DNA of 64,000 nucleotides from NCBI RefSeq assembly GCF_014295415.1, contig NZ_CP052909.1:1922001-1986000 (forward strand). Reading direction: 5' to 3'. Positions 1 through 64,000 of this stretch are shown one piece after another. The position numbers and the translations under genes were made by a program. The notes under the pieces were generated by a model. The model had not been told where the DNA came from, did no database searches, and was given only the letters and a program-made list of their open reading frames with translations. Origin of the DNA: Constantimarinum furrinae (GTDB taxonomy: Bacteria; Bacteroidota; Bacteroidia; Flavobacteriales; Flavobacteriaceae). Each line of letters begins with the position of its first letter. Positions within the stretch are counted from its first letter, which is position 1.

Positions 1-1614
1 GGGATTAGCATTACTGTCCATGGCCTCCAGCTTTACTGTAAACTTTTCCGAAGGAATCGTTTCTTTTAAAAAACCGGATAAAGTTTCCTTTTCATCATCA
101 TTTAATTTAGATACTGCTTCTTCTTCTTTCTTAATAAGGGAGTCGATTGGATCACTGTCTACCCGAACAAATGAAATTTTCTCTTCCTTGGATTCGATTT
201 TCTGAAGTAAATGTGAAACAATCGGCGAATCGAGGAGCAATACTTCATAACCCTTGGCTTTGGCCGCCTCGATATAGCTGTGCTGAGTTTCGGTATTGGA
301 AGCATATAATACGACCAGCTTATCATCTTTATCCGTTTGAAGGTCTTTAATTTTTTCCTTTAATTCTGAAAAAGTAAAATAGGTGCCATCAACCGTTGGA
401 TACAGAGCAAAATCCTGGGCTTTTTCATAGAATTTCTCCTCGGTAAGCATTCCGTATTCTATCACCATTTTAATATCGTTCCACTTCTTCTCGAAATCCT
501 CACGATCGCTATTGAACAAACTCTTTAGTTTATCGGCGACTTTTCGGGTAATATAACTGGATATCTTCTTAACAGCTCCATCGGCCTGAAGATAGCTTCG
601 GGATACATTTAATGGAATATCGGGACTATCGATCACTCCTCGTAGCATGGTTAAAAACTCAGGTACGATTCCCTCAACATTATCGGTAACGAATACCTGA
701 TTTTGATACAGCTGAATCTTATCCTTCTGAATATTCATATCATTAGTCATCTTAGGGAAATACAATATTCCGGTAAGATTAAAAGGATAATCCACATTCA
801 AATGGATGTTGAAGAGCGGCTCTTCAAACTGCATGGGGTAGAGCTCACGATAAAAACTTTTGTAATCCTCATCTTTAAGTTCGGTTGGCGCTTTTGTCCA
901 TGCCGGATCAGGATTATTAATAATATTATCTACTTCTTTAGTGGGAGCAGGCTCTTCCTCTTTTGCGCCTTCAGGCTTGGAAAGTGTTTCAGTTTTAGTA
1001 CCGAATTTTATCGGTATTGGCATAAACTTATTGTACTTGACCAATAACTCCCGGATCCGGGACTCTTCCAGAAATTCGGTAGAATCTTCAGCAATGTGCA
1101 AAATGATCTCCGTTCCTCTATCTTCTTTACTGCTTTTTTCAATGATGTAGTTGGGTGACCCGTCACAAGTCCAGTGCACCGCAGGCTCGTCCTTGTAACT
1201 TTTAGTGATGATCTCCACTTTTTTGGCGACCATAAACGCAGAATAAAAGCCCAAACCGAAATGACCTATAATTCCGGCATCATCCCCATTCTTATCCTTG
1301 TACTTTTCAATAAATTCTTCAGCTCCCGAAAAAGCGATCTCGTTGATGTACTTCTCAACTTCTTCACGGGTCATTCCAATTCCCTGATCGATGATATGAA
1401 GTTGTTTTTTGTCCTTATCGATCTTCACTTCGATCTTTGGACTACCGTAATCTACCTTTGCTTCTCCAATATTGGTAAGGTGTTTCAGTTTTAAAGTAGC
1501 ATCTGTGGCATTCGAGACCAATTCACGTAAAAAGATCTCGTGGTCACTGTATAAAAACTTTTTAATAAGCGGAAAGATGTTCTCTACCGATACATTAATA
1601 GTTCCTTTACTCAT
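1..1614 (-). CDS. htpG: Molecular chaperone HtpG (Hsp90 family), C-terminus cut by the window edge
   Basis: This is the bacterial Hsp90 ATPase, a cytosolic dimer that helps client proteins fold, especially under stress. The reading frame starts with ATG at 1614 and is still open at base 1, so 538 codons are visible of a protein that usually has about 610-630 residues. The N-terminus is typical of the family: MSKGTINVSVENIF, then FLRELVSNATDA, the GHKL ATP-binding helix with its conserved Glu and Asn. The visible 3' part reads LEAMDSNANP, consistent with the C-terminal dimerisation domain. The gene stands alone upstream, with 301 bases separating it from the next gene. A perfect inverted repeat at 1703-1717 lies in its upstream region. 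Identity is secure; only the final ~80 residues are missing from view. Confidence 0.96.
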   Translation of the reverse strand, partial: MSKGTINVSVENIFPLIKKFLYSDHEIFLRELVSNATDATLKLKHLTNIGEAKVDYGSPKIEVKIDKDKKQLHIIDQGIGMTREEVEKYINEIAFSGAEEFIEKYKDKNGDDAGIIGHFGLGFYSAFMVAKKVEIITKSYKDEPAVHWTCDGSPNYIIEKSSKEDRGTEIILHIAEDSTEFLEESRIRELLVKYNKFMPIPIKFGTKTETLSKPEGAKEEEPAPTKEVDNIINNPDPAWTKAPTELKDEDYKSFYRELYPMQFEEPLFNIHLNVDYPFNLTGILYFPKMTNDMNIQKDKIQLYQNQVFVTDNVEGIVPEFLTMLRGVIDSPDIPLNVSRSYLQADGAVKKISSYITRKVADKLKSLFNSDREDFEKKWNDIKMVIEYGMLTEEKFYEKAQDFALYPTVDGTYFTFSELKEKIKDLQTDKDDKLVVLYASNTETQHSYIEAAKAKGYEVLLLDSPIVSHLLQKIESKEEKISFVRVDSDPIDSLIKKEEEAVSKLNDDEKETLSGFLKETIPSEKFTVKLEAMDSNANP

Positions 1615-1702
1615 AATTTTTATGTTTTGTTATTCCTCTACGGAACAGGTTATATTTCGTTCTGAAGAGATAATAGTCAAATAGAATACCAGACTATTTT
1701 TT

Positions 1703-1717
1703 ATGACAGCTTGTCAT
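1703..1717. promoter_or_regulatory. Inverted repeat ATGACA-gct-TGTCAT upstream of htpG
   Basis: A perfect 6-3-6 inverted repeat lies about 90 bases upstream of the htpG start. Its size and position suit a dimeric transcription-factor site, but no known heat-shock operator is recognised (it is not the CIRCE element). The regulatory role is inference. Confidence 0.3.
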
Positions 1718-1863
1718 TTATTGGAACTTTAACAAAACATTGTTTAATTCTTAAGATTCTTTATTAAACATTTTAATGATCTTTATATCATAATGATATG
1801 GGATTCAAGATTGCTATGAAAGAGTAATTGATACCCTATATTTTATTGGTTAGGTTGTTAGAG

Positions 1864-1890
1864 AAAGAGGAGCTTTTAGCTCCTCTTTTT
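1864..1890 (+). terminator. Strong hairpin with a T-run on the plus strand
   Basis: The arms AAAGAGGAGCT and AGCTCCTCTTT enclose a three-base loop. The plus strand continues with a run of T, the minus strand with TTTCTCT. It lies 26 bases beyond the stop of the minus-strand S9 peptidase gene, so it probably ends that transcript. The better T-run faces the other way, where no gene is visible. Confidence 0.65.
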
Positions 1891-1915
1891 TTTATGACAA
1901 TATGTTTAAACAAAA

Positions 1916-4369
1916 CTATTTTTTGATCTCATCTGTAACTTTTACCGTGTTTTCATCTCTGTTCTTTACATATTTTTCGAGCCAGCTATCCTGTTCCCAG
2001 AGTAAGTGAAGTATACTTTCTTTTGCTCTGTAACCGTGACTTTCCTTAGGTAACATAACGAGTCTCGCTGGAGCCCCCAGGCCTTTTAAGGCATTGAAAT
2101 AACGCTCACTCTGCAAAGGATAGGTTCCAGAATTATTGTCGGCTTCTCCGTGAATGAGCAACAGGGGTGTTTTCATTTTGTCGGCGTGCATAAAAGGCGA
2201 CATTGTATAATAGGTTTCGGGCGAATCCCAATAACTGCGCTCTTCACTTTGAAATCCGAATGGTGTCAGGGTACGATTATAAGCTCCGCTTCGCGCAATT
2301 CCGGCAGCGAAAAGATCACTGTGACTTAACAAATTGGCCACCATAAAGGCTCCGTAACTATGTCCGCCAACACCTACACGATTCCTGTCTATATAGCCCA
2401 ACGCGTCGACTGCATCAATGGCAGCTTTTGCATTGCCTACCAATTGACTCCTGAAGGTATCATTAGGTTCTTCATCACCTTCACCCACTATAGGAAACGC
2501 GGCATCATCCAGCACCACATAACCTCGGGTTACCCAATAGATCGGACTTCCATAATACGGATAGATAAACTCATTGGGGTTTGTGGTGTTTTGTGAAGCA
2601 CTGCTTTTGTCTTTGAACTCACGAGGATATGCCCAAAGGATCATAGGCTTCTTTTCTTTTTTGTTCCTATCATAACCTACCGGCAAATACAGTGTGGCCT
2701 CGAGTTCTAAGCCGTCATATCTTTTATAAGTAATTACCTCTTTGTGCACATTAGACAGACTCTTATAGGGATTCTCGAATGAGGTCACCGCTGTGAGATC
2801 GTTGTCCTTGTATATGTTTCTGAAGTAATAATTGGGATACTCATTCTTAGATTCGATACGCACCAGGATCTTACCTTCTTTCATATTTACAGCATAACGC
2901 AAATCTTCTTTCTTATCGGTATATGTTGATTGGTAAATACGTTTTTTGCTTTGGTCCTTTAAATTAAATTCATCGACAAAGGGAAACTGCCCTTTTTCCG
3001 AAAAACCGTCTCCAATTAAATAGGCTTTTCCATTATTAATCTCCAACACATCACGATGGTATTTGTTTTGCTTCATCACAAAATTTCCCGGATCACTGTA
3101 TTGATCCTGATAATTTCGATCTGAAATAATAGTCGGTGTTTGTCCCGGTTGTGACGGATTAAACAGATAGGTTTTGGTGTTTCGATCATTCCACCAGTAA
3201 TCGTACGCCACAGCAACCTCGTCATTTCCCCAGGATATTCCTGAAAAACGATTTTTACTTTTAAAGACCTCGCGCCCTTTGCCCGTAAAAGGAGCATATA
3301 CTTCATAGACCACATCTCTGTAAGCCACTTCATTTTCCGGATCTCCTCCGTCTAAGGCCTCTACCCAATAAAGTGTGGAAGGCTTATCTGCTCTCCAAGA
3401 AAAATTTCGTTTTCCGGTTCGGGTGGCCATAAATCCTTTTGGACGTACTTCATCCAATGGAACATCGTTCACTTTGTGCACCATCTTACCCGAAGCATCA
3501 TACACGATCTCTTCATATGGGAAACGATAGTAGGGAACAATATAGGAGAATGGCTTTTTGGTCGTAGCGATCAAGACATACTCACCATCGGGGGAAAAGG
3601 ACACGCTTCGATACATGGCCGAAGGTAAAAAATCAGATACAGTACCGCTAAGCGTTATTTTTTTTAATTCTGAATGTGCCAATTGCTCAAAATTAGCTTC
3701 ATCATTCGGATTTTTTAGCAGATCCTGATAGGTCCTGTTTTGTGCTTTGGCACCATCACTTACTGAAATAGTAGGCCCCTCGGGCACAGCTTCAGCAGTA
3801 TTTATCAATTCTTTTTTTTGCTTCGGAAGCATTTTCACCAGCAATGCATCCGAATTCTTGAACCAATTAATGGGGTCTCCCATATTTGCATTTACCGTGG
3901 CTCCGCTTAATTTTTTAGCCGATCTGTTGTCAATATCGAGAACCCAGACTTCAACACCATTAGAGACGGTATTTAAAAATGCTATCTTTTTTTGATCGGG
4001 AGACCAGTTAAAATAGGAAAAACGACCGTTTTGGGGCAGCCCCGTAATTGTGGAAGTATCTGTCGAAGTTGCTTTCTTGACCTGAATATCATTGTAATAG
4101 TTGGTTCGGCTACCAATATTAGTATTGGGGTTTATTCGCAAGCCGGCAAGCCGTAATTCTGTTTCTGATAGTTCTTCGATACTCTTATAGGCATCTCTGA
4201 AGAGTAATACAACATTTTCTCCTTTGTCATCAATTAACACAGAAGGAGCGAGGGGAGCGTCTACAAGATCCATTATTGATTTAGGCGGTTGTTGATATCC
4301 TGTTTTTTCCTGAGCAGTTACTGCAACAATAAACAAAAACAACAAGGCTGGAAAGAGTAATTTTTTCAT
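1916..4369 (-). CDS. Secreted S9-family serine peptidase, glutamyl endopeptidase type
   Basis: This 817-residue protein belongs to the prolyl oligopeptidase (S9) family. It closely resembles the subgroup that includes the plant chloroplast glutamyl endopeptidase, which cleaves after acidic residues; the shared stretch around GIARSGAYNRTLTPFGF is distinctive. A signal peptide is visible (MKKLLFPALLFLFIVAVTAQ), so it should act in the periplasm or outside the cell. Residues about 40-550 form the beta-propeller that gates access, followed by an alpha/beta hydrolase domain. The catalytic triad reads as Ser671 in GGHSYGAF, Asp744 in HGEADNN and His778 in KESHGY. No sorting domain follows the hydrolase. 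The gene is monocistronic, with a promoter at 4386-4416 and a hairpin downstream. The exact cleavage preference is inferred from the family. Confidence 0.88.
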   Translation of the reverse strand: MKKLLFPALLFLFIVAVTAQEKTGYQQPPKSIMDLVDAPLAPSVLIDDKGENVVLLFRDAYKSIEELSETELRLAGLRINPNTNIGSRTNYYNDIQVKKATSTDTSTITGLPQNGRFSYFNWSPDQKKIAFLNTVSNGVEVWVLDIDNRSAKKLSGATVNANMGDPINWFKNSDALLVKMLPKQKKELINTAEAVPEGPTISVSDGAKAQNRTYQDLLKNPNDEANFEQLAHSELKKITLSGTVSDFLPSAMYRSVSFSPDGEYVLIATTKKPFSYIVPYYRFPYEEIVYDASGKMVHKVNDVPLDEVRPKGFMATRTGKRNFSWRADKPSTLYWVEALDGGDPENEVAYRDVVYEVYAPFTGKGREVFKSKNRFSGISWGNDEVAVAYDYWWNDRNTKTYLFNPSQPGQTPTIISDRNYQDQYSDPGNFVMKQNKYHRDVLEINNGKAYLIGDGFSEKGQFPFVDEFNLKDQSKKRIYQSTYTDKKEDLRYAVNMKEGKILVRIESKNEYPNYYFRNIYKDNDLTAVTSFENPYKSLSNVHKEVITYKRYDGLELEATLYLPVGYDRNKKEKKPMILWAYPREFKDKSSASQNTTNPNEFIYPYYGSPIYWVTRGYVVLDDAAFPIVGEGDEEPNDTFRSQLVGNAKAAIDAVDALGYIDRNRVGVGGHSYGAFMVANLLSHSDLFAAGIARSGAYNRTLTPFGFQSEERSYWDSPETYYTMSPFMHADKMKTPLLLIHGEADNNSGTYPLQSERYFNALKGLGAPARLVMLPKESHGYRAKESILHLLWEQDSWLEKYVKNRDENTVKVTDEIKK

Positions 4370-4385
4370 GAGTTTAAAATTTGTA

Positions 4386-4416
4386 AAAAGATAGGGAAAT
4401 TAAAAATTTGATGCAA
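4386..4416 (-). promoter_or_regulatory. Promoter of the S9 peptidase gene
   Basis: On the minus strand TTG (4416-4414), a 20-base spacer and TATCTTTT (4393-4386) match the Bacteroidota pattern TTTG-N19-21-TAnnTTTG at all but one -7 position. The start codon follows 16 bases later. Confidence 0.5.
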
Positions 4417-4511
4417 TGAAGAAAATAGTGGTTTTCCGTTTTTATTTTTATATAATTGAATTCTTTTTATTCTGAATGAATATCTTGCTATCTTCAATTA
4501 AATTTTAGTGT

Positions 4512-5522
4512 ATGTACAGTGCAAAAATATCGGGTCTGGGGTCTTATGTACCCGAAAATGTCGTGACCAACGACGATCTGTCTAAATTGATGGATACCAA
4601 CGACGCTTGGATCCAGGAACGGACCGGAATAAAAGAACGTCGACACATTAAGAAAGGTGACGGAAATTCTACGTCGGTCATGGCTGTAAAGGCATCGACC
4701 ATAGCACTGGAGCGTTCAAAACTTAGTCCCAAAGACATCGATATGATCATCTTTGCAACCTTAAGCCCCGACATGTATTTCCCCGGCGGAGGTGTTCAGG
4801 TTCAGGAAATGATGGGTATGCGTACAGTGCCGGCACTCGATGTTCGCAATCAATGCAGTGGTTTTGTATATGCGATTTCGGTTGCAGATCAGTTTATAAA
4901 AACCGGTATGTATAAACATATTCTAGTGATAGGTAGCGAAAACCATAGTGGCGGCCTCGATTTTACAACCCGGGGAAGAGGGGTCTCGGTAATTTTTGGA
5001 GATGGAGCAGGAGCGGCCGTTGTATCCCGAAACGATACGGGTGCCGGTGGAATCCTTTCAACCCATTTACACAGTGAAGGAAAGCACAAGGATGAACTTT
5101 CCCTTCAGGGGCCAAGTACTGAATACTGGGTACCGGAGATCATCGAGAAGAATCCGCAAGAAAACATACCGTATTATCCGTATATGAACGGAACCTTCGT
5201 TTTTAAGCATGCCGTGGTTCGTTTTAGCGAAGTTATTTCAGAAGGACTTAGAGCTAATAATCTGCAGAGTAAAGATATTAGCATGCTCATTCCGCACCAG
5301 GCAAATCTTAGAATCTCTCAGTTTATTCAGCAGAAAATGAAATTGAGGGACGATCAGGTATTCAATAATATTCAGAAATACGGAAATACCACCGCCGCAT
5401 CAATTCCTATTGCCTTAACTGAAGCCTGGGAGGAAGGAAAGATAAATAATGGAGATATCGTAGTACTTGCCGCCTTCGGTAGTGGTTTTACTTGGGGAAG
5501 TGTGATCATACAGTGGGCATAG
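4512..5522 (+). CDS. 3-oxoacyl-ACP synthase III family protein (FabH-like)
   Basis: This 336-residue thiolase-fold enzyme carries the complete KAS III triad: Cys115 in VRNQCSGF, His262 in IPHQAN and Asn292 in KYGNTT. KAS III enzymes condense an acyl-CoA with malonyl-ACP to start fatty acid synthesis. The length and the closing WGSVIIQW are normal for the family. The gene is not next to plsX, fabD or other lipid genes; it sits alone between a peptidase and a TonB-linked receptor. It may therefore be a second FabH paralogue with a more special acyl substrate rather than the housekeeping enzyme, and for that reason I give no symbol. A hairpin at 5550-5577 probably ends transcription. Confidence 0.88.
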   Translation: MYSAKISGLGSYVPENVVTNDDLSKLMDTNDAWIQERTGIKERRHIKKGDGNSTSVMAVKASTIALERSKLSPKDIDMIIFATLSPDMYFPGGGVQVQEMMGMRTVPALDVRNQCSGFVYAISVADQFIKTGMYKHILVIGSENHSGGLDFTTRGRGVSVIFGDGAGAAVVSRNDTGAGGILSTHLHSEGKHKDELSLQGPSTEYWVPEIIEKNPQENIPYYPYMNGTFVFKHAVVRFSEVISEGLRANNLQSKDISMLIPHQANLRISQFIQQKMKLRDDQVFNNIQKYGNTTAASIPIALTEAWEEGKINNGDIVVLAAFGSGFTWGSVIIQWA

Positions 5523-5549
5523 TTTTATAGAGCGATTACAGAAAGTACA

Positions 5550-5577
5550 AAAGCCATTCCGTTGAAAGAATGGCTTT
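5550..5577 (+). terminator. Hairpin after the FabH-like gene
   Basis: Arms AAAGCCATTC and GAATGGCTTT form a 10-bp stem with an eight-base loop, 27 bases after the stop. The following T-run is short (TTTG), so it may be a weak or bidirectional terminator. Confidence 0.55.
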
Positions 5578-5732
5578 GTAATACCTAATGATTTTATGAT
5601 TAAGAATGGCTAATTCAAATAAATTATAAAATAACTAATTAGGTAGGTATATATATAGACTTAAAAACTGTACCAAACGTTGCATAAGCATCTCATTTTT
5701 AACGCAATTATAACATTTGAGTGTAATTTCAT

Positions 5733-8174
5733 TTAAAAAATCCCACCACTGTCATCTTTTTCACGATCATCTCTACGCTTCCGTGACTTTGCTCTGTATT
5801 TTCCTCCACCAAAGCGGTATGAAAGTCCGACGTAAACCGTATTACTCTCCCAGTTAAACTCACCTGTCTGGGCATAAGGACGCTGACCGTCGAAAGCAAA
5901 TTTCATACTATCCAGGATGTCGTTGTAATTGACACTAAAGGTCCCGCGACCATCCCAAAGACTGTACCGAGCTCCCAGATTGATGAAATACATAGGCTCT
6001 ATTTCAAACTGAAGATTTCTATTTGCACCTCTGTAAAATCCGAAGGCGGAAAAAGTAAGCTCTTGGGTTACCTTAAAATTGTTGAACATTCTGAAATTCC
6101 AGGCAGTGTTTTCAACTTCTACGGTTTCAGTAATGATATTTTGGACCGTTGGATTGTTTCCCGGGTCTTCCAGTCTTTCGGTAATTCCCTTTTGTGTTTG
6201 GGAATATAGATCGAAGCTCGCATTAAAGTTCCACCAAGAAGTAGGTCTGTAATTTGTTGAAAGCTCTATTCCGTAGGCCGATGTGTTGTCGAAATTGTCG
6301 AATGTGAGGATCACCTTGTTCAAATCGGTGCGATCTACAAACACTGCCCTGTTGATCTCGTCTTCTATCGCCCGGAAAAAAACGCCACCGGTAATACTCC
6401 CTTTTTCCATATTCCGGGTGTAATTGGCTTCAATTGAATTTGTGAATTGAGGTTGCAGTTGTGTATTGCCGAAGGAAGAAATAAGCGGAGTACTCCATTC
6501 TCTAATTGGATTTACCTGTCCCAGGCCGGGTCTGTCAACTCTTCTGCTGTAACTTACCTGAAACTGATTAGCTTCGGTGGGTGTGTATGTCACATAGGCT
6601 GATGGATAGAGCTGAAAGTAATCATTAGTAAACGACCGTACCTGATTGGTATCGGCAGCCACATCTACGGTTTCTGCGCGTGCCCCTACCTGAAACGACC
6701 ATTTCTCGTAATTTCTTCCATAAGTAACATAGGCCGAATAAATATCTCTTTCGTAATCGAAGTCGGTATCGGGTGTGGGGATGATTTCGCCTTCCGAATT
6801 AAACGACTGTCCGGTACTCATATAAGCCAGATTGGTCTCAAATAATCTAGCTTCCAGTCCCAATTCCAGTTTAGATTTTTCGGTCAAGGGATTCACATAG
6901 TCAAGGTTTACCGTGATCCGTTCTCGCTGGGTGTCTACAAAATCTTGGTAGTTGTTAAACGGATTGGCTCCAGAAAAGGCGAAATTCGCATCCTCACCAC
7001 TTTCAAAATCATTGTAATCTGCTTCCAGTTCAATATTATGACCTTCTTTAGCGAAATCGAGCTTATAATTGAAATTGTATTGACCCGATTGATTGTCGTT
7101 CACGCTTAAAAACCGCTGCATCTGATTGCGGGCAGGGTCGTCGAAATAGAGAATATTGGTAGAACCTGTGGTGCTTCCGTCGAAAATATTCTGATTGGTG
7201 AATACAGAAATAGTGTGGTTATCATTGAGATAAAAGTCCAGTCCCACTTTAAATAAATTCGACCGACTGTCATCAAGAAATTCGAAACGTTGCTCTGAAT
7301 TGTCATCGGGACGGTATATATGTCCAAAGTTTTCATTCTTTGATGAATTATGTCCCCAGTTTCCGAATAAATTAATTTTTCCGTTTCGGTAATTCATATC
7401 AATTGCACTATTGAACTTGGCTTGCTCTTCATAGGTAAGTCCAACGCTGGCGTTACCGTTAAACCCTATATTCACATTTTTATGAAGAATAATATTGATG
7501 ATTCCACTCATTCCTTCAGGATTGTATTTGGCAGAAGGATTAGTAATAAGCTCTATTTGTTTTATTGAAGTGGATGGAATTTGCTTTAAAAGTTGTGCAA
7601 TAGGGACATTCGAAAGTTTGCCATCCACCATGACGCGTACATTCTGATTTCCGCGTAAGGAAATATCACCGGTTTGTTGATCGACACTTACTGAAGGAAG
7701 ATTATTCATAATGTCTGATGCTGTTGGACCTGCTGTGGTAAGGTCTTTTCCAACATTGATGACTTTCCTGTCGAGTTTTTGCTGAATGGTAGAGCGTTCG
7801 GCAACTACGGTAACTTCTCCTAACGCAGCAATATCCTCTTCCAATTCAATATTTCCCAAGTCGATATTGCGATTGCCCCGTGATATCTCGATCTCGGTGC
7901 TATAGGTTTTATAGCCTATATACTGAATGGATACATTGCTTTTTCCTTCGGGAATTTCCTCAATAATAAATTTTCCGTCGTCATCGGTTACACCTCCTGT
8001 AATGATCTCTCCTGAAAGTGTTTTAACAGCTACTGTTACATAGGGGATGGGTTGCTGTAGATTTTTATCGAAGACAACTCCTGTAATTTTTCCTGGCTTG
8101 TCTAAAGTAGGGTCAATGTTAGCGTGGGTGAAAACACACGCGAATAGTGCGATCACTAAAAATAACTGTTTCAT
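5733..8174 (-). CDS. TonB-linked outer-membrane receptor with carboxypeptidase-like N-terminal domain
   Basis: This 813-residue protein has a signal peptide (first ~18 residues). A carboxypeptidase-regulatory-like beta-sandwich follows at about 28-115 (GKITGVVFDKN, then DDDGKF), then a plug domain at about 125-230 (ASDIMNNLPSVSVDQQTGDI, GMSGIINI) and a long beta-barrel of the outer membrane beta-barrel family. The end is rich in basic residues. Such proteins bind a ligand at the cell surface and usually import it with TonB energy. There is no SusD partner next door, so a glycan role is not supported; the ligand is unknown. A structured region with a possible leader and terminator lies upstream at 8344-8460. 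Confidence 0.88.
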   Translation of the reverse strand: MKQLFLVIALFACVFTHANIDPTLDKPGKITGVVFDKNLQQPIPYVTVAVKTLSGEIITGGVTDDDGKFIIEEIPEGKSNVSIQYIGYKTYSTEIEISRGNRNIDLGNIELEEDIAALGEVTVVAERSTIQQKLDRKVINVGKDLTTAGPTASDIMNNLPSVSVDQQTGDISLRGNQNVRVMVDGKLSNVPIAQLLKQIPSTSIKQIELITNPSAKYNPEGMSGIINIILHKNVNIGFNGNASVGLTYEEQAKFNSAIDMNYRNGKINLFGNWGHNSSKNENFGHIYRPDDNSEQRFEFLDDSRSNLFKVGLDFYLNDNHTISVFTNQNIFDGSTTGSTNILYFDDPARNQMQRFLSVNDNQSGQYNFNYKLDFAKEGHNIELEADYNDFESGEDANFAFSGANPFNNYQDFVDTQRERITVNLDYVNPLTEKSKLELGLEARLFETNLAYMSTGQSFNSEGEIIPTPDTDFDYERDIYSAYVTYGRNYEKWSFQVGARAETVDVAADTNQVRSFTNDYFQLYPSAYVTYTPTEANQFQVSYSRRVDRPGLGQVNPIREWSTPLISSFGNTQLQPQFTNSIEANYTRNMEKGSITGGVFFRAIEDEINRAVFVDRTDLNKVILTFDNFDNTSAYGIELSTNYRPTSWWNFNASFDLYSQTQKGITERLEDPGNNPTVQNIITETVEVENTAWNFRMFNNFKVTQELTFSAFGFYRGANRNLQFEIEPMYFINLGARYSLWDGRGTFSVNYNDILDSMKFAFDGQRPYAQTGEFNWESNTVYVGLSYRFGGGKYRAKSRKRRDDREKDDSGGIF

Positions 8175-8343
8175 TTTTTGATTGAATTAGTCCCATATTA
8201 GGGAGTTCGTAATTGGATTGATGTTGTTAAACTTACTACCTTGTATAGCATAGCTGATTAAACTATGTTTTATTCAAAATACAACGGTATAGTGTTATGA
8301 CGCTTAAAATAAATTTGTGTTACAATAAAATTAAATTTTAACA

Positions 8344-8382
8344 TAAAAAAATCAAGCCCGGAATCTAGAATCCCGGGCTTGA
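8344..8382 (-). terminator. Factor-independent terminator on the minus strand, upstream of the TonB-linked receptor
   Basis: Arms TCAAGCCCGG and CCGGGCTTGA (8382-8373 and 8361-8352 on the minus strand) form a 10-bp GC-rich stem, followed on the minus strand by seven T residues (8351-8344). It lies about 170 bases before the receptor start codon. It may end a short leader transcript, or readthrough from the symporter gene at 8889-10352. Confidence 0.6.
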
Positions 8383-8412
8383 AACTTCACTGCTAATATT
8401 AACACTAACCAT
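8365..8412 (-). other. Possible 15-codon leader ORF overlapping a terminator hairpin
   Basis: ATG at 8412 opens a frame of 15 codons (MVSVNISSEVSSPGF) that stops at 8365, inside the hairpin described at 8344-8382. A short ORF running into a terminator is the layout of an attenuator or of a small-RNA gene. It has no Shine-Dalgarno site and no run of one amino acid, so ribosome-stalling attenuation is only a guess. Confidence 0.25.
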
Positions 8413-8558
8413 CAACGTAAAAAATTTCACAGTAAAGTAGAAATATTTCCTACTGTATAGACGAAACTACATTTGTTATGTTACACCTTATTGTTTTTTT
8501 AACGAAGTTTTAGGAAATAGACTAAAGGAGTCATTGTACTTTTCAAAAAAACTTTGAT

Positions 8559-8918
8559 ATGAAAAAGACCCTTGTATTAGGAGCGAGTACCAATCCGGCG
8601 CGATATTCAAATCTTGCGATCAACCGCTTGGTAGGTTATGGTCACCAAGTCGTTGCCGTTGGATTAAAAAAAGGGGTAGTAGCCGGGGTGGATATCGATG
8701 ATGAAAAAGTGCCTTTTGAGGAGATCGATACGGTGACCTTATATTTAAATCCGCAGCGACAAAAGTCTTATTACGATTATATCCTTTCTTTAGATCCCAA
8801 ACGTGTGATCTTCAATCCGGGAACCGAAAACCCCGAGTTCTATAAACTTCTTCGGACCAACAACATAGAAGTTGAGGTTGCCTGTACTTTAGTCCTTTTG
8901 GGTACGAATCAGTACTAA
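8559..8918 (+). CDS. CoA-binding domain protein (YccU-like)
   Basis: This 119-residue protein consists of one Rossmann-type CoA-binding domain. It begins KTLVLGASTNPARYSNLA, the nucleotide-binding loop of the family, and ends with the typical RVIFNPGTEN and VACTLVLL segments. The family resembles the N-terminal part of succinyl-CoA synthetase alpha, but stand-alone members have no settled enzymatic role. The 3' end overlaps the 3' end of the convergent symporter gene by 30 bases (8889-8918), so no terminator fits between them. Function beyond nucleotide or CoA binding is unknown. Confidence 0.8.
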   Translation: MKKTLVLGASTNPARYSNLAINRLVGYGHQVVAVGLKKGVVAGVDIDDEKVPFEEIDTVTLYLNPQRQKSYYDYILSLDPKRVIFNPGTENPEFYKLLRTNNIEVEVACTLVLLGTNQY

Positions 8919-10352
8919 ACCGAGATAGGTAAGGGCACCATTCAGAATTAAAATAAAGAACCCAAATTCGAAATTAAACCACATAGAACAGAAGTAACTG
9001 ATCGCATAGCCTAAAAATGGAGTGGCAATCGCTACCCAAGGTACCCATTTGTCCTTTACACTTCCTTTTGTAAATAATCCATAGGCATACAGTCCCAACA
9101 AGGGACCATAGGTATAACCTGCGAACACAAATAATTTTGCAATCACCGAGGCATCGGCAATGAGGTATTTAAAGATGATGATGACCAGAATCAAAACCAG
9201 AGACGTGGCGATATGCACACGTTTGCGAATTCTAACCTGTTTTCTCTCATCATATTTTTTCTCTATATCCAGAATATCGATACTAAAAGAAGTAGTTAAT
9301 GCTGTGAGTGCACTATCTGCGCTGGAATAGGCAGCAGCGATAAGGCCAAGGAGAAAGAACATGGCTACTCCAATTCCCAGGCCGCTTTCCACAGCAACAG
9401 CGGGAAAAAGTTCGTCGGCTCTGGCTTCAATACCATTTTGTCTGGCATATACGGTAAGTAATAATCCCAGTGCCAGAAACACAAAATTGACTATGGTAAG
9501 GACGATCGTAAACCAGAACATATTTTTTTGAGCGTCCTTCAGGTTTCTGCAGGTAAGATTCTTTTGCATCATATCCTGATCTAATCCTGTCATGACAATG
9601 GCGATGAACGCACCGCTAATAAATTGTTTTATGAAGTGATTTCCCGCCTTCCAGTCATCAAAAAAGAAGATCTGCGACATATCACTTTCAGCAATAAAAC
9701 CGAACAGGTTATCTGCGGAAAGACCCAAATTTTCGGCCACGTAATAAATGGTCACCCCTACGGCGAGGAGCATAAACAAAGTTTGAAGCGTATCTGTCCA
9801 GACTATGGTCTTAATTCCACTTTTAAACGTATATAACCAGATGAGTAAGATGGTGATAGTAACGGTTATCCAGAAAGGAACTCCCTGAGAACCGAAGAAG
9901 GCTATTTTATCAAAAACAAGTTTTTGAAGAACGATCGCAACCAGATAAAGTCTAAAACTCGCTCCTACCACACGAGAAAGCAGAAAAAATGAAGCACCTG
10001 TCTTATAGGAACGATCGCCGAAGCGACCTTCCAGATAGGTATAAATTGAGGTGAGATTTAAGCGATAGTAGAGTGGTAGCAGCACAAGACCTATCACGGC
10101 ATACCCTACGGTATACCCCAATACTACCTGAAAATAACTAAAGCTGGAGGCTTCAACCCAACCGGGAGCCGATACAAATGTAACCCCGCTTAATGAAGCA
10201 CCTATCATTCCGAAAGCAACTAGATACCAGGGGGATTGCTTTCCGGCTTTAAAAAAATCGTCATTACTTCCTCCTTTGTTCGTAAAAAAAGACACCAATA
10301 ACAGCACACCGAAGTATGCGACGATCAGAAAAATAATATGAATTGGCTCCAT
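8889..10352 (-). CDS. Sodium:solute symporter (SSS family)
   Basis: This 487-residue integral membrane protein has about 13 hydrophobic helices through its whole length and no large soluble domain. Family features are the early segment FGMIGASLSGVTFVSAPGWVE, the loop ending DQDMMQKNLTC, and the SSADSALTAL segment, which contains Ser residues of the sodium site. SSS carriers bring in sugars, amino acids, vitamins or sialic acid with sodium; the substrate cannot be read from the sequence and no catabolic genes are adjacent. It converges on and overlaps the CoA-binding protein gene. The start ATG at 10352 precedes the first helix directly. Confidence 0.88.
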   Translation of the reverse strand: MEPIHIIFLIVAYFGVLLLVSFFTNKGGSNDDFFKAGKQSPWYLVAFGMIGASLSGVTFVSAPGWVEASSFSYFQVVLGYTVGYAVIGLVLLPLYYRLNLTSIYTYLEGRFGDRSYKTGASFFLLSRVVGASFRLYLVAIVLQKLVFDKIAFFGSQGVPFWITVTITILLIWLYTFKSGIKTIVWTDTLQTLFMLLAVGVTIYYVAENLGLSADNLFGFIAESDMSQIFFFDDWKAGNHFIKQFISGAFIAIVMTGLDQDMMQKNLTCRNLKDAQKNMFWFTIVLTIVNFVFLALGLLLTVYARQNGIEARADELFPAVAVESGLGIGVAMFFLLGLIAAAYSSADSALTALTTSFSIDILDIEKKYDERKQVRIRKRVHIATSLVLILVIIIFKYLIADASVIAKLFVFAGYTYGPLLGLYAYGLFTKGSVKDKWVPWVAIATPFLGYAISYFCSMWFNFEFGFFILILNGALTYLGLVLIRTQKD

Positions 10353-10424
10353 GAATTGGCTTTAGTTTGTTTGAATTTTCGTAAAAATACAAAGATTGTA
10401 TTCCTTTTGGTTTTATTTTTTTAA

Positions 10425-10432
10425 TACATTTG
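10425..10432 (+). promoter_or_regulatory. -7 box TACATTTG before the BNR-repeat protein gene
   Basis: A perfect TAnnTTTG box lies 43 bases before the ATG at 10476. A clear -33 TTTG at the right distance is not seen. Confidence 0.45.
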
Positions 10433-10475
10433 AAAACTTTTGATAGTTAGCTTTTTAGCTAAAAAATAAGACCCT

Positions 10476-12971
10476 ATGAAACCCAGATCTTTACTTTTAT
10501 CCATTGTTTTTATTCTGAATTTTAGTTTTATACAATCTCAGGAATACCTCGAGATGATCGATGCGGGCACCTACCCTGTTCAAGAGATCATTGACAGCGC
10601 CAACGCCTATTTTGAAGGAAAAGATAAAGGAAGAGGGACTGGTTATAAACCCTTTAAGCGTTGGGAATACAATGCTTTGCGATTGGTAAAGGAAAACGGG
10701 TATTTACCTACTATCACCGAAAATCTTGCCGAATGGGAACAATACAATGCTTATTTAAATCAGACCGCTCAAAACAGACAGGTTTTAGAAGATAACTGGG
10801 AGGAATTAGGCCCCGAAAACTGGAATGCTACCACGAGCTGGAACCCCGGCGTGGGTCGAATTACCGGCATCGCTATTGACAAAACGAACAGTGACCATAT
10901 TGTTATTGGCGCCAATACCGGTGGCGTATGGAGGACCACTGATGCCGGACAATCATGGACACCTCTTAGCGATAATTTTTCAAACTTAACAGTGTATTCG
11001 GTCGCGATAGACCCTACGAACAGCGACACCTATTTCTTTGGCTCCTCAGGGGGATTAATGTTTAAATCGGAAGACGCCGGCGCTACATGGAATCCCATAG
11101 GCTCTGTTGGAAATTCCTCAGTGAATAAGATCCTTATTAACCCGGGAGATACAAATATTATGTATGCGAGTGCATCCAATGCAGGTATTTATCGGTCCGA
11201 TAATGGGGGTTCGTCATGGACCAACACAGGTATAGACAGCCGTGGATATGATATTGAGTTTAAAGCCGATGATACCTCGGTGGTATTCGCTTCGGGTAAC
11301 GGATTTCATAAATCGACCGATAATGGTGTCACTTTTACGACCATAGGAGGATTTAGCAATCAGCCTAAAATGATAGGGGTATCTCCGGCAGATCCCGATA
11401 TTATTTATGTTTTAGAGGCTTCGGGCGGATCCTTTGGGGGATTTTACGTATCCACGACAACCGGTGACAGTTTTATAGAACTTGATCATACCGGAAGAAA
11501 TTACTTTGGTTATGATACCGCAGGTTTTCAATCGGGAGGTCAGGCGCCCAGAGATATGGACATAGCCGTAAATCCGAATGATATAAACGAAGTTCATATT
11601 GCCGGAGTCCTAACGTGGAGGTCTATGGACGGAGGGGTAAACTTTACCTGTACTGCAGACTGGATCCCATCGGCTGCGGCCAATGCGAATATTGGTTATT
11701 GTCATGCCGATGTCGATATATTGGAGTTTAACGGATCTACACTGTTTGCGGGTACCGATGGGGGAATTTTTAAAGCTGAAGACACTGCGAACCTCGATGC
11801 AGATTACTTTACCGATATTACTACCGGTATAGGTATTCGACAATTTTATAAAATAGGGATCTCACAAACGCAAAACGTAGTAGTTACAGGCGGTTCGCAG
11901 GACAACGGAACGTCGTTCTATACCGAAGCGGAAGGTTGGAAAGACTGGCTGGGAGCTGATGGGATGGAAGGCTTTGTAGATAAAGACAATACCAATGTCA
12001 TGTACGGAATGATTCAGTTTGGAGGCATGTACCGAACAGACGATGCGGCAGCGTCTATTGTTAATATTCCTGAACCCGGCCCCGGAAGTGGTGAATGGGT
12101 GACTCCCTTCGAGCAAGATCCATCAGCTTCAGGCACTGTTTATGTGGGTTATGACCGGGTTTACCGCTCTGTGAATACAGGAATTGGCTGGTCACCGATC
12201 TCTCAGGTGTTTGGAGGTGATCTCGATCATTTAAAAATAGCACCTTCCAACAATCAGGTGATCTACGCAGCAAACGCCACACAATTGTACAGAACACAGG
12301 ATGGCGGGGCTACAAACTGGGAGGTAATGACGCCGCCCGGTGGTAACATAAATTCAATTGCTGTGCACCCTTTAGATCCCAATAAGATCGCAGTAGCCAT
12401 AACTTCCGGTCAGAAGGTTAGAGTCTCTGAGGATGGTGGCGACACCTGGGAAAGCTATCAGTTTAATCTACCCAATTTTAGTGCATTGGCGGTAGTCTGG
12501 CAGAATAATGACACCAATGGGCTTTACGTAGGCATGAACTACGGAATATATTATATTGATGATACATTTACCGAATGGCAACCTTACAGCAATAATTTAC
12601 CTAATGTCATCATCAATGAATTAGAGATCAATGAAGCCGACGGAAAAATATATGCAGGCTCTTATGGTCGCGGTCTTTGGGCATCTCCGGTTGTGGCTGA
12701 TGTTATTCTAGGTACCGAAAATGTTGTTTCTAATAGTGATCTAACTCTTTATCCAAATCCGGCTGAAGACATCCTCTATATAAGCTTGCCATACGAAGTG
12801 GATGCCGATATTCGAGTCTTTGACTTATCAGGAAAACTTTTGATCTATAAAAATAGTATAGCACTCGAACGAAATTACGCTTTACAAATCTCGGGTTTAA
12901 ACTCCGGGGTGTATTTTGTAAGGATCAATTCTGAAAAAGGGACTGTTACAAAACGGTTTATTAAGCGATAA
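10476..12971 (+). CDS. Secreted BNR/sortilin-like repeat protein with type A T9SS sorting domain
   Basis: This 831-residue exported protein has a signal peptide (ending near FIQSQ) and a VPS10/sortilin-like beta-propeller built from Asp-box repeats: [32 protein letters not shown] and SEDGGDTW can all be seen. The last ~75 residues form a type IX secretion sorting domain ([14 protein letters not shown], then [12 protein letters not shown] and a basic KRFIKR end), so the protein should cross the outer membrane through the PorSS/T9SS and be anchored or released there. Asp-box propellers occur in sialidases and in binding proteins; no sialidase active site is recognised, so adhesion or glycan binding is as likely as catalysis. 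A strong terminator follows at 12994-13033. Confidence 0.9.
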
Positions 12972-12993
12972 ACAGGAAAATATTTCTATAGAG

Positions 12994-13033
12994 ATGCTTC
13001 AGGAAGCTACGGTTATTCTGAAGCATTTTTTTT
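12994..13033 (+). terminator. Terminator of the BNR-repeat protein gene
   Basis: Arms ATGCTTCAG and CTGAAGCAT enclose a 15-base loop and are followed by seven T residues. It also argues against any recR start upstream of 13057. Confidence 0.8.
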
Positions 13034-13056
13034 ATCTTGCCCTCAATTATCGCCCT

Positions 13057-13677
13057 ATGGAATTTTCGTCAAAATTACTTGAAAATGCTGTTGCTGAAAT
13101 GTCTCAGCTTCCTGGAATAGGTAAACGAACAGCGTTGCGCCTTGTACTTCACCTCTTAAAACAACCGGAAGATCAAACTACGGCACTTTCTGAAGCACTA
13201 ACTATGATGCGTAACGAGATCAATTTTTGTAAGAATTGCCATAATATTTCAGATACTGCGCTGTGCGAAATATGTGCAAATCACAACCGCAACGAGCGAT
13301 TAGTGTGTGTGGTTGAGGATATACGCGACGTTATGGCGATCGAGAATACCAGTCAGTTTCGGGGACACTACCATGTTCTTGGTGGGAAAATTTCCCCTAT
13401 GGATGGTATAGGACCAGGGGATCTTACCATACATTCGTTGGTAGAAAAAGTAAAGTCGGGTACTATCGATGAATTAATATTTGCACTTAGCTCTACCATG
13501 GAAGGGGATACCACCAACTTCTATATTTTTAAACAAATAGAGCCCTATAATATCCTTACCACAACTATAGCGAGAGGTATAGCCGTAGGAGATGAGTTGG
13601 AATATGCAGATGAGGTAACCCTGGGACGAAGTATTTTAAACAGAATACCATTTGAGAATTCGTTAAAAAGCACCTAA
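13057..13677 (+). CDS. recR: Recombination mediator RecR
   Basis: RecR acts with RecF and RecO to load RecA onto gapped single-stranded DNA. The 206-residue product has the N-terminal helix-hairpin-helix ([14 protein letters not shown]), a four-cysteine zinc site (Cys58, Cys61, Cys70, Cys73) and a Toprim domain (VCVVEDIRD and the SSTMEGDTT segment). Length is normal for the family. I chose ATG 13057, giving [12 protein letters not shown], because a longer frame beginning at 12994 would run through the terminator of the upstream gene. It is followed three bases later by a glycosyltransferase gene, with which it is probably co-transcribed. Confidence 0.95.
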
Positions 13678-13680
13678 CTA

Positions 13681-14811
13681 TTGAAACTTTCGGTTATCAT
13701 ACTTAACTATAATGTACGCTACTTTCTGGAGCAGACCATAGTGAGTACCCGGCAAGCGCTTAAGAATATAGATTCGGAGATCATTGTTGTAGATAATGAT
13801 TCGAAGGACGACAGCTGTGAAATGATGAAAGTACGATTTCCGGAGATCACATTAATTGAAAATAAGGAGAATGTAGGGTTCAGTAAAGCCAACAATCAGG
13901 CAGTAGCCATAGCCAAAGGCGAATATATTTGTTTGCTGAATCCCGATACCGCTGTTACAGCAGACACCTTCAGGTATTGTTTAAGACATGCCGAAACCAA
14001 CAAAAACCTCGGAGCAATTGGTGTCTATATGATGGATGGGACAGGTAATTTTCTACCGGAAAGCAAACGGAATGTGCCCACACCCAAGCGATCCCTACTA
14101 AAACTTATTGGGATGGCAAAGAATAAGAACAGCTATTACGCGATGGACATCAAAGAATCTGAAAATGGTGCGGTTGACATTTTGGCGGGTGCGTTTATGT
14201 TTATGAAACGGGAAGTGTTTAATGAAGTGAACGGACTGGACGATGATTATTTTATGTACGGCGAGGATATCGATCTGTCCTACAAGATTATAAAAGCGGG
14301 ATATACCAATTATTATCTGGGGGGCAATGAGATCCTTCATTACAAAGGAGAGAGTACCTCACGGGATTCAGATTACCTCGATCGTTTTTACGGTGCGATG
14401 AAGATCTTCTACAACAAACATTTTAATCCGAATGTAATGCTTAAAACTGCGGTTAATCTAGGAATTTTTTTGGTGAAAAAATTCCGGGGTAATTCGGCCG
14501 ACAAACGGAAAAGAGGAGACAAGGAACCGAAAGAAGCTTATTTGTTAACCGAAAATTTTCAGTTGCTAAAAATGCTTTCCGAAGTTATACAAACTCCCCT
14601 ACATTCGGCTTCAAAAGCCATACTTCAGGATAAGCTTTACAGCGACACCCTGTTCATATTCGACACCGAGTATATGCCTTATTCGCAGATATTTATGGTG
14701 ATGAAAGCGCAAAAGAACAGGAACAATCGTTTTAGAATTCGTCCTCCCGGCTGCAACTTTATAGTGGGTAGCGACAAAAGTGATCAAAAGGGAGAAGTGA
14801 TCGTTTTTTAA
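13681..14811 (+). CDS. Glycosyltransferase family 2 protein
   Basis: This 376-residue GT-A fold enzyme transfers a sugar from a nucleotide-sugar donor, probably to a cell-surface polymer. Visible landmarks are the opening SVIILNYN, the VVDNDSKDDS loop, the metal-binding LLNPDT, and the acceptor-side GLDDDYFMYGEDIDLSYKI. It looks like the rhamnosyltransferase-type subgroup. The start is a TTG at 13681, three bases after the recR stop; no in-frame ATG lies closer to the conserved N-terminus. The C-terminal ~100 residues are not part of the catalytic fold. Donor and acceptor are unknown, and there is no polysaccharide cluster around it. Confidence 0.88.
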   Translation: MKLSVIILNYNVRYFLEQTIVSTRQALKNIDSEIIVVDNDSKDDSCEMMKVRFPEITLIENKENVGFSKANNQAVAIAKGEYICLLNPDTAVTADTFRYCLRHAETNKNLGAIGVYMMDGTGNFLPESKRNVPTPKRSLLKLIGMAKNKNSYYAMDIKESENGAVDILAGAFMFMKREVFNEVNGLDDDYFMYGEDIDLSYKIIKAGYTNYYLGGNEILHYKGESTSRDSDYLDRFYGAMKIFYNKHFNPNVMLKTAVNLGIFLVKKFRGNSADKRKRGDKEPKEAYLLTENFQLLKMLSEVIQTPLHSASKAILQDKLYSDTLFIFDTEYMPYSQIFMVMKAQKNRNNRFRIRPPGCNFIVGSDKSDQKGEVIVF

Positions 14812-14844
14812 GAAATTTTGAACAGCAAACATTTAAATTTTAAC

Positions 14845-14852
14845 TAATTTTG
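14845..14852 (+). promoter_or_regulatory. -7 box TAATTTTG before the E2 gene
   Basis: A perfect TAnnTTTG box lies 63 bases before the ATG at 14916. TTTTG ends 24 bases upstream of the box, slightly far for the -33 element. Confidence 0.45.
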
Positions 14853-14915
14853 CAGCGGTTTACCAACTATGGTAGGCCTTTTAATCAGTAAAATCTTACT
14901 TGTACAAGTATTGTT

Positions 14916-16235
14916 ATGGCAAAATTTGAATTGAAACTTCCTAAAATGGGCGAAAGTGTTGCCGAGGCAACCGTGACCAATTGGCTAAAAAATGTGGGCG
15001 ACAGTATTGAAGCCGATGAAGCCGTACTGGAAATTGCTACCGATAAGGTAGACAGCGAAGTGCCTAGTGAAGTGGATGGTATTTTAGTTGAAAAGCTGTT
15101 TGCCGAAGATGATGTAGTACAGGTTGGACAAACTATCGCAATTATTGAAACGGATGCCGCAGCGGGATCTTCCGAAAATTCGACACCTACAGAGGCAACT
15201 CCTGCACCCGAAATTGTAGCAAAAGTTGAGGAGCAGCTTACAAAAGCCGAAGCGGTAAAACAACCGGTTATTGAGAGCAAAGGGGAGCGTTTTTATTCGC
15301 CATTGGTTAAAAATATAGCAGCTGCCGAAGGGATCTCACAGGCGGAACTTGATGGAATTTCCGGAAGTGGCAAAGATGGCCGTGTTACCAAGAACGATAT
15401 TCTGGATTACGTGGCGAACCGAGCTTCCGGTACTAAAGCGGTACCACAGAGCAGTGCTCCAGTTTCTGCAGATGCTCCTAAAGAAAAGACTACTTCAAAA
15501 CCCACTGCACCGGTGTCGGTAAACGGTGGTGATGAGATCATAGAAATGACCCGTATGGGGAAACTTATCGCACACCATATGGTAGAGAGTGTGCAGACTT
15601 CGGCACATGTGCAATCCTTTATCGAAGCTGATGTTACAAAGATTTGGAACTGGCGTAAGAAGATGAAGGATGCTTTCTTTAAAAGAGAAGGAGAGAATCT
15701 AACCTTTACTCCTATTTTTATGGAAGCAGTTGCCAAAGCCCTGAAGGATTTCCCAATGATGAATATCTCGGTGGATGGTGACAAGATCATAAAAAGGAAG
15801 AATATAAATCTGGGAATGGCAGCTGCACTGGGAGATGGAAATCTTATCGTTCCTGTGATCAAAAATGCCGATCAGTTAAATCTGGTTGGCATGAGTAAGG
15901 CGGTGAACGATCTTGCTAACCGCGCACGTAACAATCAGTTGAAGCCCGATGAAATTCAAGGAGGCACCTATACGGTAACCAATGTGGGTACCTTCGGCAG
16001 TATCATGGGAACTCCCATTATTAATCAGCCGCAGGTTGGCATCCTTGCCCTGGGTGCAATTAGAAAAGTGCCTGCCGTAATCGAAACACCTGAAGGAGAT
16101 TTTATAGGTATTCGATATAAAATGTTCTTGTCTCACAGTTATGACCACAGAGTGGTAAACGGTGCTTTGGGCGGACAATTTGTAAAAGCAGTGGCAGATT
16201 ATCTCGAATCTTGGGACAGTAACAGGGAAATCTAG
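14916..16235 (+). CDS. Dihydrolipoamide acyltransferase (E2) of a 2-oxo acid dehydrogenase complex
   Basis: This 439-residue E2 subunit carries acyl groups from a 2-oxo acid decarboxylase (E1) to coenzyme A. Domains in order are a lipoyl domain (residues 1-80, lipoylated Lys44 in EIATDKVDSEV), an Ala/Pro/Thr-rich linker, a peripheral subunit-binding domain (about 128-165, FYSPLVKNIAAAEG), a second linker, and the catalytic acyltransferase core. The catalytic His411 is present, but the usual DHRxxDG motif reads DHRVVNG, with Asn415 in the Asp position. The enzyme may serve branched-chain 2-oxo acids, pyruvate or 2-oxoglutarate; no E1 or E3 gene is nearby to decide. Its 3' end overlaps the convergent gene at 16232 by four bases. 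Confidence 0.9.
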   Translation: MAKFELKLPKMGESVAEATVTNWLKNVGDSIEADEAVLEIATDKVDSEVPSEVDGILVEKLFAEDDVVQVGQTIAIIETDAAAGSSENSTPTEATPAPEIVAKVEEQLTKAEAVKQPVIESKGERFYSPLVKNIAAAEGISQAELDGISGSGKDGRVTKNDILDYVANRASGTKAVPQSSAPVSADAPKEKTTSKPTAPVSVNGGDEIIEMTRMGKLIAHHMVESVQTSAHVQSFIEADVTKIWNWRKKMKDAFFKREGENLTFTPIFMEAVAKALKDFPMMNISVDGDKIIKRKNINLGMAAALGDGNLIVPVIKNADQLNLVGMSKAVNDLANRARNNQLKPDEIQGGTYTVTNVGTFGSIMGTPIINQPQVGILALGAIRKVPAVIETPEGDFIGIRYKMFLSHSYDHRVVNGALGGQFVKAVADYLESWDSNREI

Positions 16236-16846
16236 TTATCAAGTATAATTAACAGACGTTCAAGATCATCATAACCAAAGATCACGTCATCTTTATTCCA
16301 GATCACCGGAAACAGGATGCGGCTTTCAGCGGTGAGCTTTCGCTCAATAAAGGCCATGAATTGCCCGTAAAGCGTGGCGTCTTCATTTATATTGAAGCTT
16401 CGGTGTTGAATCCTATTTGCAGAAAGCGAATCGAGTAGCGCTTTACATTTTTCACATTCATCTGCAGTGAAGACCACGATCTTATCCTTTAAGATACGCT
16501 CAATGTCCTTTTGCTCCTTTTTGTAGGTAACACCTACACTGTAATCTTTTTCATTTACTACCAGATCGTAGGTGTATCGCGATTCAACTCCTTCCAATTC
16601 CACCAAGGTGATCATAGGTATTGTACTAAGTGGCGCAATATTTTTTATTACGGGCTTTGATGCACTGCGACGATAGCCTTCAGCATTCACCATTAGGAAT
16701 ACATTCAGGGTATCCTTAGTCTTATTCTCTGCCATAAGAACAACACGTTTGCCTTTCTTCTCTTCAGAAATAAGAACTTTAAGTCCTTGACAAACACTGT
16801 TTGAAGTACAAGTCAGAAATAATAAAAGCAGAATTTTAACTTTCAT
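16232..16846 (-). CDS. Secreted protein with a C-terminal thioredoxin/glutaredoxin-like CxxC domain
   Basis: The product has 204 residues. A signal peptide (MKVKILLLLFLTCTSNS) leads into a beta-rich domain of about 95 residues with no family I recognise. The C-terminal part (from about 120) looks like a glutaredoxin/thioredoxin fold: DKIVVFTADECEKCKALLDSL, with Cys131 and Cys134 as a CxxC pair. A periplasmic thiol-disulfide role is a reasonable inference, though the usual cis-proline region is not obvious. I chose ATG 16846; the frame can be extended four codons to a TTG, but the ATG directly precedes the signal peptide. The gene converges on the E2 gene with a four-base overlap. Confidence 0.6.
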   Translation of the reverse strand: MKVKILLLLFLTCTSNSVCQGLKVLISEEKKGKRVVLMAENKTKDTLNVFLMVNAEGYRRSASKPVIKNIAPLSTIPMITLVELEGVESRYTYDLVVNEKDYSVGVTYKKEQKDIERILKDKIVVFTADECEKCKALLDSLSANRIQHRSFNINEDATLYGQFMAFIERKLTAESRILFPVIWNKDDVIFGYDDLERLLIILDN

Positions 16847-16871
16847 ACGATCCGGCAAAGTTAGTAATTAC

Positions 16872-16879
16872 TACCTTTG
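16872..16879 (+). promoter_or_regulatory. -7 box TACCTTTG before the exonuclease gene
   Basis: A perfect TAnnTTTG box lies 17 bases before the ATG at 16897, giving a very short leader. Confidence 0.55.
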
Positions 16880-16896
16880 TTACACAAATTATACCA

Positions 16897-17670
16897 ATGC
16901 AATTAAAGCTGAAAAAACCCATCTGTTTTTTTGATCTTGAAACCACAGGAATCAATATTGCGACAGACAGGATCGTAGAAATTTCGATCCTTAAAGTATT
17001 TCCAAACGGTAATAAAGAGAGTCATACATGGCGTGTAAACCCTGAAATGCCCATTCCCGAGGTGGTTTCAAAAATACACGGAATCACCGATGAAATGGTG
17101 GCGAATGAGCCAACATTCAGGGAATTGGCTCCCAAGATACATGCGCTGATAAAAGATTGTGACCTTGGAGGGTATAATTCGAACCGCTTCGATATTCCGT
17201 TACTTGCTGAAGAACTTTTAAGAGCCGAAATAGATTTCGATATGAAAAAAGCGGCTTCCGTAGATGTGCAAACTATTTTCCATAAAAAGGAAAAACGGAC
17301 ACTGGAAGCAGCTTACAAGTTTTATTGCGATAAGAATCTGGATGATGCCCATAGTGCGGAAGCAGACACCAATGCTACTTTCGAGGTATTAGAGGCTCAA
17401 TTGGACAAATACAAGGATCTAGAAAATGATATCGCTTTTTTAGCGAATTACAGTGCACATAAGAATTTTGCCGATTTTGCCGGTTATATTGGATATAACA
17501 AGAACGGTGAAGAAATATTTGCATTCGGGAAACACAAAGGAAAGAAAGTGCTGGATGTGATGGAGCAGGAACCTGGTTATTTTGGTTGGTTGCTAAATGC
17601 CGATTTTCCCTTATACACCAAGAAAGTATTAACGCGAATAAAACTGAGTAAATTGAACACCAAAATATAA
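16897..17670 (+). CDS. DnaQ-type 3'-5' exonuclease with a C-terminal DUF3820-like module
   Basis: This 257-residue protein starts with a DEDD-family exonuclease domain. ExoI is FFDLETTG with Asp13 and Glu15; ExoII includes GGYNSNRFDIPLL; ExoIII is the DDAHSAEADT segment, giving the H-x4-D pattern. Such enzymes trim 3' ends in replication or repair and resemble the epsilon subunit of DNA polymerase III. Residues about 205-245 (FAFGKHKGKKVLDV, then EPGYFGWLLNADFP) form a short extra module that also occurs as a separate small protein at 41020-41268. The gene appears monocistronic with its own promoter. Confidence 0.88.
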   Translation: MQLKLKKPICFFDLETTGINIATDRIVEISILKVFPNGNKESHTWRVNPEMPIPEVVSKIHGITDEMVANEPTFRELAPKIHALIKDCDLGGYNSNRFDIPLLAEELLRAEIDFDMKKAASVDVQTIFHKKEKRTLEAAYKFYCDKNLDDAHSAEADTNATFEVLEAQLDKYKDLENDIAFLANYSAHKNFADFAGYIGYNKNGEEIFAFGKHKGKKVLDVMEQEPGYFGWLLNADFPLYTKKVLTRIKLSKLNTKI

Positions 17671-17679
17671 GTAGTTAAG

Positions 17680-17775
17680 TCGTGGTTGCCGAACAGTGAG
17701 CGGTTTGTCGTAGATGATAAATCGTTTATTTCTGAAGACGGAAGTCGGGAGTCAGGAGTTATTGAAACTGAGTTA
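17680..17775. repeat. Degenerate intergenic repeat
   Basis: The gap after the exonuclease gene carries GTGGTTGCCGA and a run of near-repeats of the type GGAAGTCGGGAGTCAGGAGT. Both motifs recur, in the opposite orientation, in the gap at 33476-33560. No coding potential is seen. Confidence 0.5.
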
Positions 17776-17805
17776 ATAAAACTTAGCACTTGAAACTAAA
17801 AAACT

Positions 17806-18417
17806 ATGAAGATCATTTGTGTTGGCCGAAATTACGCCGCTCATATAGAAGAATTAAATAATGAAAAGCCAAGTGAGCCGGTATTATTCTTAAAACCGGA
17901 TACCGCCATACTTCTCAAGAAACAGCCTTTTTTCATTCCCGATTTTTCAAATGATGTTCATCATGAAGTTGAGGTACTTGTAAAGATCAATCGGATTGGA
18001 AAACATATCGATAAGAAGTTTGCTCATAAGTATTATGAGGAGATCGGTTTAGGAATCGATTTCACGGCAAGAGACCTTCAGTCTAAATTGAAAGAAAAGG
18101 GATTGCCTTGGGAAAAGGCGAAAGGATTCGATGGAGCGGCAATAATAGGTAAGTTTTTACCAAAAAGCACGTTCACTTCAGTAGACCAAATAGAATTCAG
18201 TCTACAAAAGAATGGGGTAGAAGTACAGAAAGGAAATACCGCATTACTTTTGTGGAAAATCGATGAATTGATAGAATATATCTCAAAATATTTCACTTTA
18301 AAGATTGGAGATATTATATTTACAGGCACCCCTTCGGGAGTGGGTAAAGTGAGTGCAAATGATTCCTTAGTTGGGTTTATTAATAACAAAGAAGTATTTT
18401 CGATTAAAGTAAGATAA
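17806..18417 (+). CDS. Fumarylacetoacetate hydrolase family protein
   Basis: This 203-residue protein is a short member of the FAH superfamily, whose members cleave or decarboxylate beta-dicarbonyl acids with a divalent metal. The metal ligands are visible in HHEVEVLVKI (two Glu) and GIDFTARDLQ (Asp), with KGFDGAA and FTGTPSGVG completing the site. Related proteins act as acylpyruvases or oxaloacetate decarboxylases, which is more likely than tyrosine breakdown because no other tyrosine genes are near. The stop codon directly abuts the ATG of the Hpt gene, so the two are probably translated together. Confidence 0.87.
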   Translation: MKIICVGRNYAAHIEELNNEKPSEPVLFLKPDTAILLKKQPFFIPDFSNDVHHEVEVLVKINRIGKHIDKKFAHKYYEEIGLGIDFTARDLQSKLKEKGLPWEKAKGFDGAAIIGKFLPKSTFTSVDQIEFSLQKNGVEVQKGNTALLLWKIDELIEYISKYFTLKIGDIIFTGTPSGVGKVSANDSLVGFINNKEVFSIKVR

Positions 18418-18759
18418 ATGGGCAAACATTATTCAATTGACAGTCTTAAAGAAATAGCCGGCGGAGACGCCGATTTTATGGCCGTTGTGGCTCAAACCTT
18501 TTTGGAAGAGATTCCGCCGGATCTGCAGGCTTTGGAAGAAGCAGTAGGAAACGATAATAAAGAATTGGCCTACCAGTTTGCACATAAAATGAAACCAAAT
18601 CTAGAAATGTTTGGAATGGATGTTTTAAAAGATATTACTACCATTGAAGCTTGGACAAAAACTTCGAAGAACAAGGCTTCTATTACCGAAAATCTCAATA
18701 ATGTTTCCACGGCGCTTCACGAAGTTTTTAAAGAGTTGAAAGCCGATTTTAACCTATAG
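18418..18759 (+). CDS. Stand-alone Hpt (histidine phosphotransfer) domain protein
   Basis: This 113-residue protein is a four-helix Hpt domain. The phosphorylated His is expected at residue 56 in the motif FAHKMKPNLEMFG, which fits H-K-x-K followed by a small or hydrophobic residue and Gly. Hpt proteins pass phosphate between the receiver of a hybrid kinase and a final response regulator in the cytosol. No kinase or regulator lies nearby; instead it is squeezed without gaps between a FAH-family gene and cinA. The partner is unknown. Identity as an Hpt domain is fairly firm from the helix pattern and the His motif. Confidence 0.8.
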   Translation: MGKHYSIDSLKEIAGGDADFMAVVAQTFLEEIPPDLQALEEAVGNDNKELAYQFAHKMKPNLEMFGMDVLKDITTIEAWTKTSKNKASITENLNNVSTALHEVFKELKADFNL

Positions 18760-20007
18760 ATGCAAGCAGAGATTATCACCATTGGTGACGAAATTCTTAT
18801 CGGACAGATCGTTGATACCAATTCGGCTCATATTTGTAAAGAGCTGAATAAAATTGGTATTAAGGTTTATCAGATCACATCCATTCAGGATAACAGAGAT
18901 CATATTTTGCAAGCACTCAAAAATGCAAAGAATAATGCCGATCTGGTCATAATAACGGGAGGGTTGGGACCAACCAAAGACGATATCACCAAACAAACGC
19001 TTTGCGAATTTTTCGATGATACACTGCGCGAGGACCCAAAAGTGAGAACTCATATAGAAGATCTATTTACGAAATATTATAACAAAAGGCCTTTGCCTAC
19101 CAACTTATTGCAGGCCATGATCCCTTCCAAAGCCGCCGTTTTAATGAACGACCATGGAACCGCTCCCGGCATGTGGTTTGACGAAGATGATACCGTCTAT
19201 GTATCTTTGCCAGGAGTACCTTATGAAATGAAACATTTACTTGAAGACAAGGTACTTCCTAAAACCCTCAAACGATTTAACCGCCCCTTTATTTATCACA
19301 AAACGCTACTTACCTATGGCATGGGAGAAAGTGAGATCGCAAATCGTATCAGTGATTTTGAGGATTCTCTTCCCAAAGAGATAAAACTTGCGTACCTCCC
19401 TTCTTTAGGGCGGGTTCGTTTAAGATTATCTTCAACGGGCTTAGACGAATCGCTATTACAGCAAGCTGTCGATGCGCAAATGAAAAAACTTGAGGGGCTG
19501 CTAGGTGATATAGCCGTTGGATTTGAAGATCAGACGAACATAGTCGAACGAATAGCCGCGGTCTTAACACTTCGAAAGCACACCCTGAGTCTTGCCGAAA
19601 GTTGTACAGGTGGTGCTATTGCCGAACAGATTACTGCCATTCCCGGTGCTTCGGCCTATTTCAGGGGAAGTTTGGTTCCTTATGAAACTGAGAAGAAAGC
19701 AAGTGTACTTGGAGTGGATGCAAAACTCATTGAGAAATATTCGGTGGTAAGTGCGCAAGTGGCCGAAGCTATGGCTGTGGAATGTACAAAATTGTTTAAC
19801 AGCACCTACGCTTTATCTACTACAGGCATAGCGGGACCTACCAAAGGTGATGGGAACGATGAGGTGGGAACTGTTTATATAGGAATCGCAGGGCCCTCAG
19901 GTGTATATTCAGAAAAGTTCAGCTTTGGAAATGCAAGAGAACGGGTTATTGCCAAAGCGACCAATAAGGCCTTCGAAATGTTCCTGAAAGAAATTTCAAA
20001 AAACTGA
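18760..20007 (+). CDS. cinA: CinA-family protein, nicotinamide-nucleotide amidohydrolase
   Basis: This 415-residue two-domain protein has an N-terminal molybdopterin-binding-like domain (GDEILIGQIVDTNSAH, TGGLGPTKDD), which in CinA is an ADP-ribose pyrophosphatase. A C-terminal PncC amidohydrolase domain (LAESCTGGAIAEQIT, STTGIAGP) deamidates nicotinamide mononucleotide in NAD recycling. Length is normal. The ATG follows directly after the stop of the Hpt gene, so the two are in one operon. The C-terminal Ser and Lys region expected for deamidase activity is intact. The old name competence-induced protein does not by itself imply natural transformation here. Confidence 0.94.
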   Translation: MQAEIITIGDEILIGQIVDTNSAHICKELNKIGIKVYQITSIQDNRDHILQALKNAKNNADLVIITGGLGPTKDDITKQTLCEFFDDTLREDPKVRTHIEDLFTKYYNKRPLPTNLLQAMIPSKAAVLMNDHGTAPGMWFDEDDTVYVSLPGVPYEMKHLLEDKVLPKTLKRFNRPFIYHKTLLTYGMGESEIANRISDFEDSLPKEIKLAYLPSLGRVRLRLSSTGLDESLLQQAVDAQMKKLEGLLGDIAVGFEDQTNIVERIAAVLTLRKHTLSLAESCTGGAIAEQITAIPGASAYFRGSLVPYETEKKASVLGVDAKLIEKYSVVSAQVAEAMAVECTKLFNSTYALSTTGIAGPTKGDGNDEVGTVYIGIAGPSGVYSEKFSFGNARERVIAKATNKAFEMFLKEISKN

Positions 20008-20017
20008 ATTTCTTTTG

Positions 20018-20048
20018 TTGTGCATACCAATTAATTTATTTAAATTTG
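20018..20048 (+). promoter_or_regulatory. Promoter of the rpmB-rpmG operon
   Basis: TTG at 20018-20020, a 20-base spacer and a perfect -7 box TAAATTTG at 20041-20048 form one of the best matches in the window to the Bacteroidota housekeeping promoter. The rpmB start lies 35 bases downstream. Confidence 0.7.
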
Positions 20049-20083
20049 CAGCCTGTTTTAAAATAACATAAAAAGTTTAAGTA

Positions 20084-20323
20084 ATGTCTAGAGTTTGTGA
20101 GCTTACCGGAAAGAGAGCGATCGTTGGAAACAACGTTTCTCACGCGATGAATAAAACGAAACGCAAGTTTAATGTAAACTTGGTAAAGAAGCGTTTTTAC
20201 ATTCCTGAGGAAGATAAATGGGTAACGCTTCGTGTGTCTACTTCAGCTTTAAAGAATATCAACAAGAAAGGAATTTCTGCAGTGATCAAAGAAGCCCGTC
20301 AAAAGGGGTACTTGAACAAATAA
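20084..20323 (+). CDS. rpmB: 50S ribosomal protein L28
   Basis: This 79-residue basic protein is ribosomal protein bL28 of the large subunit. It opens with [20 protein letters not shown], including the conserved C-x2-TGK segment, and continues with the NVLK-like region [14 protein letters not shown]. It is the first gene of a short operon with rpmG and the DUF4295 gene, transcribed from the promoter at 20018-20048 and ended by the hairpin at 20712-20742. This gene order is common in Bacteroidota. Confidence 0.97.
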
Positions 20324-20347
20324 TTGCAATAGTAAAAGTCTTATACA

Positions 20348-20530
20348 ATGGCTAAAAAAGGAAATAGAGTACAGGTGATCTTAGAGTGCACAGAGCACAA
20401 AGAATCCGGAAAACCGGGAACTTCTCGTTATATCACAACAAAAAATAAAAAGAACACTCCCGATAGAATGGAGTTGAAGAAATTCAATCCTATTCTTAAG
20501 AAAATGACTGTTCATAAAGAGATAAAATAA
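20348..20530 (+). CDS. rpmG: 50S ribosomal protein L33
   Basis: This 60-residue basic protein is ribosomal protein bL33 of the large subunit. The family pattern is visible: [17 protein letters not shown], then [23 protein letters not shown] and [10 protein letters not shown]. It lacks the two Cys pairs of the zinc-binding form of L33, so it is the zinc-free type. It lies 24 bases after rpmB and 7 bases before the DUF4295 gene. Confidence 0.97.
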
Positions 20531-20537
20531 TTGAGTC

Positions 20538-20690
20538 ATGGCAAAGAAATCAGTAGCATCATTACAAACAGGATCAAAGCGATTAACTAAAGCCATTAAG
20601 ATGGTTAAATCGCCTAAGACAGGCGCATATACCTTTGTGGAATCTATCATGGCTCCAGATCAGGTAAACGATTGGTTAAATAAAAAATAA
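20538..20690 (+). CDS. DUF4295 small basic protein, likely ribosomal (bL38)
   Basis: This 50-codon gene starts at ATG 20538 and stops at 20688-20690. The product begins MAKKSVASLQTGSKRLTKAI and ends NDWLNKK. It is rich in Lys and matches the Bacteroidota-specific DUF4295 family, which regularly follows rpmG. As I recall, this family was seen as an extra large-subunit protein, named bL38, in the structure of the Flavobacterium johnsoniae ribosome; that link should be checked. It is the third gene of the rpmB-rpmG operon, seven bases after rpmG and just before the operon terminator. The context supports a ribosomal role strongly. Confidence 0.88.
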   Translation: MAKKSVASLQTGSKRLTKAIKMVKSPKTGAYTFVESIMAPDQVNDWLNKK

Positions 20691-20711
20691 CCTTCAAAAT
20701 AAAATATTTTC

Positions 20712-20742
20712 AAAAGCCACTTTTTTATAAGAGTGGCTTTTT
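20712..20742 (+). terminator. Terminator of the rpmB operon
   Basis: Arms AAAAGCCACT and AGTGGCTTTT enclose a ten-base loop. The T-run at the end of the second arm gives a typical factor-independent terminator, 21 bases after the DUF4295 stop. Confidence 0.85.
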
Positions 20743-20749
20743 CTATTTG

Positions 20750-20757
20750 TATCTTTG
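20750..20757 (+). promoter_or_regulatory. -7 box TATCTTTG of the ftsY leader
   Basis: A perfect TAnnTTTG box directly follows the rpmB-operon terminator. The ftsY start is 144 bases away, so the transcript would have an unusually long leader for this genome. Confidence 0.6.
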
Positions 20758-20774
20758 CGGGTGTTTCCTTTCTC

Positions 20775-20860
20775 CATCTCACGCAATGAAGGCAGGTTCT
20801 AAAGGATACCGGGAATTGGGTTTTCCGATTGAAAAGTGCCTGCCACCCTTCATGGAGATG
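20775..20860 (+). ncRNA. Large hairpin in the leader of ftsY (unassigned RNA structure)
   Basis: Three stem segments stack into one long hairpin: CATCTC (20775-20780) with GAGATG (20855-20860), ATGAAGG (20786-20792) with CCTTCAT (20847-20853), and CAGG (20793-20796) with CCTG (20839-20842). An inner stem AATTGG/CCGATT (20814-20819 and 20825-20830) has a five-base loop. A further short stem GCGAT/ATCGC at 20875-20886 lies just before the start codon. It matches no RNA family I can name with confidence. It could be a cis-regulatory leader or the site of a small RNA. Confidence 0.45.
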
Positions 20861-20901
20861 AATTGACAGGGAACGCGATACATCGCAAAAACTAAAATGA
20901 A

Positions 20902-21855
20902 ATGAGCTTTTTTAAAAAAATATTTACAAAAGAGAAGAAGGAATCCCTGGACAAAGGATTGGAGAAGTCAAAAACCTCCTTCCTCGATAAATTAGGAAAG
21001 GCAGTTGCCGGGAAAAGCAAGGTAGACGACGATGTCTTAGATAATCTTGAAGAAGTATTGGTTTCCAGTGATGTTGGAGTCAATACAACCCTAAAAGTTA
21101 TAGATCGAATTGAAGCACGGGTCGCGCGTGATAAATATTTGGGAACCGATGAACTCAATGCTATACTTCGGGAAGAGATAGCTGCATTGTTAAGCGAGAC
21201 CAATACCGGAAATGCTGTAGATTTTGAACTTCCCGAATCCAATGTTCCCTATGTGATCATGGTAGTAGGGGTGAACGGGGTAGGTAAAACGACAACCATC
21301 GGAAAAATGGCGTATCAGTTTAAAAAGGCCGGTAAAAAGGTGGTCTTAGGAGCGGCCGATACCTTCCGGGCGGCAGCCATTGACCAGTTACAGATATGGG
21401 CAGACCGCACTGAAGTACCAATTGTTCGTCAGGAAATGGGAAGTGACCCCGCAAGTGTGGCTTTCGATACTCTGCAAAGCGCAGTTACTCAAAATGCCGA
21501 TGTGGTCATTATCGATACGGCCGGCCGATTACACAACAAAGTGAATTTAATGAACGAGCTTACCAAAGTAAAACGTGTGATGCAAAAAGTTATTCCAAAC
21601 GCACCTCACGACGTACTGTTGGTTCTTGATGGATCTACAGGCCAGAACGCTTTCGAGCAGGCTAAACAATTCACTGCAGCCACTGAGGTAACTTCTCTTG
21701 CGGTAACCAAACTCGATGGAACCGCCAAAGGAGGCGTGGTTATTGGAATTAGCGATCAGTTTCAGATCCCGGTAAAGTATATAGGAGTGGGTGAAGGTAT
21801 GGAAGATCTGCAGGTTTTTAATAAATTTGAGTTCGTCGATAGTTTTTTTAAGTAA
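20902..21855 (+). CDS. ftsY: Signal recognition particle receptor FtsY
   Basis: FtsY is the membrane-associated GTPase that docks SRP-bound ribosomes at the Sec translocon. The 317-residue protein has a short charged N-terminal region, the four-helix N domain and the GTPase G domain: GVNGVGKTTTIGK (about 123-135), DTFRAAAIDQL, DTAGRLHNK and TKLDGTAKGG. The long acidic A domain of enterobacterial FtsY is missing, as is usual outside Proteobacteria. The long structured leader upstream is unusual. A SET-domain gene follows after 18 bases. Confidence 0.97.
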   Translation: MSFFKKIFTKEKKESLDKGLEKSKTSFLDKLGKAVAGKSKVDDDVLDNLEEVLVSSDVGVNTTLKVIDRIEARVARDKYLGTDELNAILREEIAALLSETNTGNAVDFELPESNVPYVIMVVGVNGVGKTTTIGKMAYQFKKAGKKVVLGAADTFRAAAIDQLQIWADRTEVPIVRQEMGSDPASVAFDTLQSAVTQNADVVIIDTAGRLHNKVNLMNELTKVKRVMQKVIPNAPHDVLLVLDGSTGQNAFEQAKQFTAATEVTSLAVTKLDGTAKGGVVIGISDQFQIPVKYIGVGEGMEDLQVFNKFEFVDSFFK

Positions 21856-21873
21856 TTTTCCGTAAATTTTTTT

Positions 21874-22461
21874 ATGATTCACCCACATACCGAACTCCAA
21901 TTCATAAGTGAAGAAATAGGACATGGCGTTGTTGCCACTCAATTCATTCCGGCAGGAACTATCACCTGGGTGTTAGACAGTCTGGACAGGGAGTTTTCTC
22001 CACAACAATTTAAAAACTTCGATCCCTTATACCAACATATTCTCGATACTTATTCGTATCGCAACAGCAAAGGTAATTATGTACTCTGCTGGGATCATGG
22101 CAGGTTTGTAAATCACAGTTTTAAATCCAATTGTCTCTCCACAGCATACGATTTTGAGATTGCAATACGCGATATTCATCCCGGAGAACAACTTACCGAT
22201 GATTACGGATACCTTAATGTGGATACTCCTTTCCGTGCTTCAGAAGAAGGAACAAAGCGCAAGACCGTATATCCGGACGACCTTAAAAATTATCACAAGG
22301 TGTGGGATAAAAAGATCGCTGCTGTCTTCCCGAAGATATCCACCGTACCGCAGCCTCTGGAGGTTTTATTGTCTAAAGAAACTAAAAGGATCATCGATGA
22401 AGTAAATAGCAAAACCCGTCAACTTGAGTCGATACTAACTATTTATTATAACCGACATTAA
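21874..22461 (+). CDS. SET-domain protein (putative protein lysine methyltransferase)
   Basis: This 195-residue protein carries the core SET motifs: a GHGVVATQFIPAGT start (about 16-29), RFVNHSFKSNC (Asn80, His81, Cys87), and GEQLTDDYGYLN (104-115) with the conserved Tyr112. SET enzymes transfer methyl groups from S-adenosylmethionine to lysine in proteins. No post-SET cysteine cluster is seen; a helical C-terminal tail (about 135-195) replaces it. It lies 18 bases after ftsY and 67 bases before rimO, which modifies ribosomal protein S12, so a substrate linked to translation is an attractive inference. The substrate is unknown. Confidence 0.78.
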   Translation: MIHPHTELQFISEEIGHGVVATQFIPAGTITWVLDSLDREFSPQQFKNFDPLYQHILDTYSYRNSKGNYVLCWDHGRFVNHSFKSNCLSTAYDFEIAIRDIHPGEQLTDDYGYLNVDTPFRASEEGTKRKTVYPDDLKNYHKVWDKKIAAVFPKISTVPQPLEVLLSKETKRIIDEVNSKTRQLESILTIYYNRH

Positions 22462-22497
22462 GCGAGATTCGTTATACCACAATCTACTTTTTAGCAG

Positions 22498-22505
22498 TAT
22501 CTTTG
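22498..22505 (+). promoter_or_regulatory. -7 box TATCTTTG of rimO
   Basis: A perfect TAnnTTTG box lies 23 bases before the rimO ATG, so rimO can be transcribed apart from ftsY and the SET gene. Confidence 0.6.
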
Positions 22506-22528
22506 CAGCCCTTACAAAGTAATGATCT

Positions 22529-23836
22529 ATGCGCACCAAAACCCTTAAAAAGAATAAAATAAATGTCGTGACCTTAGGATGTTCTAAAAACGTCTATGAC
22601 AGCGAGGTTCTAATGGGGCAGCTTCGTGCCAACAATAAAGAGGTGGTTCATGAGGAAGAAGGAAATATTGTAGTGATCAATACCTGTGGTTTTATTGCCA
22701 ATGCAAAAGAGGAAAGCGTAAATACCATACTCGAATATGTTCAGAAAAAGGAAGAAGGAATTGTAGACAAGGTCTTTGTGACCGGCTGTCTTTCCGAACG
22801 CTATAAACCGGATCTGCAAAAGGAAATTCCCAGTGTGGATCAGTATTTCGGGACTACAGAGTTACCGGGACTCCTAAAAGCATTGGGTGCCGACTATAAG
22901 CATGAATTAATTGGGGAACGTCTTACGACTACCCCCAAAAACTACGCATATCTTAAAATTGCAGAAGGATGCGACAGACCTTGTTCGTTTTGTGCGATTC
23001 CCATCATGCGGGGTAAACACCGTTCTACACCCATTGAGGACCTGGTAGTGGAAGCACAGAACCTTGCCGCTAATGGGGTAAAGGAATTGATTTTAATCGC
23101 TCAGGACCTTACCTATTACGGCCTCGATCTCTATAAAAAGAGAAACCTTGCCGAATTACTTATAAAACTGGCTGAGGTAGAAGGTATAGAATGGATACGA
23201 CTTCACTATGCATTTCCCACCGGATTCCCTATGGATGTTCTTGAGGTGATGCGAAATGAGCCCAAGATCTGTAATTATATCGATATACCTTTACAACATA
23301 TAGCCGATCCCATCTTAAAATCAATGCGACGGGGAACGACCAAGGAAAAGACAACCAAACTACTTAAGGAATTTAGAGCCGCCGTTCCCGAAATGACGAT
23401 CCGAACTACGCTTATTGTTGGATACCCCGGCGAGACTGAAGAAGATTTTCAGACCCTTAAAAATTGGGTGAAGGAAATGCGTTTCGAGCGATTGGGTTGT
23501 TTTACCTATTCGCATGAAGAGAATACCCATGCGTACAATTTGGTAGATGATGTGCCGGAAGACGTAAAAATGGATCGCGCAAACCAGATCATGGAAATTC
23601 AGTCTCAAATCTCCTGGGAACTCAATCAGGAGAAAATAGGAAAGGAATTCAGAGTTGTGATCGACCGTAAGGAAGGAAGTTATTTTGTGGGGCGTACCGA
23701 ATTTGATAGCCCCGATGTCGATAATGAGGTGCTAATTAACGCTGAAGAAGGATATCTTCGAACCGGGGAATTCTTCAATGTGCGGATTACCGCAGCCGAA
23801 GATTTCGATCTTTATGCCGAAATAGTTCAGGGCTAA
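22529..23836 (+). CDS. rimO: Ribosomal protein S12 methylthiotransferase RimO
   Basis: RimO is a radical-SAM enzyme that adds a methylthio group to a conserved aspartate of ribosomal protein S12. The 435-residue protein has all three parts. The UPF0004 domain binds one iron-sulfur cluster through Cys18 (TLGCSKN), Cys53 (NTCGF) and Cys87 (VTGCLSER). The radical-SAM domain has the C-x3-C-x2-C motif at Cys148, Cys152 and Cys155 (EGCDRPCSFC). A C-terminal TRAM RNA-binding-like domain begins at about 370. The reading SKNVYDSE and the length favour RimO over MiaB. It lies near other translation genes and has its own promoter. Confidence 0.95.
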   Translation: MRTKTLKKNKINVVTLGCSKNVYDSEVLMGQLRANNKEVVHEEEGNIVVINTCGFIANAKEESVNTILEYVQKKEEGIVDKVFVTGCLSERYKPDLQKEIPSVDQYFGTTELPGLLKALGADYKHELIGERLTTTPKNYAYLKIAEGCDRPCSFCAIPIMRGKHRSTPIEDLVVEAQNLAANGVKELILIAQDLTYYGLDLYKKRNLAELLIKLAEVEGIEWIRLHYAFPTGFPMDVLEVMRNEPKICNYIDIPLQHIADPILKSMRRGTTKEKTTKLLKEFRAAVPEMTIRTTLIVGYPGETEEDFQTLKNWVKEMRFERLGCFTYSHEENTHAYNLVDDVPEDVKMDRANQIMEIQSQISWELNQEKIGKEFRVVIDRKEGSYFVGRTEFDSPDVDNEVLINAEEGYLRTGEFFNVRITAAEDFDLYAEIVQG

Positions 23837-23869
23837 CATTATTCAAAATTGCATCAGAGGGAACGTACT

Positions 23870-23877
23870 TAATTTTG
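23870..23877 (+). promoter_or_regulatory. -7 box TAATTTTG before the lipoprotein gene
   Basis: A perfect TAnnTTTG box lies 22 bases before the ATG at 23900. Confidence 0.5.
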
Positions 23878-23899
23878 TATTTTCGGTAAAAATTATTCC

Positions 23900-25174
23900 A
23901 TGCGTTACCTGCTTATACTTTGTATCCTGCTAACAGCTTGTAAATCGGATCCCAAAGATTCCAAAGAAATAAAGGAAGAACCCACTCACCATGAGATGTC
24001 AGAGAAAAAGGTTTCTCCTATCGCGAACCCGGTGAAAGGAAATAGCTCTTTACCGCGATTATATTCAAATGGGGAAGCCCTGTATATGAGTTGGGTAACC
24101 GTAAAGGACTCGGTCTCCATATTACATTACAGTTCCTATTCTGCTGCAAATAAATGGGACAGACCACGTGAGATCGCCCGGGGTTCCGATTGGTTTGTGA
24201 ATTGGGCAGATTTTCCTGCCATTGCCGAAAATAACGGTAATATTTTAACCAATCTGCTTCAGAAATCTGCAGACGGTACGTACACCTACGATGTAAAACT
24301 CAATCTCTTTAATCCTAAAGAATCCACTTTTACAGACAATTGGAAGAAGAACTTTATTGCACATAATGATGGCACTAAGAGTGAACACGGTTTTGTGTCT
24401 ATATTACCTTATGTTGAAGATGGTTTTTTTATTAGCTGGCTGGATGGAAGAAATACTTCAGGTGGAGGTCATGGCGATCATGATAAAATGGAAAGCGCAG
24501 GGGCCATGACCCTTAGAGCTGCAACTGTTACGAGTTCAGGAAAGATCATAAACGCTGTGGAGCTTGATGATAAAGTTTGTGATTGCTGTCAGACTTCCGC
24601 CGCCTTGACCGAAAACGGACCTATTGTGGTTTACAGAGATCGTTCCAACGAAGAGATCAGGGATATTTCTATAGTTCGGTTGATTGATAACAAATGGTCC
24701 GAACCAGAACCTGTTGGCATTGACCGGTGGAAAATACCGGGCTGTCCGGTTAACGGCCCTTCTGTAGATGCTTTGGGATCTAATGTTGTCGTTGCGTGGT
24801 TTACTGCTGTTAAGGGGGAAGGCGATGTTAAGGTTATCTTTTCTGAAGATAATGGAGCGACCTTCGGAAATGCATTTACCATTGATTCGGGCAGTGCAAC
24901 CGGAAGGGTAGATGTAGTGATGTTGGATGATACTGAAGCCGCAGTCCTTTGGATGGAACCTAAAGGAGAAGACGAAGTGATCCAGTTGATGAAGATCAAC
25001 AAACACGGGTATTCCCAACCTCCTGTGACTGTATCCAAGACTTCAGCCGACAGAGCTGCAGGGTTTCCTCAATTGGAGCGGGTGGGAGATCAATTATTTC
25101 TCGCGTGGACTGTTGTTGGGGAAGAGAAAGATAAGACCATTAAAACGGCTTCCTTTCGTATAGACTTGCTTTAA
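23900..25174 (+). CDS. Lipoprotein with sialidase-like beta-propeller repeats
   Basis: This 424-residue protein begins with a lipoprotein signal (LILCILLTAC, lipobox LTAC, so Cys14 would be acylated). A charged linker rich in Lys and Glu follows, then a repetitive beta-rich body. One Asp-box is clear (SEDNGATF), and other sheets such as RGSDWFVNWADFPAIAENNG and DGFFISWLDGRN suggest a six-bladed propeller like those of exo-alpha-sialidases. The catalytic Arg triad and nucleophilic Tyr of sialidases cannot be assigned, so catalysis is doubtful. A CDCCQT cluster may bind a metal or form disulfides. Function is unknown. Confidence 0.65.
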   Translation: MRYLLILCILLTACKSDPKDSKEIKEEPTHHEMSEKKVSPIANPVKGNSSLPRLYSNGEALYMSWVTVKDSVSILHYSSYSAANKWDRPREIARGSDWFVNWADFPAIAENNGNILTNLLQKSADGTYTYDVKLNLFNPKESTFTDNWKKNFIAHNDGTKSEHGFVSILPYVEDGFFISWLDGRNTSGGGHGDHDKMESAGAMTLRAATVTSSGKIINAVELDDKVCDCCQTSAALTENGPIVVYRDRSNEEIRDISIVRLIDNKWSEPEPVGIDRWKIPGCPVNGPSVDALGSNVVVAWFTAVKGEGDVKVIFSEDNGATFGNAFTIDSGSATGRVDVVMLDDTEAAVLWMEPKGEDEVIQLMKINKHGYSQPPVTVSKTSADRAAGFPQLERVGDQLFLAWTVVGEEKDKTIKTASFRIDLL

Positions 25175-25220
25175 ATATTAACCCGGTGGTTTTTTCTGAA
25201 TTTTCACAATCCCAACCATA

Positions 25221-26447
25221 TTGAAATCACTTTTAATCATAGGTCATACGTTTCCCGAACCCACAACCACGGGTGCCGGAGTTCGGATGATGCAACTGAT
25301 TACTCTTTTTGCGGCGGATCATATTGACATTACGTTTGCAAGTTCAGCAACTCCTTCGGAGCGTTCAGCCGACCTACAGAAATTTAGTATTCGTGTTGAG
25401 CAGATAGCCTTAAACGACCCTTCCTTCGACGCATTTATGTTAAAGCTGAATCCCGATGTCGTCCTTTTCGATCGTTTTATTTCGGAAGAGCAGTTTGGCT
25501 GGCGGGTCGCTGAAGTTTGTCCGAATGCCTTAAGGATCCTTGATACTGAAGACTTACATTTTCTTCGGAAGGCAAGAGAAGATGCGGTGAAACAAGGTAA
25601 AAATGCATCGGAAGCAGATCTGCATACCGACCTGGCAAAACGGGAGATTGCCAGTATTTTTCGATCAGATCTTAGTCTGTTAATCTCTGAAAAAGAGTTA
25701 GCGCTGCTTCAGGAAGAATTTCGCATACCGTCAGAATTACTCTACTATCTTCCGTTTTTAGTGGAGATTCCTTCCGAAGCAGAAAGAAAGCGATACCCCC
25801 ATTTTAATGACCGAAGCAATTTTATGACGGTCGGCAATTTTTTACATTCACCCAATGTGGATGCGGTGGTTCAATTAAAGAAGGAGATTTGGCCTCGGAT
25901 CAGAAAGCAGCTTCCTGAAGCAAAGCTCTGTATATATGGCGCCTATCCACCCGAAATGATACAACAGCTGCACAATCAAAAGGAAGGATTTATTATAAAG
26001 GGGTGGGTGGAAGATATCGATAATGTGGTCCAGCAGGCAAGGGTGAGTCTAGCACCACTCCGATTTGGCGCCGGACTTAAAGGAAAGCTTATCACAGCCC
26101 TGAAGAATGGAACCCCTGTTGTAACCACCACCATTGGTTCTGAAGGAATTAACCTTAACTCAACGTTTGATGATGTACCGGGATTTGTTAAGGAAGCAGT
26201 TACGTTGTATACTGAAGAGCAAAGTTGGATATCGGCTCGGAATAATGGCTTTAGAGTCCTTAGCGATCAGTTTAACGCAGAAGTACATGCAGACATCTTT
26301 ATAAAAAGAGTAGATCACCTTCAAAAAGAGCTAAATATTCACCGAGGTCATAACTTTATAGGACAGATCCTTCAGCATCACAGCATGCAAAGCACCAAAT
26401 ATTTAAGCAGGTGGATTGAAGCGAAGAACAGGGGAGACTCAGAATAA
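25221..26447 (+). CDS. Glycosyltransferase (GT-B fold, group 1 type)
   Basis: This 408-residue protein has the GT-B pattern of two Rossmann domains. The N-terminal domain opens LLIIGHTFPEPTTTGAGVRM, a donor or acceptor loop. The C-terminal domain carries FMTVGNFLHSPNVDAV, KGWVEDIDNVVQQARVSLAPLRFGAGLKGK and the nucleotide-sugar binding segment KNGTPVVTTTIGSEG. The sugar and acceptor are unknown. The start is a TTG at 25221 immediately before the first strand (LKSLLIIGH); no ATG is placed better. It converges on an unrelated secreted protein gene, with 12 bases between the stops. Confidence 0.8.
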   Translation: MKSLLIIGHTFPEPTTTGAGVRMMQLITLFAADHIDITFASSATPSERSADLQKFSIRVEQIALNDPSFDAFMLKLNPDVVLFDRFISEEQFGWRVAEVCPNALRILDTEDLHFLRKAREDAVKQGKNASEADLHTDLAKREIASIFRSDLSLLISEKELALLQEEFRIPSELLYYLPFLVEIPSEAERKRYPHFNDRSNFMTVGNFLHSPNVDAVVQLKKEIWPRIRKQLPEAKLCIYGAYPPEMIQQLHNQKEGFIIKGWVEDIDNVVQQARVSLAPLRFGAGLKGKLITALKNGTPVVTTTIGSEGINLNSTFDDVPGFVKEAVTLYTEEQSWISARNNGFRVLSDQFNAEVHADIFIKRVDHLQKELNIHRGHNFIGQILQHHSMQSTKYLSRWIEAKNRGDSE

Positions 26448-26459
26448 ATCCGTATAACG

Positions 26460-27860
26460 TTATTTTCGAACGGTAGATCTTCGTTTAATGGGCCGACTCT
26501 TTATAAAAATAACATCTCCTTTTTTATCGCTGTAAATATAACGGTATTCGTCCTGCAGAAATCCGGCACTTTGGTTATAAACATTTTTATTTTTGGCAAG
26601 TGACTCCAAATACTGTTCCTTGTCTACATACTGATGTTTGGTTTCTTCGACAGCACCCGGGATTAGATTCCATTTTGAATCAAGAACGAATGAAATGTCT
26701 GAAGTTCCCACAACTGAAGCTAGTAGTGCAATTTCATCATAAGTTTCCGGATTGGGTCCAAATCCCATAGGCACTGTGTTCATCATCATGTGCTGTTGAA
26801 ACATCATTTGATGAAACCAGAACCAGTTATTGTTATATTTATATTTAGCAGGGTCTACATAGTCTAGTGTTATTTCAAAATTGTTATTTTTTGTCCTGTT
26901 AACACTTACTGTAGCCTTCATCTTAAATTTATTGGCTTCCTTAAGAAATTTTCCTTTTCTGGAGTTTATTGTTTTTTCAGCACTTAGTTCTTCACTTAAG
27001 AGCATACTCTTTTCCACATTTCCCGAATCAAGATCGAATATCGAAAGTTTTACATCTTCCTTGTTAAGCAAAACAGAGAATAGCTTGTTACCTTCCACAT
27101 GAGTATTGCTCTTTTTTGTTTTATCCAGAGCATCGGTAGAGTAGTCTCTTACTGTGACAGGATCCGCGGCAGACGGATCGATCGTGATGGCTTCCAACAA
27201 ATCAGATTCGATATCATCATTGATAAGATATATAATGCCTTGATTCAAATAAGCCTGTGATGCAGATATGGATCCGTTTTTAACATATTCATTTGTGTTC
27301 ACCGCTTCTACATTCTTGAACATCTTTTTAATTTTTCGGTGCAGATCTTCTGAAACCTTGATGTTATTATCCACTATTTGTTCCCCGGATGTTATGGTTA
27401 CAAGATTCAAGGTTTCCCCTTTTCTGTCAGCCGATAGTAGCACAGAAACAGAATCTTCAATGAATACGGCTTCAGGCTTTTCAATATTATTTCTTGAGAC
27501 CTTACGAAGCGATCCAATGTCAATATCAAAGTCCAGAATATCCAATGTTTCATCCTGATGGCTTACCAGGGTAATGATACTTCCATTCATATGATACGAA
27601 ATAAGGTCGGGCACTTCTTCAAAACTTGCAGTCTCCATTTGTTTAACCGCCATATTCTCATCCAGAAAGAACGGGATTAAATCATACATTTTTGAGTCCT
27701 TGTTTTTTACGATCACCATATGCAGGGTAGCTGATGAAGAAATATCAACTGATAATGTTTTTTCCAGTTTTTGGTGTTTTTGTAATTCAAAACTGAAAAT
27801 GTCCGTGGCGAAGGCATTAATACTCAAAAGAAGGCAAACTAATCCGGTAATATATTTCAT
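26460..27860 (-). CDS. Secreted protein of unknown function with a Met/His/aromatic-rich segment
   Basis: I do not recognise this 466-residue protein. A signal peptide is clear (MKYITGLVCLLLSINAFA). Most of the chain alternates beta strands with charged loops, which would suit a beta-propeller. The oddest part is residues 343-366, where NNNWFWFHQMMFQQHMMMNT concentrates Trp, Phe, His and Met; such clusters can bind copper or insert in membranes. The C-terminus is strongly basic (RPIKRRSTVRK) and is not a T9SS sorting domain. It is followed on the same strand by nothing close, and preceded 56 bases upstream by a TPR lipoprotein gene on the same strand. Confidence 0.6.
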   Translation of the reverse strand: MKYITGLVCLLLSINAFATDIFSFELQKHQKLEKTLSVDISSSATLHMVIVKNKDSKMYDLIPFFLDENMAVKQMETASFEEVPDLISYHMNGSIITLVSHQDETLDILDFDIDIGSLRKVSRNNIEKPEAVFIEDSVSVLLSADRKGETLNLVTITSGEQIVDNNIKVSEDLHRKIKKMFKNVEAVNTNEYVKNGSISASQAYLNQGIIYLINDDIESDLLEAITIDPSAADPVTVRDYSTDALDKTKKSNTHVEGNKLFSVLLNKEDVKLSIFDLDSGNVEKSMLLSEELSAEKTINSRKGKFLKEANKFKMKATVSVNRTKNNNFEITLDYVDPAKYKYNNNWFWFHQMMFQQHMMMNTVPMGFGPNPETYDEIALLASVVGTSDISFVLDSKWNLIPGAVEETKHQYVDKEQYLESLAKNKNVYNQSAGFLQDEYRYIYSDKKGDVIFIKSRPIKRRSTVRK

Positions 27861-27916
27861 AATGCAAATTTAAATTTTCGAAATATAGTAAAACGGATCT
27901 TAATACTAAATGAATT

Positions 27917-28864
27917 TTAATAATTGTGTTTAAGATCACTCTCGGCAGCAATATGCCCAAAGGCTGCCCAATCATCGCGGGCTACCATATCTTCGAAGAT
28001 CACTCGTGCCCGGGTGGGTTCACCGGTATAATACAGCCAGTTTCCAATGGCATAGTTTAGAGCGGCATTGGACGAACTGTCTTTTTCTTCCTCACTATTA
28101 ATATCGCTTAACTGCAGTTCTCCTTTATAAAACAAGCAGGCCTTGTGATAAGCAGAATTTTCGATCACTTTCAGATCGGCTGTAATTGGTTTAAGATATG
28201 ATTTTGCTTCTTCCTCACGTCCCAGACGACGCAGAATCATATAGATCCAATGCGTTGACGAGACCATATTATCGGGGTTGTTGGATGTTTCGAGACATTT
28301 TTTATAGGCTGCTAAAGCTGCTTCCATATCCTGATTGAGATAATGAGCGAGTCCGAGATGGTAATAGATATTTCCGTGAAGGGTACTCACAGGAATGTTC
28401 ATTGCATTGGGCATGCCATCCGGCTCGACCCGATTTTCAGTGCCCTCGATAAGTTCAGCTGCTTTGTTAAGATCGGTGATCGCTTTGTTGAATTTTCTAA
28501 TCGAAATATACCGATGTCCTCTGTGTCGATAAAGCCTTGCATCGTTTGGAAACGATTCAATGGCCTTGGTATAGATATCGATGGCTTCATTGTATTTTCC
28601 CAGATACGCTTTAAATCGCCCATACCAGATATAGTTTTCGACACTGGGATCCTTATCAAAGGCTTCTTTTTTTTCAGTATACTTTGCTACCACTGTGGTC
28701 GCAGGTGGTTGTGAATACAGCGTATCTCCCAGTAATGATATTGCCTCGTAATCGGGAGATGAGATCATCGCTTGAACGGGCTTCTCGTTGGTATTCTTCT
28801 TTTTTTCTGAAGAATTACAAGAGATCAAAACACAAATGGAGATAAGAAATAATGTTAATTTCAT
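27917..28864 (-). CDS. TPR-repeat lipoprotein
   Basis: This 315-residue protein has a lipoprotein signal (FLISICVLISC, lipobox LISC) followed by tetratricopeptide repeats. The repeats are visible at about 80-215, for example YLGKYNEAIDIYTKAIESFPND, FNKAITDLNKAAEL and AYKKCLETSNNPDN. TPR lipoproteins usually scaffold envelope complexes. The C-terminal third, with LNYAIGNWLYYTGEPTRA, looks like a further degenerate repeat. The gene is probably co-transcribed with the unknown secreted protein gene downstream of it (26460-27860). The specific partner is unknown. Confidence 0.78.
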   Translation of the reverse strand: MKLTLFLISICVLISCNSSEKKKNTNEKPVQAMISSPDYEAISLLGDTLYSQPPATTVVAKYTEKKEAFDKDPSVENYIWYGRFKAYLGKYNEAIDIYTKAIESFPNDARLYRHRGHRYISIRKFNKAITDLNKAAELIEGTENRVEPDGMPNAMNIPVSTLHGNIYYHLGLAHYLNQDMEAALAAYKKCLETSNNPDNMVSSTHWIYMILRRLGREEEAKSYLKPITADLKVIENSAYHKACLFYKGELQLSDINSEEEKDSSSNAALNYAIGNWLYYTGEPTRARVIFEDMVARDDWAAFGHIAAESDLKHNY

Positions 28865-29068
28865 GATTTTTCGATATTTAAATTTAAAGATAGTGCTTTT
28901 TGATCATTCCGTAATTCCCTTATTTTTAAAGGGATGAACCTCCATTGTTTATAATTAAGTAAGAAAAATATTACAAATTATTAGTTTGTATCCTAATTTC
29001 GACATATTTTGGTACTGCTCCAAATTACAATGACGTAGATATCTGCTTGTGCTTTAAACTGAGAAATC

Positions 29069-29209
29069 ATGGAAAAAGCACTCAACTATCCTTTTCAGAG
29101 AAGATCGGCTAATTTTATGGAATGGCTTTACGACCATATTAAATCTGAAAAGTACATTCAGACCGATGCCATTATTCTATCGAACGACATAGAGAACATT
29201 AAAAATTGA
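29069..29209 (+). CDS. Small 46-residue protein of unknown function
   Basis: A complete short frame starts at ATG 29069 and stops with TGA at 29207-29209. The product (MEKALNYPFQRRSANFMEWL, then YDHIKSEKYIQTDAIIL) has no signal peptide or membrane helix. It is charged and probably helical at the N-terminal half. It stands alone in a 400-base gap between two genes on the minus strand. TTTG at 28985-28988 and TATTTTGG at 29005-29012 could serve as a weak promoter. I recognise no family. Codon use looks ordinary for this genome, which favours a real gene, but conservation would have to confirm it. Confidence 0.4.
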   Translation: MEKALNYPFQRRSANFMEWLYDHIKSEKYIQTDAIILSNDIENIKN

Positions 29210-29263
29210 TCCTCTTAACTCGGCGATATACAGCAAAAATACTTTTCAAATTTCGGTTCCTGC

Positions 29264-31744
29264 TTAAAGGGTAAACTTGTTATTGTTCACAAAGAATATA
29301 CTGTTTACCAAAAACAGCTTTCCATTTTCCCAAAATGAACGGAACAATACATCGTCCACGAGGTACACGATGCTACCACTACCCATTCTGGCTTCTCCAA
29401 AGACCAGAGAATTACTCAATCGCGCTTTGGCTGCTTCACCGCTAAATCCGGAGACGCTTACAGGTGCATCTTTAATATAACCAACATTATAACCATTCTC
29501 GAGAAATTTATAGGAATTACTACCCAGTTTTAAACTAAAATAGGTGTCGTTAAACCCAAAAGCCATGGGGTGTGACGGATCCAGAGTCACTTTATAGATA
29601 CTTCCCGTAATAAAGTCTTTAACGCTGGAACGTTCCCTTTGATCGTAAGGAATAAGGTTGCCCTTCGGACTATCTTCATCTTCCTTTTCCTCCTCATTCG
29701 ATTTTAAGTCGAAGCCATCCACCTCATTAAAAGAGCTCACTGCTCTTCCCATAGCGATCAATTTGCCTCCGCCTCGAATCCAGTCCTTTAGACTATTGAG
29801 CGTACTTTCATTTAGTACCCCTCCATACCAGCCTTCGGGAAGTATGATAACATCAAAATTCTTTAAATTGATCCGATTAAGATTATCTGTATCTATTGAA
29901 GTAACAGGATATTTTAACTGGGTTTCAAAGAAATGCCATATCGATCCATAACTCAGGGAGGACGTATTGTTTCCTTTTAGCAATGCGATTCGTTGTTTGT
30001 TTATGAGTTTGATGTCCGGGGAGCCGAAATCGGTTCTGTTGTCGCTAAAGCTTGTAGGCGAGGCGAATAGGTTTCGGCCGTGCTCATTCGCAATTCGGGT
30101 AAGCTCAGTATCAAACTCCGGATTTTTTCGGTTATCACTTCGCGTAATAACCAAGCTTCCTCTTCCAAATGTTTTTCCTCCGAAACTCAATTCCTTTTCA
30201 GAAAAACGTACTCTAATATCGTTTTTAAGTAAATCGGCTAAAAAAGCAGCGTCATAAAGACTGTTCCATTCAGTAATATATCCCGCTGCCGATTTCACAG
30301 GAACAGCGTTGGATTTAACCATAGGTGCATTATTGTCTGCAGACACCAAAGAAGTACTCGCGATGGTTTCTAATCCGTAAGCATATGGAATACTCCAGGC
30401 AGTGATATCGTAGGTTAAAGGATCGCTTAATTTGGCATCGGGTTCAAATAAAACCTTCACCATTTTCCCTTTGGGCTGATTGGTGCTAACCACCAGGGCC
30501 CCTTTGGCATCCATACTTCCGTTGCCATTTTTGGAAAAGCTGTACCCTGAAACTGAGCCCCGATTTGTATAACCGTACTTAATCTCGTGTTTATCCAATA
30601 ATTCGGTAAGGCTTTTTATTTTGTCGGGATGTCCTTTTAATACATAACTCTTATAGGTAAGATCGTCATTCTGAAAGAACTTTTTAAATTCGGTATTGAG
30701 TTTGGCGGCGTTTTGTGATGAGATCTCTACTGTCGATAAGCCTGTGGTGGTGTGATGCGCTACCCTGTCTACCAAGGTTAACACGTATCCTTCGTCGGTT
30801 TCTATCCCGAGTCCGGCACGACCATGACCCGCTTGCTCATAGGTCATCCCAATGGCTCCCATAAAAGTTGGATAAGTGTCTCCATAACTCGGGTAGAGCA
30901 GATCGAATCGTTCCCGGGTAAAAAACAGCCACCCTTCTTTGTCGAAATAGCGTGCATGATTCTTCCCTATTTCGGTCTGGAAGTCCCGCTGCCAGGGAGA
31001 AATGATCTCGTGATACGGTTCTGCAGCAGGAGCGAAATAATACGGTTCATTAATCCCTTGTTCGTGAAAATCGACGTGCACATGGGGCATCCACTGATTA
31101 TAGATCTTTAATCGTTGCTGAGTTTCCACTTGTGTTGCCCATGCCCAGTCCCGGTTGAGATCGAACAGATAATGATTGGGTCTTCCCCCCGGCCATGGTT
31201 CGTCGTGTTCATCGGCAGCCTGAGAAGTGTTATAGGGAGTGGCCTTTACTTGGTTGTACCAATTCGCATAACGATCACGACCATCAGGATTTACACAGGG
31301 ATCGATGATGACAACGGTGTTTTGTAGCCAGGCCTGTTTGTCGGTAATGAGTTTGTACAGAGTAAGCATGGAAGCTTCGGTACTGGACGCTTCGTTACCG
31401 TGCACGTTATAGCTTAGCCAAACAATAGCTGTTTGCGGAGTTGCCGAGCCGTCTGCAAGACCTATATTCTTTAAGTTATCTTTTCTAATGTTCTCTATAT
31501 TTGCCAGATTCTGCGGCGAGGAAACAACGGCATAGGTTAAAGGTCTGCGTTCATTCGTTTTTCCATATGTTGCATAGGTAACCATGTTGCTGTTAGCCGC
31601 CACATGTTCGAAATAGCGAACCACATCGGCGTGACGGGAAAATTCTGTGCCAATCTCATAGCCTAAAAATTGCGAAGGTGATTGTAGTTGTGCATTCGAA
31701 ATTACTGTGGTAAACAGCAATAGCATTGTAAAATATCGGATCAT
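29264..31744 (-). CDS. Secreted M14-family zinc carboxypeptidase
   Basis: This 826-residue exported metallopeptidase has a signal peptide (MIRYFTMLLLFTTVISNAQ) and an M14 catalytic domain. The zinc ligands are His115 and Glu118 in NVHGNEAS plus a later His in VHVDFHEQG; the substrate-binding Arg lies in NPDGRDRYAN, and the catalytic Glu is likely in MTYEQAGHG. M14 peptidases remove C-terminal residues from peptides. After the peptidase domain (to about 370) come some 450 residues including a glutamine-amidotransferase-like fold (FDVIILPEGWYGG, WIRGGGKLIAMG). No T9SS sorting domain is visible at the C-terminus. It diverges from bshC. Confidence 0.88.
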   Translation of the reverse strand: MIRYFTMLLLFTTVISNAQLQSPSQFLGYEIGTEFSRHADVVRYFEHVAANSNMVTYATYGKTNERRPLTYAVVSSPQNLANIENIRKDNLKNIGLADGSATPQTAIVWLSYNVHGNEASSTEASMLTLYKLITDKQAWLQNTVVIIDPCVNPDGRDRYANWYNQVKATPYNTSQAADEHDEPWPGGRPNHYLFDLNRDWAWATQVETQQRLKIYNQWMPHVHVDFHEQGINEPYYFAPAAEPYHEIISPWQRDFQTEIGKNHARYFDKEGWLFFTRERFDLLYPSYGDTYPTFMGAIGMTYEQAGHGRAGLGIETDEGYVLTLVDRVAHHTTTGLSTVEISSQNAAKLNTEFKKFFQNDDLTYKSYVLKGHPDKIKSLTELLDKHEIKYGYTNRGSVSGYSFSKNGNGSMDAKGALVVSTNQPKGKMVKVLFEPDAKLSDPLTYDITAWSIPYAYGLETIASTSLVSADNNAPMVKSNAVPVKSAAGYITEWNSLYDAAFLADLLKNDIRVRFSEKELSFGGKTFGRGSLVITRSDNRKNPEFDTELTRIANEHGRNLFASPTSFSDNRTDFGSPDIKLINKQRIALLKGNNTSSLSYGSIWHFFETQLKYPVTSIDTDNLNRINLKNFDVIILPEGWYGGVLNESTLNSLKDWIRGGGKLIAMGRAVSSFNEVDGFDLKSNEEEKEDEDSPKGNLIPYDQRERSSVKDFITGSIYKVTLDPSHPMAFGFNDTYFSLKLGSNSYKFLENGYNVGYIKDAPVSVSGFSGEAAKARLSNSLVFGEARMGSGSIVYLVDDVLFRSFWENGKLFLVNSIFFVNNNKFTL

Positions 31745-31824
31745 CAGTTGTTTTTTAAGAACGATAAAGCTACTAAAGTTTTGTCAAAATTTCCTTTCTC
31801 AATTCCGAATTCTGAATTAAACTG

Positions 31825-31832
31825 TATTTTTG
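31825..31832 (+). promoter_or_regulatory. -7 box TATTTTTG of bshC
   Basis: A perfect TAnnTTTG box lies 20 bases before ATG 31853. It falls inside the longer open frame that begins at 31748, which argues for the shorter protein. Confidence 0.5.
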
Positions 31833-31852
31833 ATAAAACTTCAAGACTAACA

Positions 31853-33448
31853 ATGCCCAAAAGCGCTATTCCCTATAAAGAAACCGGTTATTTTTCAGAG
31901 TTGATCTGTGATTATCTTTCCGAAAAACCCGAATTAAAACCGTTTTATGAGTATTTTCCGAAGGAGGAATTCTTCTTGGCACAACTTCAGAAAAAAGGTG
32001 CTTCTTTCTCTACCGATGCACGACAAATACTAGTAAACCGACTTACTGCACAATATGAGCAGATAAACACTTCCGAAGCAACGCGGAAGAACATAGAGAC
32101 CTTGGCGTCAAATAAAACCTTTACCATCACGACAGGGCATCAGCTTAATCTTTTTACCGGTCCGTTGTATTTTCTTTACAAGATCTTTTCGGTGATCAAT
32201 CTTTCTGAAAAACTAGATAAGGAGTATCCCGATTATGATTTTGTGCCGGTGTATTGGATGGCGACTGAAGATCACGATTTTGAGGAGATCAATTATTTTA
32301 ATCTCTTCGGAAACAAGGTACAATGGAATAGAAAGGCGGGAGGGGCAGTAGGAGAACTGAATACAGATGGACTGGAAGTGATTCAAAAAGAACTACAAAC
32401 GGCCTTAGGAGGAGGTAAAAATGCTAAGGAATTAGTTGCGTTATTTTCTCAAGCCTATACCCAACACACGAATCTTGCTGATGCTACCCGGTTTATAGCA
32501 AATGCCTTATTTGCTGACTATGGCCTTGTTATCGTAGACGGAAATGATGCGACACTTAAGAAGGCGTTTATTCCTTATGCTGAAAAGGAGCTGACAGAAA
32601 ATCTATCTTATAATGAAGTTTCTGAAACCACAGCGCGACTCACCGCTTTAGGTTACAAAGAACAGGTGCATCCCAGAGAGATCAATTTATTTTATCTGAA
32701 AGAAGGATTACGGGAACGTATCATAGCGAAGGACGGGACATTTTTTATAAATGATACTGAATTGTCTTTTTCTGAAGCCGAAATTCTTAAGGAACTTAAA
32801 GACCATCCCGAAAGATTTTCACCCAATGCCTTGTTGCGACCATTGTTTCAGGAGTTGGTTCTTCCTAATTTATGCTATGTTGGAGGAGGGGGAGAATTGG
32901 CCTATTGGTTTCAGTTGAAAGATTATTTTAATTCTGTGAATGTACCCTTTCCAATGCTTTTGCTTCGGAATTCGGTAGTGCTTTTACCCAAAAATCTTTC
33001 AGAGAAAATGGAAAAACTGGATGTTGAATTCGCACTACTATTTCTTCCGAAGTCGGACTTAGAATCTTACTATACCAAAAAGATCAGCGAAATACCTATA
33101 GATCTTTCTACACAACGGAAGCATTTACAGGAACAATTTAAATCCTTGTATCAAACAGCGGAAAATACGGATGCATCTTTTGTGGGTGCTGTTGCTGCAC
33201 AGGAAAAGAAGCAATTAAACGGTCTGGATCATCTTGAAAAGCGACTGTTAAAAGCACAGAAAAGAAAGTTAGCCGATCGGCTACACAGGCTAACCGCAAT
33301 ACAAGAGCAACTGTTTCCAAAGGGGAATTTACAGGAGCGCGTCCTTAATTTTGCAGAATTTTATAACGATCAAGGGCCGGGACTATTGGAACAGTTAAAA
33401 GAGGAACTTGATCCGTTATCCGGGGATTTTTCCATCATAAAGATCTAA
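31853..33448 (+). CDS. bshC: Bacillithiol biosynthesis cysteine-adding enzyme BshC
   Basis: BshC adds cysteine to glucosaminyl-malate in the last step of bacillithiol synthesis, the low-molecular-weight thiol that replaces glutathione in Firmicutes and many Bacteroidota. The 531-residue protein shows the Rossmann-like core with TGHQLNLFTGPLYFLYKI, followed by WMATEDHDFEEINYF, and GGGGELAYWFQLK. A long coiled coil at about 430-500 mediates dimerisation. I chose ATG 31853 because a promoter box lies just upstream. The extra 35 codons of the longer frame are unlike the family and would cover the intergenic region. bshA and bshB are not in this window. Confidence 0.93.
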   Translation: MPKSAIPYKETGYFSELICDYLSEKPELKPFYEYFPKEEFFLAQLQKKGASFSTDARQILVNRLTAQYEQINTSEATRKNIETLASNKTFTITTGHQLNLFTGPLYFLYKIFSVINLSEKLDKEYPDYDFVPVYWMATEDHDFEEINYFNLFGNKVQWNRKAGGAVGELNTDGLEVIQKELQTALGGGKNAKELVALFSQAYTQHTNLADATRFIANALFADYGLVIVDGNDATLKKAFIPYAEKELTENLSYNEVSETTARLTALGYKEQVHPREINLFYLKEGLRERIIAKDGTFFINDTELSFSEAEILKELKDHPERFSPNALLRPLFQELVLPNLCYVGGGGELAYWFQLKDYFNSVNVPFPMLLLRNSVVLLPKNLSEKMEKLDVEFALLFLPKSDLESYYTKKISEIPIDLSTQRKHLQEQFKSLYQTAENTDASFVGAVAAQEKKQLNGLDHLEKRLLKAQKRKLADRLHRLTAIQEQLFPKGNLQERVLNFAEFYNDQGPGLLEQLKEELDPLSGDFSIIKI

Positions 33449-33475
33449 AACGCAATCAAGGAAGCAGAGTTGATG

Positions 33476-33560
33476 AATTGCTTTTAAATCGGCAACCACC
33501 AACTTCCGACTACCTACTTTTAATTACTGACTTACGACTTCTCACGCCTCACAACTACAA
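33476..33560. repeat. Degenerate intergenic repeat, second copy
   Basis: Between the convergent bshC and ATP-grasp genes lies a stretch with TCGGCAACCACC and near-repeats such as CTTCCGACTACCTAC, TGACTTACGACTTCTCACG. The reverse complement shares GTGGTTGCCGA and GGAAGT/GTCAG-like units with 17680-17775. It has no coding potential. Confidence 0.5.
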
Positions 33561-34598
33561 GGTTGCAAGCCTGCTGTTAAACAGATAATCCTCATAGGTT
33601 TTGTTGTAATGTACTTTCTTCTCGATAGACTTGATCACTTCGGTAGAGAAATCGGTTTCGTACATGGCACCCATTACATTGAGTCCGCCCGGGCTAAATA
33701 CATTAATTTCCATCAATTTATTCCCAACAATGTCTATTCCTACCAAGAACATACCGTCCTGAACGAGTTTAGGACGTACGATCTCGGCGAGTTCCATGAT
33801 CTGATCGGTCATTTTGGCTTTTTGTGGTCTCCCACCGGCATGAATATTACTGCGAATATCGCCACTCGCATTCACCCGTTGCATTATGGCGTATTTTCCA
33901 TCTGCCGATTTTAAGGGCTCTCCGTTCATTAAAAATAATCGGGTATCACCGTCCTTGGCAGCAGGTAAATATTCCTGGGCGATCACATATCCATCCCGGC
34001 ATATGGCATCGATGGTTTGAGTAAGGTTGTGTTCGTTCTTTTTATCCATCATAAATACATTGGTCCCACCGGACCCCTGAAGCGGTTTGAGGATCATTTT
34101 TTGTTTTTGTTCTTTAAAGAAATCTTTAATCTCTTTATGATCTCTGGAAATAATGGTTCGCGGTCGAAGGATCTCTGGAAAATGTTGAAAGTACATTTTG
34201 TTTACGGCTCCCGCCAGACTGCTTGGGTGATTAAGCACGATCACTCTATCCCGTGTAGCTATTTCTCCAAAAATAAAGGCAGCATTTTGAGCCCAGTCTC
34301 GTTCATTAATTTCATCGGAAGGGTCGTTCCTTAGAAATAACACATCGAGATCCTTGGATGAGATTCGAGTGAAACTTTCTTTTTGAACTGCTTTAAAATA
34401 GGTTTCCTGTGTTTTAAAATTTGTTCCACTTATTGTTTTGCATCTTGCAGAAAGATGGCCGTCGCTGGCATAGGCCAATTCGCCTACACCAATAAAGTAA
34501 ACCTCATGGTCTCTTTTATAGGCGGCGTATCCTAATGCAGGTGTAGTGAAATTTGGCTTTTCGGTAGCGTGATCATTTATTATAAATGCTATTTTCAT
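33555..34598 (-). CDS. ATP-grasp ligase related to prokaryotic glutathione synthetase
   Basis: This 347-residue protein has the order of domains of GshB: an N-terminal Rossmann-like part (KIAFIINDHATEKPNFTT), a central lid with KMILKPLQGSGGTNVFMM, and the ATP/metal site GDTRLFLMNG with EINVFSPGG, where the GshB family has EINVTSPTG. ATP-grasp ligases join a carboxylate to an amine through an acyl phosphate. True glutathione synthetase is unlikely to be its role: no gshA is near and the neighbouring bshC indicates bacillithiol. It starts eight bases after the QEGLA-protein gene stops, so the pair forms one operon. The substrate is unknown; a peptide or protein C-terminus is possible. Confidence 0.82.
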   Translation of the reverse strand: MKIAFIINDHATEKPNFTTPALGYAAYKRDHEVYFIGVGELAYASDGHLSARCKTISGTNFKTQETYFKAVQKESFTRISSKDLDVLFLRNDPSDEINERDWAQNAAFIFGEIATRDRVIVLNHPSSLAGAVNKMYFQHFPEILRPRTIISRDHKEIKDFFKEQKQKMILKPLQGSGGTNVFMMDKKNEHNLTQTIDAICRDGYVIAQEYLPAAKDGDTRLFLMNGEPLKSADGKYAIMQRVNASGDIRSNIHAGGRPQKAKMTDQIMELAEIVRPKLVQDGMFLVGIDIVGNKLMEINVFSPGGLNVMGAMYETDFSTEVIKSIEKKVHYNKTYEDYLFNSRLATL

Positions 34599-34605
34599 AT
34601 ATTTT

Positions 34606-36429
34606 TTAATTTAATAATTCGGTTAGTTCTATTCCTTTTCTAAGTCTTGCAAGTCTTTTTTGTACAGATTCCCGCTCTAGAAATCTTGGTAATACAGGTT
34701 GTTTTAATACCTCCCTGTGCAACAATTCCTGAATGAGATTTATATGTGTAGTGTTAAATTTACCTGTATACAACGGTTCAAGTGCACCGCCATCTTTCAA
34801 ATAGTCCAACAGATCGATTAGACCTGCCAGATATACCGCATCTTTAGTGAGGCCTCCTCCGCGATAGATTCGCATAGTGATATAATATGCGGTTTTTTCC
34901 GGGAAATTATGACCCTTCTGCAAGAGCGTAAAGGTTTCAATAAAAGTGGCACCAAAGATCATTGAATTTGCTGCGATGACCCGCCCTGCTAGCAATCGGA
35001 GACGATTTACTGTGAGTCCGTTAACCAAATATTCGGCCAACACGGCAAGACCCTCCTGCAACTGATCGTAACCCGCAAAACCGGCGTACATTTGTTTAAT
35101 GGGCTGACGCTTTCCATTGCAGTAAGTGAGTATATGTGTTCCTATCTCATGTTGTATGAGGGCATCACAACGGTCGGCATCCATAGAAAGTTCTTCGCTT
35201 ATAAATAATCTGGTTTCAGAAACCATGATTCCGGCCACATCGCCACGTATTTCAAGACATAAAGGGATATTTGGGAATTTATCCTGATAATAGTTAAGCT
35301 CTTTCTGGGCGTGTTCGGCAAATTCATAACAGTTAAAGCGCTCTATCTTCGCCGGATTATCTCCCTGGGGAAACTTTTTAAGGATGGCATTGGCACCGTC
35401 AAGCACATGTTCTTCAATAATACCGTAGAGACTTTCTCCTATAAACCTGAAGTTATCTGTTCCTCGTTCTTCGAGCATGGTAAGCTGCTTTTCTATTTCC
35501 AGACGTTTGTCTCTAAGGATAAAAGATAAGGTAGGATCGTCTACTTTTTCAATAGGGATGTCGTATAATTTTCGTTTTTCCTGTTCCGGATCCAACGCAA
35601 TGAGTCGGTAATTAAAAGCAGGGGGCTTTTCGAAATTATTCTTCTTAAAAAGTTCCCATTGTCTCGTACTGTTTACCGGAGTGGTTCGGAGCAGAAATGA
35701 CATTTTCTCACTGATCTTTGCAAGGGTAGAATCGGCATCCAGAGTAATCCTGTCGATGTTTGTTTTACCCAGCATTAGATAATGATCGTAGGGATTTGAA
35801 GTTTGAACCCTTATAAATTCGTAAGCGGCACGCTTAATGATCTCTGAAAGGCGTGAAACAAATTTTCGGTAGAAAAGGGAAAAGATCTCATTCTCTTCAG
35901 GACGTTCGTAGATGGTAGGAACTGCCAGACCGATGATCAAACTACCCGATTCTTTCGTTTCTTCAACGTTAAGCAATCCTTCCAGGTGCTCGGGGTGTCG
36001 GGTATGTGTATCGGAAATGGTCACGCTAATTTCCGGGTAGATTACCCGTAATTCATTGATACCTTCTTCAAGTGCCTTAATGGTTGCCGGAGCCTTCGAT
36101 TTAGGGCATGAAATTTCAAACTCGGCCTGATGGTCTTTTCGTACCGGCCACATTTCAATTATGAGAAAGGCATTTAATTTTTTTGAAATATTAGTGGACA
36201 AGCACTCAAGCAAATCAGAAATTGGATACGAATCCTTTACTATTAGATAGGATCCCTGAGTTTTCAATAAACCTGAAAAAAGATGATCTGTTTTTTTGTA
36301 CCGATACACACAGATATAAGGGAGTAGTTTGTCAATATGAAGCAAACCACCGTCTGGTAAAGATTCATTTACCGGAAGTTCATTTTCCAAATTATGACAG
36401 ACTTGCTCTAATAGGTCGGTTTTGATCAT
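34606..36429 (-). CDS. QEGLA-motif metallopeptidase-like protein (DUF1704 family)
   Basis: This 607-residue cytosolic protein belongs to the family annotated as flavohemoglobin expression-modulating QEGLA motif protein (DUF1704). The zinc-site signature HExxxH is present as HEIGTH (His427, Glu428, His432), and QEGLA follows at 458-462 with Glu459 as a possible third ligand. The same family includes the human tubulin detyrosinase MATCAP, a C-terminal carboxypeptidase, so a carboxypeptidase role is a fair inference. Residues 1-230 are a separate N-terminal domain that I cannot assign. No signal peptide is seen. The ATP-grasp gene follows after eight bases, which couples a possible ligase with a possible peptidase. 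Confidence 0.85.
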   Translation of the reverse strand: MIKTDLLEQVCHNLENELPVNESLPDGGLLHIDKLLPYICVYRYKKTDHLFSGLLKTQGSYLIVKDSYPISDLLECLSTNISKKLNAFLIIEMWPVRKDHQAEFEISCPKSKAPATIKALEEGINELRVIYPEISVTISDTHTRHPEHLEGLLNVEETKESGSLIIGLAVPTIYERPEENEIFSLFYRKFVSRLSEIIKRAAYEFIRVQTSNPYDHYLMLGKTNIDRITLDADSTLAKISEKMSFLLRTTPVNSTRQWELFKKNNFEKPPAFNYRLIALDPEQEKRKLYDIPIEKVDDPTLSFILRDKRLEIEKQLTMLEERGTDNFRFIGESLYGIIEEHVLDGANAILKKFPQGDNPAKIERFNCYEFAEHAQKELNYYQDKFPNIPLCLEIRGDVAGIMVSETRLFISEELSMDADRCDALIQHEIGTHILTYCNGKRQPIKQMYAGFAGYDQLQEGLAVLAEYLVNGLTVNRLRLLAGRVIAANSMIFGATFIETFTLLQKGHNFPEKTAYYITMRIYRGGGLTKDAVYLAGLIDLLDYLKDGGALEPLYTGKFNTTHINLIQELLHREVLKQPVLPRFLERESVQKRLARLRKGIELTELLN

Positions 36430-36599
36430 AGTATCCTAAATTACTATAAATACATCACCGATGCTTTTTATGAAAGCGTATTTAGCATACATTTAACTGA
36501 AAACAATGGTTCTCTAACGAAATATTTAGAATTGTGAAACGGTGAAAAAAAGCTGTTAAATTTTTCTAATATCCATTTAGGCAACTTATTTTTTTCAAT

Positions 36600-36607
36600 T
36601 ACTTTTG
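36600..36607 (+). promoter_or_regulatory. -7 box TACTTTTG immediately before guaA
   Basis: A perfect TAnnTTTG box ends only three bases before the ATG at 36611. If it is used, the transcript would begin at or next to the start codon, making a leaderless mRNA. Confidence 0.5.
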
Positions 36608-36610
36608 CCT

Positions 36611-38140
36611 ATGCAAAATAACGTCCTCATTTTAGATTTTGGATCGCAGTACACCCAGCTCATTGCCAGACGAGTTAGAGAATTGAATATTTACTGCGAA
36701 ATTCACCCTTATCACAATATTCCTGAGAATTTAGATGATTTTAAAGCGGTCATTTTATCCGGTAGCCCGTTTTCGGTGCGCGCCGTGGATGCTCCGCATC
36801 CCGACCTTTCCCGAATAAAAGGTCACAAACCGCTATTGGCGGTTTGTTACGGCGCGCAATATCTCGCACATTTTCATGGAGGTAGCGTCGAACCGTCTAA
36901 TATTAGAGAATACGGAAGGGCAAAACTTTCAACAATTTATGGTAGCAACGGACTCTTTGCCGGAATTGAAGAGGGTACTCAGGTGTGGATGAGCCATAGT
37001 GATACCATTGCGAAACTTCCAGAAAACGGAGTGCAACTTGCCAGTACCAAAGACGTGGGTATTGCTGCATATCAAATTGAAGGGGAAGAGACATATGCCA
37101 TTCAATTTCATCCTGAGGTTTACCACACCACCGATGGTAAACAATTGTTAGAAAATTTTCTGGTACACATCGCCGGGGTAGCTCAATCATGGACCCCAGC
37201 TGCCTTTGTAGACACTACGGTGGAACAATTAAAAGATAAGCTAGGCAACGATAAAGTGGTTCTTGGTCTAAGCGGAGGTGTGGACTCCACCGTGGCAGCT
37301 ACTTTACTCCATAAAGCGATTGGAAAGAATCTGTACTGCATTTTCGTCAATAACGGTTTGCTGCGGAAGGATGAGTTTGAAAGCGTTCTACACCAGTATA
37401 AGGACATGGGACTGAATGTAAAAGGGGTTGATGCTTCGGCACGCTTCTTGAAAGCCCTCGAGGGTGAAAGTGATCCTGAAAAAAAGCGAAAGGCTATAGG
37501 AAATGCCTTTATTGAAGTGTTCGATGATGAGGCACATCAGGTTACTAATGTGGATTGGTTGGCGCAGGGAACCATTTATCCCGATGTGATTGAAAGTGTT
37601 TCAGTAAACGGACCATCGGTGACCATTAAGTCACATCATAATGTGGGGGGGTTACCCGACTTTATGAAACTAAAGATAGTAGAACCATTGCGAATGTTGT
37701 TTAAGGATGAGGTGCGTAGAGTAGGAGCCGAACTGGGAATAGACAAACAATTACTGGGAAGACACCCTTTTCCCGGACCCGGACTTGCGATTCGTATATT
37801 AGGTGATATTACTGCCGAAAAAGTACGTATCTTACAAGAGGTAGATGCTATTTTTATTAATGGTTTAAGGGAATGGGGTCTGTACGATAAAGTGTGGCAG
37901 GCCGGAGCGATCCTACTGCCGGTACAAAGCGTTGGCGTAATGGGAGATGAACGAACCTATGAAAAAGTAGTGGCGCTAAGAGCGGTAGAATCGACTGATG
38001 GAATGACAGCCGATTGGGTAAATTTACCTTATGAATTTTTACAGGAAACAAGCAATCATATAATAAACCGGGTAAAAGGCGTTAATAGAGTAGTGTACGA
38101 TATTAGTTCGAAGCCACCCGCAACAATTGAATGGGAATAA
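36611..38140 (+). CDS. guaA: GMP synthase (glutamine-hydrolysing)
   Basis: GuaA converts XMP to GMP with ATP and glutamine, the last step of guanine nucleotide synthesis. The 509-residue protein has a class I amidotransferase domain with Cys79 (AVCYGAQYL), His167 and Glu169 (FHPEV), then an ATP-pyrophosphatase domain with the PP-loop LSGGVDST. The C-terminal dimerisation domain ends [10 protein letters not shown], as in the family. I chose ATG 36611; the frame extends two codons to a TTG at 36605, but that lies inside the promoter box. A LysM-protein gene follows four bases after the stop. Confidence 0.97.
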
Positions 38141-38144
38141 ACTT

Positions 38145-40040
38145 ATGAGAATAGTCATCTATATAGCATTTCTTTGTTGGTTTACGGTGGGATGCGGTGC
38201 TGTAAGTCAGCAGGAGTACAAAACCCACAAGGTAGAGAAAGGAGAAACCGTTTATAGTATTTCTAAAAAATACAGTATCTCCAGTGAAGATATTTACCGG
38301 TTAAATCCCGATTCTAAAAATGGAATTTCTGAGAATACCGTACTCATCCTCCCTCAGAATTCAGTGGTTTCAACCGCCGGAATCACGTTTAAAACACATA
38401 GAGTAAAAAGAAAGGAAACTATTTTCGGGATTGCACAACTCTATAATATTTCGGTAGACGATATTAAAAAATACAATAAAGAACTTTATTCACGGCAATT
38501 AAAAAAAGGAGAGCGTATTCAGATTCCGGTAGGAAATGTACCCACCACTACAACTGTGGTTTCCAATACCGTTGAAACAAGTACTTCGGAAGGCGGGATA
38601 CACACGGTTATGCCCAAGGAGACAAAATACGGAATTGCCAGAAAGTATGGGATTACCATTGCCGAACTTGAACAATTGAATCCTGGGATGGGCGAAAACC
38701 TTCAGATTGGCGCCGTTCTTTCGGTTCCGGAAGATTCAGTAATAGATTCTGCAACCATCGAGGATGAAAGTTATGAATTTTACGAGGTGCAGCCTAAAGA
38801 AGGGTTTTTCAGATTAAAAGTAAAACTCGGACTTTCAGAAGAAGCGATCGTTGCGCTCAACCCGTACGCAAAAGACGGTCTTAAAGCAGGGATGATCCTT
38901 AAAATTCCCAAAAAGGGGGATGAGGAAATGGGACCTTCGCAAATCGTTAATCTTGAAAATAGTATTGTTAACCGAAAGAAAAAGCAAATTGCAGTGATGC
39001 TGCCGTTCCAACTTTCAAAAATCGATTCCGATTCGCTTCAGAACAATGCCGGTCTCATAAGAGAAAACGGTGCTTTACGTGTGGCGCTGGACTTCTACAG
39101 CGGAGTACTTATGGCGGCCGAATTTGCGAAGGATAAAGGCATTTCAGTACAATTGGATGTCTACGATACCGAAGGTATCGAATCTAAGGTAGGTCGAATT
39201 ATTTCATCCAATAATTTTGATGATGTGGACGCCGTTATTGGTCCGTTACTCTGGAAAAATGTTGAACGTGCGGTGTCAGAGTTGAAGCGTAGCGATACGC
39301 CAGTTTTTTCACCTCTAAGTAACAGGGAGATAAAAATATCTTCAAATCTATTTCAGACACTACCCAGTGATGAAATGCTGCAAACTGCAATGCTATCTTA
39401 TCTCGAGAAAAATAGTGAGGGAAAAAATGTGATCATTATAAGTGATCCAAAACATTCGTCAGTAAAAAATACCATTCTCTCTGCTATTCCGAATGCAAAA
39501 GCGATTTCTCCCAGAGAGAAAGGCTTTTTATACGCCACAGACATTAGTGGAAAGATTGAAAATGGCGGGCAGAATTGGATTATTTTAGCTTCTTCAGACC
39601 CTGTGATCGTTAGCAATGTGGTAGGTTTATTAAATGGGATGCCTCAATCGTATAATCTCAGATTATTTACCTTAGATAAAAATGACGCTTACGATTACCA
39701 CGATGTATCTAATGTCCATCTCGCAAAACTCCATTTTACTTTTCCTTCAGTGAGTAAAAGCTATGATTTTAATGACAAAAATGCATTTTTAGTAAGCTAT
39801 AAGAATAAATATGATGTGTTGCCCAACAAATACGCAGTACGAGGCTTTGATGTAACGTACGACGTGTTACTTCGGCTGGCATCAGCAGATGATGTGTACG
39901 AAGCCAGTAGTGGAAATATTGAAACCGAGTATATTGAAAACAAGTTTCGCTATTCAAAAAAACTTTTTTCTGGATATCAGAATCAGGCGTTTTACATCAT
40001 TAAGTTTAACAAGGACCTTAATTTTGAAGTCGTAGAATGA
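38145..40040 (+). CDS. LysM-repeat protein with a C-terminal periplasmic-binding-protein-like domain
   Basis: This 631-residue exported protein has a signal peptide (MRIVIYIAFLCWFTVGC); TVGC could serve as a weak lipobox. LysM modules follow at about 24-70 (THKVEKGETVYSISKKY), 83-130 (THRVKRKETIFGIAQLY) and 150-195 (HTVMPKETKYGIARKY), plus one weaker module to about 255; these bind peptidoglycan. From about 275 the chain has a type 1 periplasmic-binding fold (KQIAVMLPFQL, ALDFYSGVLMAAEFAK, DAVIGPLLWKNVE). The same fold forms the C-terminal half of LpoA, the lipoprotein that activates a peptidoglycan synthase. A role in wall synthesis is inference. I chose ATG 38145, four bases after guaA; its stop overlaps the OsmC gene start. 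Confidence 0.82.
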   Translation: MRIVIYIAFLCWFTVGCGAVSQQEYKTHKVEKGETVYSISKKYSISSEDIYRLNPDSKNGISENTVLILPQNSVVSTAGITFKTHRVKRKETIFGIAQLYNISVDDIKKYNKELYSRQLKKGERIQIPVGNVPTTTTVVSNTVETSTSEGGIHTVMPKETKYGIARKYGITIAELEQLNPGMGENLQIGAVLSVPEDSVIDSATIEDESYEFYEVQPKEGFFRLKVKLGLSEEAIVALNPYAKDGLKAGMILKIPKKGDEEMGPSQIVNLENSIVNRKKKQIAVMLPFQLSKIDSDSLQNNAGLIRENGALRVALDFYSGVLMAAEFAKDKGISVQLDVYDTEGIESKVGRIISSNNFDDVDAVIGPLLWKNVERAVSELKRSDTPVFSPLSNREIKISSNLFQTLPSDEMLQTAMLSYLEKNSEGKNVIIISDPKHSSVKNTILSAIPNAKAISPREKGFLYATDISGKIENGGQNWIILASSDPVIVSNVVGLLNGMPQSYNLRLFTLDKNDAYDYHDVSNVHLAKLHFTFPSVSKSYDFNDKNAFLVSYKNKYDVLPNKYAVRGFDVTYDVLLRLASADDVYEASSGNIETEYIENKFRYSKKLFSGYQNQAFYIIKFNKDLNFEVVE

Positions 40041-40441
40041 GCACCTCTAAAGTAACTTATCTGGGAGATCTGCGTACCGAATGTGTACACCTAAAATCGG
40101 GAAGTACATATATCACCGATGCTCCTACCGATAATAACGGAAAGGGAGAAGCATTTTCACCTACCGATACGGTTGCCACAGGTTTGGCCAATTGCATGCT
40201 AACCGTGATGGGTATAAAAGCACGGGCTCTTGATGTAGTACTCGATGGCTCTCAAGCCGAGGTGACAAAAACCATGGCGAGCGACCCCAGAAGAATTTCT
40301 AAGATAGAAGTGGTGATGCAATTACCTGAAGGTGTTAGCGATAAACATAAGAAGATTCTGGAAAATACCGCGAGAACCTGTCCTGTTGAACAAAGTCTGC
40401 ATCCCGATATTGAGCGTGTAGTGGTTTTTAACTGGGGCTAA
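40037..40441 (+). CDS. OsmC family protein
   Basis: This 134-residue protein belongs to the OsmC/Ohr superfamily of thiol-dependent peroxidases. The two conserved Cys are visible in GLANCMLTVMG and NTARTCPVEQSLHP, spaced as in OsmC. Such proteins detoxify organic hydroperoxides with reducing power from lipoylated proteins or low-molecular-weight thiols. Its ATG overlaps the stop of the LysM gene by four bases, indicating translational coupling, although no functional link between the two is obvious. Confidence 0.88.
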   Translation: MSTSKVTYLGDLRTECVHLKSGSTYITDAPTDNNGKGEAFSPTDTVATGLANCMLTVMGIKARALDVVLDGSQAEVTKTMASDPRRISKIEVVMQLPEGVSDKHKKILENTARTCPVEQSLHPDIERVVVFNWG

Positions 40442-40499
40442 GATCTCTATTTGAGCATTTTATGCTCAATATTTTTTAATTTTCTTCGTTAGTGAAAAT

Positions 40500-41036
40500 A
40501 TGAGATTTCTCTTCCTTCTTTTAACGCTTTCACTGTTTTCTTTTTCTTCGGAAAATGATAAAGAGAAGATGCAGTGGGATGAAAACCGTAAGCTAACATG
40601 GGCAGATTTTCAAGGCCGTCCTCAGGCAGGTAATGATTTTGTTGCCAGCACCAACAGCGGAATTTCCTTTTCCTATTCCTTTAGGATCGAAAACGGAAAA
40701 CTCGATCTGGACTATTCTATTCAAAGTAATTTTTATCCTAAGCTCTCCTGGTATAAACGTGGGAATGTTTCAGATTACATATTGGAGCACGAACAGACAC
40801 ATTTCGATATTTCAGAATTGTTTGCCAGAAAGCTTCGGAAGAAAATGGTGGAGACCGGTTTTTCTTCCAATCCGAAAAAAGAGATCGATGCGATCTATCA
40901 AAAAAATGAACAGGAACGTCGTGCCTTTCAAAATCGATACGACGCCGAAACCGACCACTCTAAAAATCCGGAAGCCGAATACAAATGGCGCGAACTGGTG
41001 AAGACGCAATTAGATTTCTATGAACGATGGAAATAA
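40500..41036 (+). CDS. DUF922-type secreted zinc-peptidase-like protein
   Basis: This 178-residue protein has a signal peptide (FLFLLLTLSLFSFSS) and the motif HEQTHFDI (His97, Glu98, His101), a HExxH zinc site. The pattern W-x-D-F near the N-terminus (LTWADFQGRP) is typical of the DUF922 family, predicted zinc-dependent proteases. The C-terminal half is highly charged and probably helical. The 3' end overlaps the next gene by 17 bases. The substrate is unknown. Confidence 0.75.
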   Translation: MRFLFLLLTLSLFSFSSENDKEKMQWDENRKLTWADFQGRPQAGNDFVASTNSGISFSYSFRIENGKLDLDYSIQSNFYPKLSWYKRGNVSDYILEHEQTHFDISELFARKLRKKMVETGFSSNPKKEIDAIYQKNEQERRAFQNRYDAETDHSKNPEAEYKWRELVKTQLDFYERWK

Positions 41037-41268
41037 TTCAGCTCCCGTAAACCCTCTACCCAATCCCGGGCATCTCGAAGAATTAGCAAATTATAAAATG
41101 CCCTTTGGGAAGTATAAGGATCGATATCTGGTAAATCTTCCGGAAGCCTACTTCGTTTGGTTCAAACAGAAGGGTTTTCCTCAGGGAAAACTGGGATTAT
41201 TTATGCAAGAAATGCATGAGATCAAGATCAACGGACTGGAAGATCTGGTGCGGAAATTAATTCGATGA
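41020..41268 (+). CDS. DUF3820 small protein
   Basis: This 82-residue protein matches DUF3820: MPFGKYKDRYLVNLPEAYFVWFKQKGFPQGKLG. The same module occurs at the C-terminus of the exonuclease at 16897-17670 (FAFGKHKGKKVLDV ... YFGWLLNADFP). It is a predicted nucleic-acid-linked or structural domain without an experimental function that I know of. The start ATG lies inside the end of the DUF922 gene, 17 bases before its stop, so the two genes are co-translated although the first product is exported and this one is not. Confidence 0.82.
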   Translation: MNDGNNSAPVNPLPNPGHLEELANYKMPFGKYKDRYLVNLPEAYFVWFKQKGFPQGKLGLFMQEMHEIKINGLEDLVRKLIR

Positions 41269-41311
41269 GCCATCATATTAGCTTTCCACCCTGTTTATTG
41301 AAATTTGTTTA

Positions 41312-41340
41312 TTGCCTTCTGCAATAAAAACGTACCTTTG
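41312..41340 (+). promoter_or_regulatory. Promoter of pyrG
   Basis: TTG at 41312-41314, an 18-base spacer and a perfect -7 box TACCTTTG at 41333-41340 lie 33 bases before the pyrG ATG. The leader includes AAAGGGACACC, a possible but unusual purine-rich ribosome site. Confidence 0.6.
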
Positions 41341-41352
41341 CATCCCGTATAG

Positions 41353-42990
<1,638 letters not shown>

Positions 42991-43090
42991 ACCGACAATT
43001 TGGCTGAATTCCGTTTTCGGGCGGGATTCTTGATTACGACTGAAAAGAACATAAATTTAATTATTTCCGGCAGCGTACCGGAATCACGAT

Positions 43091-44980
43091 ATGGAAGAAA
43101 AGAAATTTGATATTAACTCGCTTATCGGGTTCGTTTTAATAGGAGGAATACTGGTTTGGATGCTTTATTTACAGAGTCCGACTCCGGAGGAGATAGAAGC
43201 CGAAAAGGCAAAGCAGGAACAACTTACAGAAGAAAATTCTCCAGCACAGAAAGATACTACTACGACGCTGGACGATGGTATTTCAGAAATGACCGCAGAA
43301 ACTACTCCTGGAGATTCTCTGGCTTTCGAGAAACTTAAAACAACGCTGGGTTCATTTGCGTATTCGGGTACTCTGTCCTCTGCGACAGATGCTACCACGA
43401 CCCTTGAAAATGATGTTCTGTTATTAAAGATTAGTAATAAAGGCGGTTATATTACCGAGGCAATGTTAAAAGAGCACACCACTTATACAGGAGAACAGGT
43501 GTATCTTATCAAAGACGGTAATGCTTCGCTAAATCTTCAATTCAATTCAGAGAATAGAACGCTTAATACCAGAGACCTCTACTTTGAACCGTCTGTTTCT
43601 CAATCGGGTGAGAATACGGTTTTAACGATGCGTTTAAAAACTTCGGAAAGCGCGTTCATTGAATATCGCTACGAACTTTCTCCCGGAGAATATATGCTCG
43701 GATTTAGTCTGCGCTCTCAGGGACTGGATGGGATCGTAAATACAACGCAACCCATGTACCTGGACTGGAATATGAAGGGGTATCGGCATGCTAAAAGTAT
43801 CTCGTACGAAAACCGCTATTCACGTCTTACCTATGAATTTGAAAATGGAGATGATCATTCAAAACTCGATCCCACGGGGGAAGATGAAGAAAACGAGAAG
43901 GATGTGACATGGATGAACTTCCGTCAGCATTTTTTCAGCTCCATGATCCTTACAGATACTCCCTTCAGGGAAGTGCGATTAACCTCATTGGATCTGGTTG
44001 AAGATGAAGAGATAGATACCGTATATACTAAACAATATGGAGCAAAAATGTTACTGGAACCTTCCGGTGGTGGTATTGCCTATAACATGGACATGTATTA
44101 CGGTCCTACCGATTACCAAATATTAAAGAAATACGATCGAAATCTGGATGAGGCCATGCCGTTGGGATGGGGTATCTTCGGAATGATCAACAAATACCTT
44201 ATCATTCCGTTATTCGGATTTTTGAGTGGCATGCTTCCTGCAGGGATCGCGATCATCGTGCTTACCATACTTATCAAATTAGCTTTGTCTCCGGTTCAGT
44301 ACAAACAGTATCTCTCACAAATGAAAATGAAGATACTGAAGCCCGAACTTGATGAGATCCGTAAAAAATATGAAGGCAACTCAATGAAGATCCAACAGGA
44401 AACCCTGAAGCTTCAGAATGTTGCCGGGGCTAGTCCGTTAAAAGGATGTTTACCGGCCTTACTGCAGATTCCGGTCTTCTATGCCTTATTTACGTTTTTT
44501 CCAACGGCTTTCGATTTGAGACAAAAGAGTTTTCTTTGGGCCGAAGACCTTTCCAGTTACGATACCATAGCCGAATTACCGTTTCACATTCCGTTTTATG
44601 GTGATCATGTTAGTTTATTTCCGATCCTCGCATCCATTGCTATCTTCGTTTATATGATGATGACCATGGGGCAGAGTATGCAGGCCACACAGCAGCCGGG
44701 AATGCCTAATATGAAATTTTTAATGTATCTCTCTCCGCTCTTTATGTTGGTGTTCTTCAACAATTATGCGAGTGGATTATCCTTGTATTATTTTGTCTCC
44801 AATCTCATTACCATTGGAATCATGTTGGTGATCAAGAATTTTATTCTCGACGAAGATAAGATCCATGCTAAAATTCAGGCGAATAAGAAAAAGCCAAAGA
44901 AAAAGAATCGTTTTCAGCGTAAGATGGCCGAAATGATGGAACAGGCAGAACAGCAAAAAAATGCTGGCAAACGCAAGTAA
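43091..44980 (+). CDS. yidC: Membrane protein insertase YidC
   Basis: YidC inserts and folds inner-membrane proteins, with or without the Sec translocon. The 629-residue protein has an N-terminal membrane segment (IGFVLIGGILVWMLYL), a large periplasmic P1 domain (about 30-355) and the conserved C-terminal five-helix core (GMLPAGIAIIVLTILIKLALSPVQYKQYLSQMKM). The core contains the hydrophilic-groove Arg region and ends in a long basic tail (KKKPKKKNRFQRKM) that contacts the ribosome. The length is normal for Gram-negative YidC. It complements ftsY elsewhere in the window in the co-translational insertion route. Confidence 0.97.
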   Translation: MEEKKFDINSLIGFVLIGGILVWMLYLQSPTPEEIEAEKAKQEQLTEENSPAQKDTTTTLDDGISEMTAETTPGDSLAFEKLKTTLGSFAYSGTLSSATDATTTLENDVLLLKISNKGGYITEAMLKEHTTYTGEQVYLIKDGNASLNLQFNSENRTLNTRDLYFEPSVSQSGENTVLTMRLKTSESAFIEYRYELSPGEYMLGFSLRSQGLDGIVNTTQPMYLDWNMKGYRHAKSISYENRYSRLTYEFENGDDHSKLDPTGEDEENEKDVTWMNFRQHFFSSMILTDTPFREVRLTSLDLVEDEEIDTVYTKQYGAKMLLEPSGGGIAYNMDMYYGPTDYQILKKYDRNLDEAMPLGWGIFGMINKYLIIPLFGFLSGMLPAGIAIIVLTILIKLALSPVQYKQYLSQMKMKILKPELDEIRKKYEGNSMKIQQETLKLQNVAGASPLKGCLPALLQIPVFYALFTFFPTAFDLRQKSFLWAEDLSSYDTIAELPFHIPFYGDHVSLFPILASIAIFVYMMMTMGQSMQATQQPGMPNMKFLMYLSPLFMLVFFNNYASGLSLYYFVSNLITIGIMLVIKNFILDEDKIHAKIQANKKKPKKKNRFQRKMAEMMEQAEQQKNAGKRK

Positions 44981-45047
44981 TTCTTTTTCGGCATCGTTTT
45001 TGAAAAATGTAAGATGTATTCAATAGAATAGAAAATCTTTCGTTTAT

Positions 45048-45749
45048 ATGGTAAATGATTTTAAAATGAAATTAGTTTTTTGTTTTTTCTTCGGAATTTT
45101 CTTCGGAATATATCCTGCTTTTGCACAATCGGATATCAACCAATATGATGAGAACGGGAAGCGCCATGGTGTCTGGAAGAAATATTTCAGCAATAGTCAG
45201 CAATTGCGCTACGAAGGTGAATTCGATCATGGCAAGGAGGTAGGAACCTTTAAATATTACTGCGAAGAATGCAAAGATGTTCCTACAATTACCAGAGAAT
45301 TCAAAAAAGACAATACAGCCTTGGTGAAATACTTTACTAAAAAAGGAAAACTGGTAAGTGAAGGAATGATGGATGGTAAAGACCGCATTGGTGAATGGAT
45401 ATATTATCATGAAAAATCGGAAGCTGTAATGACAAAGGAGTCGTATGTAAACGGTAAGCTTCACGGAAAAAAGATCACCTATTACCCCAACGGAAAAGTC
45501 ACTGAAGAGATCAATTATGAAAATGGAGTGATGCAAGGGGAGAATCTGTACTATTCATATGATGGAGTACTGTTGAAAAAGCTTAAATACGAGAACGACC
45601 AACTTCAGGGAGAGGCTACCTATTATGATGCGCATGGGAATGTGGTCATCGAAGGTTTTTACAAGGACGGCAAAAAGCACGGCCTGTGGAAATATTATAA
45701 GGACGGTAAAATCATACTCGAAGAAACCTACCCAAAACCTCAGGATTAA
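45048..45749 (+). CDS. Secreted MORN-repeat (YwqK-like) protein
   Basis: This 233-residue protein has a signal peptide (VFCFFFGIFFGIYPAFAQ) and then a series of MORN-like repeats of about 22 residues: YDENGKRHGVWKKYF, YEGEFDHGKEVGTFKYY, MMDGKDRIGEWIYY, YVNGKLHGKKITYYPNGK and FYKDGKKHGLWKYYKDGK. Such repeats form elongated beta-sheets; members are called YwqK-family antitoxin components, but there is no toxin gene here. A second ATG at 45066 would give a cleaner signal peptide and may be the true start. The function is unknown; an envelope or binding role is likely. Confidence 0.78.
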   Translation: MVNDFKMKLVFCFFFGIFFGIYPAFAQSDINQYDENGKRHGVWKKYFSNSQQLRYEGEFDHGKEVGTFKYYCEECKDVPTITREFKKDNTALVKYFTKKGKLVSEGMMDGKDRIGEWIYYHEKSEAVMTKESYVNGKLHGKKITYYPNGKVTEEINYENGVMQGENLYYSYDGVLLKKLKYENDQLQGEATYYDAHGNVVIEGFYKDGKKHGLWKYYKDGKIILEETYPKPQD

Positions 45750-45817
45750 CTATTTAGTCCCTTTTTATTGTAAGTTTTACGACTTTTAGCTGTCCGAGCT
45801 ACATACAATATGATTTT

Positions 45818-45856
45818 GCTTTATCAAAAGCATGACCATAGCTTTTGTAATAAAGC
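45818..45856. promoter_or_regulatory. Two-part hairpin in the mnmA promoter region
   Basis: GCTTTA (45818-45823) pairs with TAAAGC (45851-45856), and AAAAGC (45826-45831) pairs with GCTTTT (45841-45846), separated by small internal loops. It lies immediately before the mnmA -7 box. It may be the terminator of the MORN gene or an operator of mnmA; the evidence does not decide. Confidence 0.3.
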
Positions 45857-45870
45857 ACTTCAAAATTTAG

Positions 45871-45878
45871 TAACTTTG
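45871..45878 (+). promoter_or_regulatory. -7 box TAACTTTG of mnmA
   Basis: A perfect TAnnTTTG box lies 11 bases before the ATG at 45890. TTTTG ends 23 bases upstream of the box. The leader would be only a few bases long. Confidence 0.55.
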
Positions 45879-45889
45879 CTGTCATTAAA

Positions 45890-47083
45890 ATGAGAAAGAA
45901 ACGTGTTGTTGTTGGACTAAGCGGAGGTGTAGACTCCAGTGTTGCTGCCTATCTTTTAAAAAAGAAGGGATACGACGTTATTGGGCTGTTTATGAAGAAC
46001 TGGCACGATGATTCGGTAACCATTTCTAACGAATGTCCATGGCTGGAAGACAGTAATGATGCTATGTTAGTAGCTCAAAAACTGGAAATCCCATTTCAAA
46101 CCGTGGACCTTAGTGAAGAATATAAGGAACGTATAGTCGATTATATGTTTCACGAATATAAGATGGGCAGAACCCCAAATCCCGATGTGCTTTGCAACCG
46201 GGAAATTAAATTCGATGTTTTTATGAAGATTGCTCTCAAATTGGGAGCAGATTTTGTTGCTACCGGACACTATTGTCGAAAAGGGACTATCACTAGTGAC
46301 GGCAAGGAAATATATCAATTACTTTCCGGGAAGGATCCAAATAAGGATCAGTCTTACTTTTTGTGTCAGTTGTCGCAGGAACAACTTGCCAAAACATTAT
46401 TTCCTATTGGGGAGTTGCTAAAACCGGAAGTTAGAAAGATCGCCGCAGATCAGGATCTTATTACTGCTGAAAAGCGAGACTCGCAAGGATTGTGTTTTAT
46501 AGGTAAGGTTCGACTTCCCGAATTTCTTCAGCAACAACTGGCTCCAAAGGAAGGTGTTATCGTTGAGGTGCCTTCAGACTTTTCAGCGTATAAAAAGGCA
46601 ACCCCGGAGTTTTCTTCCGAAGAGGCTAAATTGCAATTTCTTTCAGAAAAAACCGCTTACAGCACTTCCGACGGAAAGATCATCGGAAAGCATCAAGGGG
46701 CACATTATTTTACGAAAGGACAGCGAAAAGGACTGGCCGTGGGCGGAACCAAAGAACCCTTGTTTGTTATCGATACCAATGTAACCGAAAATGTGATCTA
46801 TACCGGACAAGGAAAAGATCATCCCGGGCTATATCGCAGAGGACTTTTTGTTAAACAGGAAGAAGTACATTGGGTGCGTGAGGACCTAGCTTTAAAAGAA
46901 GATGAAACTATGGAAGTTATGGCGCGTATTCGCTATCGGCAACCTTTGGAAAAAGGGATTCTGTATCAAACAGATTCGGGACTTTATGTTATCTTTGATA
47001 ATCCCCAATCGGCCATTACGGAAGGGCAGTTTGTCGCTTGGTACACCCACGATGAATTGTTGGGTAGTGGGGTAATTTCTTAA
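45890..47083 (+). CDS. mnmA: tRNA-specific 2-thiouridylase MnmA
   Basis: MnmA thiolates uridine 34 in tRNAs for Lys, Glu and Gln, using ATP and a sulfur relay. The 397-residue protein has the PP-loop [14 protein letters not shown], the first catalytic Cys in [14 protein letters not shown], and the second in [10 protein letters not shown], followed by the C-terminal OB-like domain with GRRGLF-like and RIRYRQP segments. Length is slightly above the average 360-380 because of an insert at about 215-250. A subtilase gene follows after nine bases. Confidence 0.96.
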
Positions 47084-47092
47084 AAAATTTAT

Positions 47093-48712
47093 ATGAAAAG
47101 ATTATTATTTCTTGGGCTACTATCCGTTACACAGATCACCGTAGCACAAATTCAGGATGCATGGGTGTTCTTTGCCGATAAGGAAGATGTGCAGGCATCT
47201 ATCGCAAATCCTATAAGTATTCTTACTCAAGAATCTATAGACCGAAAAACAATGCACGGGGTGGTGATCGACGAGCGTGATGTGCCGGTAAACGAATCCT
47301 ATATTTCTACGATAAAGAATCAGACAGGAATCACTGTTTTTGCTAAATCGAAGTGGATGAACTGTGTGTACGTGCAGGGGACTCAAAACAACATTGAAAA
47401 TTTATTGGGACTTCCGTTTGTAACCGATGTGGAATACGCCGATAAAGACTTGAACCTAATTCCGGATCATACCCCGGCAGCAGATAAATTTGCCATTGAA
47501 AACGATCAAAGCAGGGTAGTCTATAATTATGGTGATGCAACAAATCAAACAGAAATGATAGGCATAGACTATGTGCATGAACAGAATTTTACAGGCGAAG
47601 ATATGATCGTTGCGGTAATGGATAGCGGGTTTCCTAATTTTGCCTCAAATCCGGGATTCGCCAATATTATCAGTGAAGGCAGATTGTTAGGAACATTCGA
47701 TTTTTTTAGCCGTACGACCAATGTTACAGGAACCGGGTCGCATGGTATAAGCACTAGTAGCGATATTGGTGGTTTTATTCAGGATGAATTCGTAGGAACT
47801 GCTCCCAATGCCTCTTTTTATCTTTTTAGAACAGAATACGGCCCCGATGAAAACCCCAGAGAAGAAGCCTGGTGGGTAGAAGCCTTAGAAAGAGCCGACA
47901 GTCTTGGGGTTGATGTCGTGAATACGTCTTTGAGTTATCAGGAGTATGACAACTCGAATTACAGTCACAGTTATGCCGATCTTGACGGCCAAACCACTTT
48001 TGCCGCGAGAGGTGCCAATCTTGCCTTCGACAAGGGAATGCTGCTGGTAAGTTCCGCCGGAAATGCCGGAAACGGATTTGGTACGGTGGCAACACCTGCA
48101 GATGCACCGGGGGTTCTTACTGTTGGTGCCGTTGATTTAAACGGAAATTATGTGAGTTTCAGCTCAAGAGGACCTACAGTGGATGGTCGTGTTAAGCCAG
48201 ATGTAATGGCAAAAGGTCTGGATGCTGCAGTGATATCACAAAATGGAAACGTTACTACAAGTAACGGCACGTCTTTTAGCTCGCCCATTATGGCGGGTGC
48301 AGTGACCTCGCTATGGGAGGTACGTCCCGAATTGCGTAATTATCAAATCATGCAAATCGTCCGCGAGTCGGCACATTTATTTCACAATCCAACGAACGAA
48401 ATGGGATATGGGATCCCTAATTTTGAAGATGCCTATAACGCCGTAATAACCCTTGGATTAGAGGATGAAATGCTGGACAAATATTTTGCCTTATATCCTA
48501 ATCCTGTGGTGGATGTGTTACATATTTCATTTCCTGAGGATAGTAATTCGGCAGATTTAGTGATTTATAATGTTCTTGGAACAAAGATCATGGAAACTCC
48601 TATTACTAGGGATAGAAACCGAATTGATATGTCATCATTTACTTCAGGAATTTACCTAGTAACAATTACATCGGGTACAAAGCGTAATAGCTACAAAATC
48701 GTTAAACAATAG
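47093..48712 (+). CDS. Secreted S8 subtilisin-like peptidase with type A T9SS sorting domain
   Basis: This 539-residue protein has a signal peptide (MKRLLFLGLLSVTQITVAQ), a propeptide-like region (about 20-130) and a subtilase domain. Its triad reads Asp177 (VAVMDSGF), His217 (GSHGIS) and Ser394 (NGTSFSSP), with the oxyanion Asn324 in SSAGNAGNG. The final ~75 residues (KYFALYPNPVVDVLHISF ... SGIYLVTI) form a type A T9SS sorting domain, so it should be secreted across the outer membrane. It lies nine bases after mnmA. Its TAG stop overlaps by one base the GTG start of the next gene. Confidence 0.92.
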   Translation: MKRLLFLGLLSVTQITVAQIQDAWVFFADKEDVQASIANPISILTQESIDRKTMHGVVIDERDVPVNESYISTIKNQTGITVFAKSKWMNCVYVQGTQNNIENLLGLPFVTDVEYADKDLNLIPDHTPAADKFAIENDQSRVVYNYGDATNQTEMIGIDYVHEQNFTGEDMIVAVMDSGFPNFASNPGFANIISEGRLLGTFDFFSRTTNVTGTGSHGISTSSDIGGFIQDEFVGTAPNASFYLFRTEYGPDENPREEAWWVEALERADSLGVDVVNTSLSYQEYDNSNYSHSYADLDGQTTFAARGANLAFDKGMLLVSSAGNAGNGFGTVATPADAPGVLTVGAVDLNGNYVSFSSRGPTVDGRVKPDVMAKGLDAAVISQNGNVTTSNGTSFSSPIMAGAVTSLWEVRPELRNYQIMQIVRESAHLFHNPTNEMGYGIPNFEDAYNAVITLGLEDEMLDKYFALYPNPVVDVLHISFPEDSNSADLVIYNVLGTKIMETPITRDRNRIDMSSFTSGIYLVTITSGTKRNSYKIVKQ

Positions 48713-49653
48713 TGCAGAACAGAATTACCGAACTTTTTAAAATTGAACATCCTATTATCCAGGCAGGAATGATTTGGAACAGCGGCTGGCGACTTGCCAG
48801 TGCCTGTAGTAATGCCGGTGCATTAGGATTGTTGGGGGCCGGCTCCATGTATCCTGAAGTGCTTCGGGAGCACATTATAAAATGCCAGAAAGCAACGAAT
48901 AAGCCATTCGGTGTAAACGTGCCTATGCTTTATCCTCAAATTGATGAGATCATTGATATCATCATAGAAGAAGGTGTGAAGATCGTTTTTACTTCCGCGG
49001 GAAACCCTAAAACATATACAGCAAAACTTAAAGAACAGGGTATCATCGTCGTTCATGTGGTTAGTAGTGTAAAATTTGCACTAAAGGCACAGGACGCAGG
49101 CGTGGATGCCGTGGTAGCCGAAGGGTTTGAGGCCGGAGGTCATAACGGCAGAGAAGAAACCACAACATTTACTTTGATTCCTATGGTAAAGGAGCAGATA
49201 TCGGTACCGCTTATCGCTGCCGGGGGAATTGCCAACGGAAATGGTATGTTGGCCGCGATGGTCTTAGGTGCAGACGCAGTTCAGGTGGGAAGTCGTTTTG
49301 TGGCTTCCGAAGAATCCTCTTCACACAGAGCATTTAAGCAAATGGTTGTGGATGCTAAAGAAGGAGACACTCTTTTAACACTTAAAGAGCTTGCTCCGGT
49401 TCGAATGATGAAAAATAAGTTCTTTGAAGACGTAATGCGTTTATATATCACCAATCCCACTAAGGAAGCCTTGCAGGAATTACTGGGCCGCGCTCGTGCG
49501 AAAAGAGGTATGTTTGAAGGCGATCTGGAAGAAGGAGAATTGGAAATCGGACAAATAGCGGGACTCATTCACGATATAAAACCTGCGGCACAAATTGTTA
49601 ACGATATGGTTTCCGAATTTGAAGCTGCTAAAAAAATGGTATCACACTTTTAG
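48712..49653 (+). CDS. FMN-dependent oxidoreductase of the nitronate monooxygenase/FabK family
   Basis: This 313-residue TIM-barrel flavoprotein shows the family motifs HPIIQAGMIWNSGW, VVAEGFEAGGHNG and LIAAGGIANGNGMLAAMVLGADAVQVGSRFV, the last binding the FMN phosphate. Relatives either oxidise nitronates or reduce enoyl-ACP (FabK). AGGH with the downstream GREE fits both, so I leave the reaction open. The start is a GTG at 48712, overlapping the stop of the subtilase gene by one base; the conserved N-terminus begins right after it. It converges on the SRPBCC gene at 49650 with a four-base overlap. Confidence 0.85.
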   Translation: MQNRITELFKIEHPIIQAGMIWNSGWRLASACSNAGALGLLGAGSMYPEVLREHIIKCQKATNKPFGVNVPMLYPQIDEIIDIIIEEGVKIVFTSAGNPKTYTAKLKEQGIIVVHVVSSVKFALKAQDAGVDAVVAEGFEAGGHNGREETTTFTLIPMVKEQISVPLIAAGGIANGNGMLAAMVLGADAVQVGSRFVASEESSSHRAFKQMVVDAKEGDTLLTLKELAPVRMMKNKFFEDVMRLYITNPTKEALQELLGRARAKRGMFEGDLEEGELEIGQIAGLIHDIKPAAQIVNDMVSEFEAAKKMVSHF

Positions 49654-50078
49654 TTTTGTTTGCCGTTTCTCAAATTTATTCCGGTATAGAGATAAGCTTT
49701 AAGGGAACATATAAAATCTGTCCACCCTTGAGTCTGCCCCATCATCCTTAATATTTCTTTTTCTGAAGAGCCAAAAGAGTGCTCGGTAATTTCGATTAAG
49801 GTTTTACGTTCTTCTTCTTTTTTAAGTTTGATATCTACTGAAGATTTTTTCCCGCTTACGACCCATTCGAAGGAAATTTGTTCATTTTTTTTCACAGTGG
49901 TTACGGCAATTTCAGCGGAAACATTATAATCGGCCCATTCCCAAATGAGCAGTTTTCCTTCCCCAATATCTTCACTCGCATGAGAGGTAAAGTAGCCGCA
50001 AAGCTTTTCGGCAGAAATAATTGCGTTGTATACTTCGTGCAAGGGTCTAAATACAATATCTTTTACGGTTAGGTTCAT
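49650..50078 (-). CDS. SRPBCC (AHSA1-like) domain protein
   Basis: This 142-residue protein is a START/Bet v 1-type domain of the AHSA1 class: MNLTVKDIVFRPLHEVYNAI, then KLLIWEWADYN and MGQTQGWTDFICSLKAYLYTG. Such proteins bind hydrophobic ligands or partner proteins, but their roles are mostly unknown. I chose ATG 50078; upstream residues of the open frame overlap the preceding gene and do not look like the family. It is the last of three closely spaced genes (51121-49650) with spacings of four and 13 bases. It converges on the FMN oxidoreductase gene. Confidence 0.78.
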   Translation of the reverse strand: MNLTVKDIVFRPLHEVYNAIISAEKLCGYFTSHASEDIGEGKLLIWEWADYNVSAEIAVTTVKKNEQISFEWVVSGKKSSVDIKLKKEEERKTLIEITEHSFGSSEKEILRMMGQTQGWTDFICSLKAYLYTGINLRNGKQN

Positions 50079-50082
50079 GTTC

Positions 50083-50613
50083 TTATGATTTTTTCTTCCA
50101 GTAATATGTTCTGTTTTCTTCCCATTCTTCCGATGCTCCGGTTTTATAAGACGTTGTTGTAAGAATCTCTCCATCTAATGTACTAATATGACGGTCCATC
50201 CAATTCGTGCCATCCGGCAGCGAAAATGTTTGAATGGATTCCATGGTATTCTCATTTATGGGATATAAGGTGCCTATACCGGTCACACCGCCGTTGCCAA
50301 ACTGAACAAGAACAGCCTTGCCTTCTATGTTGTCCCAGTATTGCCTGAATTGCCAGAAATCCCCGGTCTCCTTGCCATCCACAACGCCAAAAAGCCTACC
50401 TATGATGCTTGTCTTACCAATACCCCAGCGCCATTCCATTCCATATTGGGTATAGGGCTCGTTTTCTGAAACATAAGTATCATTATCGGTGATCCACACT
50501 CCGATATTGGATTCCATATCATTTAAGAACCACTGCGGAATTTCCCCCGATTGAGAGAACACCGAAACAGAGACAAAACAACAAACGAATAAATTAAACA
50601 ACGTCCTTTTCAT
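50083..50613 (-). CDS. Secreted protein of unknown function (SRPBCC operon)
   Basis: This 176-residue protein has a signal peptide (FNLFVCCFVSVSVFSQ). The mature part is rich in Trp, Tyr and Gly (EWRWGIGKTSIIGRLFGV, WQFRQYWDN) and looks like a small beta-barrel, similar in feel to DUF1579-type proteins that measure or bind small molecules. I cannot name a family with certainty. It sits between two SRPBCC genes in one operon, 13 bases after the first and four before the second. Confidence 0.6.
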   Translation of the reverse strand: MKRTLFNLFVCCFVSVSVFSQSGEIPQWFLNDMESNIGVWITDNDTYVSENEPYTQYGMEWRWGIGKTSIIGRLFGVVDGKETGDFWQFRQYWDNIEGKAVLVQFGNGGVTGIGTLYPINENTMESIQTFSLPDGTNWMDRHISTLDGEILTTTSYKTGASEEWEENRTYYWKKKS

Positions 50614-50626
50614 TTCAACTTAACTC

Positions 50627-51121
50627 TTAATTGTTTAACATGGGCTTCAATTGTGGGTCTTTATTTCTAAGATCGATTCCACCTTCATAAACCGATTTCA
50701 GGTTTAGTAAATAAAAAGACCAGCCATGATCACAGCCAAGTCTTATATTTTTCTTCGATTCGTTATCGGTTGGAATACCCGATTGAGTTAAGGTCACAAT
50801 AGTACCTTTATCATAAGCCTTAAATGAAACGTCAACGACACAATCGCCTGCAAAGGTGAATTGAAATTGATCCTTACCGTTTGCTTCTCTGATCGCCCCC
50901 GATTCTGTGACATCATATAAATACCATTGCCATTGATAGGTAAGGCCCTTTGCAACAGCCTCCGTTTTTGAAACCGGAGTTCCTTCCGATGTTAAATACG
51001 TGGCATTACTTAAAAACCATTGTTCGATCTCGGCTGGAATAGTCCAAGCATCATACAGTGTTTGAACCGAAGCTCCAATAGCGATCTTACGAGTGAATTG
51101 GGTCCAATCAAAATCTTTCAT
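50627..51121 (-). CDS. SRPBCC (AHSA1-like) domain protein
   Basis: This 164-residue protein is another AHSA1-type domain: FTRKIAIGASVQTLYDAWTIPAEIEQWFL, then FQFTFAGDCVVDVSFKAYDKGTIVTLTQSGIP and LGCDHGWSFYLLNLKSVYEGGIDLRNKD. It is a paralogue of the protein at 49650-50078: both end with an I-D/N-LRN element. It is the first gene of the three-gene operon. No signal peptide is present, so it is cytosolic. Confidence 0.8.
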   Translation of the reverse strand: MKDFDWTQFTRKIAIGASVQTLYDAWTIPAEIEQWFLSNATYLTSEGTPVSKTEAVAKGLTYQWQWYLYDVTESGAIREANGKDQFQFTFAGDCVVDVSFKAYDKGTIVTLTQSGIPTDNESKKNIRLGCDHGWSFYLLNLKSVYEGGIDLRNKDPQLKPMLNN

Positions 51122-51158
51122 AACTATTTGATTTAAAGCAAAAAGCTATTCTAAAGAT

Positions 51159-51184
51159 ATAAAAAAAGCCCCGATGCGGGGCTT
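51159..51184 (-). terminator. Terminator of lysA
   Basis: Arms AAGCCCCG and CGGGGCTT enclose a three-base loop, followed on the minus strand by seven T residues. It starts seven bases beyond the lysA stop. Confidence 0.85.
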
Positions 51185-51190
51185 GTTGTA

Positions 51191-52399
51191 TTAAGATAAT
51201 TCAAGAGGAACCTGATTTCTTATAATATCATCAAATGTCTCTCGCTTTCTTATCAGGTGAGCCTTTTCATTATACCACAGCACTTCTGCGGGTCTGTATC
51301 GGGAATTGTAGTTACTAGCCATACTAAAACAATAGGCACCTGCATTACTGAATGCGAGTATATCCCCTTCACTGATCTCAGCTATTCGGCGGTTATTCGC
51401 GAACGTATCGGTCTCGCAAATATATCCTACAACACTGTAAAACCTGTCTTTTCCCGATGGATTGGAAATGTTACTTATCTCGTGTTGAGAGCCGTATAAC
51501 ATGGGGCGTATTAAATGGTTAAAACCACTATCCACTTGTGCAAAGACAGTTGAAGTAGTCTGTTTTACAACATTTACTTTTACTAAAAACTTTCCTGCTT
51601 CGCTAACCAGAAATTTTCCGGGTTCAAATGCCAGAGTGAGCTCTCTCCCATAATTTTTACAAAATTCATTGAATCGCCGGCTTAGTTTTTCGCCCAGTTC
51701 TTCCACATTTGTTTCCACATCGCCCTCTTTGTAAGGGACTTTAAATCCGCTTCCAAAATCGATAAATTCAAGATCGACAAAATGGTTGGCGGCCTCAAAA
51801 AGTATCTCGGAGGCATACAGAAATACATCGATATCAAGAATATCACTTCCGGTATGCATATGTATTCCATTGATCTTCATTCCGGTGTTGTCTACGATTC
51901 GTTTTACCAAGGGAAGCTGATGAATTGAAATCCCGAATTTACTATCGATATGACCAACAGATATATTGGTGTTGCCCCCGGCCATAACGTGTGGGTTTAT
52001 CCTTATACATACAGGAATAGTTGGATGCTTTGTTCCAAATTGTTCGAGAATAGAAAGATTGTCGATATTGATTTGAACCCCTAAACCGACAGCTCGTTCT
52101 ATTTCTTCCAGCGATACCCCATTGGGAGTGTAGATAATATCCTGCGGTTGCACACCCGCCTCTAATGCCAATCGCACTTCCTGAATTGAAACTGTATCCA
52201 TCGCACTGCCCATATTATTGAGTATCTTGAGCACAGATATATTAGATAATGCTTTTACAGCATAATGAATCTTTAAGTGTTTTACCTTTTTAAACGCTTT
52301 GGTCAAGCGTTTATACTGAGCTTCAATACGGTTGGCATCGTACACATACACGGGGCTTCCAAATTGGGTTGCAACAGTTAAAAGGTCTTTTGTTTTCAT
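51191..52399 (-). CDS. lysA: Diaminopimelate decarboxylase
   Basis: LysA decarboxylates meso-diaminopimelate to lysine with pyridoxal phosphate. The 402-residue fold-type III enzyme has the PLP Lys49 in HYAVKALSN, the HMHTGSDI segment, the phosphate-binding Gly-rich FGSGFKVPY and the SNAGAYCFSMASNYN motif, whose Cys acts from the second subunit. The length is standard. Transcription diverges from sucC and ends at a strong hairpin at 51159-51184. Confidence 0.95.
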   Translation of the reverse strand: MKTKDLLTVATQFGSPVYVYDANRIEAQYKRLTKAFKKVKHLKIHYAVKALSNISVLKILNNMGSAMDTVSIQEVRLALEAGVQPQDIIYTPNGVSLEEIERAVGLGVQINIDNLSILEQFGTKHPTIPVCIRINPHVMAGGNTNISVGHIDSKFGISIHQLPLVKRIVDNTGMKINGIHMHTGSDILDIDVFLYASEILFEAANHFVDLEFIDFGSGFKVPYKEGDVETNVEELGEKLSRRFNEFCKNYGRELTLAFEPGKFLVSEAGKFLVKVNVVKQTTSTVFAQVDSGFNHLIRPMLYGSQHEISNISNPSGKDRFYSVVGYICETDTFANNRRIAEISEGDILAFSNAGAYCFSMASNYNSRYRPAEVLWYNEKAHLIRKRETFDDIIRNQVPLELS

Positions 52400-52524
52400 T
52401 ATGAGTTTTTTAAAGTTTAAGGGCGTAAAATTAAGTCCTTACGCTTAAAAATCACTTAATTATTCTATAATATTTTTAGAAAAAACCCTTCCAAAAAATA
52501 TTAGCGCAATCGTATAACATTTGC

Positions 52525-52532
52525 TATTTTTG
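52525..52532 (+). promoter_or_regulatory. -7 box TATTTTTG of sucC
   Basis: A perfect TAnnTTTG box lies 32 bases before the ATG at 52565 in the divergent lysA-sucC gap. Confidence 0.55.
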
Positions 52533-52564
52533 TCACTCCTAAAAACCAAGCACAATACGCTATT

Positions 52565-53755
52565 ATGAATTTACACGAATTTCAAGGAAAAGAGATACTC
52601 AACAGCTTTGGTGTTGAAATACAGCGAGGTCATGTTGCAACGACACCACAAGAGGCGGTTTCTGCTGCTAAAAAATTAACCGAAGAGACCGGAACCGGCT
52701 GGCATGTGATCAAGGCGCAGGTTCATGCAGGTGGGCGAGGTAAAGGTGGCGGAGTAAAGCTTGCTAAAAGTATTGAAGAAGTTGAAAGAATCTCAGGTGA
52801 GATCATTGGGATGAACCTGATCACGCCCCAAACCAGTGCTGAAGGAAAAAAAGTACATCAAGTTCTAATAGCAGAGGATGTTTATTACCCGGGTGAAAAT
52901 GAACCTGAAGAATATTATATGAGCGTACTGCTTAATCGTGCCAATGGAAAGAATATGATCATGTATTCTACCGAAGGAGGTATGGATATTGAAACTGTCG
53001 CTGAAGAAACACCACATTTAATTTTTACCGAAGAAATAGATCCTGCAGCGGGATTACTTCCTTTTCAGGCGCGAAGAGTGGCATTTAATCTCGGACTCAG
53101 CGGTAAGGCATTCAAGGAAATGACCAAATTCGTTACCGCGCTCTATAAAGCCTATATAGCTTCAGACGCTTCATTGTTTGAAATTAACCCTGTACTTAAA
53201 ACAAGTGATGACAGAGTGATCGCGGTGGATGCAAAAGTATCCTTAGACGACAATGCGCTCTTCCGACATAAGGATTATGAAGCTATGCGTGACCTTAGAG
53301 AAGAGAATGCAATTGAAGTAGAAGCCAAAGAAGTGGGACTTAATTATGTTGATCTCGACGGAAACGTGGGATGTATGGTAAATGGCGCAGGGCTTGCGAT
53401 GGCCACTATGGACCTTATTAAGCAGGCCGGGGGAGAACCCGCCAACTTTCTTGATGTAGGGGGTACTGCGGACGCCGAACGGGTAGAAGCCGCTTTTAAG
53501 CTGATATTGAAAGATCCCAATGTAAAAGCGATCTTGGTAAATATCTTTGGAGGGATCGTTCGATGCGACCGAGTTGCACAGGGAATCGTGGATGCTTATA
53601 AAAATATGGGAACCATCAATGTTCCGATTATTGTACGCTTACAGGGAACCAATGCAGATATTGCAAAGGAATTGATCGATAATAGTGGACTGGATGTTCA
53701 GAGTGCTATCGAATTTCAGGAAGCGGCCGATAAAGTACAAGCTGTTCTCGCTTAA
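52565..53755 (+). CDS. sucC: Succinyl-CoA ligase, beta subunit
   Basis: SucC is the ATP-grasp subunit of succinyl-CoA synthetase in the citric acid cycle. The 396-residue protein opens [17 protein letters not shown] and carries [20 protein letters not shown] for nucleotide binding, FEINPVL and [15 protein letters not shown] for metal, and [10 protein letters not shown] in the CoA-binding half. The alpha subunit sucD is not adjacent: a terminator follows directly. The two genes are therefore separated here, as often in Bacteroidota. Confidence 0.97.
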
Positions 53756-53776
53756 CTGTTCTTAGATAAAGTAATA

Positions 53777-53804
53777 AAACCCTGCTGCTCTGCAGGGTTT
53801 TTTT
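53777..53804 (+). terminator. Terminator of sucC
   Basis: Arms AAACCCTGC and GCAGGGTTT with a six-base loop are followed by a T-run, 21 bases after the sucC stop. Confidence 0.85.
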
Positions 53805-53810
53805 GTTAAA

Positions 53811-53818
53811 TATATTTG
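53811..53818 (+). promoter_or_regulatory. -7 box TATATTTG before a small secreted protein gene
   Basis: A perfect TAnnTTTG box directly follows the sucC terminator, 98 bases before ATG 53917. Confidence 0.45.
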
Positions 53819-53916
53819 GGTTGCGTTAATAAACTGTTAAATATTAGGGTTTTAAGTAACGATTGGAGGAAAACTGTAGTCTATTAGAGTATATCAATCT
53901 TTTAAATCGAACAGTT

Positions 53917-54252
53917 ATGAAAAAACTCAGATTAATTCTCGCAGCCTTTGGGCTTATTTTAACAACTACCCTTACAGCAGCTACCAAGCCGGTTGCGGTT
54001 GTGAGTTCGCCAACTTCCACAGAAATCGGTGAACTATTACAAAATCCAAATTTTTTGGTAGAACAGGAAATGCAGGCCAATGTTACTTTTGTTCTGAACA
54101 AAGACAATGAGATCGTTGTTCTTTCTGTAGACACCGACAACGACACAGTGGATCGCTATGTAAAGAACCGATTAAATTATCAAAAGTTGAATGTGTCCCT
54201 TAAGCAAGGTACAGCGTATAAAGTACCCATTCGGATCACATCTGTAAAATAG
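53917..54252 (+). CDS. Small secreted protein of unknown function
   Basis: This 111-residue protein has a signal peptide (MKKLRLILAAFGLILTTTLTAA) and a mature part of about 88 residues with alternating strands (ANVTFVLNKDNEIVVLSVDTDND ... YKVPIRITSV). This resembles small TonB-C-like or periplasmic beta-alpha-beta domains, but I recognise no family. I chose ATG 53917; the open frame reaches back to a TTG at 53863, but that would hide the signal peptide. It is flanked by the sucC terminator and its own terminator, so it is transcribed alone. Confidence 0.7.
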   Translation: MKKLRLILAAFGLILTTTLTAATKPVAVVSSPTSTEIGELLQNPNFLVEQEMQANVTFVLNKDNEIVVLSVDTDNDTVDRYVKNRLNYQKLNVSLKQGTAYKVPIRITSVK

Positions 54253-54274
54253 ACTATTCAAACTTGAAAATTAG

Positions 54275-54302
54275 AGCCCGGATTCATCGACCGGGCTTTT
54301 TT
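54275..54302 (+). terminator. Terminator of the small secreted protein gene
   Basis: Arms AGCCCGG and CCGGGCT enclose a nine-base loop and are followed by six T residues. Confidence 0.8.
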
Positions 54303-54362
54303 ATGATATAAAAATTCATATAATTTATTTCGAACTTCATAGAAAAATAGTAGTATTGCCCT

Positions 54363-54761
54363 ATGAAAAATGAAAAGAACCGGGCCTTAATTAGTGACCT
54401 CATTGTGATCGCCAAAGCAGATGATAAGCTAACCGAAAGTGAATACGATTTTATAAAAAGACTTGCGGAGCGACTGGATCTTAGCGCAAAAGAGATCGAT
54501 CCACTTTTTAAATCTCCATTACCGTCAAAACCATTGTTTAGTGAATTGGAACGCATTACACATTTCTATAAAATGGTGTTGATGATGAATGTCGACCGCG
54601 AAACTCATAAAAAAGAAATTGAGGCAGTAAGAAATTTTGGTTTAAAAATGGGAATCCGCCAGGGGGTAATAGATCAGATTCTCCTGAGGATGGAAGACTA
54701 TGAGGATAAAATAATTCCTTCCGAAGAACTTATTAAAATATTTCAGACCTATTACAATTAG
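54363..54761 (+). CDS. TerB-like helical protein
   Basis: This 132-residue protein is all-helical and matches the TerB/DnaJ-like tellurite-resistance fold in outline: ALISDLIVIAKADDKLTESEYDFIKRLAERL is its core, an acidic metal-binding helix pair common to the family. There are no other ter genes, so tellurite resistance is not implied. The sequence TAGTATTG at 54351-54358 sits only four bases before the ATG and may be a -7 box, which would leave little or no leader. It converges on the DUF2254 gene with a four-base overlap. Confidence 0.68.
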   Translation: MKNEKNRALISDLIVIAKADDKLTESEYDFIKRLAERLDLSAKEIDPLFKSPLPSKPLFSELERITHFYKMVLMMNVDRETHKKEIEAVRNFGLKMGIRQGVIDQILLRMEDYEDKIIPSEELIKIFQTYYN

Positions 54762-56047
54762 TGCGGGTGTTCGATATTGGTAATGGTTTCGATATCCTTT
54801 TTGGAGTCGAAAGCGAGTTTCGATTCTGTAATTAGGATTTTAAGCTCATTTTCTACCGCATTTAGATAGTCTTCATTTGTTGTCTGTTGCTTGCTTAGAT
54901 ATGTCAGCATCCAGATCAGTTTTTGAACTATTATCGGATCGTGCTTACAATAGGTCCTAAGGGAGGCCATCACATTGTATAACAATTCTTCGAAGTTTAC
55001 TACGGCCAGTTTAAGAACTGCCTCATTGTTATGTGTAATGATACCACTGTCTCTTTTTTGCATTCGCAAAGCGAATAATTCGGTTAAATAATCGATCGCA
55101 TTAACAGCTGTTCCCGGATCATTGATCCCCGGTGACATCGCTTTCACGGCTATTTCGGTGATTTGTTTAAACGCCAGTATATAATTGTCTTCAATCAATT
55201 CACCCCTGGCAAAATTAAAATTGGAAAGCAGTTGCTTTTGAGTCTTTGCATCCAGTTTTTTATCAGATTTTATAAATGGGACATTGTTTAAGACAAATAA
55301 TCCCTGCGGAATGGTAACATATAGTTTTGTTTGGTGTTCTTCAGAAAATTCAAGGATGTTCTTTATTGATAAATTCTGAAAATACCCACTACTAATTGAG
55401 GTAAAGGCAAACCAATCTTTGGTATCAGGAAAATCTTTGATTAGTTCTTCATCTTTTTGTTTTTCACTTTCTATAAAGTACAGCAATTTTTTTCTTGAAG
55501 TGACATAAATATCCTCTAGTATGTTATTGATCTGAATACTCTGTGAAATGTTGTGTATAAAATAAATAAATGCACAGAGACACATAATCGTTAGGGATAT
55601 TCCCAATAAAATAGAGACTCCCGGAAGTGTATATTTTTCATCACTTGGTTCTATTGAAAATAGAGTGAAAATATTATACAATATCGTGGCCAGATAAGCA
55701 CCAAGTATGATCTGATGCTTTTTATCCGATATCAGCCCCGGTAAAAGTCTGGGAGAAAAGTTGCTTGATGCCTGACTCAGCAAAAGCATCACCATGGAGA
55801 AACTAAACACCATCATTGAAATAAGTCCTCCAATACAGACACTTAACACAGTAAGTGCGGTATCCCCGTTTTCCAACACTAATTTGGGAAGTACTTTAAT
55901 AAGTTTGTTAGAGGCGCCCTGCTCCTCGATCCACATCATAATAAAGGCGAGATTAAAACCCAATACTGCCAATAGAGAAGGGTAGAAGGCTATTTTGCTT
56001 TGTACAGAATTAAAAAATGCTTTCAGGCGTGAGTAAAGTTTTTTCAT
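54758..56047 (-). CDS. DUF2254 integral membrane protein
   Basis: This 429-residue protein has four predicted membrane helices in its first ~175 residues (YPSLLAVLGFNLAFIMMWI, VCIGGLISMMVFSFSMVMLLL, LGAYLATILYNIFTLF, GISLTIMCLCAFIYFIH), followed by a cytosolic part. SQASSNFSPRLL and MSPGINDPGTAVNAIDYL are hallmarks of DUF2254. No function is established for the family. It ends inside the TerB-like gene (four-base overlap). Confidence 0.85.
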   Translation of the reverse strand: MKKLYSRLKAFFNSVQSKIAFYPSLLAVLGFNLAFIMMWIEEQGASNKLIKVLPKLVLENGDTALTVLSVCIGGLISMMVFSFSMVMLLLSQASSNFSPRLLPGLISDKKHQIILGAYLATILYNIFTLFSIEPSDEKYTLPGVSILLGISLTIMCLCAFIYFIHNISQSIQINNILEDIYVTSRKKLLYFIESEKQKDEELIKDFPDTKDWFAFTSISSGYFQNLSIKNILEFSEEHQTKLYVTIPQGLFVLNNVPFIKSDKKLDAKTQKQLLSNFNFARGELIEDNYILAFKQITEIAVKAMSPGINDPGTAVNAIDYLTELFALRMQKRDSGIITHNNEAVLKLAVVNFEELLYNVMASLRTYCKHDPIIVQKLIWMLTYLSKQQTTNEDYLNAVENELKILITESKLAFDSKKDIETITNIEHPH

Positions 56048-56249
56048 AAATAGTTATTCCTCTCTAAAAGTAGAACTTAACCTAGTTGTTTTTCTTAAAA
56101 TTGATATAAATGTGAATAAGGAGCAACATATGATAGACAAAAAGACAGATTCCTAAGTATAAAATAAGACAAAATGACCGAAATTTTGATATGGAATTTA
56201 AATTGCAGTATGGAAATAAAAAATGTAGAACTGTAAAAAATAATATTAT

Positions 56250-56684
56250 ATGAAATTAGTTAGAAAACAAAACGATTGGTTGCCCACTATTTTAGGTGAT
56301 CTTTTAACTGAAAATAGATTGGATGTGCCTAATTATGAAAACTTTAGCATACCAGCTGTAAATATTTTCGAGAATTTGACGACCTTTGTAGTGGAACTTG
56401 CAGCCCCGGGATTAAAGAAAGATAATTTTGCTATTGAAATTGAAGAAAACCTGCTAAAAGTTTCTGCCGAAGTTAAACAAGAAAGTGAAACTTCACAGGA
56501 GCAAGAGGAGTTTAAGTATTCCAGAAAGGAATTCGGATATAGCAAATTTAAAAGAAACTTTACGCTTCCGGAAAGTGTGAAAAGTGAAGATATAAAAGCG
56601 TCTTACGAAAACGGAGTGTTGCAAATTACGCTTCCCAAGAAAGAAGAGAAGAAAGCATTGAAGAAAATGGTTGAGATTTCATAA
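56250..56684 (+). CDS. Small heat-shock protein (Hsp20/alpha-crystallin)
   Basis: This 144-residue ATP-independent chaperone has the alpha-crystallin domain (about 35-130): FVVELAAPGLKKDNFAIEIEENLLKVSAE, then KFKRNFTLPESVKSEDIKASYENGVLQITLPK, which includes the GVLxIxxPK signature. The C-terminal tail with KKMVEIS follows. The 200-base upstream gap is AT-rich and I see no clear operator. It converges on the pseudouridine synthase gene with a shared hairpin. Confidence 0.93.
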   Translation: MKLVRKQNDWLPTILGDLLTENRLDVPNYENFSIPAVNIFENLTTFVVELAAPGLKKDNFAIEIEENLLKVSAEVKQESETSQEQEEFKYSRKEFGYSKFKRNFTLPESVKSEDIKASYENGVLQITLPKKEEKKALKKMVEIS

Positions 56685-56714
56685 TTGAAATTAATTTGGT
56701 TAGTTAGTTGAAAC

Positions 56715-56752
56715 AGACCGCGCCCTACTCAATCGGGTCGCGGTCTACTTTT
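56715..56752. terminator. Bidirectional terminator between hsp20 and the pseudouridine synthase gene
   Basis: Arms AGACCGCG (56715-56722) and CGCGGTCT (56739-56746), extended inside by CCC/GGG, are followed on the plus strand by ACTTTTTT. The second arm overlaps the stop codon of the minus-strand gene. Confidence 0.75.
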
Positions 56753-57524
56753 TTCTACGCCTTCCACCTGTACTCGTTATCCGATCCACCTGAGGAACAT
56801 TTTTAGACCCCGAAACAGCATCCTTTAAGTCCTGCAATTCTTTCGTTGTTAGGTCACGCCATTTACCCACCGGCAAATCGCCCAGCGTTATATTCATGAT
56901 TCTGATACGCTTTAATTCAACAACTTCATATCCTAGATATTCACACATTCTTCTAATTTGACGGTTTAATCCTTGAACTAAAACTATTCTGAATACCAAC
57001 CGACTTATTTGCTCCACTTCACATTTTTTAGTTAGGGTTTCAAGTTCTTCCAACCATACCCCATTGCCCATTTTTTTAATAAAATCGGCTGTTATAGGTC
57101 GGTCGGTTTTGACGATATATTCTTTTTCATGATCATTTCCGGCGCGCAGGATCTTATTTACAATATCACCATCATTGGTCATTAACAGGAGTCCTTCACT
57201 GGGTTTATCCAGTCTTCCTACATGAAATATGCGCTCTTTATGACCTATAAAATCTACTACATTTCCGTCTACCCTTGTATCTGTCGTACAGGTAATTCCC
57301 ACCGGCTTGTTTAAGGCGATGTAAACCAGATTGTCGTTTTCGGTGATCAGCTTACCATCGATGCGAATTTCATCTCCGGGCATCGCACGATCTCCCAGGG
57401 AGACCTTTTCACCGTTCAGGGTCACTCGCCCCTGTTCAATAAGCGTATCGGCCTTCCGGCGTGAGCAATATCCGCTATCGCTAATCGCCTTATTCATTCG
57501 AATGGAATCGGGATGATGGGTCAT
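56745..57524 (-). CDS. rluF: 23S rRNA pseudouridine synthase, RluF type
   Basis: This 259-residue protein has an N-terminal S4 RNA-binding domain (MNKAISDSGYCSRRKADTLIEQGRVTLNG) and a catalytic domain with the active-site Asp106 in FHVGRLDKPSEGLLLMTNDG. GLNRQIRRMCEYLGYEVVELKRIRI matches the RluE/RluF branch, which modifies 23S rRNA near position 2604 (E. coli numbering). The C-terminal tail is basic. The first Met at 57524 gives nine residues before the S4 domain; Met10 would also serve as a start. Confidence 0.88.
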   Translation of the reverse strand: MTHHPDSIRMNKAISDSGYCSRRKADTLIEQGRVTLNGEKVSLGDRAMPGDEIRIDGKLITENDNLVYIALNKPVGITCTTDTRVDGNVVDFIGHKERIFHVGRLDKPSEGLLLMTNDGDIVNKILRAGNDHEKEYIVKTDRPITADFIKKMGNGVWLEELETLTKKCEVEQISRLVFRIVLVQGLNRQIRRMCEYLGYEVVELKRIRIMNITLGDLPVGKWRDLTTKELQDLKDAVSGSKNVPQVDRITSTGGRRRKK

Positions 57525-57629
57525 AACGCAAAGATACTATTTTCGAGAGGCAATTTGAAAAGGTTAAACTTTATATAATGATTGGTTTTTTAAGTGTCGA
57601 ATCTTCTATTTTTATAAAAATGACATTTC

Positions 57630-59153
57630 ATGGCTATTTTAGGTACAATTATTAAAGGTGCGATCGAATTAAGAGGGTCGTTGGTCTCCGAAACTCCGGC
57701 TGTCGAGGCTCAGGAAAAAGTATTGAGAAAACTCCTGGAAAAAGCAAAAGACACTGCCTTTGGTAAATACTATGGGTTCCGTCAAATTTTAGATTCAGAG
57801 AGCATAACTAAATCGTTTTCCGACGCAATTCCGTATCACGATTACAATAAAATGACTGCCGATTGGTGGAGTAGGGTGCACGACGGGCTGGACGATATTA
57901 CATGGCCGGGGAAGCCATCATATTTTGCCATGAGCAGCGGAACCACAGGTAAGACCAGCAAAAGAATTCCTGTAAGCGATGAAATGATAGATGCCATTCG
58001 AACTACAGGCATCCAACAGGTAAGCGCACTTTCTAATTTCGACCTACCTGCCGATTTTTTTGAGAAGGAGATCATGATGTTGGGTAGCAGTACCGATCTC
58101 ACAGAGCGTGGAGGATTTCTTGAAGGTGAGATTAGTGGGATTAGCGCCAGTAACATCCCATTCTGGTTTCAGGGGTATTATAAGCCTGGAGAGGAGATCG
58201 CTAAAATTGACGATTGGGATGAGCGCGTGCAAACCATCGCCGAACGTGCAAAGGACTGGGATATCGGTGCGTTGAGCGGAATTCCATCATGGATCGAATT
58301 AATGTTGAAAAAAGTGATCGAATACCACAACCTTAATAATATACATGAGATCTGGCCTAACCTTCAAGTGTATACCAGCGGTGGTGTGGCATTTAAACCT
58401 TACGAAAAGAGTTTTAATCTGTTGCTTGATCATCCTATAACGGTCATAGATACCTATCTTGCTTCAGAAGGTTTTGTGGCGTTTCAGCAGCGACCGGAGA
58501 CTCATGCAATGAAACTGGTTACCGATAATGGAATTTATTTTGAGTTTATTCCTTTCAAACCTGAATATATTAACGAAGACGGATCCATCACCCGTGATGC
58601 GCCCTGTTTAGATCTTTCCGAAGTAGAAACAAATACAGATTATGTACTTGTAATAAGTACCGTTTCCGGAGCGTGGCGCTACCTAATTGGCGATACCATT
58701 GCCTTTACCGATGTGGATCGGGCAGAGATCATTATAACCGGAAGAACCAAATTCTTCTTAAATGTCGTTGGATCACAACTTTCGGTAAATAAAATGGAAA
58801 CCGCCCTCAGAGAACTTGAAGAACAATTCGATATCGAAATTCCTGAGTTTACACTTGCGGCGGTTAAATATGATAACGAATTTTATCATCATTGGTATCT
58901 GGGAACAGAGTCTGCGGTAAATACTGAAGAACTGGCCAACGCCTTGGATGAAGCGCTAAAATCGGCCAATAAAAATTACAAAGTAGCACGAAGTAAGGCT
59001 TTAAAGGGGGTAAAAGTTACCACGATCGCCCCCGATGTATTTTACGAGTGGAATGCCAAGAACAAGAAGAAGGGCGGACAGGTAAAAATGGCCAGAGTGA
59101 TGAATGAGGAGAAATTTTCCGAATGGCAAAGGTTTGTTTCTGATTTTAACTAA
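57630..59153 (+). CDS. GH3-family acyl-adenylating enzyme
   Basis: This 507-residue protein belongs to the GH3 family named after a plant auxin-inducible gene. Plant members adenylate acyl acids such as indole-acetate or jasmonate and couple them to amino acids. The ATP-binding motifs are visible: SSGTTGKTSKRIPVS, YLASEGF and YRYLIGDT-like WRYLIGDTI, with ITGRTKFFLNVVGSQLS near the C-terminal domain. The bacterial substrate is unknown and no hormone genes are near. The gene is monocistronic and its 3' end overlaps a convergent peptidase gene by eight bases. Confidence 0.85.
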   Translation: MAILGTIIKGAIELRGSLVSETPAVEAQEKVLRKLLEKAKDTAFGKYYGFRQILDSESITKSFSDAIPYHDYNKMTADWWSRVHDGLDDITWPGKPSYFAMSSGTTGKTSKRIPVSDEMIDAIRTTGIQQVSALSNFDLPADFFEKEIMMLGSSTDLTERGGFLEGEISGISASNIPFWFQGYYKPGEEIAKIDDWDERVQTIAERAKDWDIGALSGIPSWIELMLKKVIEYHNLNNIHEIWPNLQVYTSGGVAFKPYEKSFNLLLDHPITVIDTYLASEGFVAFQQRPETHAMKLVTDNGIYFEFIPFKPEYINEDGSITRDAPCLDLSEVETNTDYVLVISTVSGAWRYLIGDTIAFTDVDRAEIIITGRTKFFLNVVGSQLSVNKMETALRELEEQFDIEIPEFTLAAVKYDNEFYHHWYLGTESAVNTEELANALDEALKSANKNYKVARSKALKGVKVTTIAPDVFYEWNAKNKKKGGQVKMARVMNEEKFSEWQRFVSDFN

Positions 59154-59730
59154 CAGCTTCCTCTAATTTTCCTTCATTAAGCAGTTCCATAACTTCTTCA
59201 GGAGACATATACAGATTTCTTATACGCTGCTTATATTTTTCAGAAATATGTGCATGATCCAATATGAAATTCTTGGTTTGTAAAATGTAATCTCCCATCC
59301 CATGCGCGATAGCATAATGATCTGCCGCACGTTCCACTTCTTTTATATGTGATTTGGAAAAAAGATATTTTATTCCGAAGAACAACATGCCCAAACCACT
59401 GCGATCCCGATAGTCCATTACATGTCCCAATTCGTGACCCAACCAGCCTGTGATCACGTCTGAAGGGATATCGGTTATATTGAATTCCTCGTGTTCGATC
59501 TGTATTTTTCTACTTATCAAAATTATGTATCCACGGTGCTTTCTGCGCTTTAAGAAACTCGCCCAGGTAGGCTGCGCTTGCATGGTGGATTTTTTAATCT
59601 TGTCCTTAAATTTAAAGATCACCTCACAGTCTTTCAGTTCAGGAAAATGACATAGTGCGGTTATTGCTTCTGTCCTTATTACTTCCGGGATTACCTTGTT
59701 TTCAAGATTTATTTCTTCAATTGAGATCAT
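59146..59730 (-). CDS. Cytosolic zinc-metallopeptidase-like protein
   Basis: This 194-residue protein has the gluzincin-type motif GHELGHVMDY (His99, Glu100, His103) and a downstream EVERAADHYAI helix (Glu133 or Asp137 as third ligand), the pattern of M48-like peptidases. It has no signal peptide and only one weak hydrophobic stretch (LGMLFFGIKYLF), so it could be a membrane-associated or cytosolic enzyme. The substrate is unknown. It converges with an eight-base overlap on the GH3 gene. Confidence 0.72.
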   Translation of the reverse strand: MISIEEINLENKVIPEVIRTEAITALCHFPELKDCEVIFKFKDKIKKSTMQAQPTWASFLKRRKHRGYIILISRKIQIEHEEFNITDIPSDVITGWLGHELGHVMDYRDRSGLGMLFFGIKYLFSKSHIKEVERAADHYAIAHGMGDYILQTKNFILDHAHISEKYKQRIRNLYMSPEEVMELLNEGKLEEAVS

Positions 59731-59821
59731 ATTTGGGAAAATACGAATTAGGGCTTACTCCAACTGTTAAGAGGGTGGTAATTTTTTCAATACGTCGAGA
59801 AGTAATCTAGTGAAAAGTTAC

Positions 59822-61822
59822 CTATTCAACTTCTTGTAAGCTCTTCTGAAGCCCCTTAATTTTATCCCGAAGTTTTGCAGCCATCATAAAGTCAAGTTCC
59901 TTAGCTGCCTTTTCCATAGCTTTCCGCGTATCACGAATCTTTTTCTCCAGTTGCGGTTTAGAGAGGTATTCGTTCTCTTTCTCCGCAGCAAGTATTTCTG
60001 CATTATCAAAGGTATAGGCATTCACTTTTTCCTTAGTAAGTGCATTTTCTAGAGATTTTTTGATCGCGGTAGGGGTTATATTATGCTCCTTATTGTAGGC
60101 TATTTGTTTTTCTCTCCGGTAATTTGTGCCATCGATCGTAGCCTGCATGCTATTGGTGATCTTATCGGCATACATGATCGCTTTTCCGTTCAGGTGTCGT
60201 GCAGCGCGGCCTACGGTTTGAGTCAATGAACGTGCGCTTCGCAGAAATCCTTCCTTATCGGCATCCAGAATTGCAACCAGGGATACCTCCGGAAGATCAA
60301 GACCTTCTCTTAACAAGTTTACACCCACCAGCACATCAAAAATGCCAAGACGCAGGTCCTGCATGATCTCTACACGCTCTAGAGTGTCCACATCACTATG
60401 AATATACCGACATCTAATATTGATTCGGGTGAGGTATTTGGTCAGTTCTTCCGCCATTCTTTTGGTGAGCGTGGTCACCAGAACCCGTTCATCTTTTTCG
60501 ACGCGCTTTTGGATCTCTTCCAGCAGATCATCAATTTGGTTTAAACTCGGACGAACCTCAATGGGAGGATCCAGTAAACCTGTAGGGCGAATGATCTGTT
60601 CCACGAAAACCCCGCCGCTCTTCTCCAACTCATAATCAGCAGGGGTGGCACTTACATAGATCACCTGATTTTGAATTGCTTCAAATTCTTCAAATTTTAA
60701 AGGCCGGTTGTCCATAGCTGCCGGAAGTCGGAAACCATATTCTACCAGATTTTCCTTTCTGCTACGGTCGCCGCCATACATGGCTCCCACCTGAGGTATG
60801 GACACATGACTTTCATCCACGATCATCAGATAATCGTCAGGGAAATAGTCGAGTAGGCAGAAAGGCCGGGTGCCGGGTAATCGCTGGTCCAGATAACGCG
60901 AATAATTTTCTATACCGCTGCAATATCCTAATTCACGAATCATTTCCAGGTCGAAGTTGGTTCGTTCTTCAAGACGTTTGGCTTCCAAATGCTTCCCAAT
61001 CTCCTTAAAATAGTCAATTTGTTTTACGAGATCATCCTGTATTTCTCTAATCGCACCCTGCAAGACATCAGGTGAGGTCACAAACATATTCGCAGGGTAG
61101 ATGGTCAATCGGTCGTACTTTTCGATCACCGAATTGTTCAAGGGATCGAAAGCTTCAATTTCTTCTATCTCATCCCCAAAAAAATGAATTCTGAAGGCGT
61201 AATCGGCATAACCGGGATATACATCCACGGTATCTCCTTTTATTCGGAAACGTCCGTTACTGAATTCAGCTTCAGTTCTGGAATATAAACTTTGTACAAG
61301 ACGATGTAGTAGTTTAGTCCTAGATATTACTTCTCCCTTCTTTATGGCGATCACATTTTTTTGAAACTCTACAGGATTCCCAATACCGTAAAGGCAGGAT
61401 ACCGATGCAACCACAAGTACATCCCGTCGCCCGGAGAGCAGGGAGGAGGTAGTACTCAGTCTCATTTTTTCGATCTCTTCATTAATCGAGAGGTCTTTTT
61501 CAATATAAGTCCCACTGGAAGGAATAAAAGCTTCCGGCTGATAATAATCATAGTAAGACACAAAGTATTCCACCGCATTATCCGGAAACAAATTTTTAAA
61601 CTCACTGTATAGTTGAGCAGCCAGCGTTTTATTGTGTGCCAATACCAAAGTAGGCCGTTGAACCGCTTCTACGACATTAGCAACCGTAAAAGTTTTTCCA
61701 CTTCCGGTTACTCCGAGCAAAGTCTGGTATTTCTCATCCATATTCAGTCCGTTAACCAATTCCTTAATGGCTTGTGGCTGATCTCCGGTTGGAGTGAAAT
61801 CTGTAGCGATTTTAAATTTCAT
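59822..61822 (-). CDS. uvrB: Excinuclease ABC subunit B
   Basis: UvrB is the damage-verifying helicase-like subunit of nucleotide excision repair. The 666-residue protein has the Walker A motif GVTGSGKT at 37-44, the beta-hairpin region (FVSYYDYYQPEAFIPSSGTYIEKD), the DEAD-like LMIVDESHVS, motif VI (QTVGRAARH) and a C-terminal UVR domain (AMEKAAKELDFMMAAKLRDKI) that binds UvrC. The length is normal. It is transcribed alone on the minus strand. Confidence 0.98.
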   Translation of the reverse strand: MKFKIATDFTPTGDQPQAIKELVNGLNMDEKYQTLLGVTGSGKTFTVANVVEAVQRPTLVLAHNKTLAAQLYSEFKNLFPDNAVEYFVSYYDYYQPEAFIPSSGTYIEKDLSINEEIEKMRLSTTSSLLSGRRDVLVVASVSCLYGIGNPVEFQKNVIAIKKGEVISRTKLLHRLVQSLYSRTEAEFSNGRFRIKGDTVDVYPGYADYAFRIHFFGDEIEEIEAFDPLNNSVIEKYDRLTIYPANMFVTSPDVLQGAIREIQDDLVKQIDYFKEIGKHLEAKRLEERTNFDLEMIRELGYCSGIENYSRYLDQRLPGTRPFCLLDYFPDDYLMIVDESHVSIPQVGAMYGGDRSRKENLVEYGFRLPAAMDNRPLKFEEFEAIQNQVIYVSATPADYELEKSGGVFVEQIIRPTGLLDPPIEVRPSLNQIDDLLEEIQKRVEKDERVLVTTLTKRMAEELTKYLTRINIRCRYIHSDVDTLERVEIMQDLRLGIFDVLVGVNLLREGLDLPEVSLVAILDADKEGFLRSARSLTQTVGRAARHLNGKAIMYADKITNSMQATIDGTNYRREKQIAYNKEHNITPTAIKKSLENALTKEKVNAYTFDNAEILAAEKENEYLSKPQLEKKIRDTRKAMEKAAKELDFMMAAKLRDKIKGLQKSLQEVE

Positions 61823-61889
61823 ACAATTTTTATAGTACTGTAAAATTACTAAAAATTAGAAGCACGCCTTGTGAAGTCATGAACCAATT

Positions 61890-62306
61890 TTAAAGATCAA
61901 AAGCCAAAAGATCGGGTGTGATATATTGGTGCTTTGCCTTTTCAGAATTAAAAATATCAATGCTATAATGACTGTGCATTAACTCATTGAAACTAAGCTT
62001 TAAGCGTGGAAATTCTAAAATAAAACTCTTAAAATCATTCCCTTTAGATCTCAGCATAAAATGATACACGGCTTTAACCGCTGCGATCGTTAGGGTATGG
62101 TTATATTTATCATAGGCTCCTATATTTGAAACATAAGATTGGATCTGCTTTGGAATGATTTGTAAAGCAGTATCAATTCCATATGTGGTTATTTGAATCC
62201 AGGCCAGTCGTATATGGGCTTCATGGGTGAATTCTAAAGGCTTGAGATTCCCCGACTTAAATTCTCGAATAAATTCACGGTCGGTTAATTTAAAATGTGC
62301 TTCCAT
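61890..62306 (-). CDS. Small conserved-looking protein of unknown function
   Basis: This 138-residue protein has no signal peptide or membrane helix and looks all-helical. Its most striking parts are LKPLEFTHEAHIRLAWI near residues 21-37 and FNELMHSHYS (about 107-116), both rich in His; two such segments could make a metal site. I do not recognise the family with confidence. It is the last gene of a minus-strand cluster with a methyltransferase (gap 31) and a DinB protein, so it may be part of one small operon. Confidence 0.6.
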   Translation of the reverse strand: MEAHFKLTDREFIREFKSGNLKPLEFTHEAHIRLAWIQITTYGIDTALQIIPKQIQSYVSNIGAYDKYNHTLTIAAVKAVYHFMLRSKGNDFKSFILEFPRLKLSFNELMHSHYSIDIFNSEKAKHQYITPDLLAFDL

Positions 62307-62337
62307 GTTTAAGTGTTATTTAATTGGACATAGGGCC

Positions 62338-63012
62338 TCATTTTATGAATTGAGCTTTTTTGCCAAGGACAATAATATGTATTTCTGAAGAACCGTCTGC
62401 TTTTTGGTAGTTTTTTCTGAATTCTTTAAAAACTTCCATTTTATTCTTCTGCATTTCTTTCTGAATACTTTCTTTTGAATGATACTGAAAATACATGCGG
62501 TCGTTTGTACTACCCGTGATATAGCCCGAATTTTCAGGCATGCCTTCCACAAAACTAAGATAAAGAATACCATTAGGATTTAGCTTATCGGAACAATTTT
62601 GCAATACTTCTGAAGTATCCTTTTCAGATAAATACGGTATGCAAAATCCGCAAACGATACCGTCGAATGTTTTTTTCAAACCGTCGATCTTTCGCGCATC
62701 CATTACTATAAAATCGGCTGAAACTACATTCTTTATAGCGAGATCGATCATATTTTTGGCAGTATCAATACCGAGTATTTTTAATTCCGGACATTTTGAA
62801 AGCAAATACCGGGTAATGTTTCCCGGGCCACAACCAATTTCAAGGATCTCTGCCGATTGGTTCTCTAAAGACTTCAGGAAAAAATCATAGCTGTCATTAT
62901 AAAGGTCGAGGTCCATAAAACCCCTTTCGTAAGCTTCGGCAACATTATTCCAGCTTCTTAGATTTTCACCTTCCCGGTCTGATTGAAATTTTCCCGACTT
63001 GATCGTACTCAT
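62338..63012 (-). CDS. SAM-dependent class I methyltransferase
   Basis: This 224-residue protein has the Rossmann SAM-binding fold: motif I ILEIGCGPGNITRYL (56-70), motif II acidic residue in KILGIDTAKNMI, and motif III in DFIVMDARKIDGL followed by FDGIVCGFCIPYL. The substrate is unknown; it could be a small molecule, as in Methyltransf_25 proteins. The spacing of 11 bases from the DinB gene upstream suggests one transcript. Confidence 0.85.
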   Translation of the reverse strand: MSTIKSGKFQSDREGENLRSWNNVAEAYERGFMDLDLYNDSYDFFLKSLENQSAEILEIGCGPGNITRYLLSKCPELKILGIDTAKNMIDLAIKNVVSADFIVMDARKIDGLKKTFDGIVCGFCIPYLSEKDTSEVLQNCSDKLNPNGILYLSFVEGMPENSGYITGSTNDRMYFQYHSKESIQKEMQKNKMEVFKEFRKNYQKADGSSEIHIIVLGKKAQFIK

Positions 63013-63023
63013 AATTCAGATTA

Positions 63024-63473
63024 TTATAACTTCAGGTCTCGTTTATAAAAAATATAATCGGTAACTAATGGTGTTAAACCAGCATTTCTGAATTCGGTAG
63101 CGATCTGTGCCCTGTGATAGGTGGCGTGATTCACCACATGAAATAGCATGTCAAATACCGAGTTTGTAAAGGTTTGTCCTTTACTATTGGTGTACTCGAT
63201 CAGTTTTTGGAGTTCCTCATTTTTTAAAATGCTCAGCGAAGTATGATAATTTTCGTTTTCTATGTCACGAAGTGCCGATGGTTTCAGCCTGTCCCAGGGC
63301 GAATGGTGATCGGTTCGTTTCAGAATTCGAAAATTCCAGATCTCATGTGCATTCAGAATATGATCCAACAACAAACGGGCCTTTTCAGGAACTTCCGAAG
63401 CATGTTCTTCAAAAAGAGTTATTAGGTTAAGATTGCAGTGATGGGAATATTCATGTAAACCGGTTAATTCCAT
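63024..63473 (-). CDS. DinB-family metal-binding four-helix protein
   Basis: This 149-residue protein shows the DinB fold: an LLLDHILNAHEIWNFRI helix (His38, His43) and NHATYHRAQIATEFRNAG (His116, His120), which supply the family's metal-binding His triad. Some DinB-superfamily proteins are thiol transferases that use bacillithiol or mycothiol, which is suggestive because bshC is in this window. The substrate is not known. It starts the short minus-strand operon with the methyltransferase and lies three bases after the T9SS gene. Confidence 0.85.
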   Translation of the reverse strand: MELTGLHEYSHHCNLNLITLFEEHASEVPEKARLLLDHILNAHEIWNFRILKRTDHHSPWDRLKPSALRDIENENYHTSLSILKNEELQKLIEYTNSKGQTFTNSVFDMLFHVVNHATYHRAQIATEFRNAGLTPLVTDYIFYKRDLKL

Positions 63474-63476
63474 GCG

Positions 63477-64000
63477 CTAATAATTTACATACACCCATCC
63501 CAGATACGGTTCTGGGAATTCCGGATCATTCAGAATTAAAACATAATAGTAGGTTCCTACCGGAACTATAGTTTCTTTGTATAGCAAACCGGTATTCGGG
63601 ATGGCATCCCATAAACCGTCTTCATTTCCGCCTTCATAAATAAGATTTCCTTCCCGACTGTAGATCTTCAGAATAAAATCTTCGAAGACATCAATAAGTC
63701 CTTTTATTTTAAAGACATCGTTAAGTCCGTCGCCATTAGGAGAAATTCCCTGAGGAATTTGTGGCGGACAATTTTTCGTGGTGATTAAAAAGGAAGCCGT
63801 GGTAAAACAGATTTCATTTTCTAGCCTTACATATATAGTTTGCGGATCTATACTGTTTACATACTGTTCGGGGTCGGCGATGGCATTTTCGTTTGCAATG
63901 GCATTTTCCAAAGTAGTAAAATAACTAATCATATCGTCCGGATCTGTAGAGATCAATTCATTCTGGACGGTAAGATCGAAGGTGGCTGTATTCATCCCTT
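63477..64000 (-). CDS. C-terminal part of a T9SS cargo protein with type B sorting domain (partial)
   Basis: Only the last ~174 codons are in the window; the frame is still open at base 64000. The visible C-terminus is the gliding-motility-associated (type B) T9SS domain: PQGISPNGDGLNDVFKIKGL, LKIYSREGNLIYEGG, GLWDA and a GTYYYVLIL strand ending GWVYVNY. Type B domains are found on large adhesins and on SprB-like surface proteins. The N-terminal function lies outside the window. Its end is three bases from the DinB gene. Confidence 0.85.
   Translation of the reverse strand, partial: GMNTATFDLTVQNELISTDPDDMISYFTTLENAIANENAIADPEQYVNSIDPQTIYVRLENEICFTTASFLITTKNCPPQIPQGISPNGDGLNDVFKIKGLIDVFEDFILKIYSREGNLIYEGGNEDGLWDAIPNTGLLYKETIVPVGTYYYVLILNDPEFPEPYLGWVYVNY

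Follow-up and report, generated by a model that had tools for sequence, protein, structure and literature searches.

A bacterial MATCAP peptidase encoded with a GshB-fold ATP-grasp ligase: a candidate module for making and breaking amide bonds

ATP-grasp ligases that come with a dedicated hydrolase are already known as a general kind of system, among them RimK and RimB, which act in the glutamylation of ribosomal protein S6 and in its removal. Enzymes of the FGase, AstE, and AspA families split N-acyl-glutamate or N-acyl-aspartate. In humans, the tubulin carboxypeptidases of the MATCAP/TMCP family (PF08014) include TMCP1 and TMCP2, which also remove glutamates (PMC10499314). The gene set described here was not met in the literature that we searched: no paper linked an ATP-grasp enzyme to N-formylglutamate amidohydrolase or to MATCAP in bacteria, the older survey of ATP-grasp amidoligases (Iyer et al. 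2009), which may mention the set, lying outside the scope of that search.

The gene pair and its two proteins

The window analyzed here is a stretch of 64,000 nucleotides from Constantimarinum furrinae (NZ_CP052909.1). ORF calls on its minus strand placed an intact MATCAP/DUF1704 gene, first in transcription, and an intact ATP-grasp gene at positions 33555-36429. The original prediction had described a two-gene operon, and the adjacency, the strand, the length of 607 aa, and the HEIGTH and QEGLA motifs all stood, but the intergenic gap is seven bases rather than eight. As a full description of the pair, it missed a second domain (residues 1 to ~230), the usual third gene, and a second genomic copy. 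The features are as follows.

34606..36429, minus strand: MATCAP/DUF1704 protein with two domains, first gene of the pair (607 aa; ORF, Pfam MATCAP E 1.1e-90, AlphaFold mean pLDDT 93.2)
35746..36429, minus strand: predicted N-terminal domain, FGase relative without zinc ligands, residues ~1-228 (profile-profile comparison, Foldseek, lost ligand motifs)
34606..35733, minus strand: predicted MATCAP metallo-carboxypeptidase domain, residues 233-607 (best match PDB 7z5g; profile E 2.4e-11 to 7z5g)
35134..35151, minus strand: HEIGTH (HExxxH) zinc-binding and catalytic motif, residues 427-432 (H427, E428, and H432 in 58/58 relatives)
35044..35058, minus strand: QEGLA motif, residues 458-462, with E459 as predicted third zinc ligand (58/58 relatives)
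33555..34598, minus strand: GshB-fold ATP-grasp ligase of the PRK12458 subfamily, second gene (347 aa; ORF, Pfam/NCBIfam, model pLDDT 94.1, TM-score to 1gsa 0.81 by query)
33675..34202, minus strand: ATP-grasp catalytic domain, residues 133-308 (PF02955, E 2.4e-53)

A gene for BshC, the bacillithiol cysteine-adding enzyme, lies at window positions 31748-33448. A bacillithiol link was considered and dropped, since BshC is convergent with the ligase and common only to close relatives; its presence is probably just synteny.

The first protein scored 304.6 bits against Pfam MATCAP (PF08014; cut-off, 27), placing it in the family, and 316.6 bits against the QEGLA equivalog TIGR02421, below the cut-off of 338.65. 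Its AlphaFold model found human MATCAP (7z5g) as the best PDB match in Foldseek, with a TM-score of 0.66-0.67 by target, and the zinc site, an HExxxH with a downstream Glu (H427, E428, H432, and E459), was invariant. By its predicted structure, the window peptidase is thus truly homologous to human MATCAP and its active site is intact, as the original prediction had supposed.

Residues 1-231 matched no Pfam family. Nevertheless, a profile of this domain built from the 58 relatives aligned with the FGase family at 96% probability over 216 columns, compared with 0.8% and 0.1% for unrelated profiles; a shallow comparison (7 versus 11 sequences) had given 3%. With weak E-values, Foldseek returned a phage poly-gamma-glutamate hydrolase, the FGase 2q7s, and carboxypeptidase-like and other phosphorylase/hydrolase-fold enzymes. 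On these profile and model comparisons, the N-terminal domain appears to share both ancestry and fold with FGase (PF05013). The D-x-H zinc motif of FGase is replaced by E92-x-W94, in which the E is invariant and the W is found in 48 of the 58 relatives, and the other zinc motifs (HxG and FExDLNR) were absent from the domain in these relatives. Because the FGase zinc motifs are missing, we regard the window protein as a fusion in which the FGase part is apparently inactive and the MATCAP peptidase is intact.

The second protein matched GSH-S_ATP (PF02955, 180.6 bits) and GSH-S_N (PF02951, 44.1 bits) and, with 434 bits, passed the cut-off of 408 for PRK12458, which NCBIfam names a "glutathione synthetase" subfamily; it fell below both GshB equivalog cut-offs (NF003573, 221.5 versus 272 bits; TIGR01380, 206 versus 299 bits). 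A second, clade A ligase from the same genome (see below) was above NF003573 (282.8 bits) and below TIGR01380. Structurally, the closest match of the model was E. coli glutathione synthetase, followed by RimK and ArgX/LysX, and no tubulin tyrosine ligase was among the top 50 structural matches. The ligase scored 72.1 bits against RimK TIGR00768 (cut-off, 143.4) and 13.4 bits against the tubulin tyrosine ligase family PF03133 (cut-off, 20.1). The proposed correspondence to tubulin tyrosine ligase therefore had to be abandoned in favor of the GshB/RimK branch.

Aligned with GshB, the ligase retains the nucleotide and catalytic residues, together with a RimK-like RSNxHxGG loop. Thr288 and Glu292 of E. 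coli GshB, acceptor-site residues reported from mutagenesis to bind the gamma-glutamyl group, are both kept in all nine GshB sequences aligned (E. coli and eight gammaproteobacterial), whereas in 12/12 of the module-type ligases aligned Thr288 is replaced by Gly and Glu292 is variable (Gly and Val, respectively, in the window protein). The predicted pocket thus differs from that of a GshB using gamma-glutamylcysteine, in keeping with the original prediction. Furthermore, no gamma-glutamylcysteine synthetase (GCS2, PF04107; Glu_cys_ligase, PF04262) was matched in the 99.97% complete genome, and in at least four gammaproteobacterial genomes the ligase, next to MATCAP, coexists with a true GshB (Thr/Glu) encoded elsewhere. 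Taken together, the missing synthetase, the lost Thr/Glu pair, and the coexistence with true GshB indicate that the ligase is very probably not a glutathione synthetase and that the name is wrong.

This annotation error is common, the ligase being called glutathione synthetase in many genomes. In Photobacterium damselae, A0J47_RS17020 ("GshB") and the adjacent RS17025 (QEGLA) were upregulated 38- and 27-fold, respectively, in 1% versus 3% NaCl, and RimK was upregulated 52-fold (PMC10308900); the virulence inference in that transcriptome study leans on the glutathione synthase name. Since Photobacterium sp. GJ3 has a clade A ligase with an FGase-MATCAP fusion, RS17020 is, by analogy, probably a non-glutathione ligase of the kind described here.

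Distribution and composition of the gene set

We surveyed 247 evenly drawn Bacteroidota genomes, counting PRK12458-type ligases above about 390 bits. MATCAP was found in 15 genomes and the ligase in 14: both genes were present in 14, MATCAP only in 1, and the ligase only in 0. In all 14, the two genes shared a strand and lay no more than about 2.2 kb apart, usually less than 1 kb, a pairing far above chance. In a scan of GTDB genomes restricted to the best 80 loci by similarity, and hence biased to the window's type, the ligase stood beside MATCAP in 79 of the 80; in the 80th, the contig ends there. These loci came from about a dozen phyla: Bacteroidota, Planctomycetota, Verrucomicrobiota, Kiritimatiellota, Gemmatimonadota, Acidobacteriota, Calditrichota, Balneolota, Poribacteria, Myxococcota, Thermodesulfobacteriota, and Pseudomonadota. 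The set is mobile and widespread, and the two genes are conserved as neighbors, as the original prediction implied. The median gap from MATCAP to ligase was 9 bases, with overlap in 24 of 78 loci, and the FGase and MATCAP genes mostly overlap. MATCAP and ligase distance matrices correlated with an r of 0.81 (0 of 2,000 permutations as high), which fits matched partners, although co-inheritance alone also yields a high correlation.

Among 40 relatives, 18 MATCAP matches in 14 genomes were found, and in the neighborhoods fetched a ligase was near every copy except one. This orphan short MATCAP (L031:6907-8058) has neither ligase nor FGase and has lost catalytic residues (HEIGVN and QAGLA), a pattern that would fit decay of the peptidase once its partners are gone. 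A solitary ligase gene exists on an Ensifer adhaerens plasmid.

A tree of the MATCAP domain gave three fully supported groups, clades A, B, and C. Clade B, to which the window protein belongs, has the long N-terminal domain and the usual order FGase-MATCAP-ligase; the usual three-gene set of an FGase relative, MATCAP, and ligase is also carried on pSymB of Sinorhizobium meliloti. In clade A the usual order is ligase-FGase-MATCAP, with the last two fused into one protein in L028, L036, L169, and Photobacterium L177. Clade C consists of short MATCAPs, common in gammaproteobacteria, that are accompanied by neither this ligase nor FGase; the ligase is therefore not a requirement for the peptidase everywhere. 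In 274 gammaproteobacteria the ligase was adjacent in 12 of 13 genomes with a long-form MATCAP and in 0 of 25 with a short form.

Both types, A and B, are present in the window's genome. Its second, diverged operon (C1:2452-2455 kb; L023:6220-9272) encodes a ligase, an FGase, and a short MATCAP, with identities to the window proteins of 35% for the ligase and 29% for the MATCAP domain. The chromosomal slot that clade A holds in relatives is taken by the B pair in Gelidibacter and Winogradskyella, and hybrid ligase-FGase-MATCAP-ligase sets occur in L043, G156, and G141. This exchange and these hybrids suggest that the two types serve the same kind of function.

Additional genes and copies were seen in some operons. 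Between ligase and FGase, clade A operons contained a 3-mercaptopyruvate-sulfurtransferase-like gene (L026:420-1244, L029:4461-5303, and L033:8567-9391) or an uncharacterized 110-aa gene (L027 and L034); such genes were confined to 3 to 4 clade A or hybrid operons. Tandem copies were present in Verrucomicrobiota and Planctomycetota (L067, L085, L097, and L106), with as many as three MATCAP-ligase pairs or with a single MATCAP followed by three ligases.

The third gene varies. An FGase was found in 51 of 72 well-flanked type-B loci, and in 12 of the 21 lacking it, an AstE/AspA-like deacylase gene adjoins the ligase, running in the same direction in eight and converging on it in four. The two never occurred together (0/72; P = 2e-8, kinship not corrected for), a mutual exclusion in gene content. 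Where the AstE-like gene occurs, eight of 12 genomes have no FGase genome-wide; the four with a window-type locus (G000, G012, L041, and L042) have one FGase each elsewhere. At the window locus, neither FGase nor AstE adjoins the pair. The FGase of the second operon is above the PF05013 cut-off, with the predicted fold and metal motifs present, and third-gene proteins scored 17-36 bits against the HutG model (cut-off, 278.75).

Candidate function and its alternatives

We tentatively favor placing the pair, as a type-B representative, in a widespread cytosolic module that makes and breaks amide bonds. The GshB-fold ligase would convert the free carboxylate of an acceptor into an acyl-phosphate at the cost of ATP and join an amino acid to it, and the zinc-dependent MATCAP domain would take one or more C-terminal residues off the product. 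The third, M14-like-fold amidohydrolase, an FGase relative or the AstE/AspA relative replacing it, would cleave an acyl-amino-acid amide; the bond in question is plausibly the first one, which is not a peptide bond. The fused dead FGase domain would probably be a scaffold or a dimer partner of an active FGase, which in the window's genome would be supplied by the second operon. The chemistry of FGase, AstE, and AspA is the only hint to that of the substrate; by analogy with the known substrates of these families and of RimK, the added residue may well be acidic. Sequence and models show the gene set, the folds, and the intact ligase and peptidase active sites; the direction and the reversibility of the reactions are inferred. 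A single operon that yields both a ligase and hydrolases would squander ATP, except where the enzymes attack different bonds or are under regulation.

A possible but less likely function is one-way synthesis of a small peptide or acyl-amino-acid metabolite, built by the ligase or ligases and trimmed to its final form by the two hydrolases. The order FGase-MATCAP-ligase-ligase-ligase in L085 and L097 is what stepwise peptide assembly would lead one to expect, and the ATP-grasp enzymes DcsG, PsnB, and MdnB/C are among the structural neighbors of the ligase. However, the set has no conserved companion gene for a dedicated precursor, acyltransferase, exporter, or regulator, and L067 repeats MATCAP-ligase as pairs with one FGase, an arrangement that is better suited to matched make-and-break partners.

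The original prediction of a bacterial counterpart of the tubulin tyrosination cycle, extended here to polyglutamylation, has the ligase adding and MATCAP removing a residue at the C terminus of a specific protein. Conserved neighborhood, homology to human MATCAP, and a pocket unlike that of GshB all survive from it; moreover, human TMCP1 and TMCP2 take off glutamates too (PMC10499314). RimK, the next closest ligase fold, adds glutamates to the C terminus of S6, and type-B ligases themselves end in a conserved motif, N-x-x-[LM]-A-T-[LM] (window positions 33555-33575), with ATL as the last residues in 30 of 79. This motif is absent from the partner proteins and lost in Sphingobacteriaceae, and it could serve either in packing or as a C-terminal peptide target. 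Nevertheless, we consider such a cycle unlikely: the ligase is not of the tubulin tyrosine ligase family, a cycle of a single residue leaves the third amidohydrolase unexplained and superfluous, and the acceptor need not be a protein. The loci contained no conserved substrate protein; in particular, no conserved small protein lies near the operon in those examined, and the small ORFs that precede it in S. meliloti and E. adhaerens are unrelated. A version in which the GshB-type ligase and the MATCAP carboxypeptidase with its dead FGase scaffold are joined by an acyl-amino-acid hydrolase, the eukaryotic tubulin carboxypeptidases being drawn from its kin, seems quite improbable.

Finally, synthesis and salvage of glutathione or an ophthalmate-like gamma-glutamyl peptide, as the best structural match (1gsa) and the NCBIfam name would suggest, is very improbable and largely refuted by the sub-cut-off GshB scores, the missing GCS2/Glu_cys_ligase protein, the changed Thr288/Glu292 positions, and the separate true GshB of other genomes.

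With this set, bacterial kin of the tubulin carboxypeptidases gain a concrete biochemical context, with pSymB of S. meliloti 1021 as a tractable model, so that one can look directly for the substrate of a family whose sole designation is "flavohemoglobin expression-modulating."

Comparison with known systems

Human MATCAP/TMCP and the bacterial protein share a homologous metallopeptidase domain, HExxxH with a downstream Glu, and the fold. However, identity is only ~18%, the bacterial domain is fused to an apparently inactive FGase domain, and its gene stands with that of a ligase and often that of an amidohydrolase; the bacterial substrate is unlikely to be tubulin. The ligase resembles E. coli GshB in fold, in its ATP and Mg residues, and in its N-terminal domain, but its gamma-Glu-Cys pocket residues are changed, its genome has no GshA, and in other genomes it coexists with a true GshB. 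The third gene shares with HutG and the AstE/AspA deacylases either the FGase fold and metal motifs or AstE/AspA-like sequence, yet it scores far below the HutG cut-off.

The own genome also encodes, in one cluster (C1:871-874 kb; L024:5118-8368), RimK, a RimB-like retropepsin, a second RimK, and an AstE/AspA-like gene, a parallel ligase-plus-hydrolase set. RimK and RimB are like the module in pairing an ATP-grasp ligase with a dedicated peptidase and in the RSNxHxGG loop; the module's peptidase, however, is of another superfamily, and its ligase is below the RimK family cut-off (72 versus 143 bits). The NAGGN osmolyte cluster, cyanophycin CphA/CphB, and glutathionylspermidine synthetase/amidase likewise combine an ATP-grasp ligase with its own hydrolase, but these hydrolases belong to other families, and none of their accessory genes was seen in the module loci.
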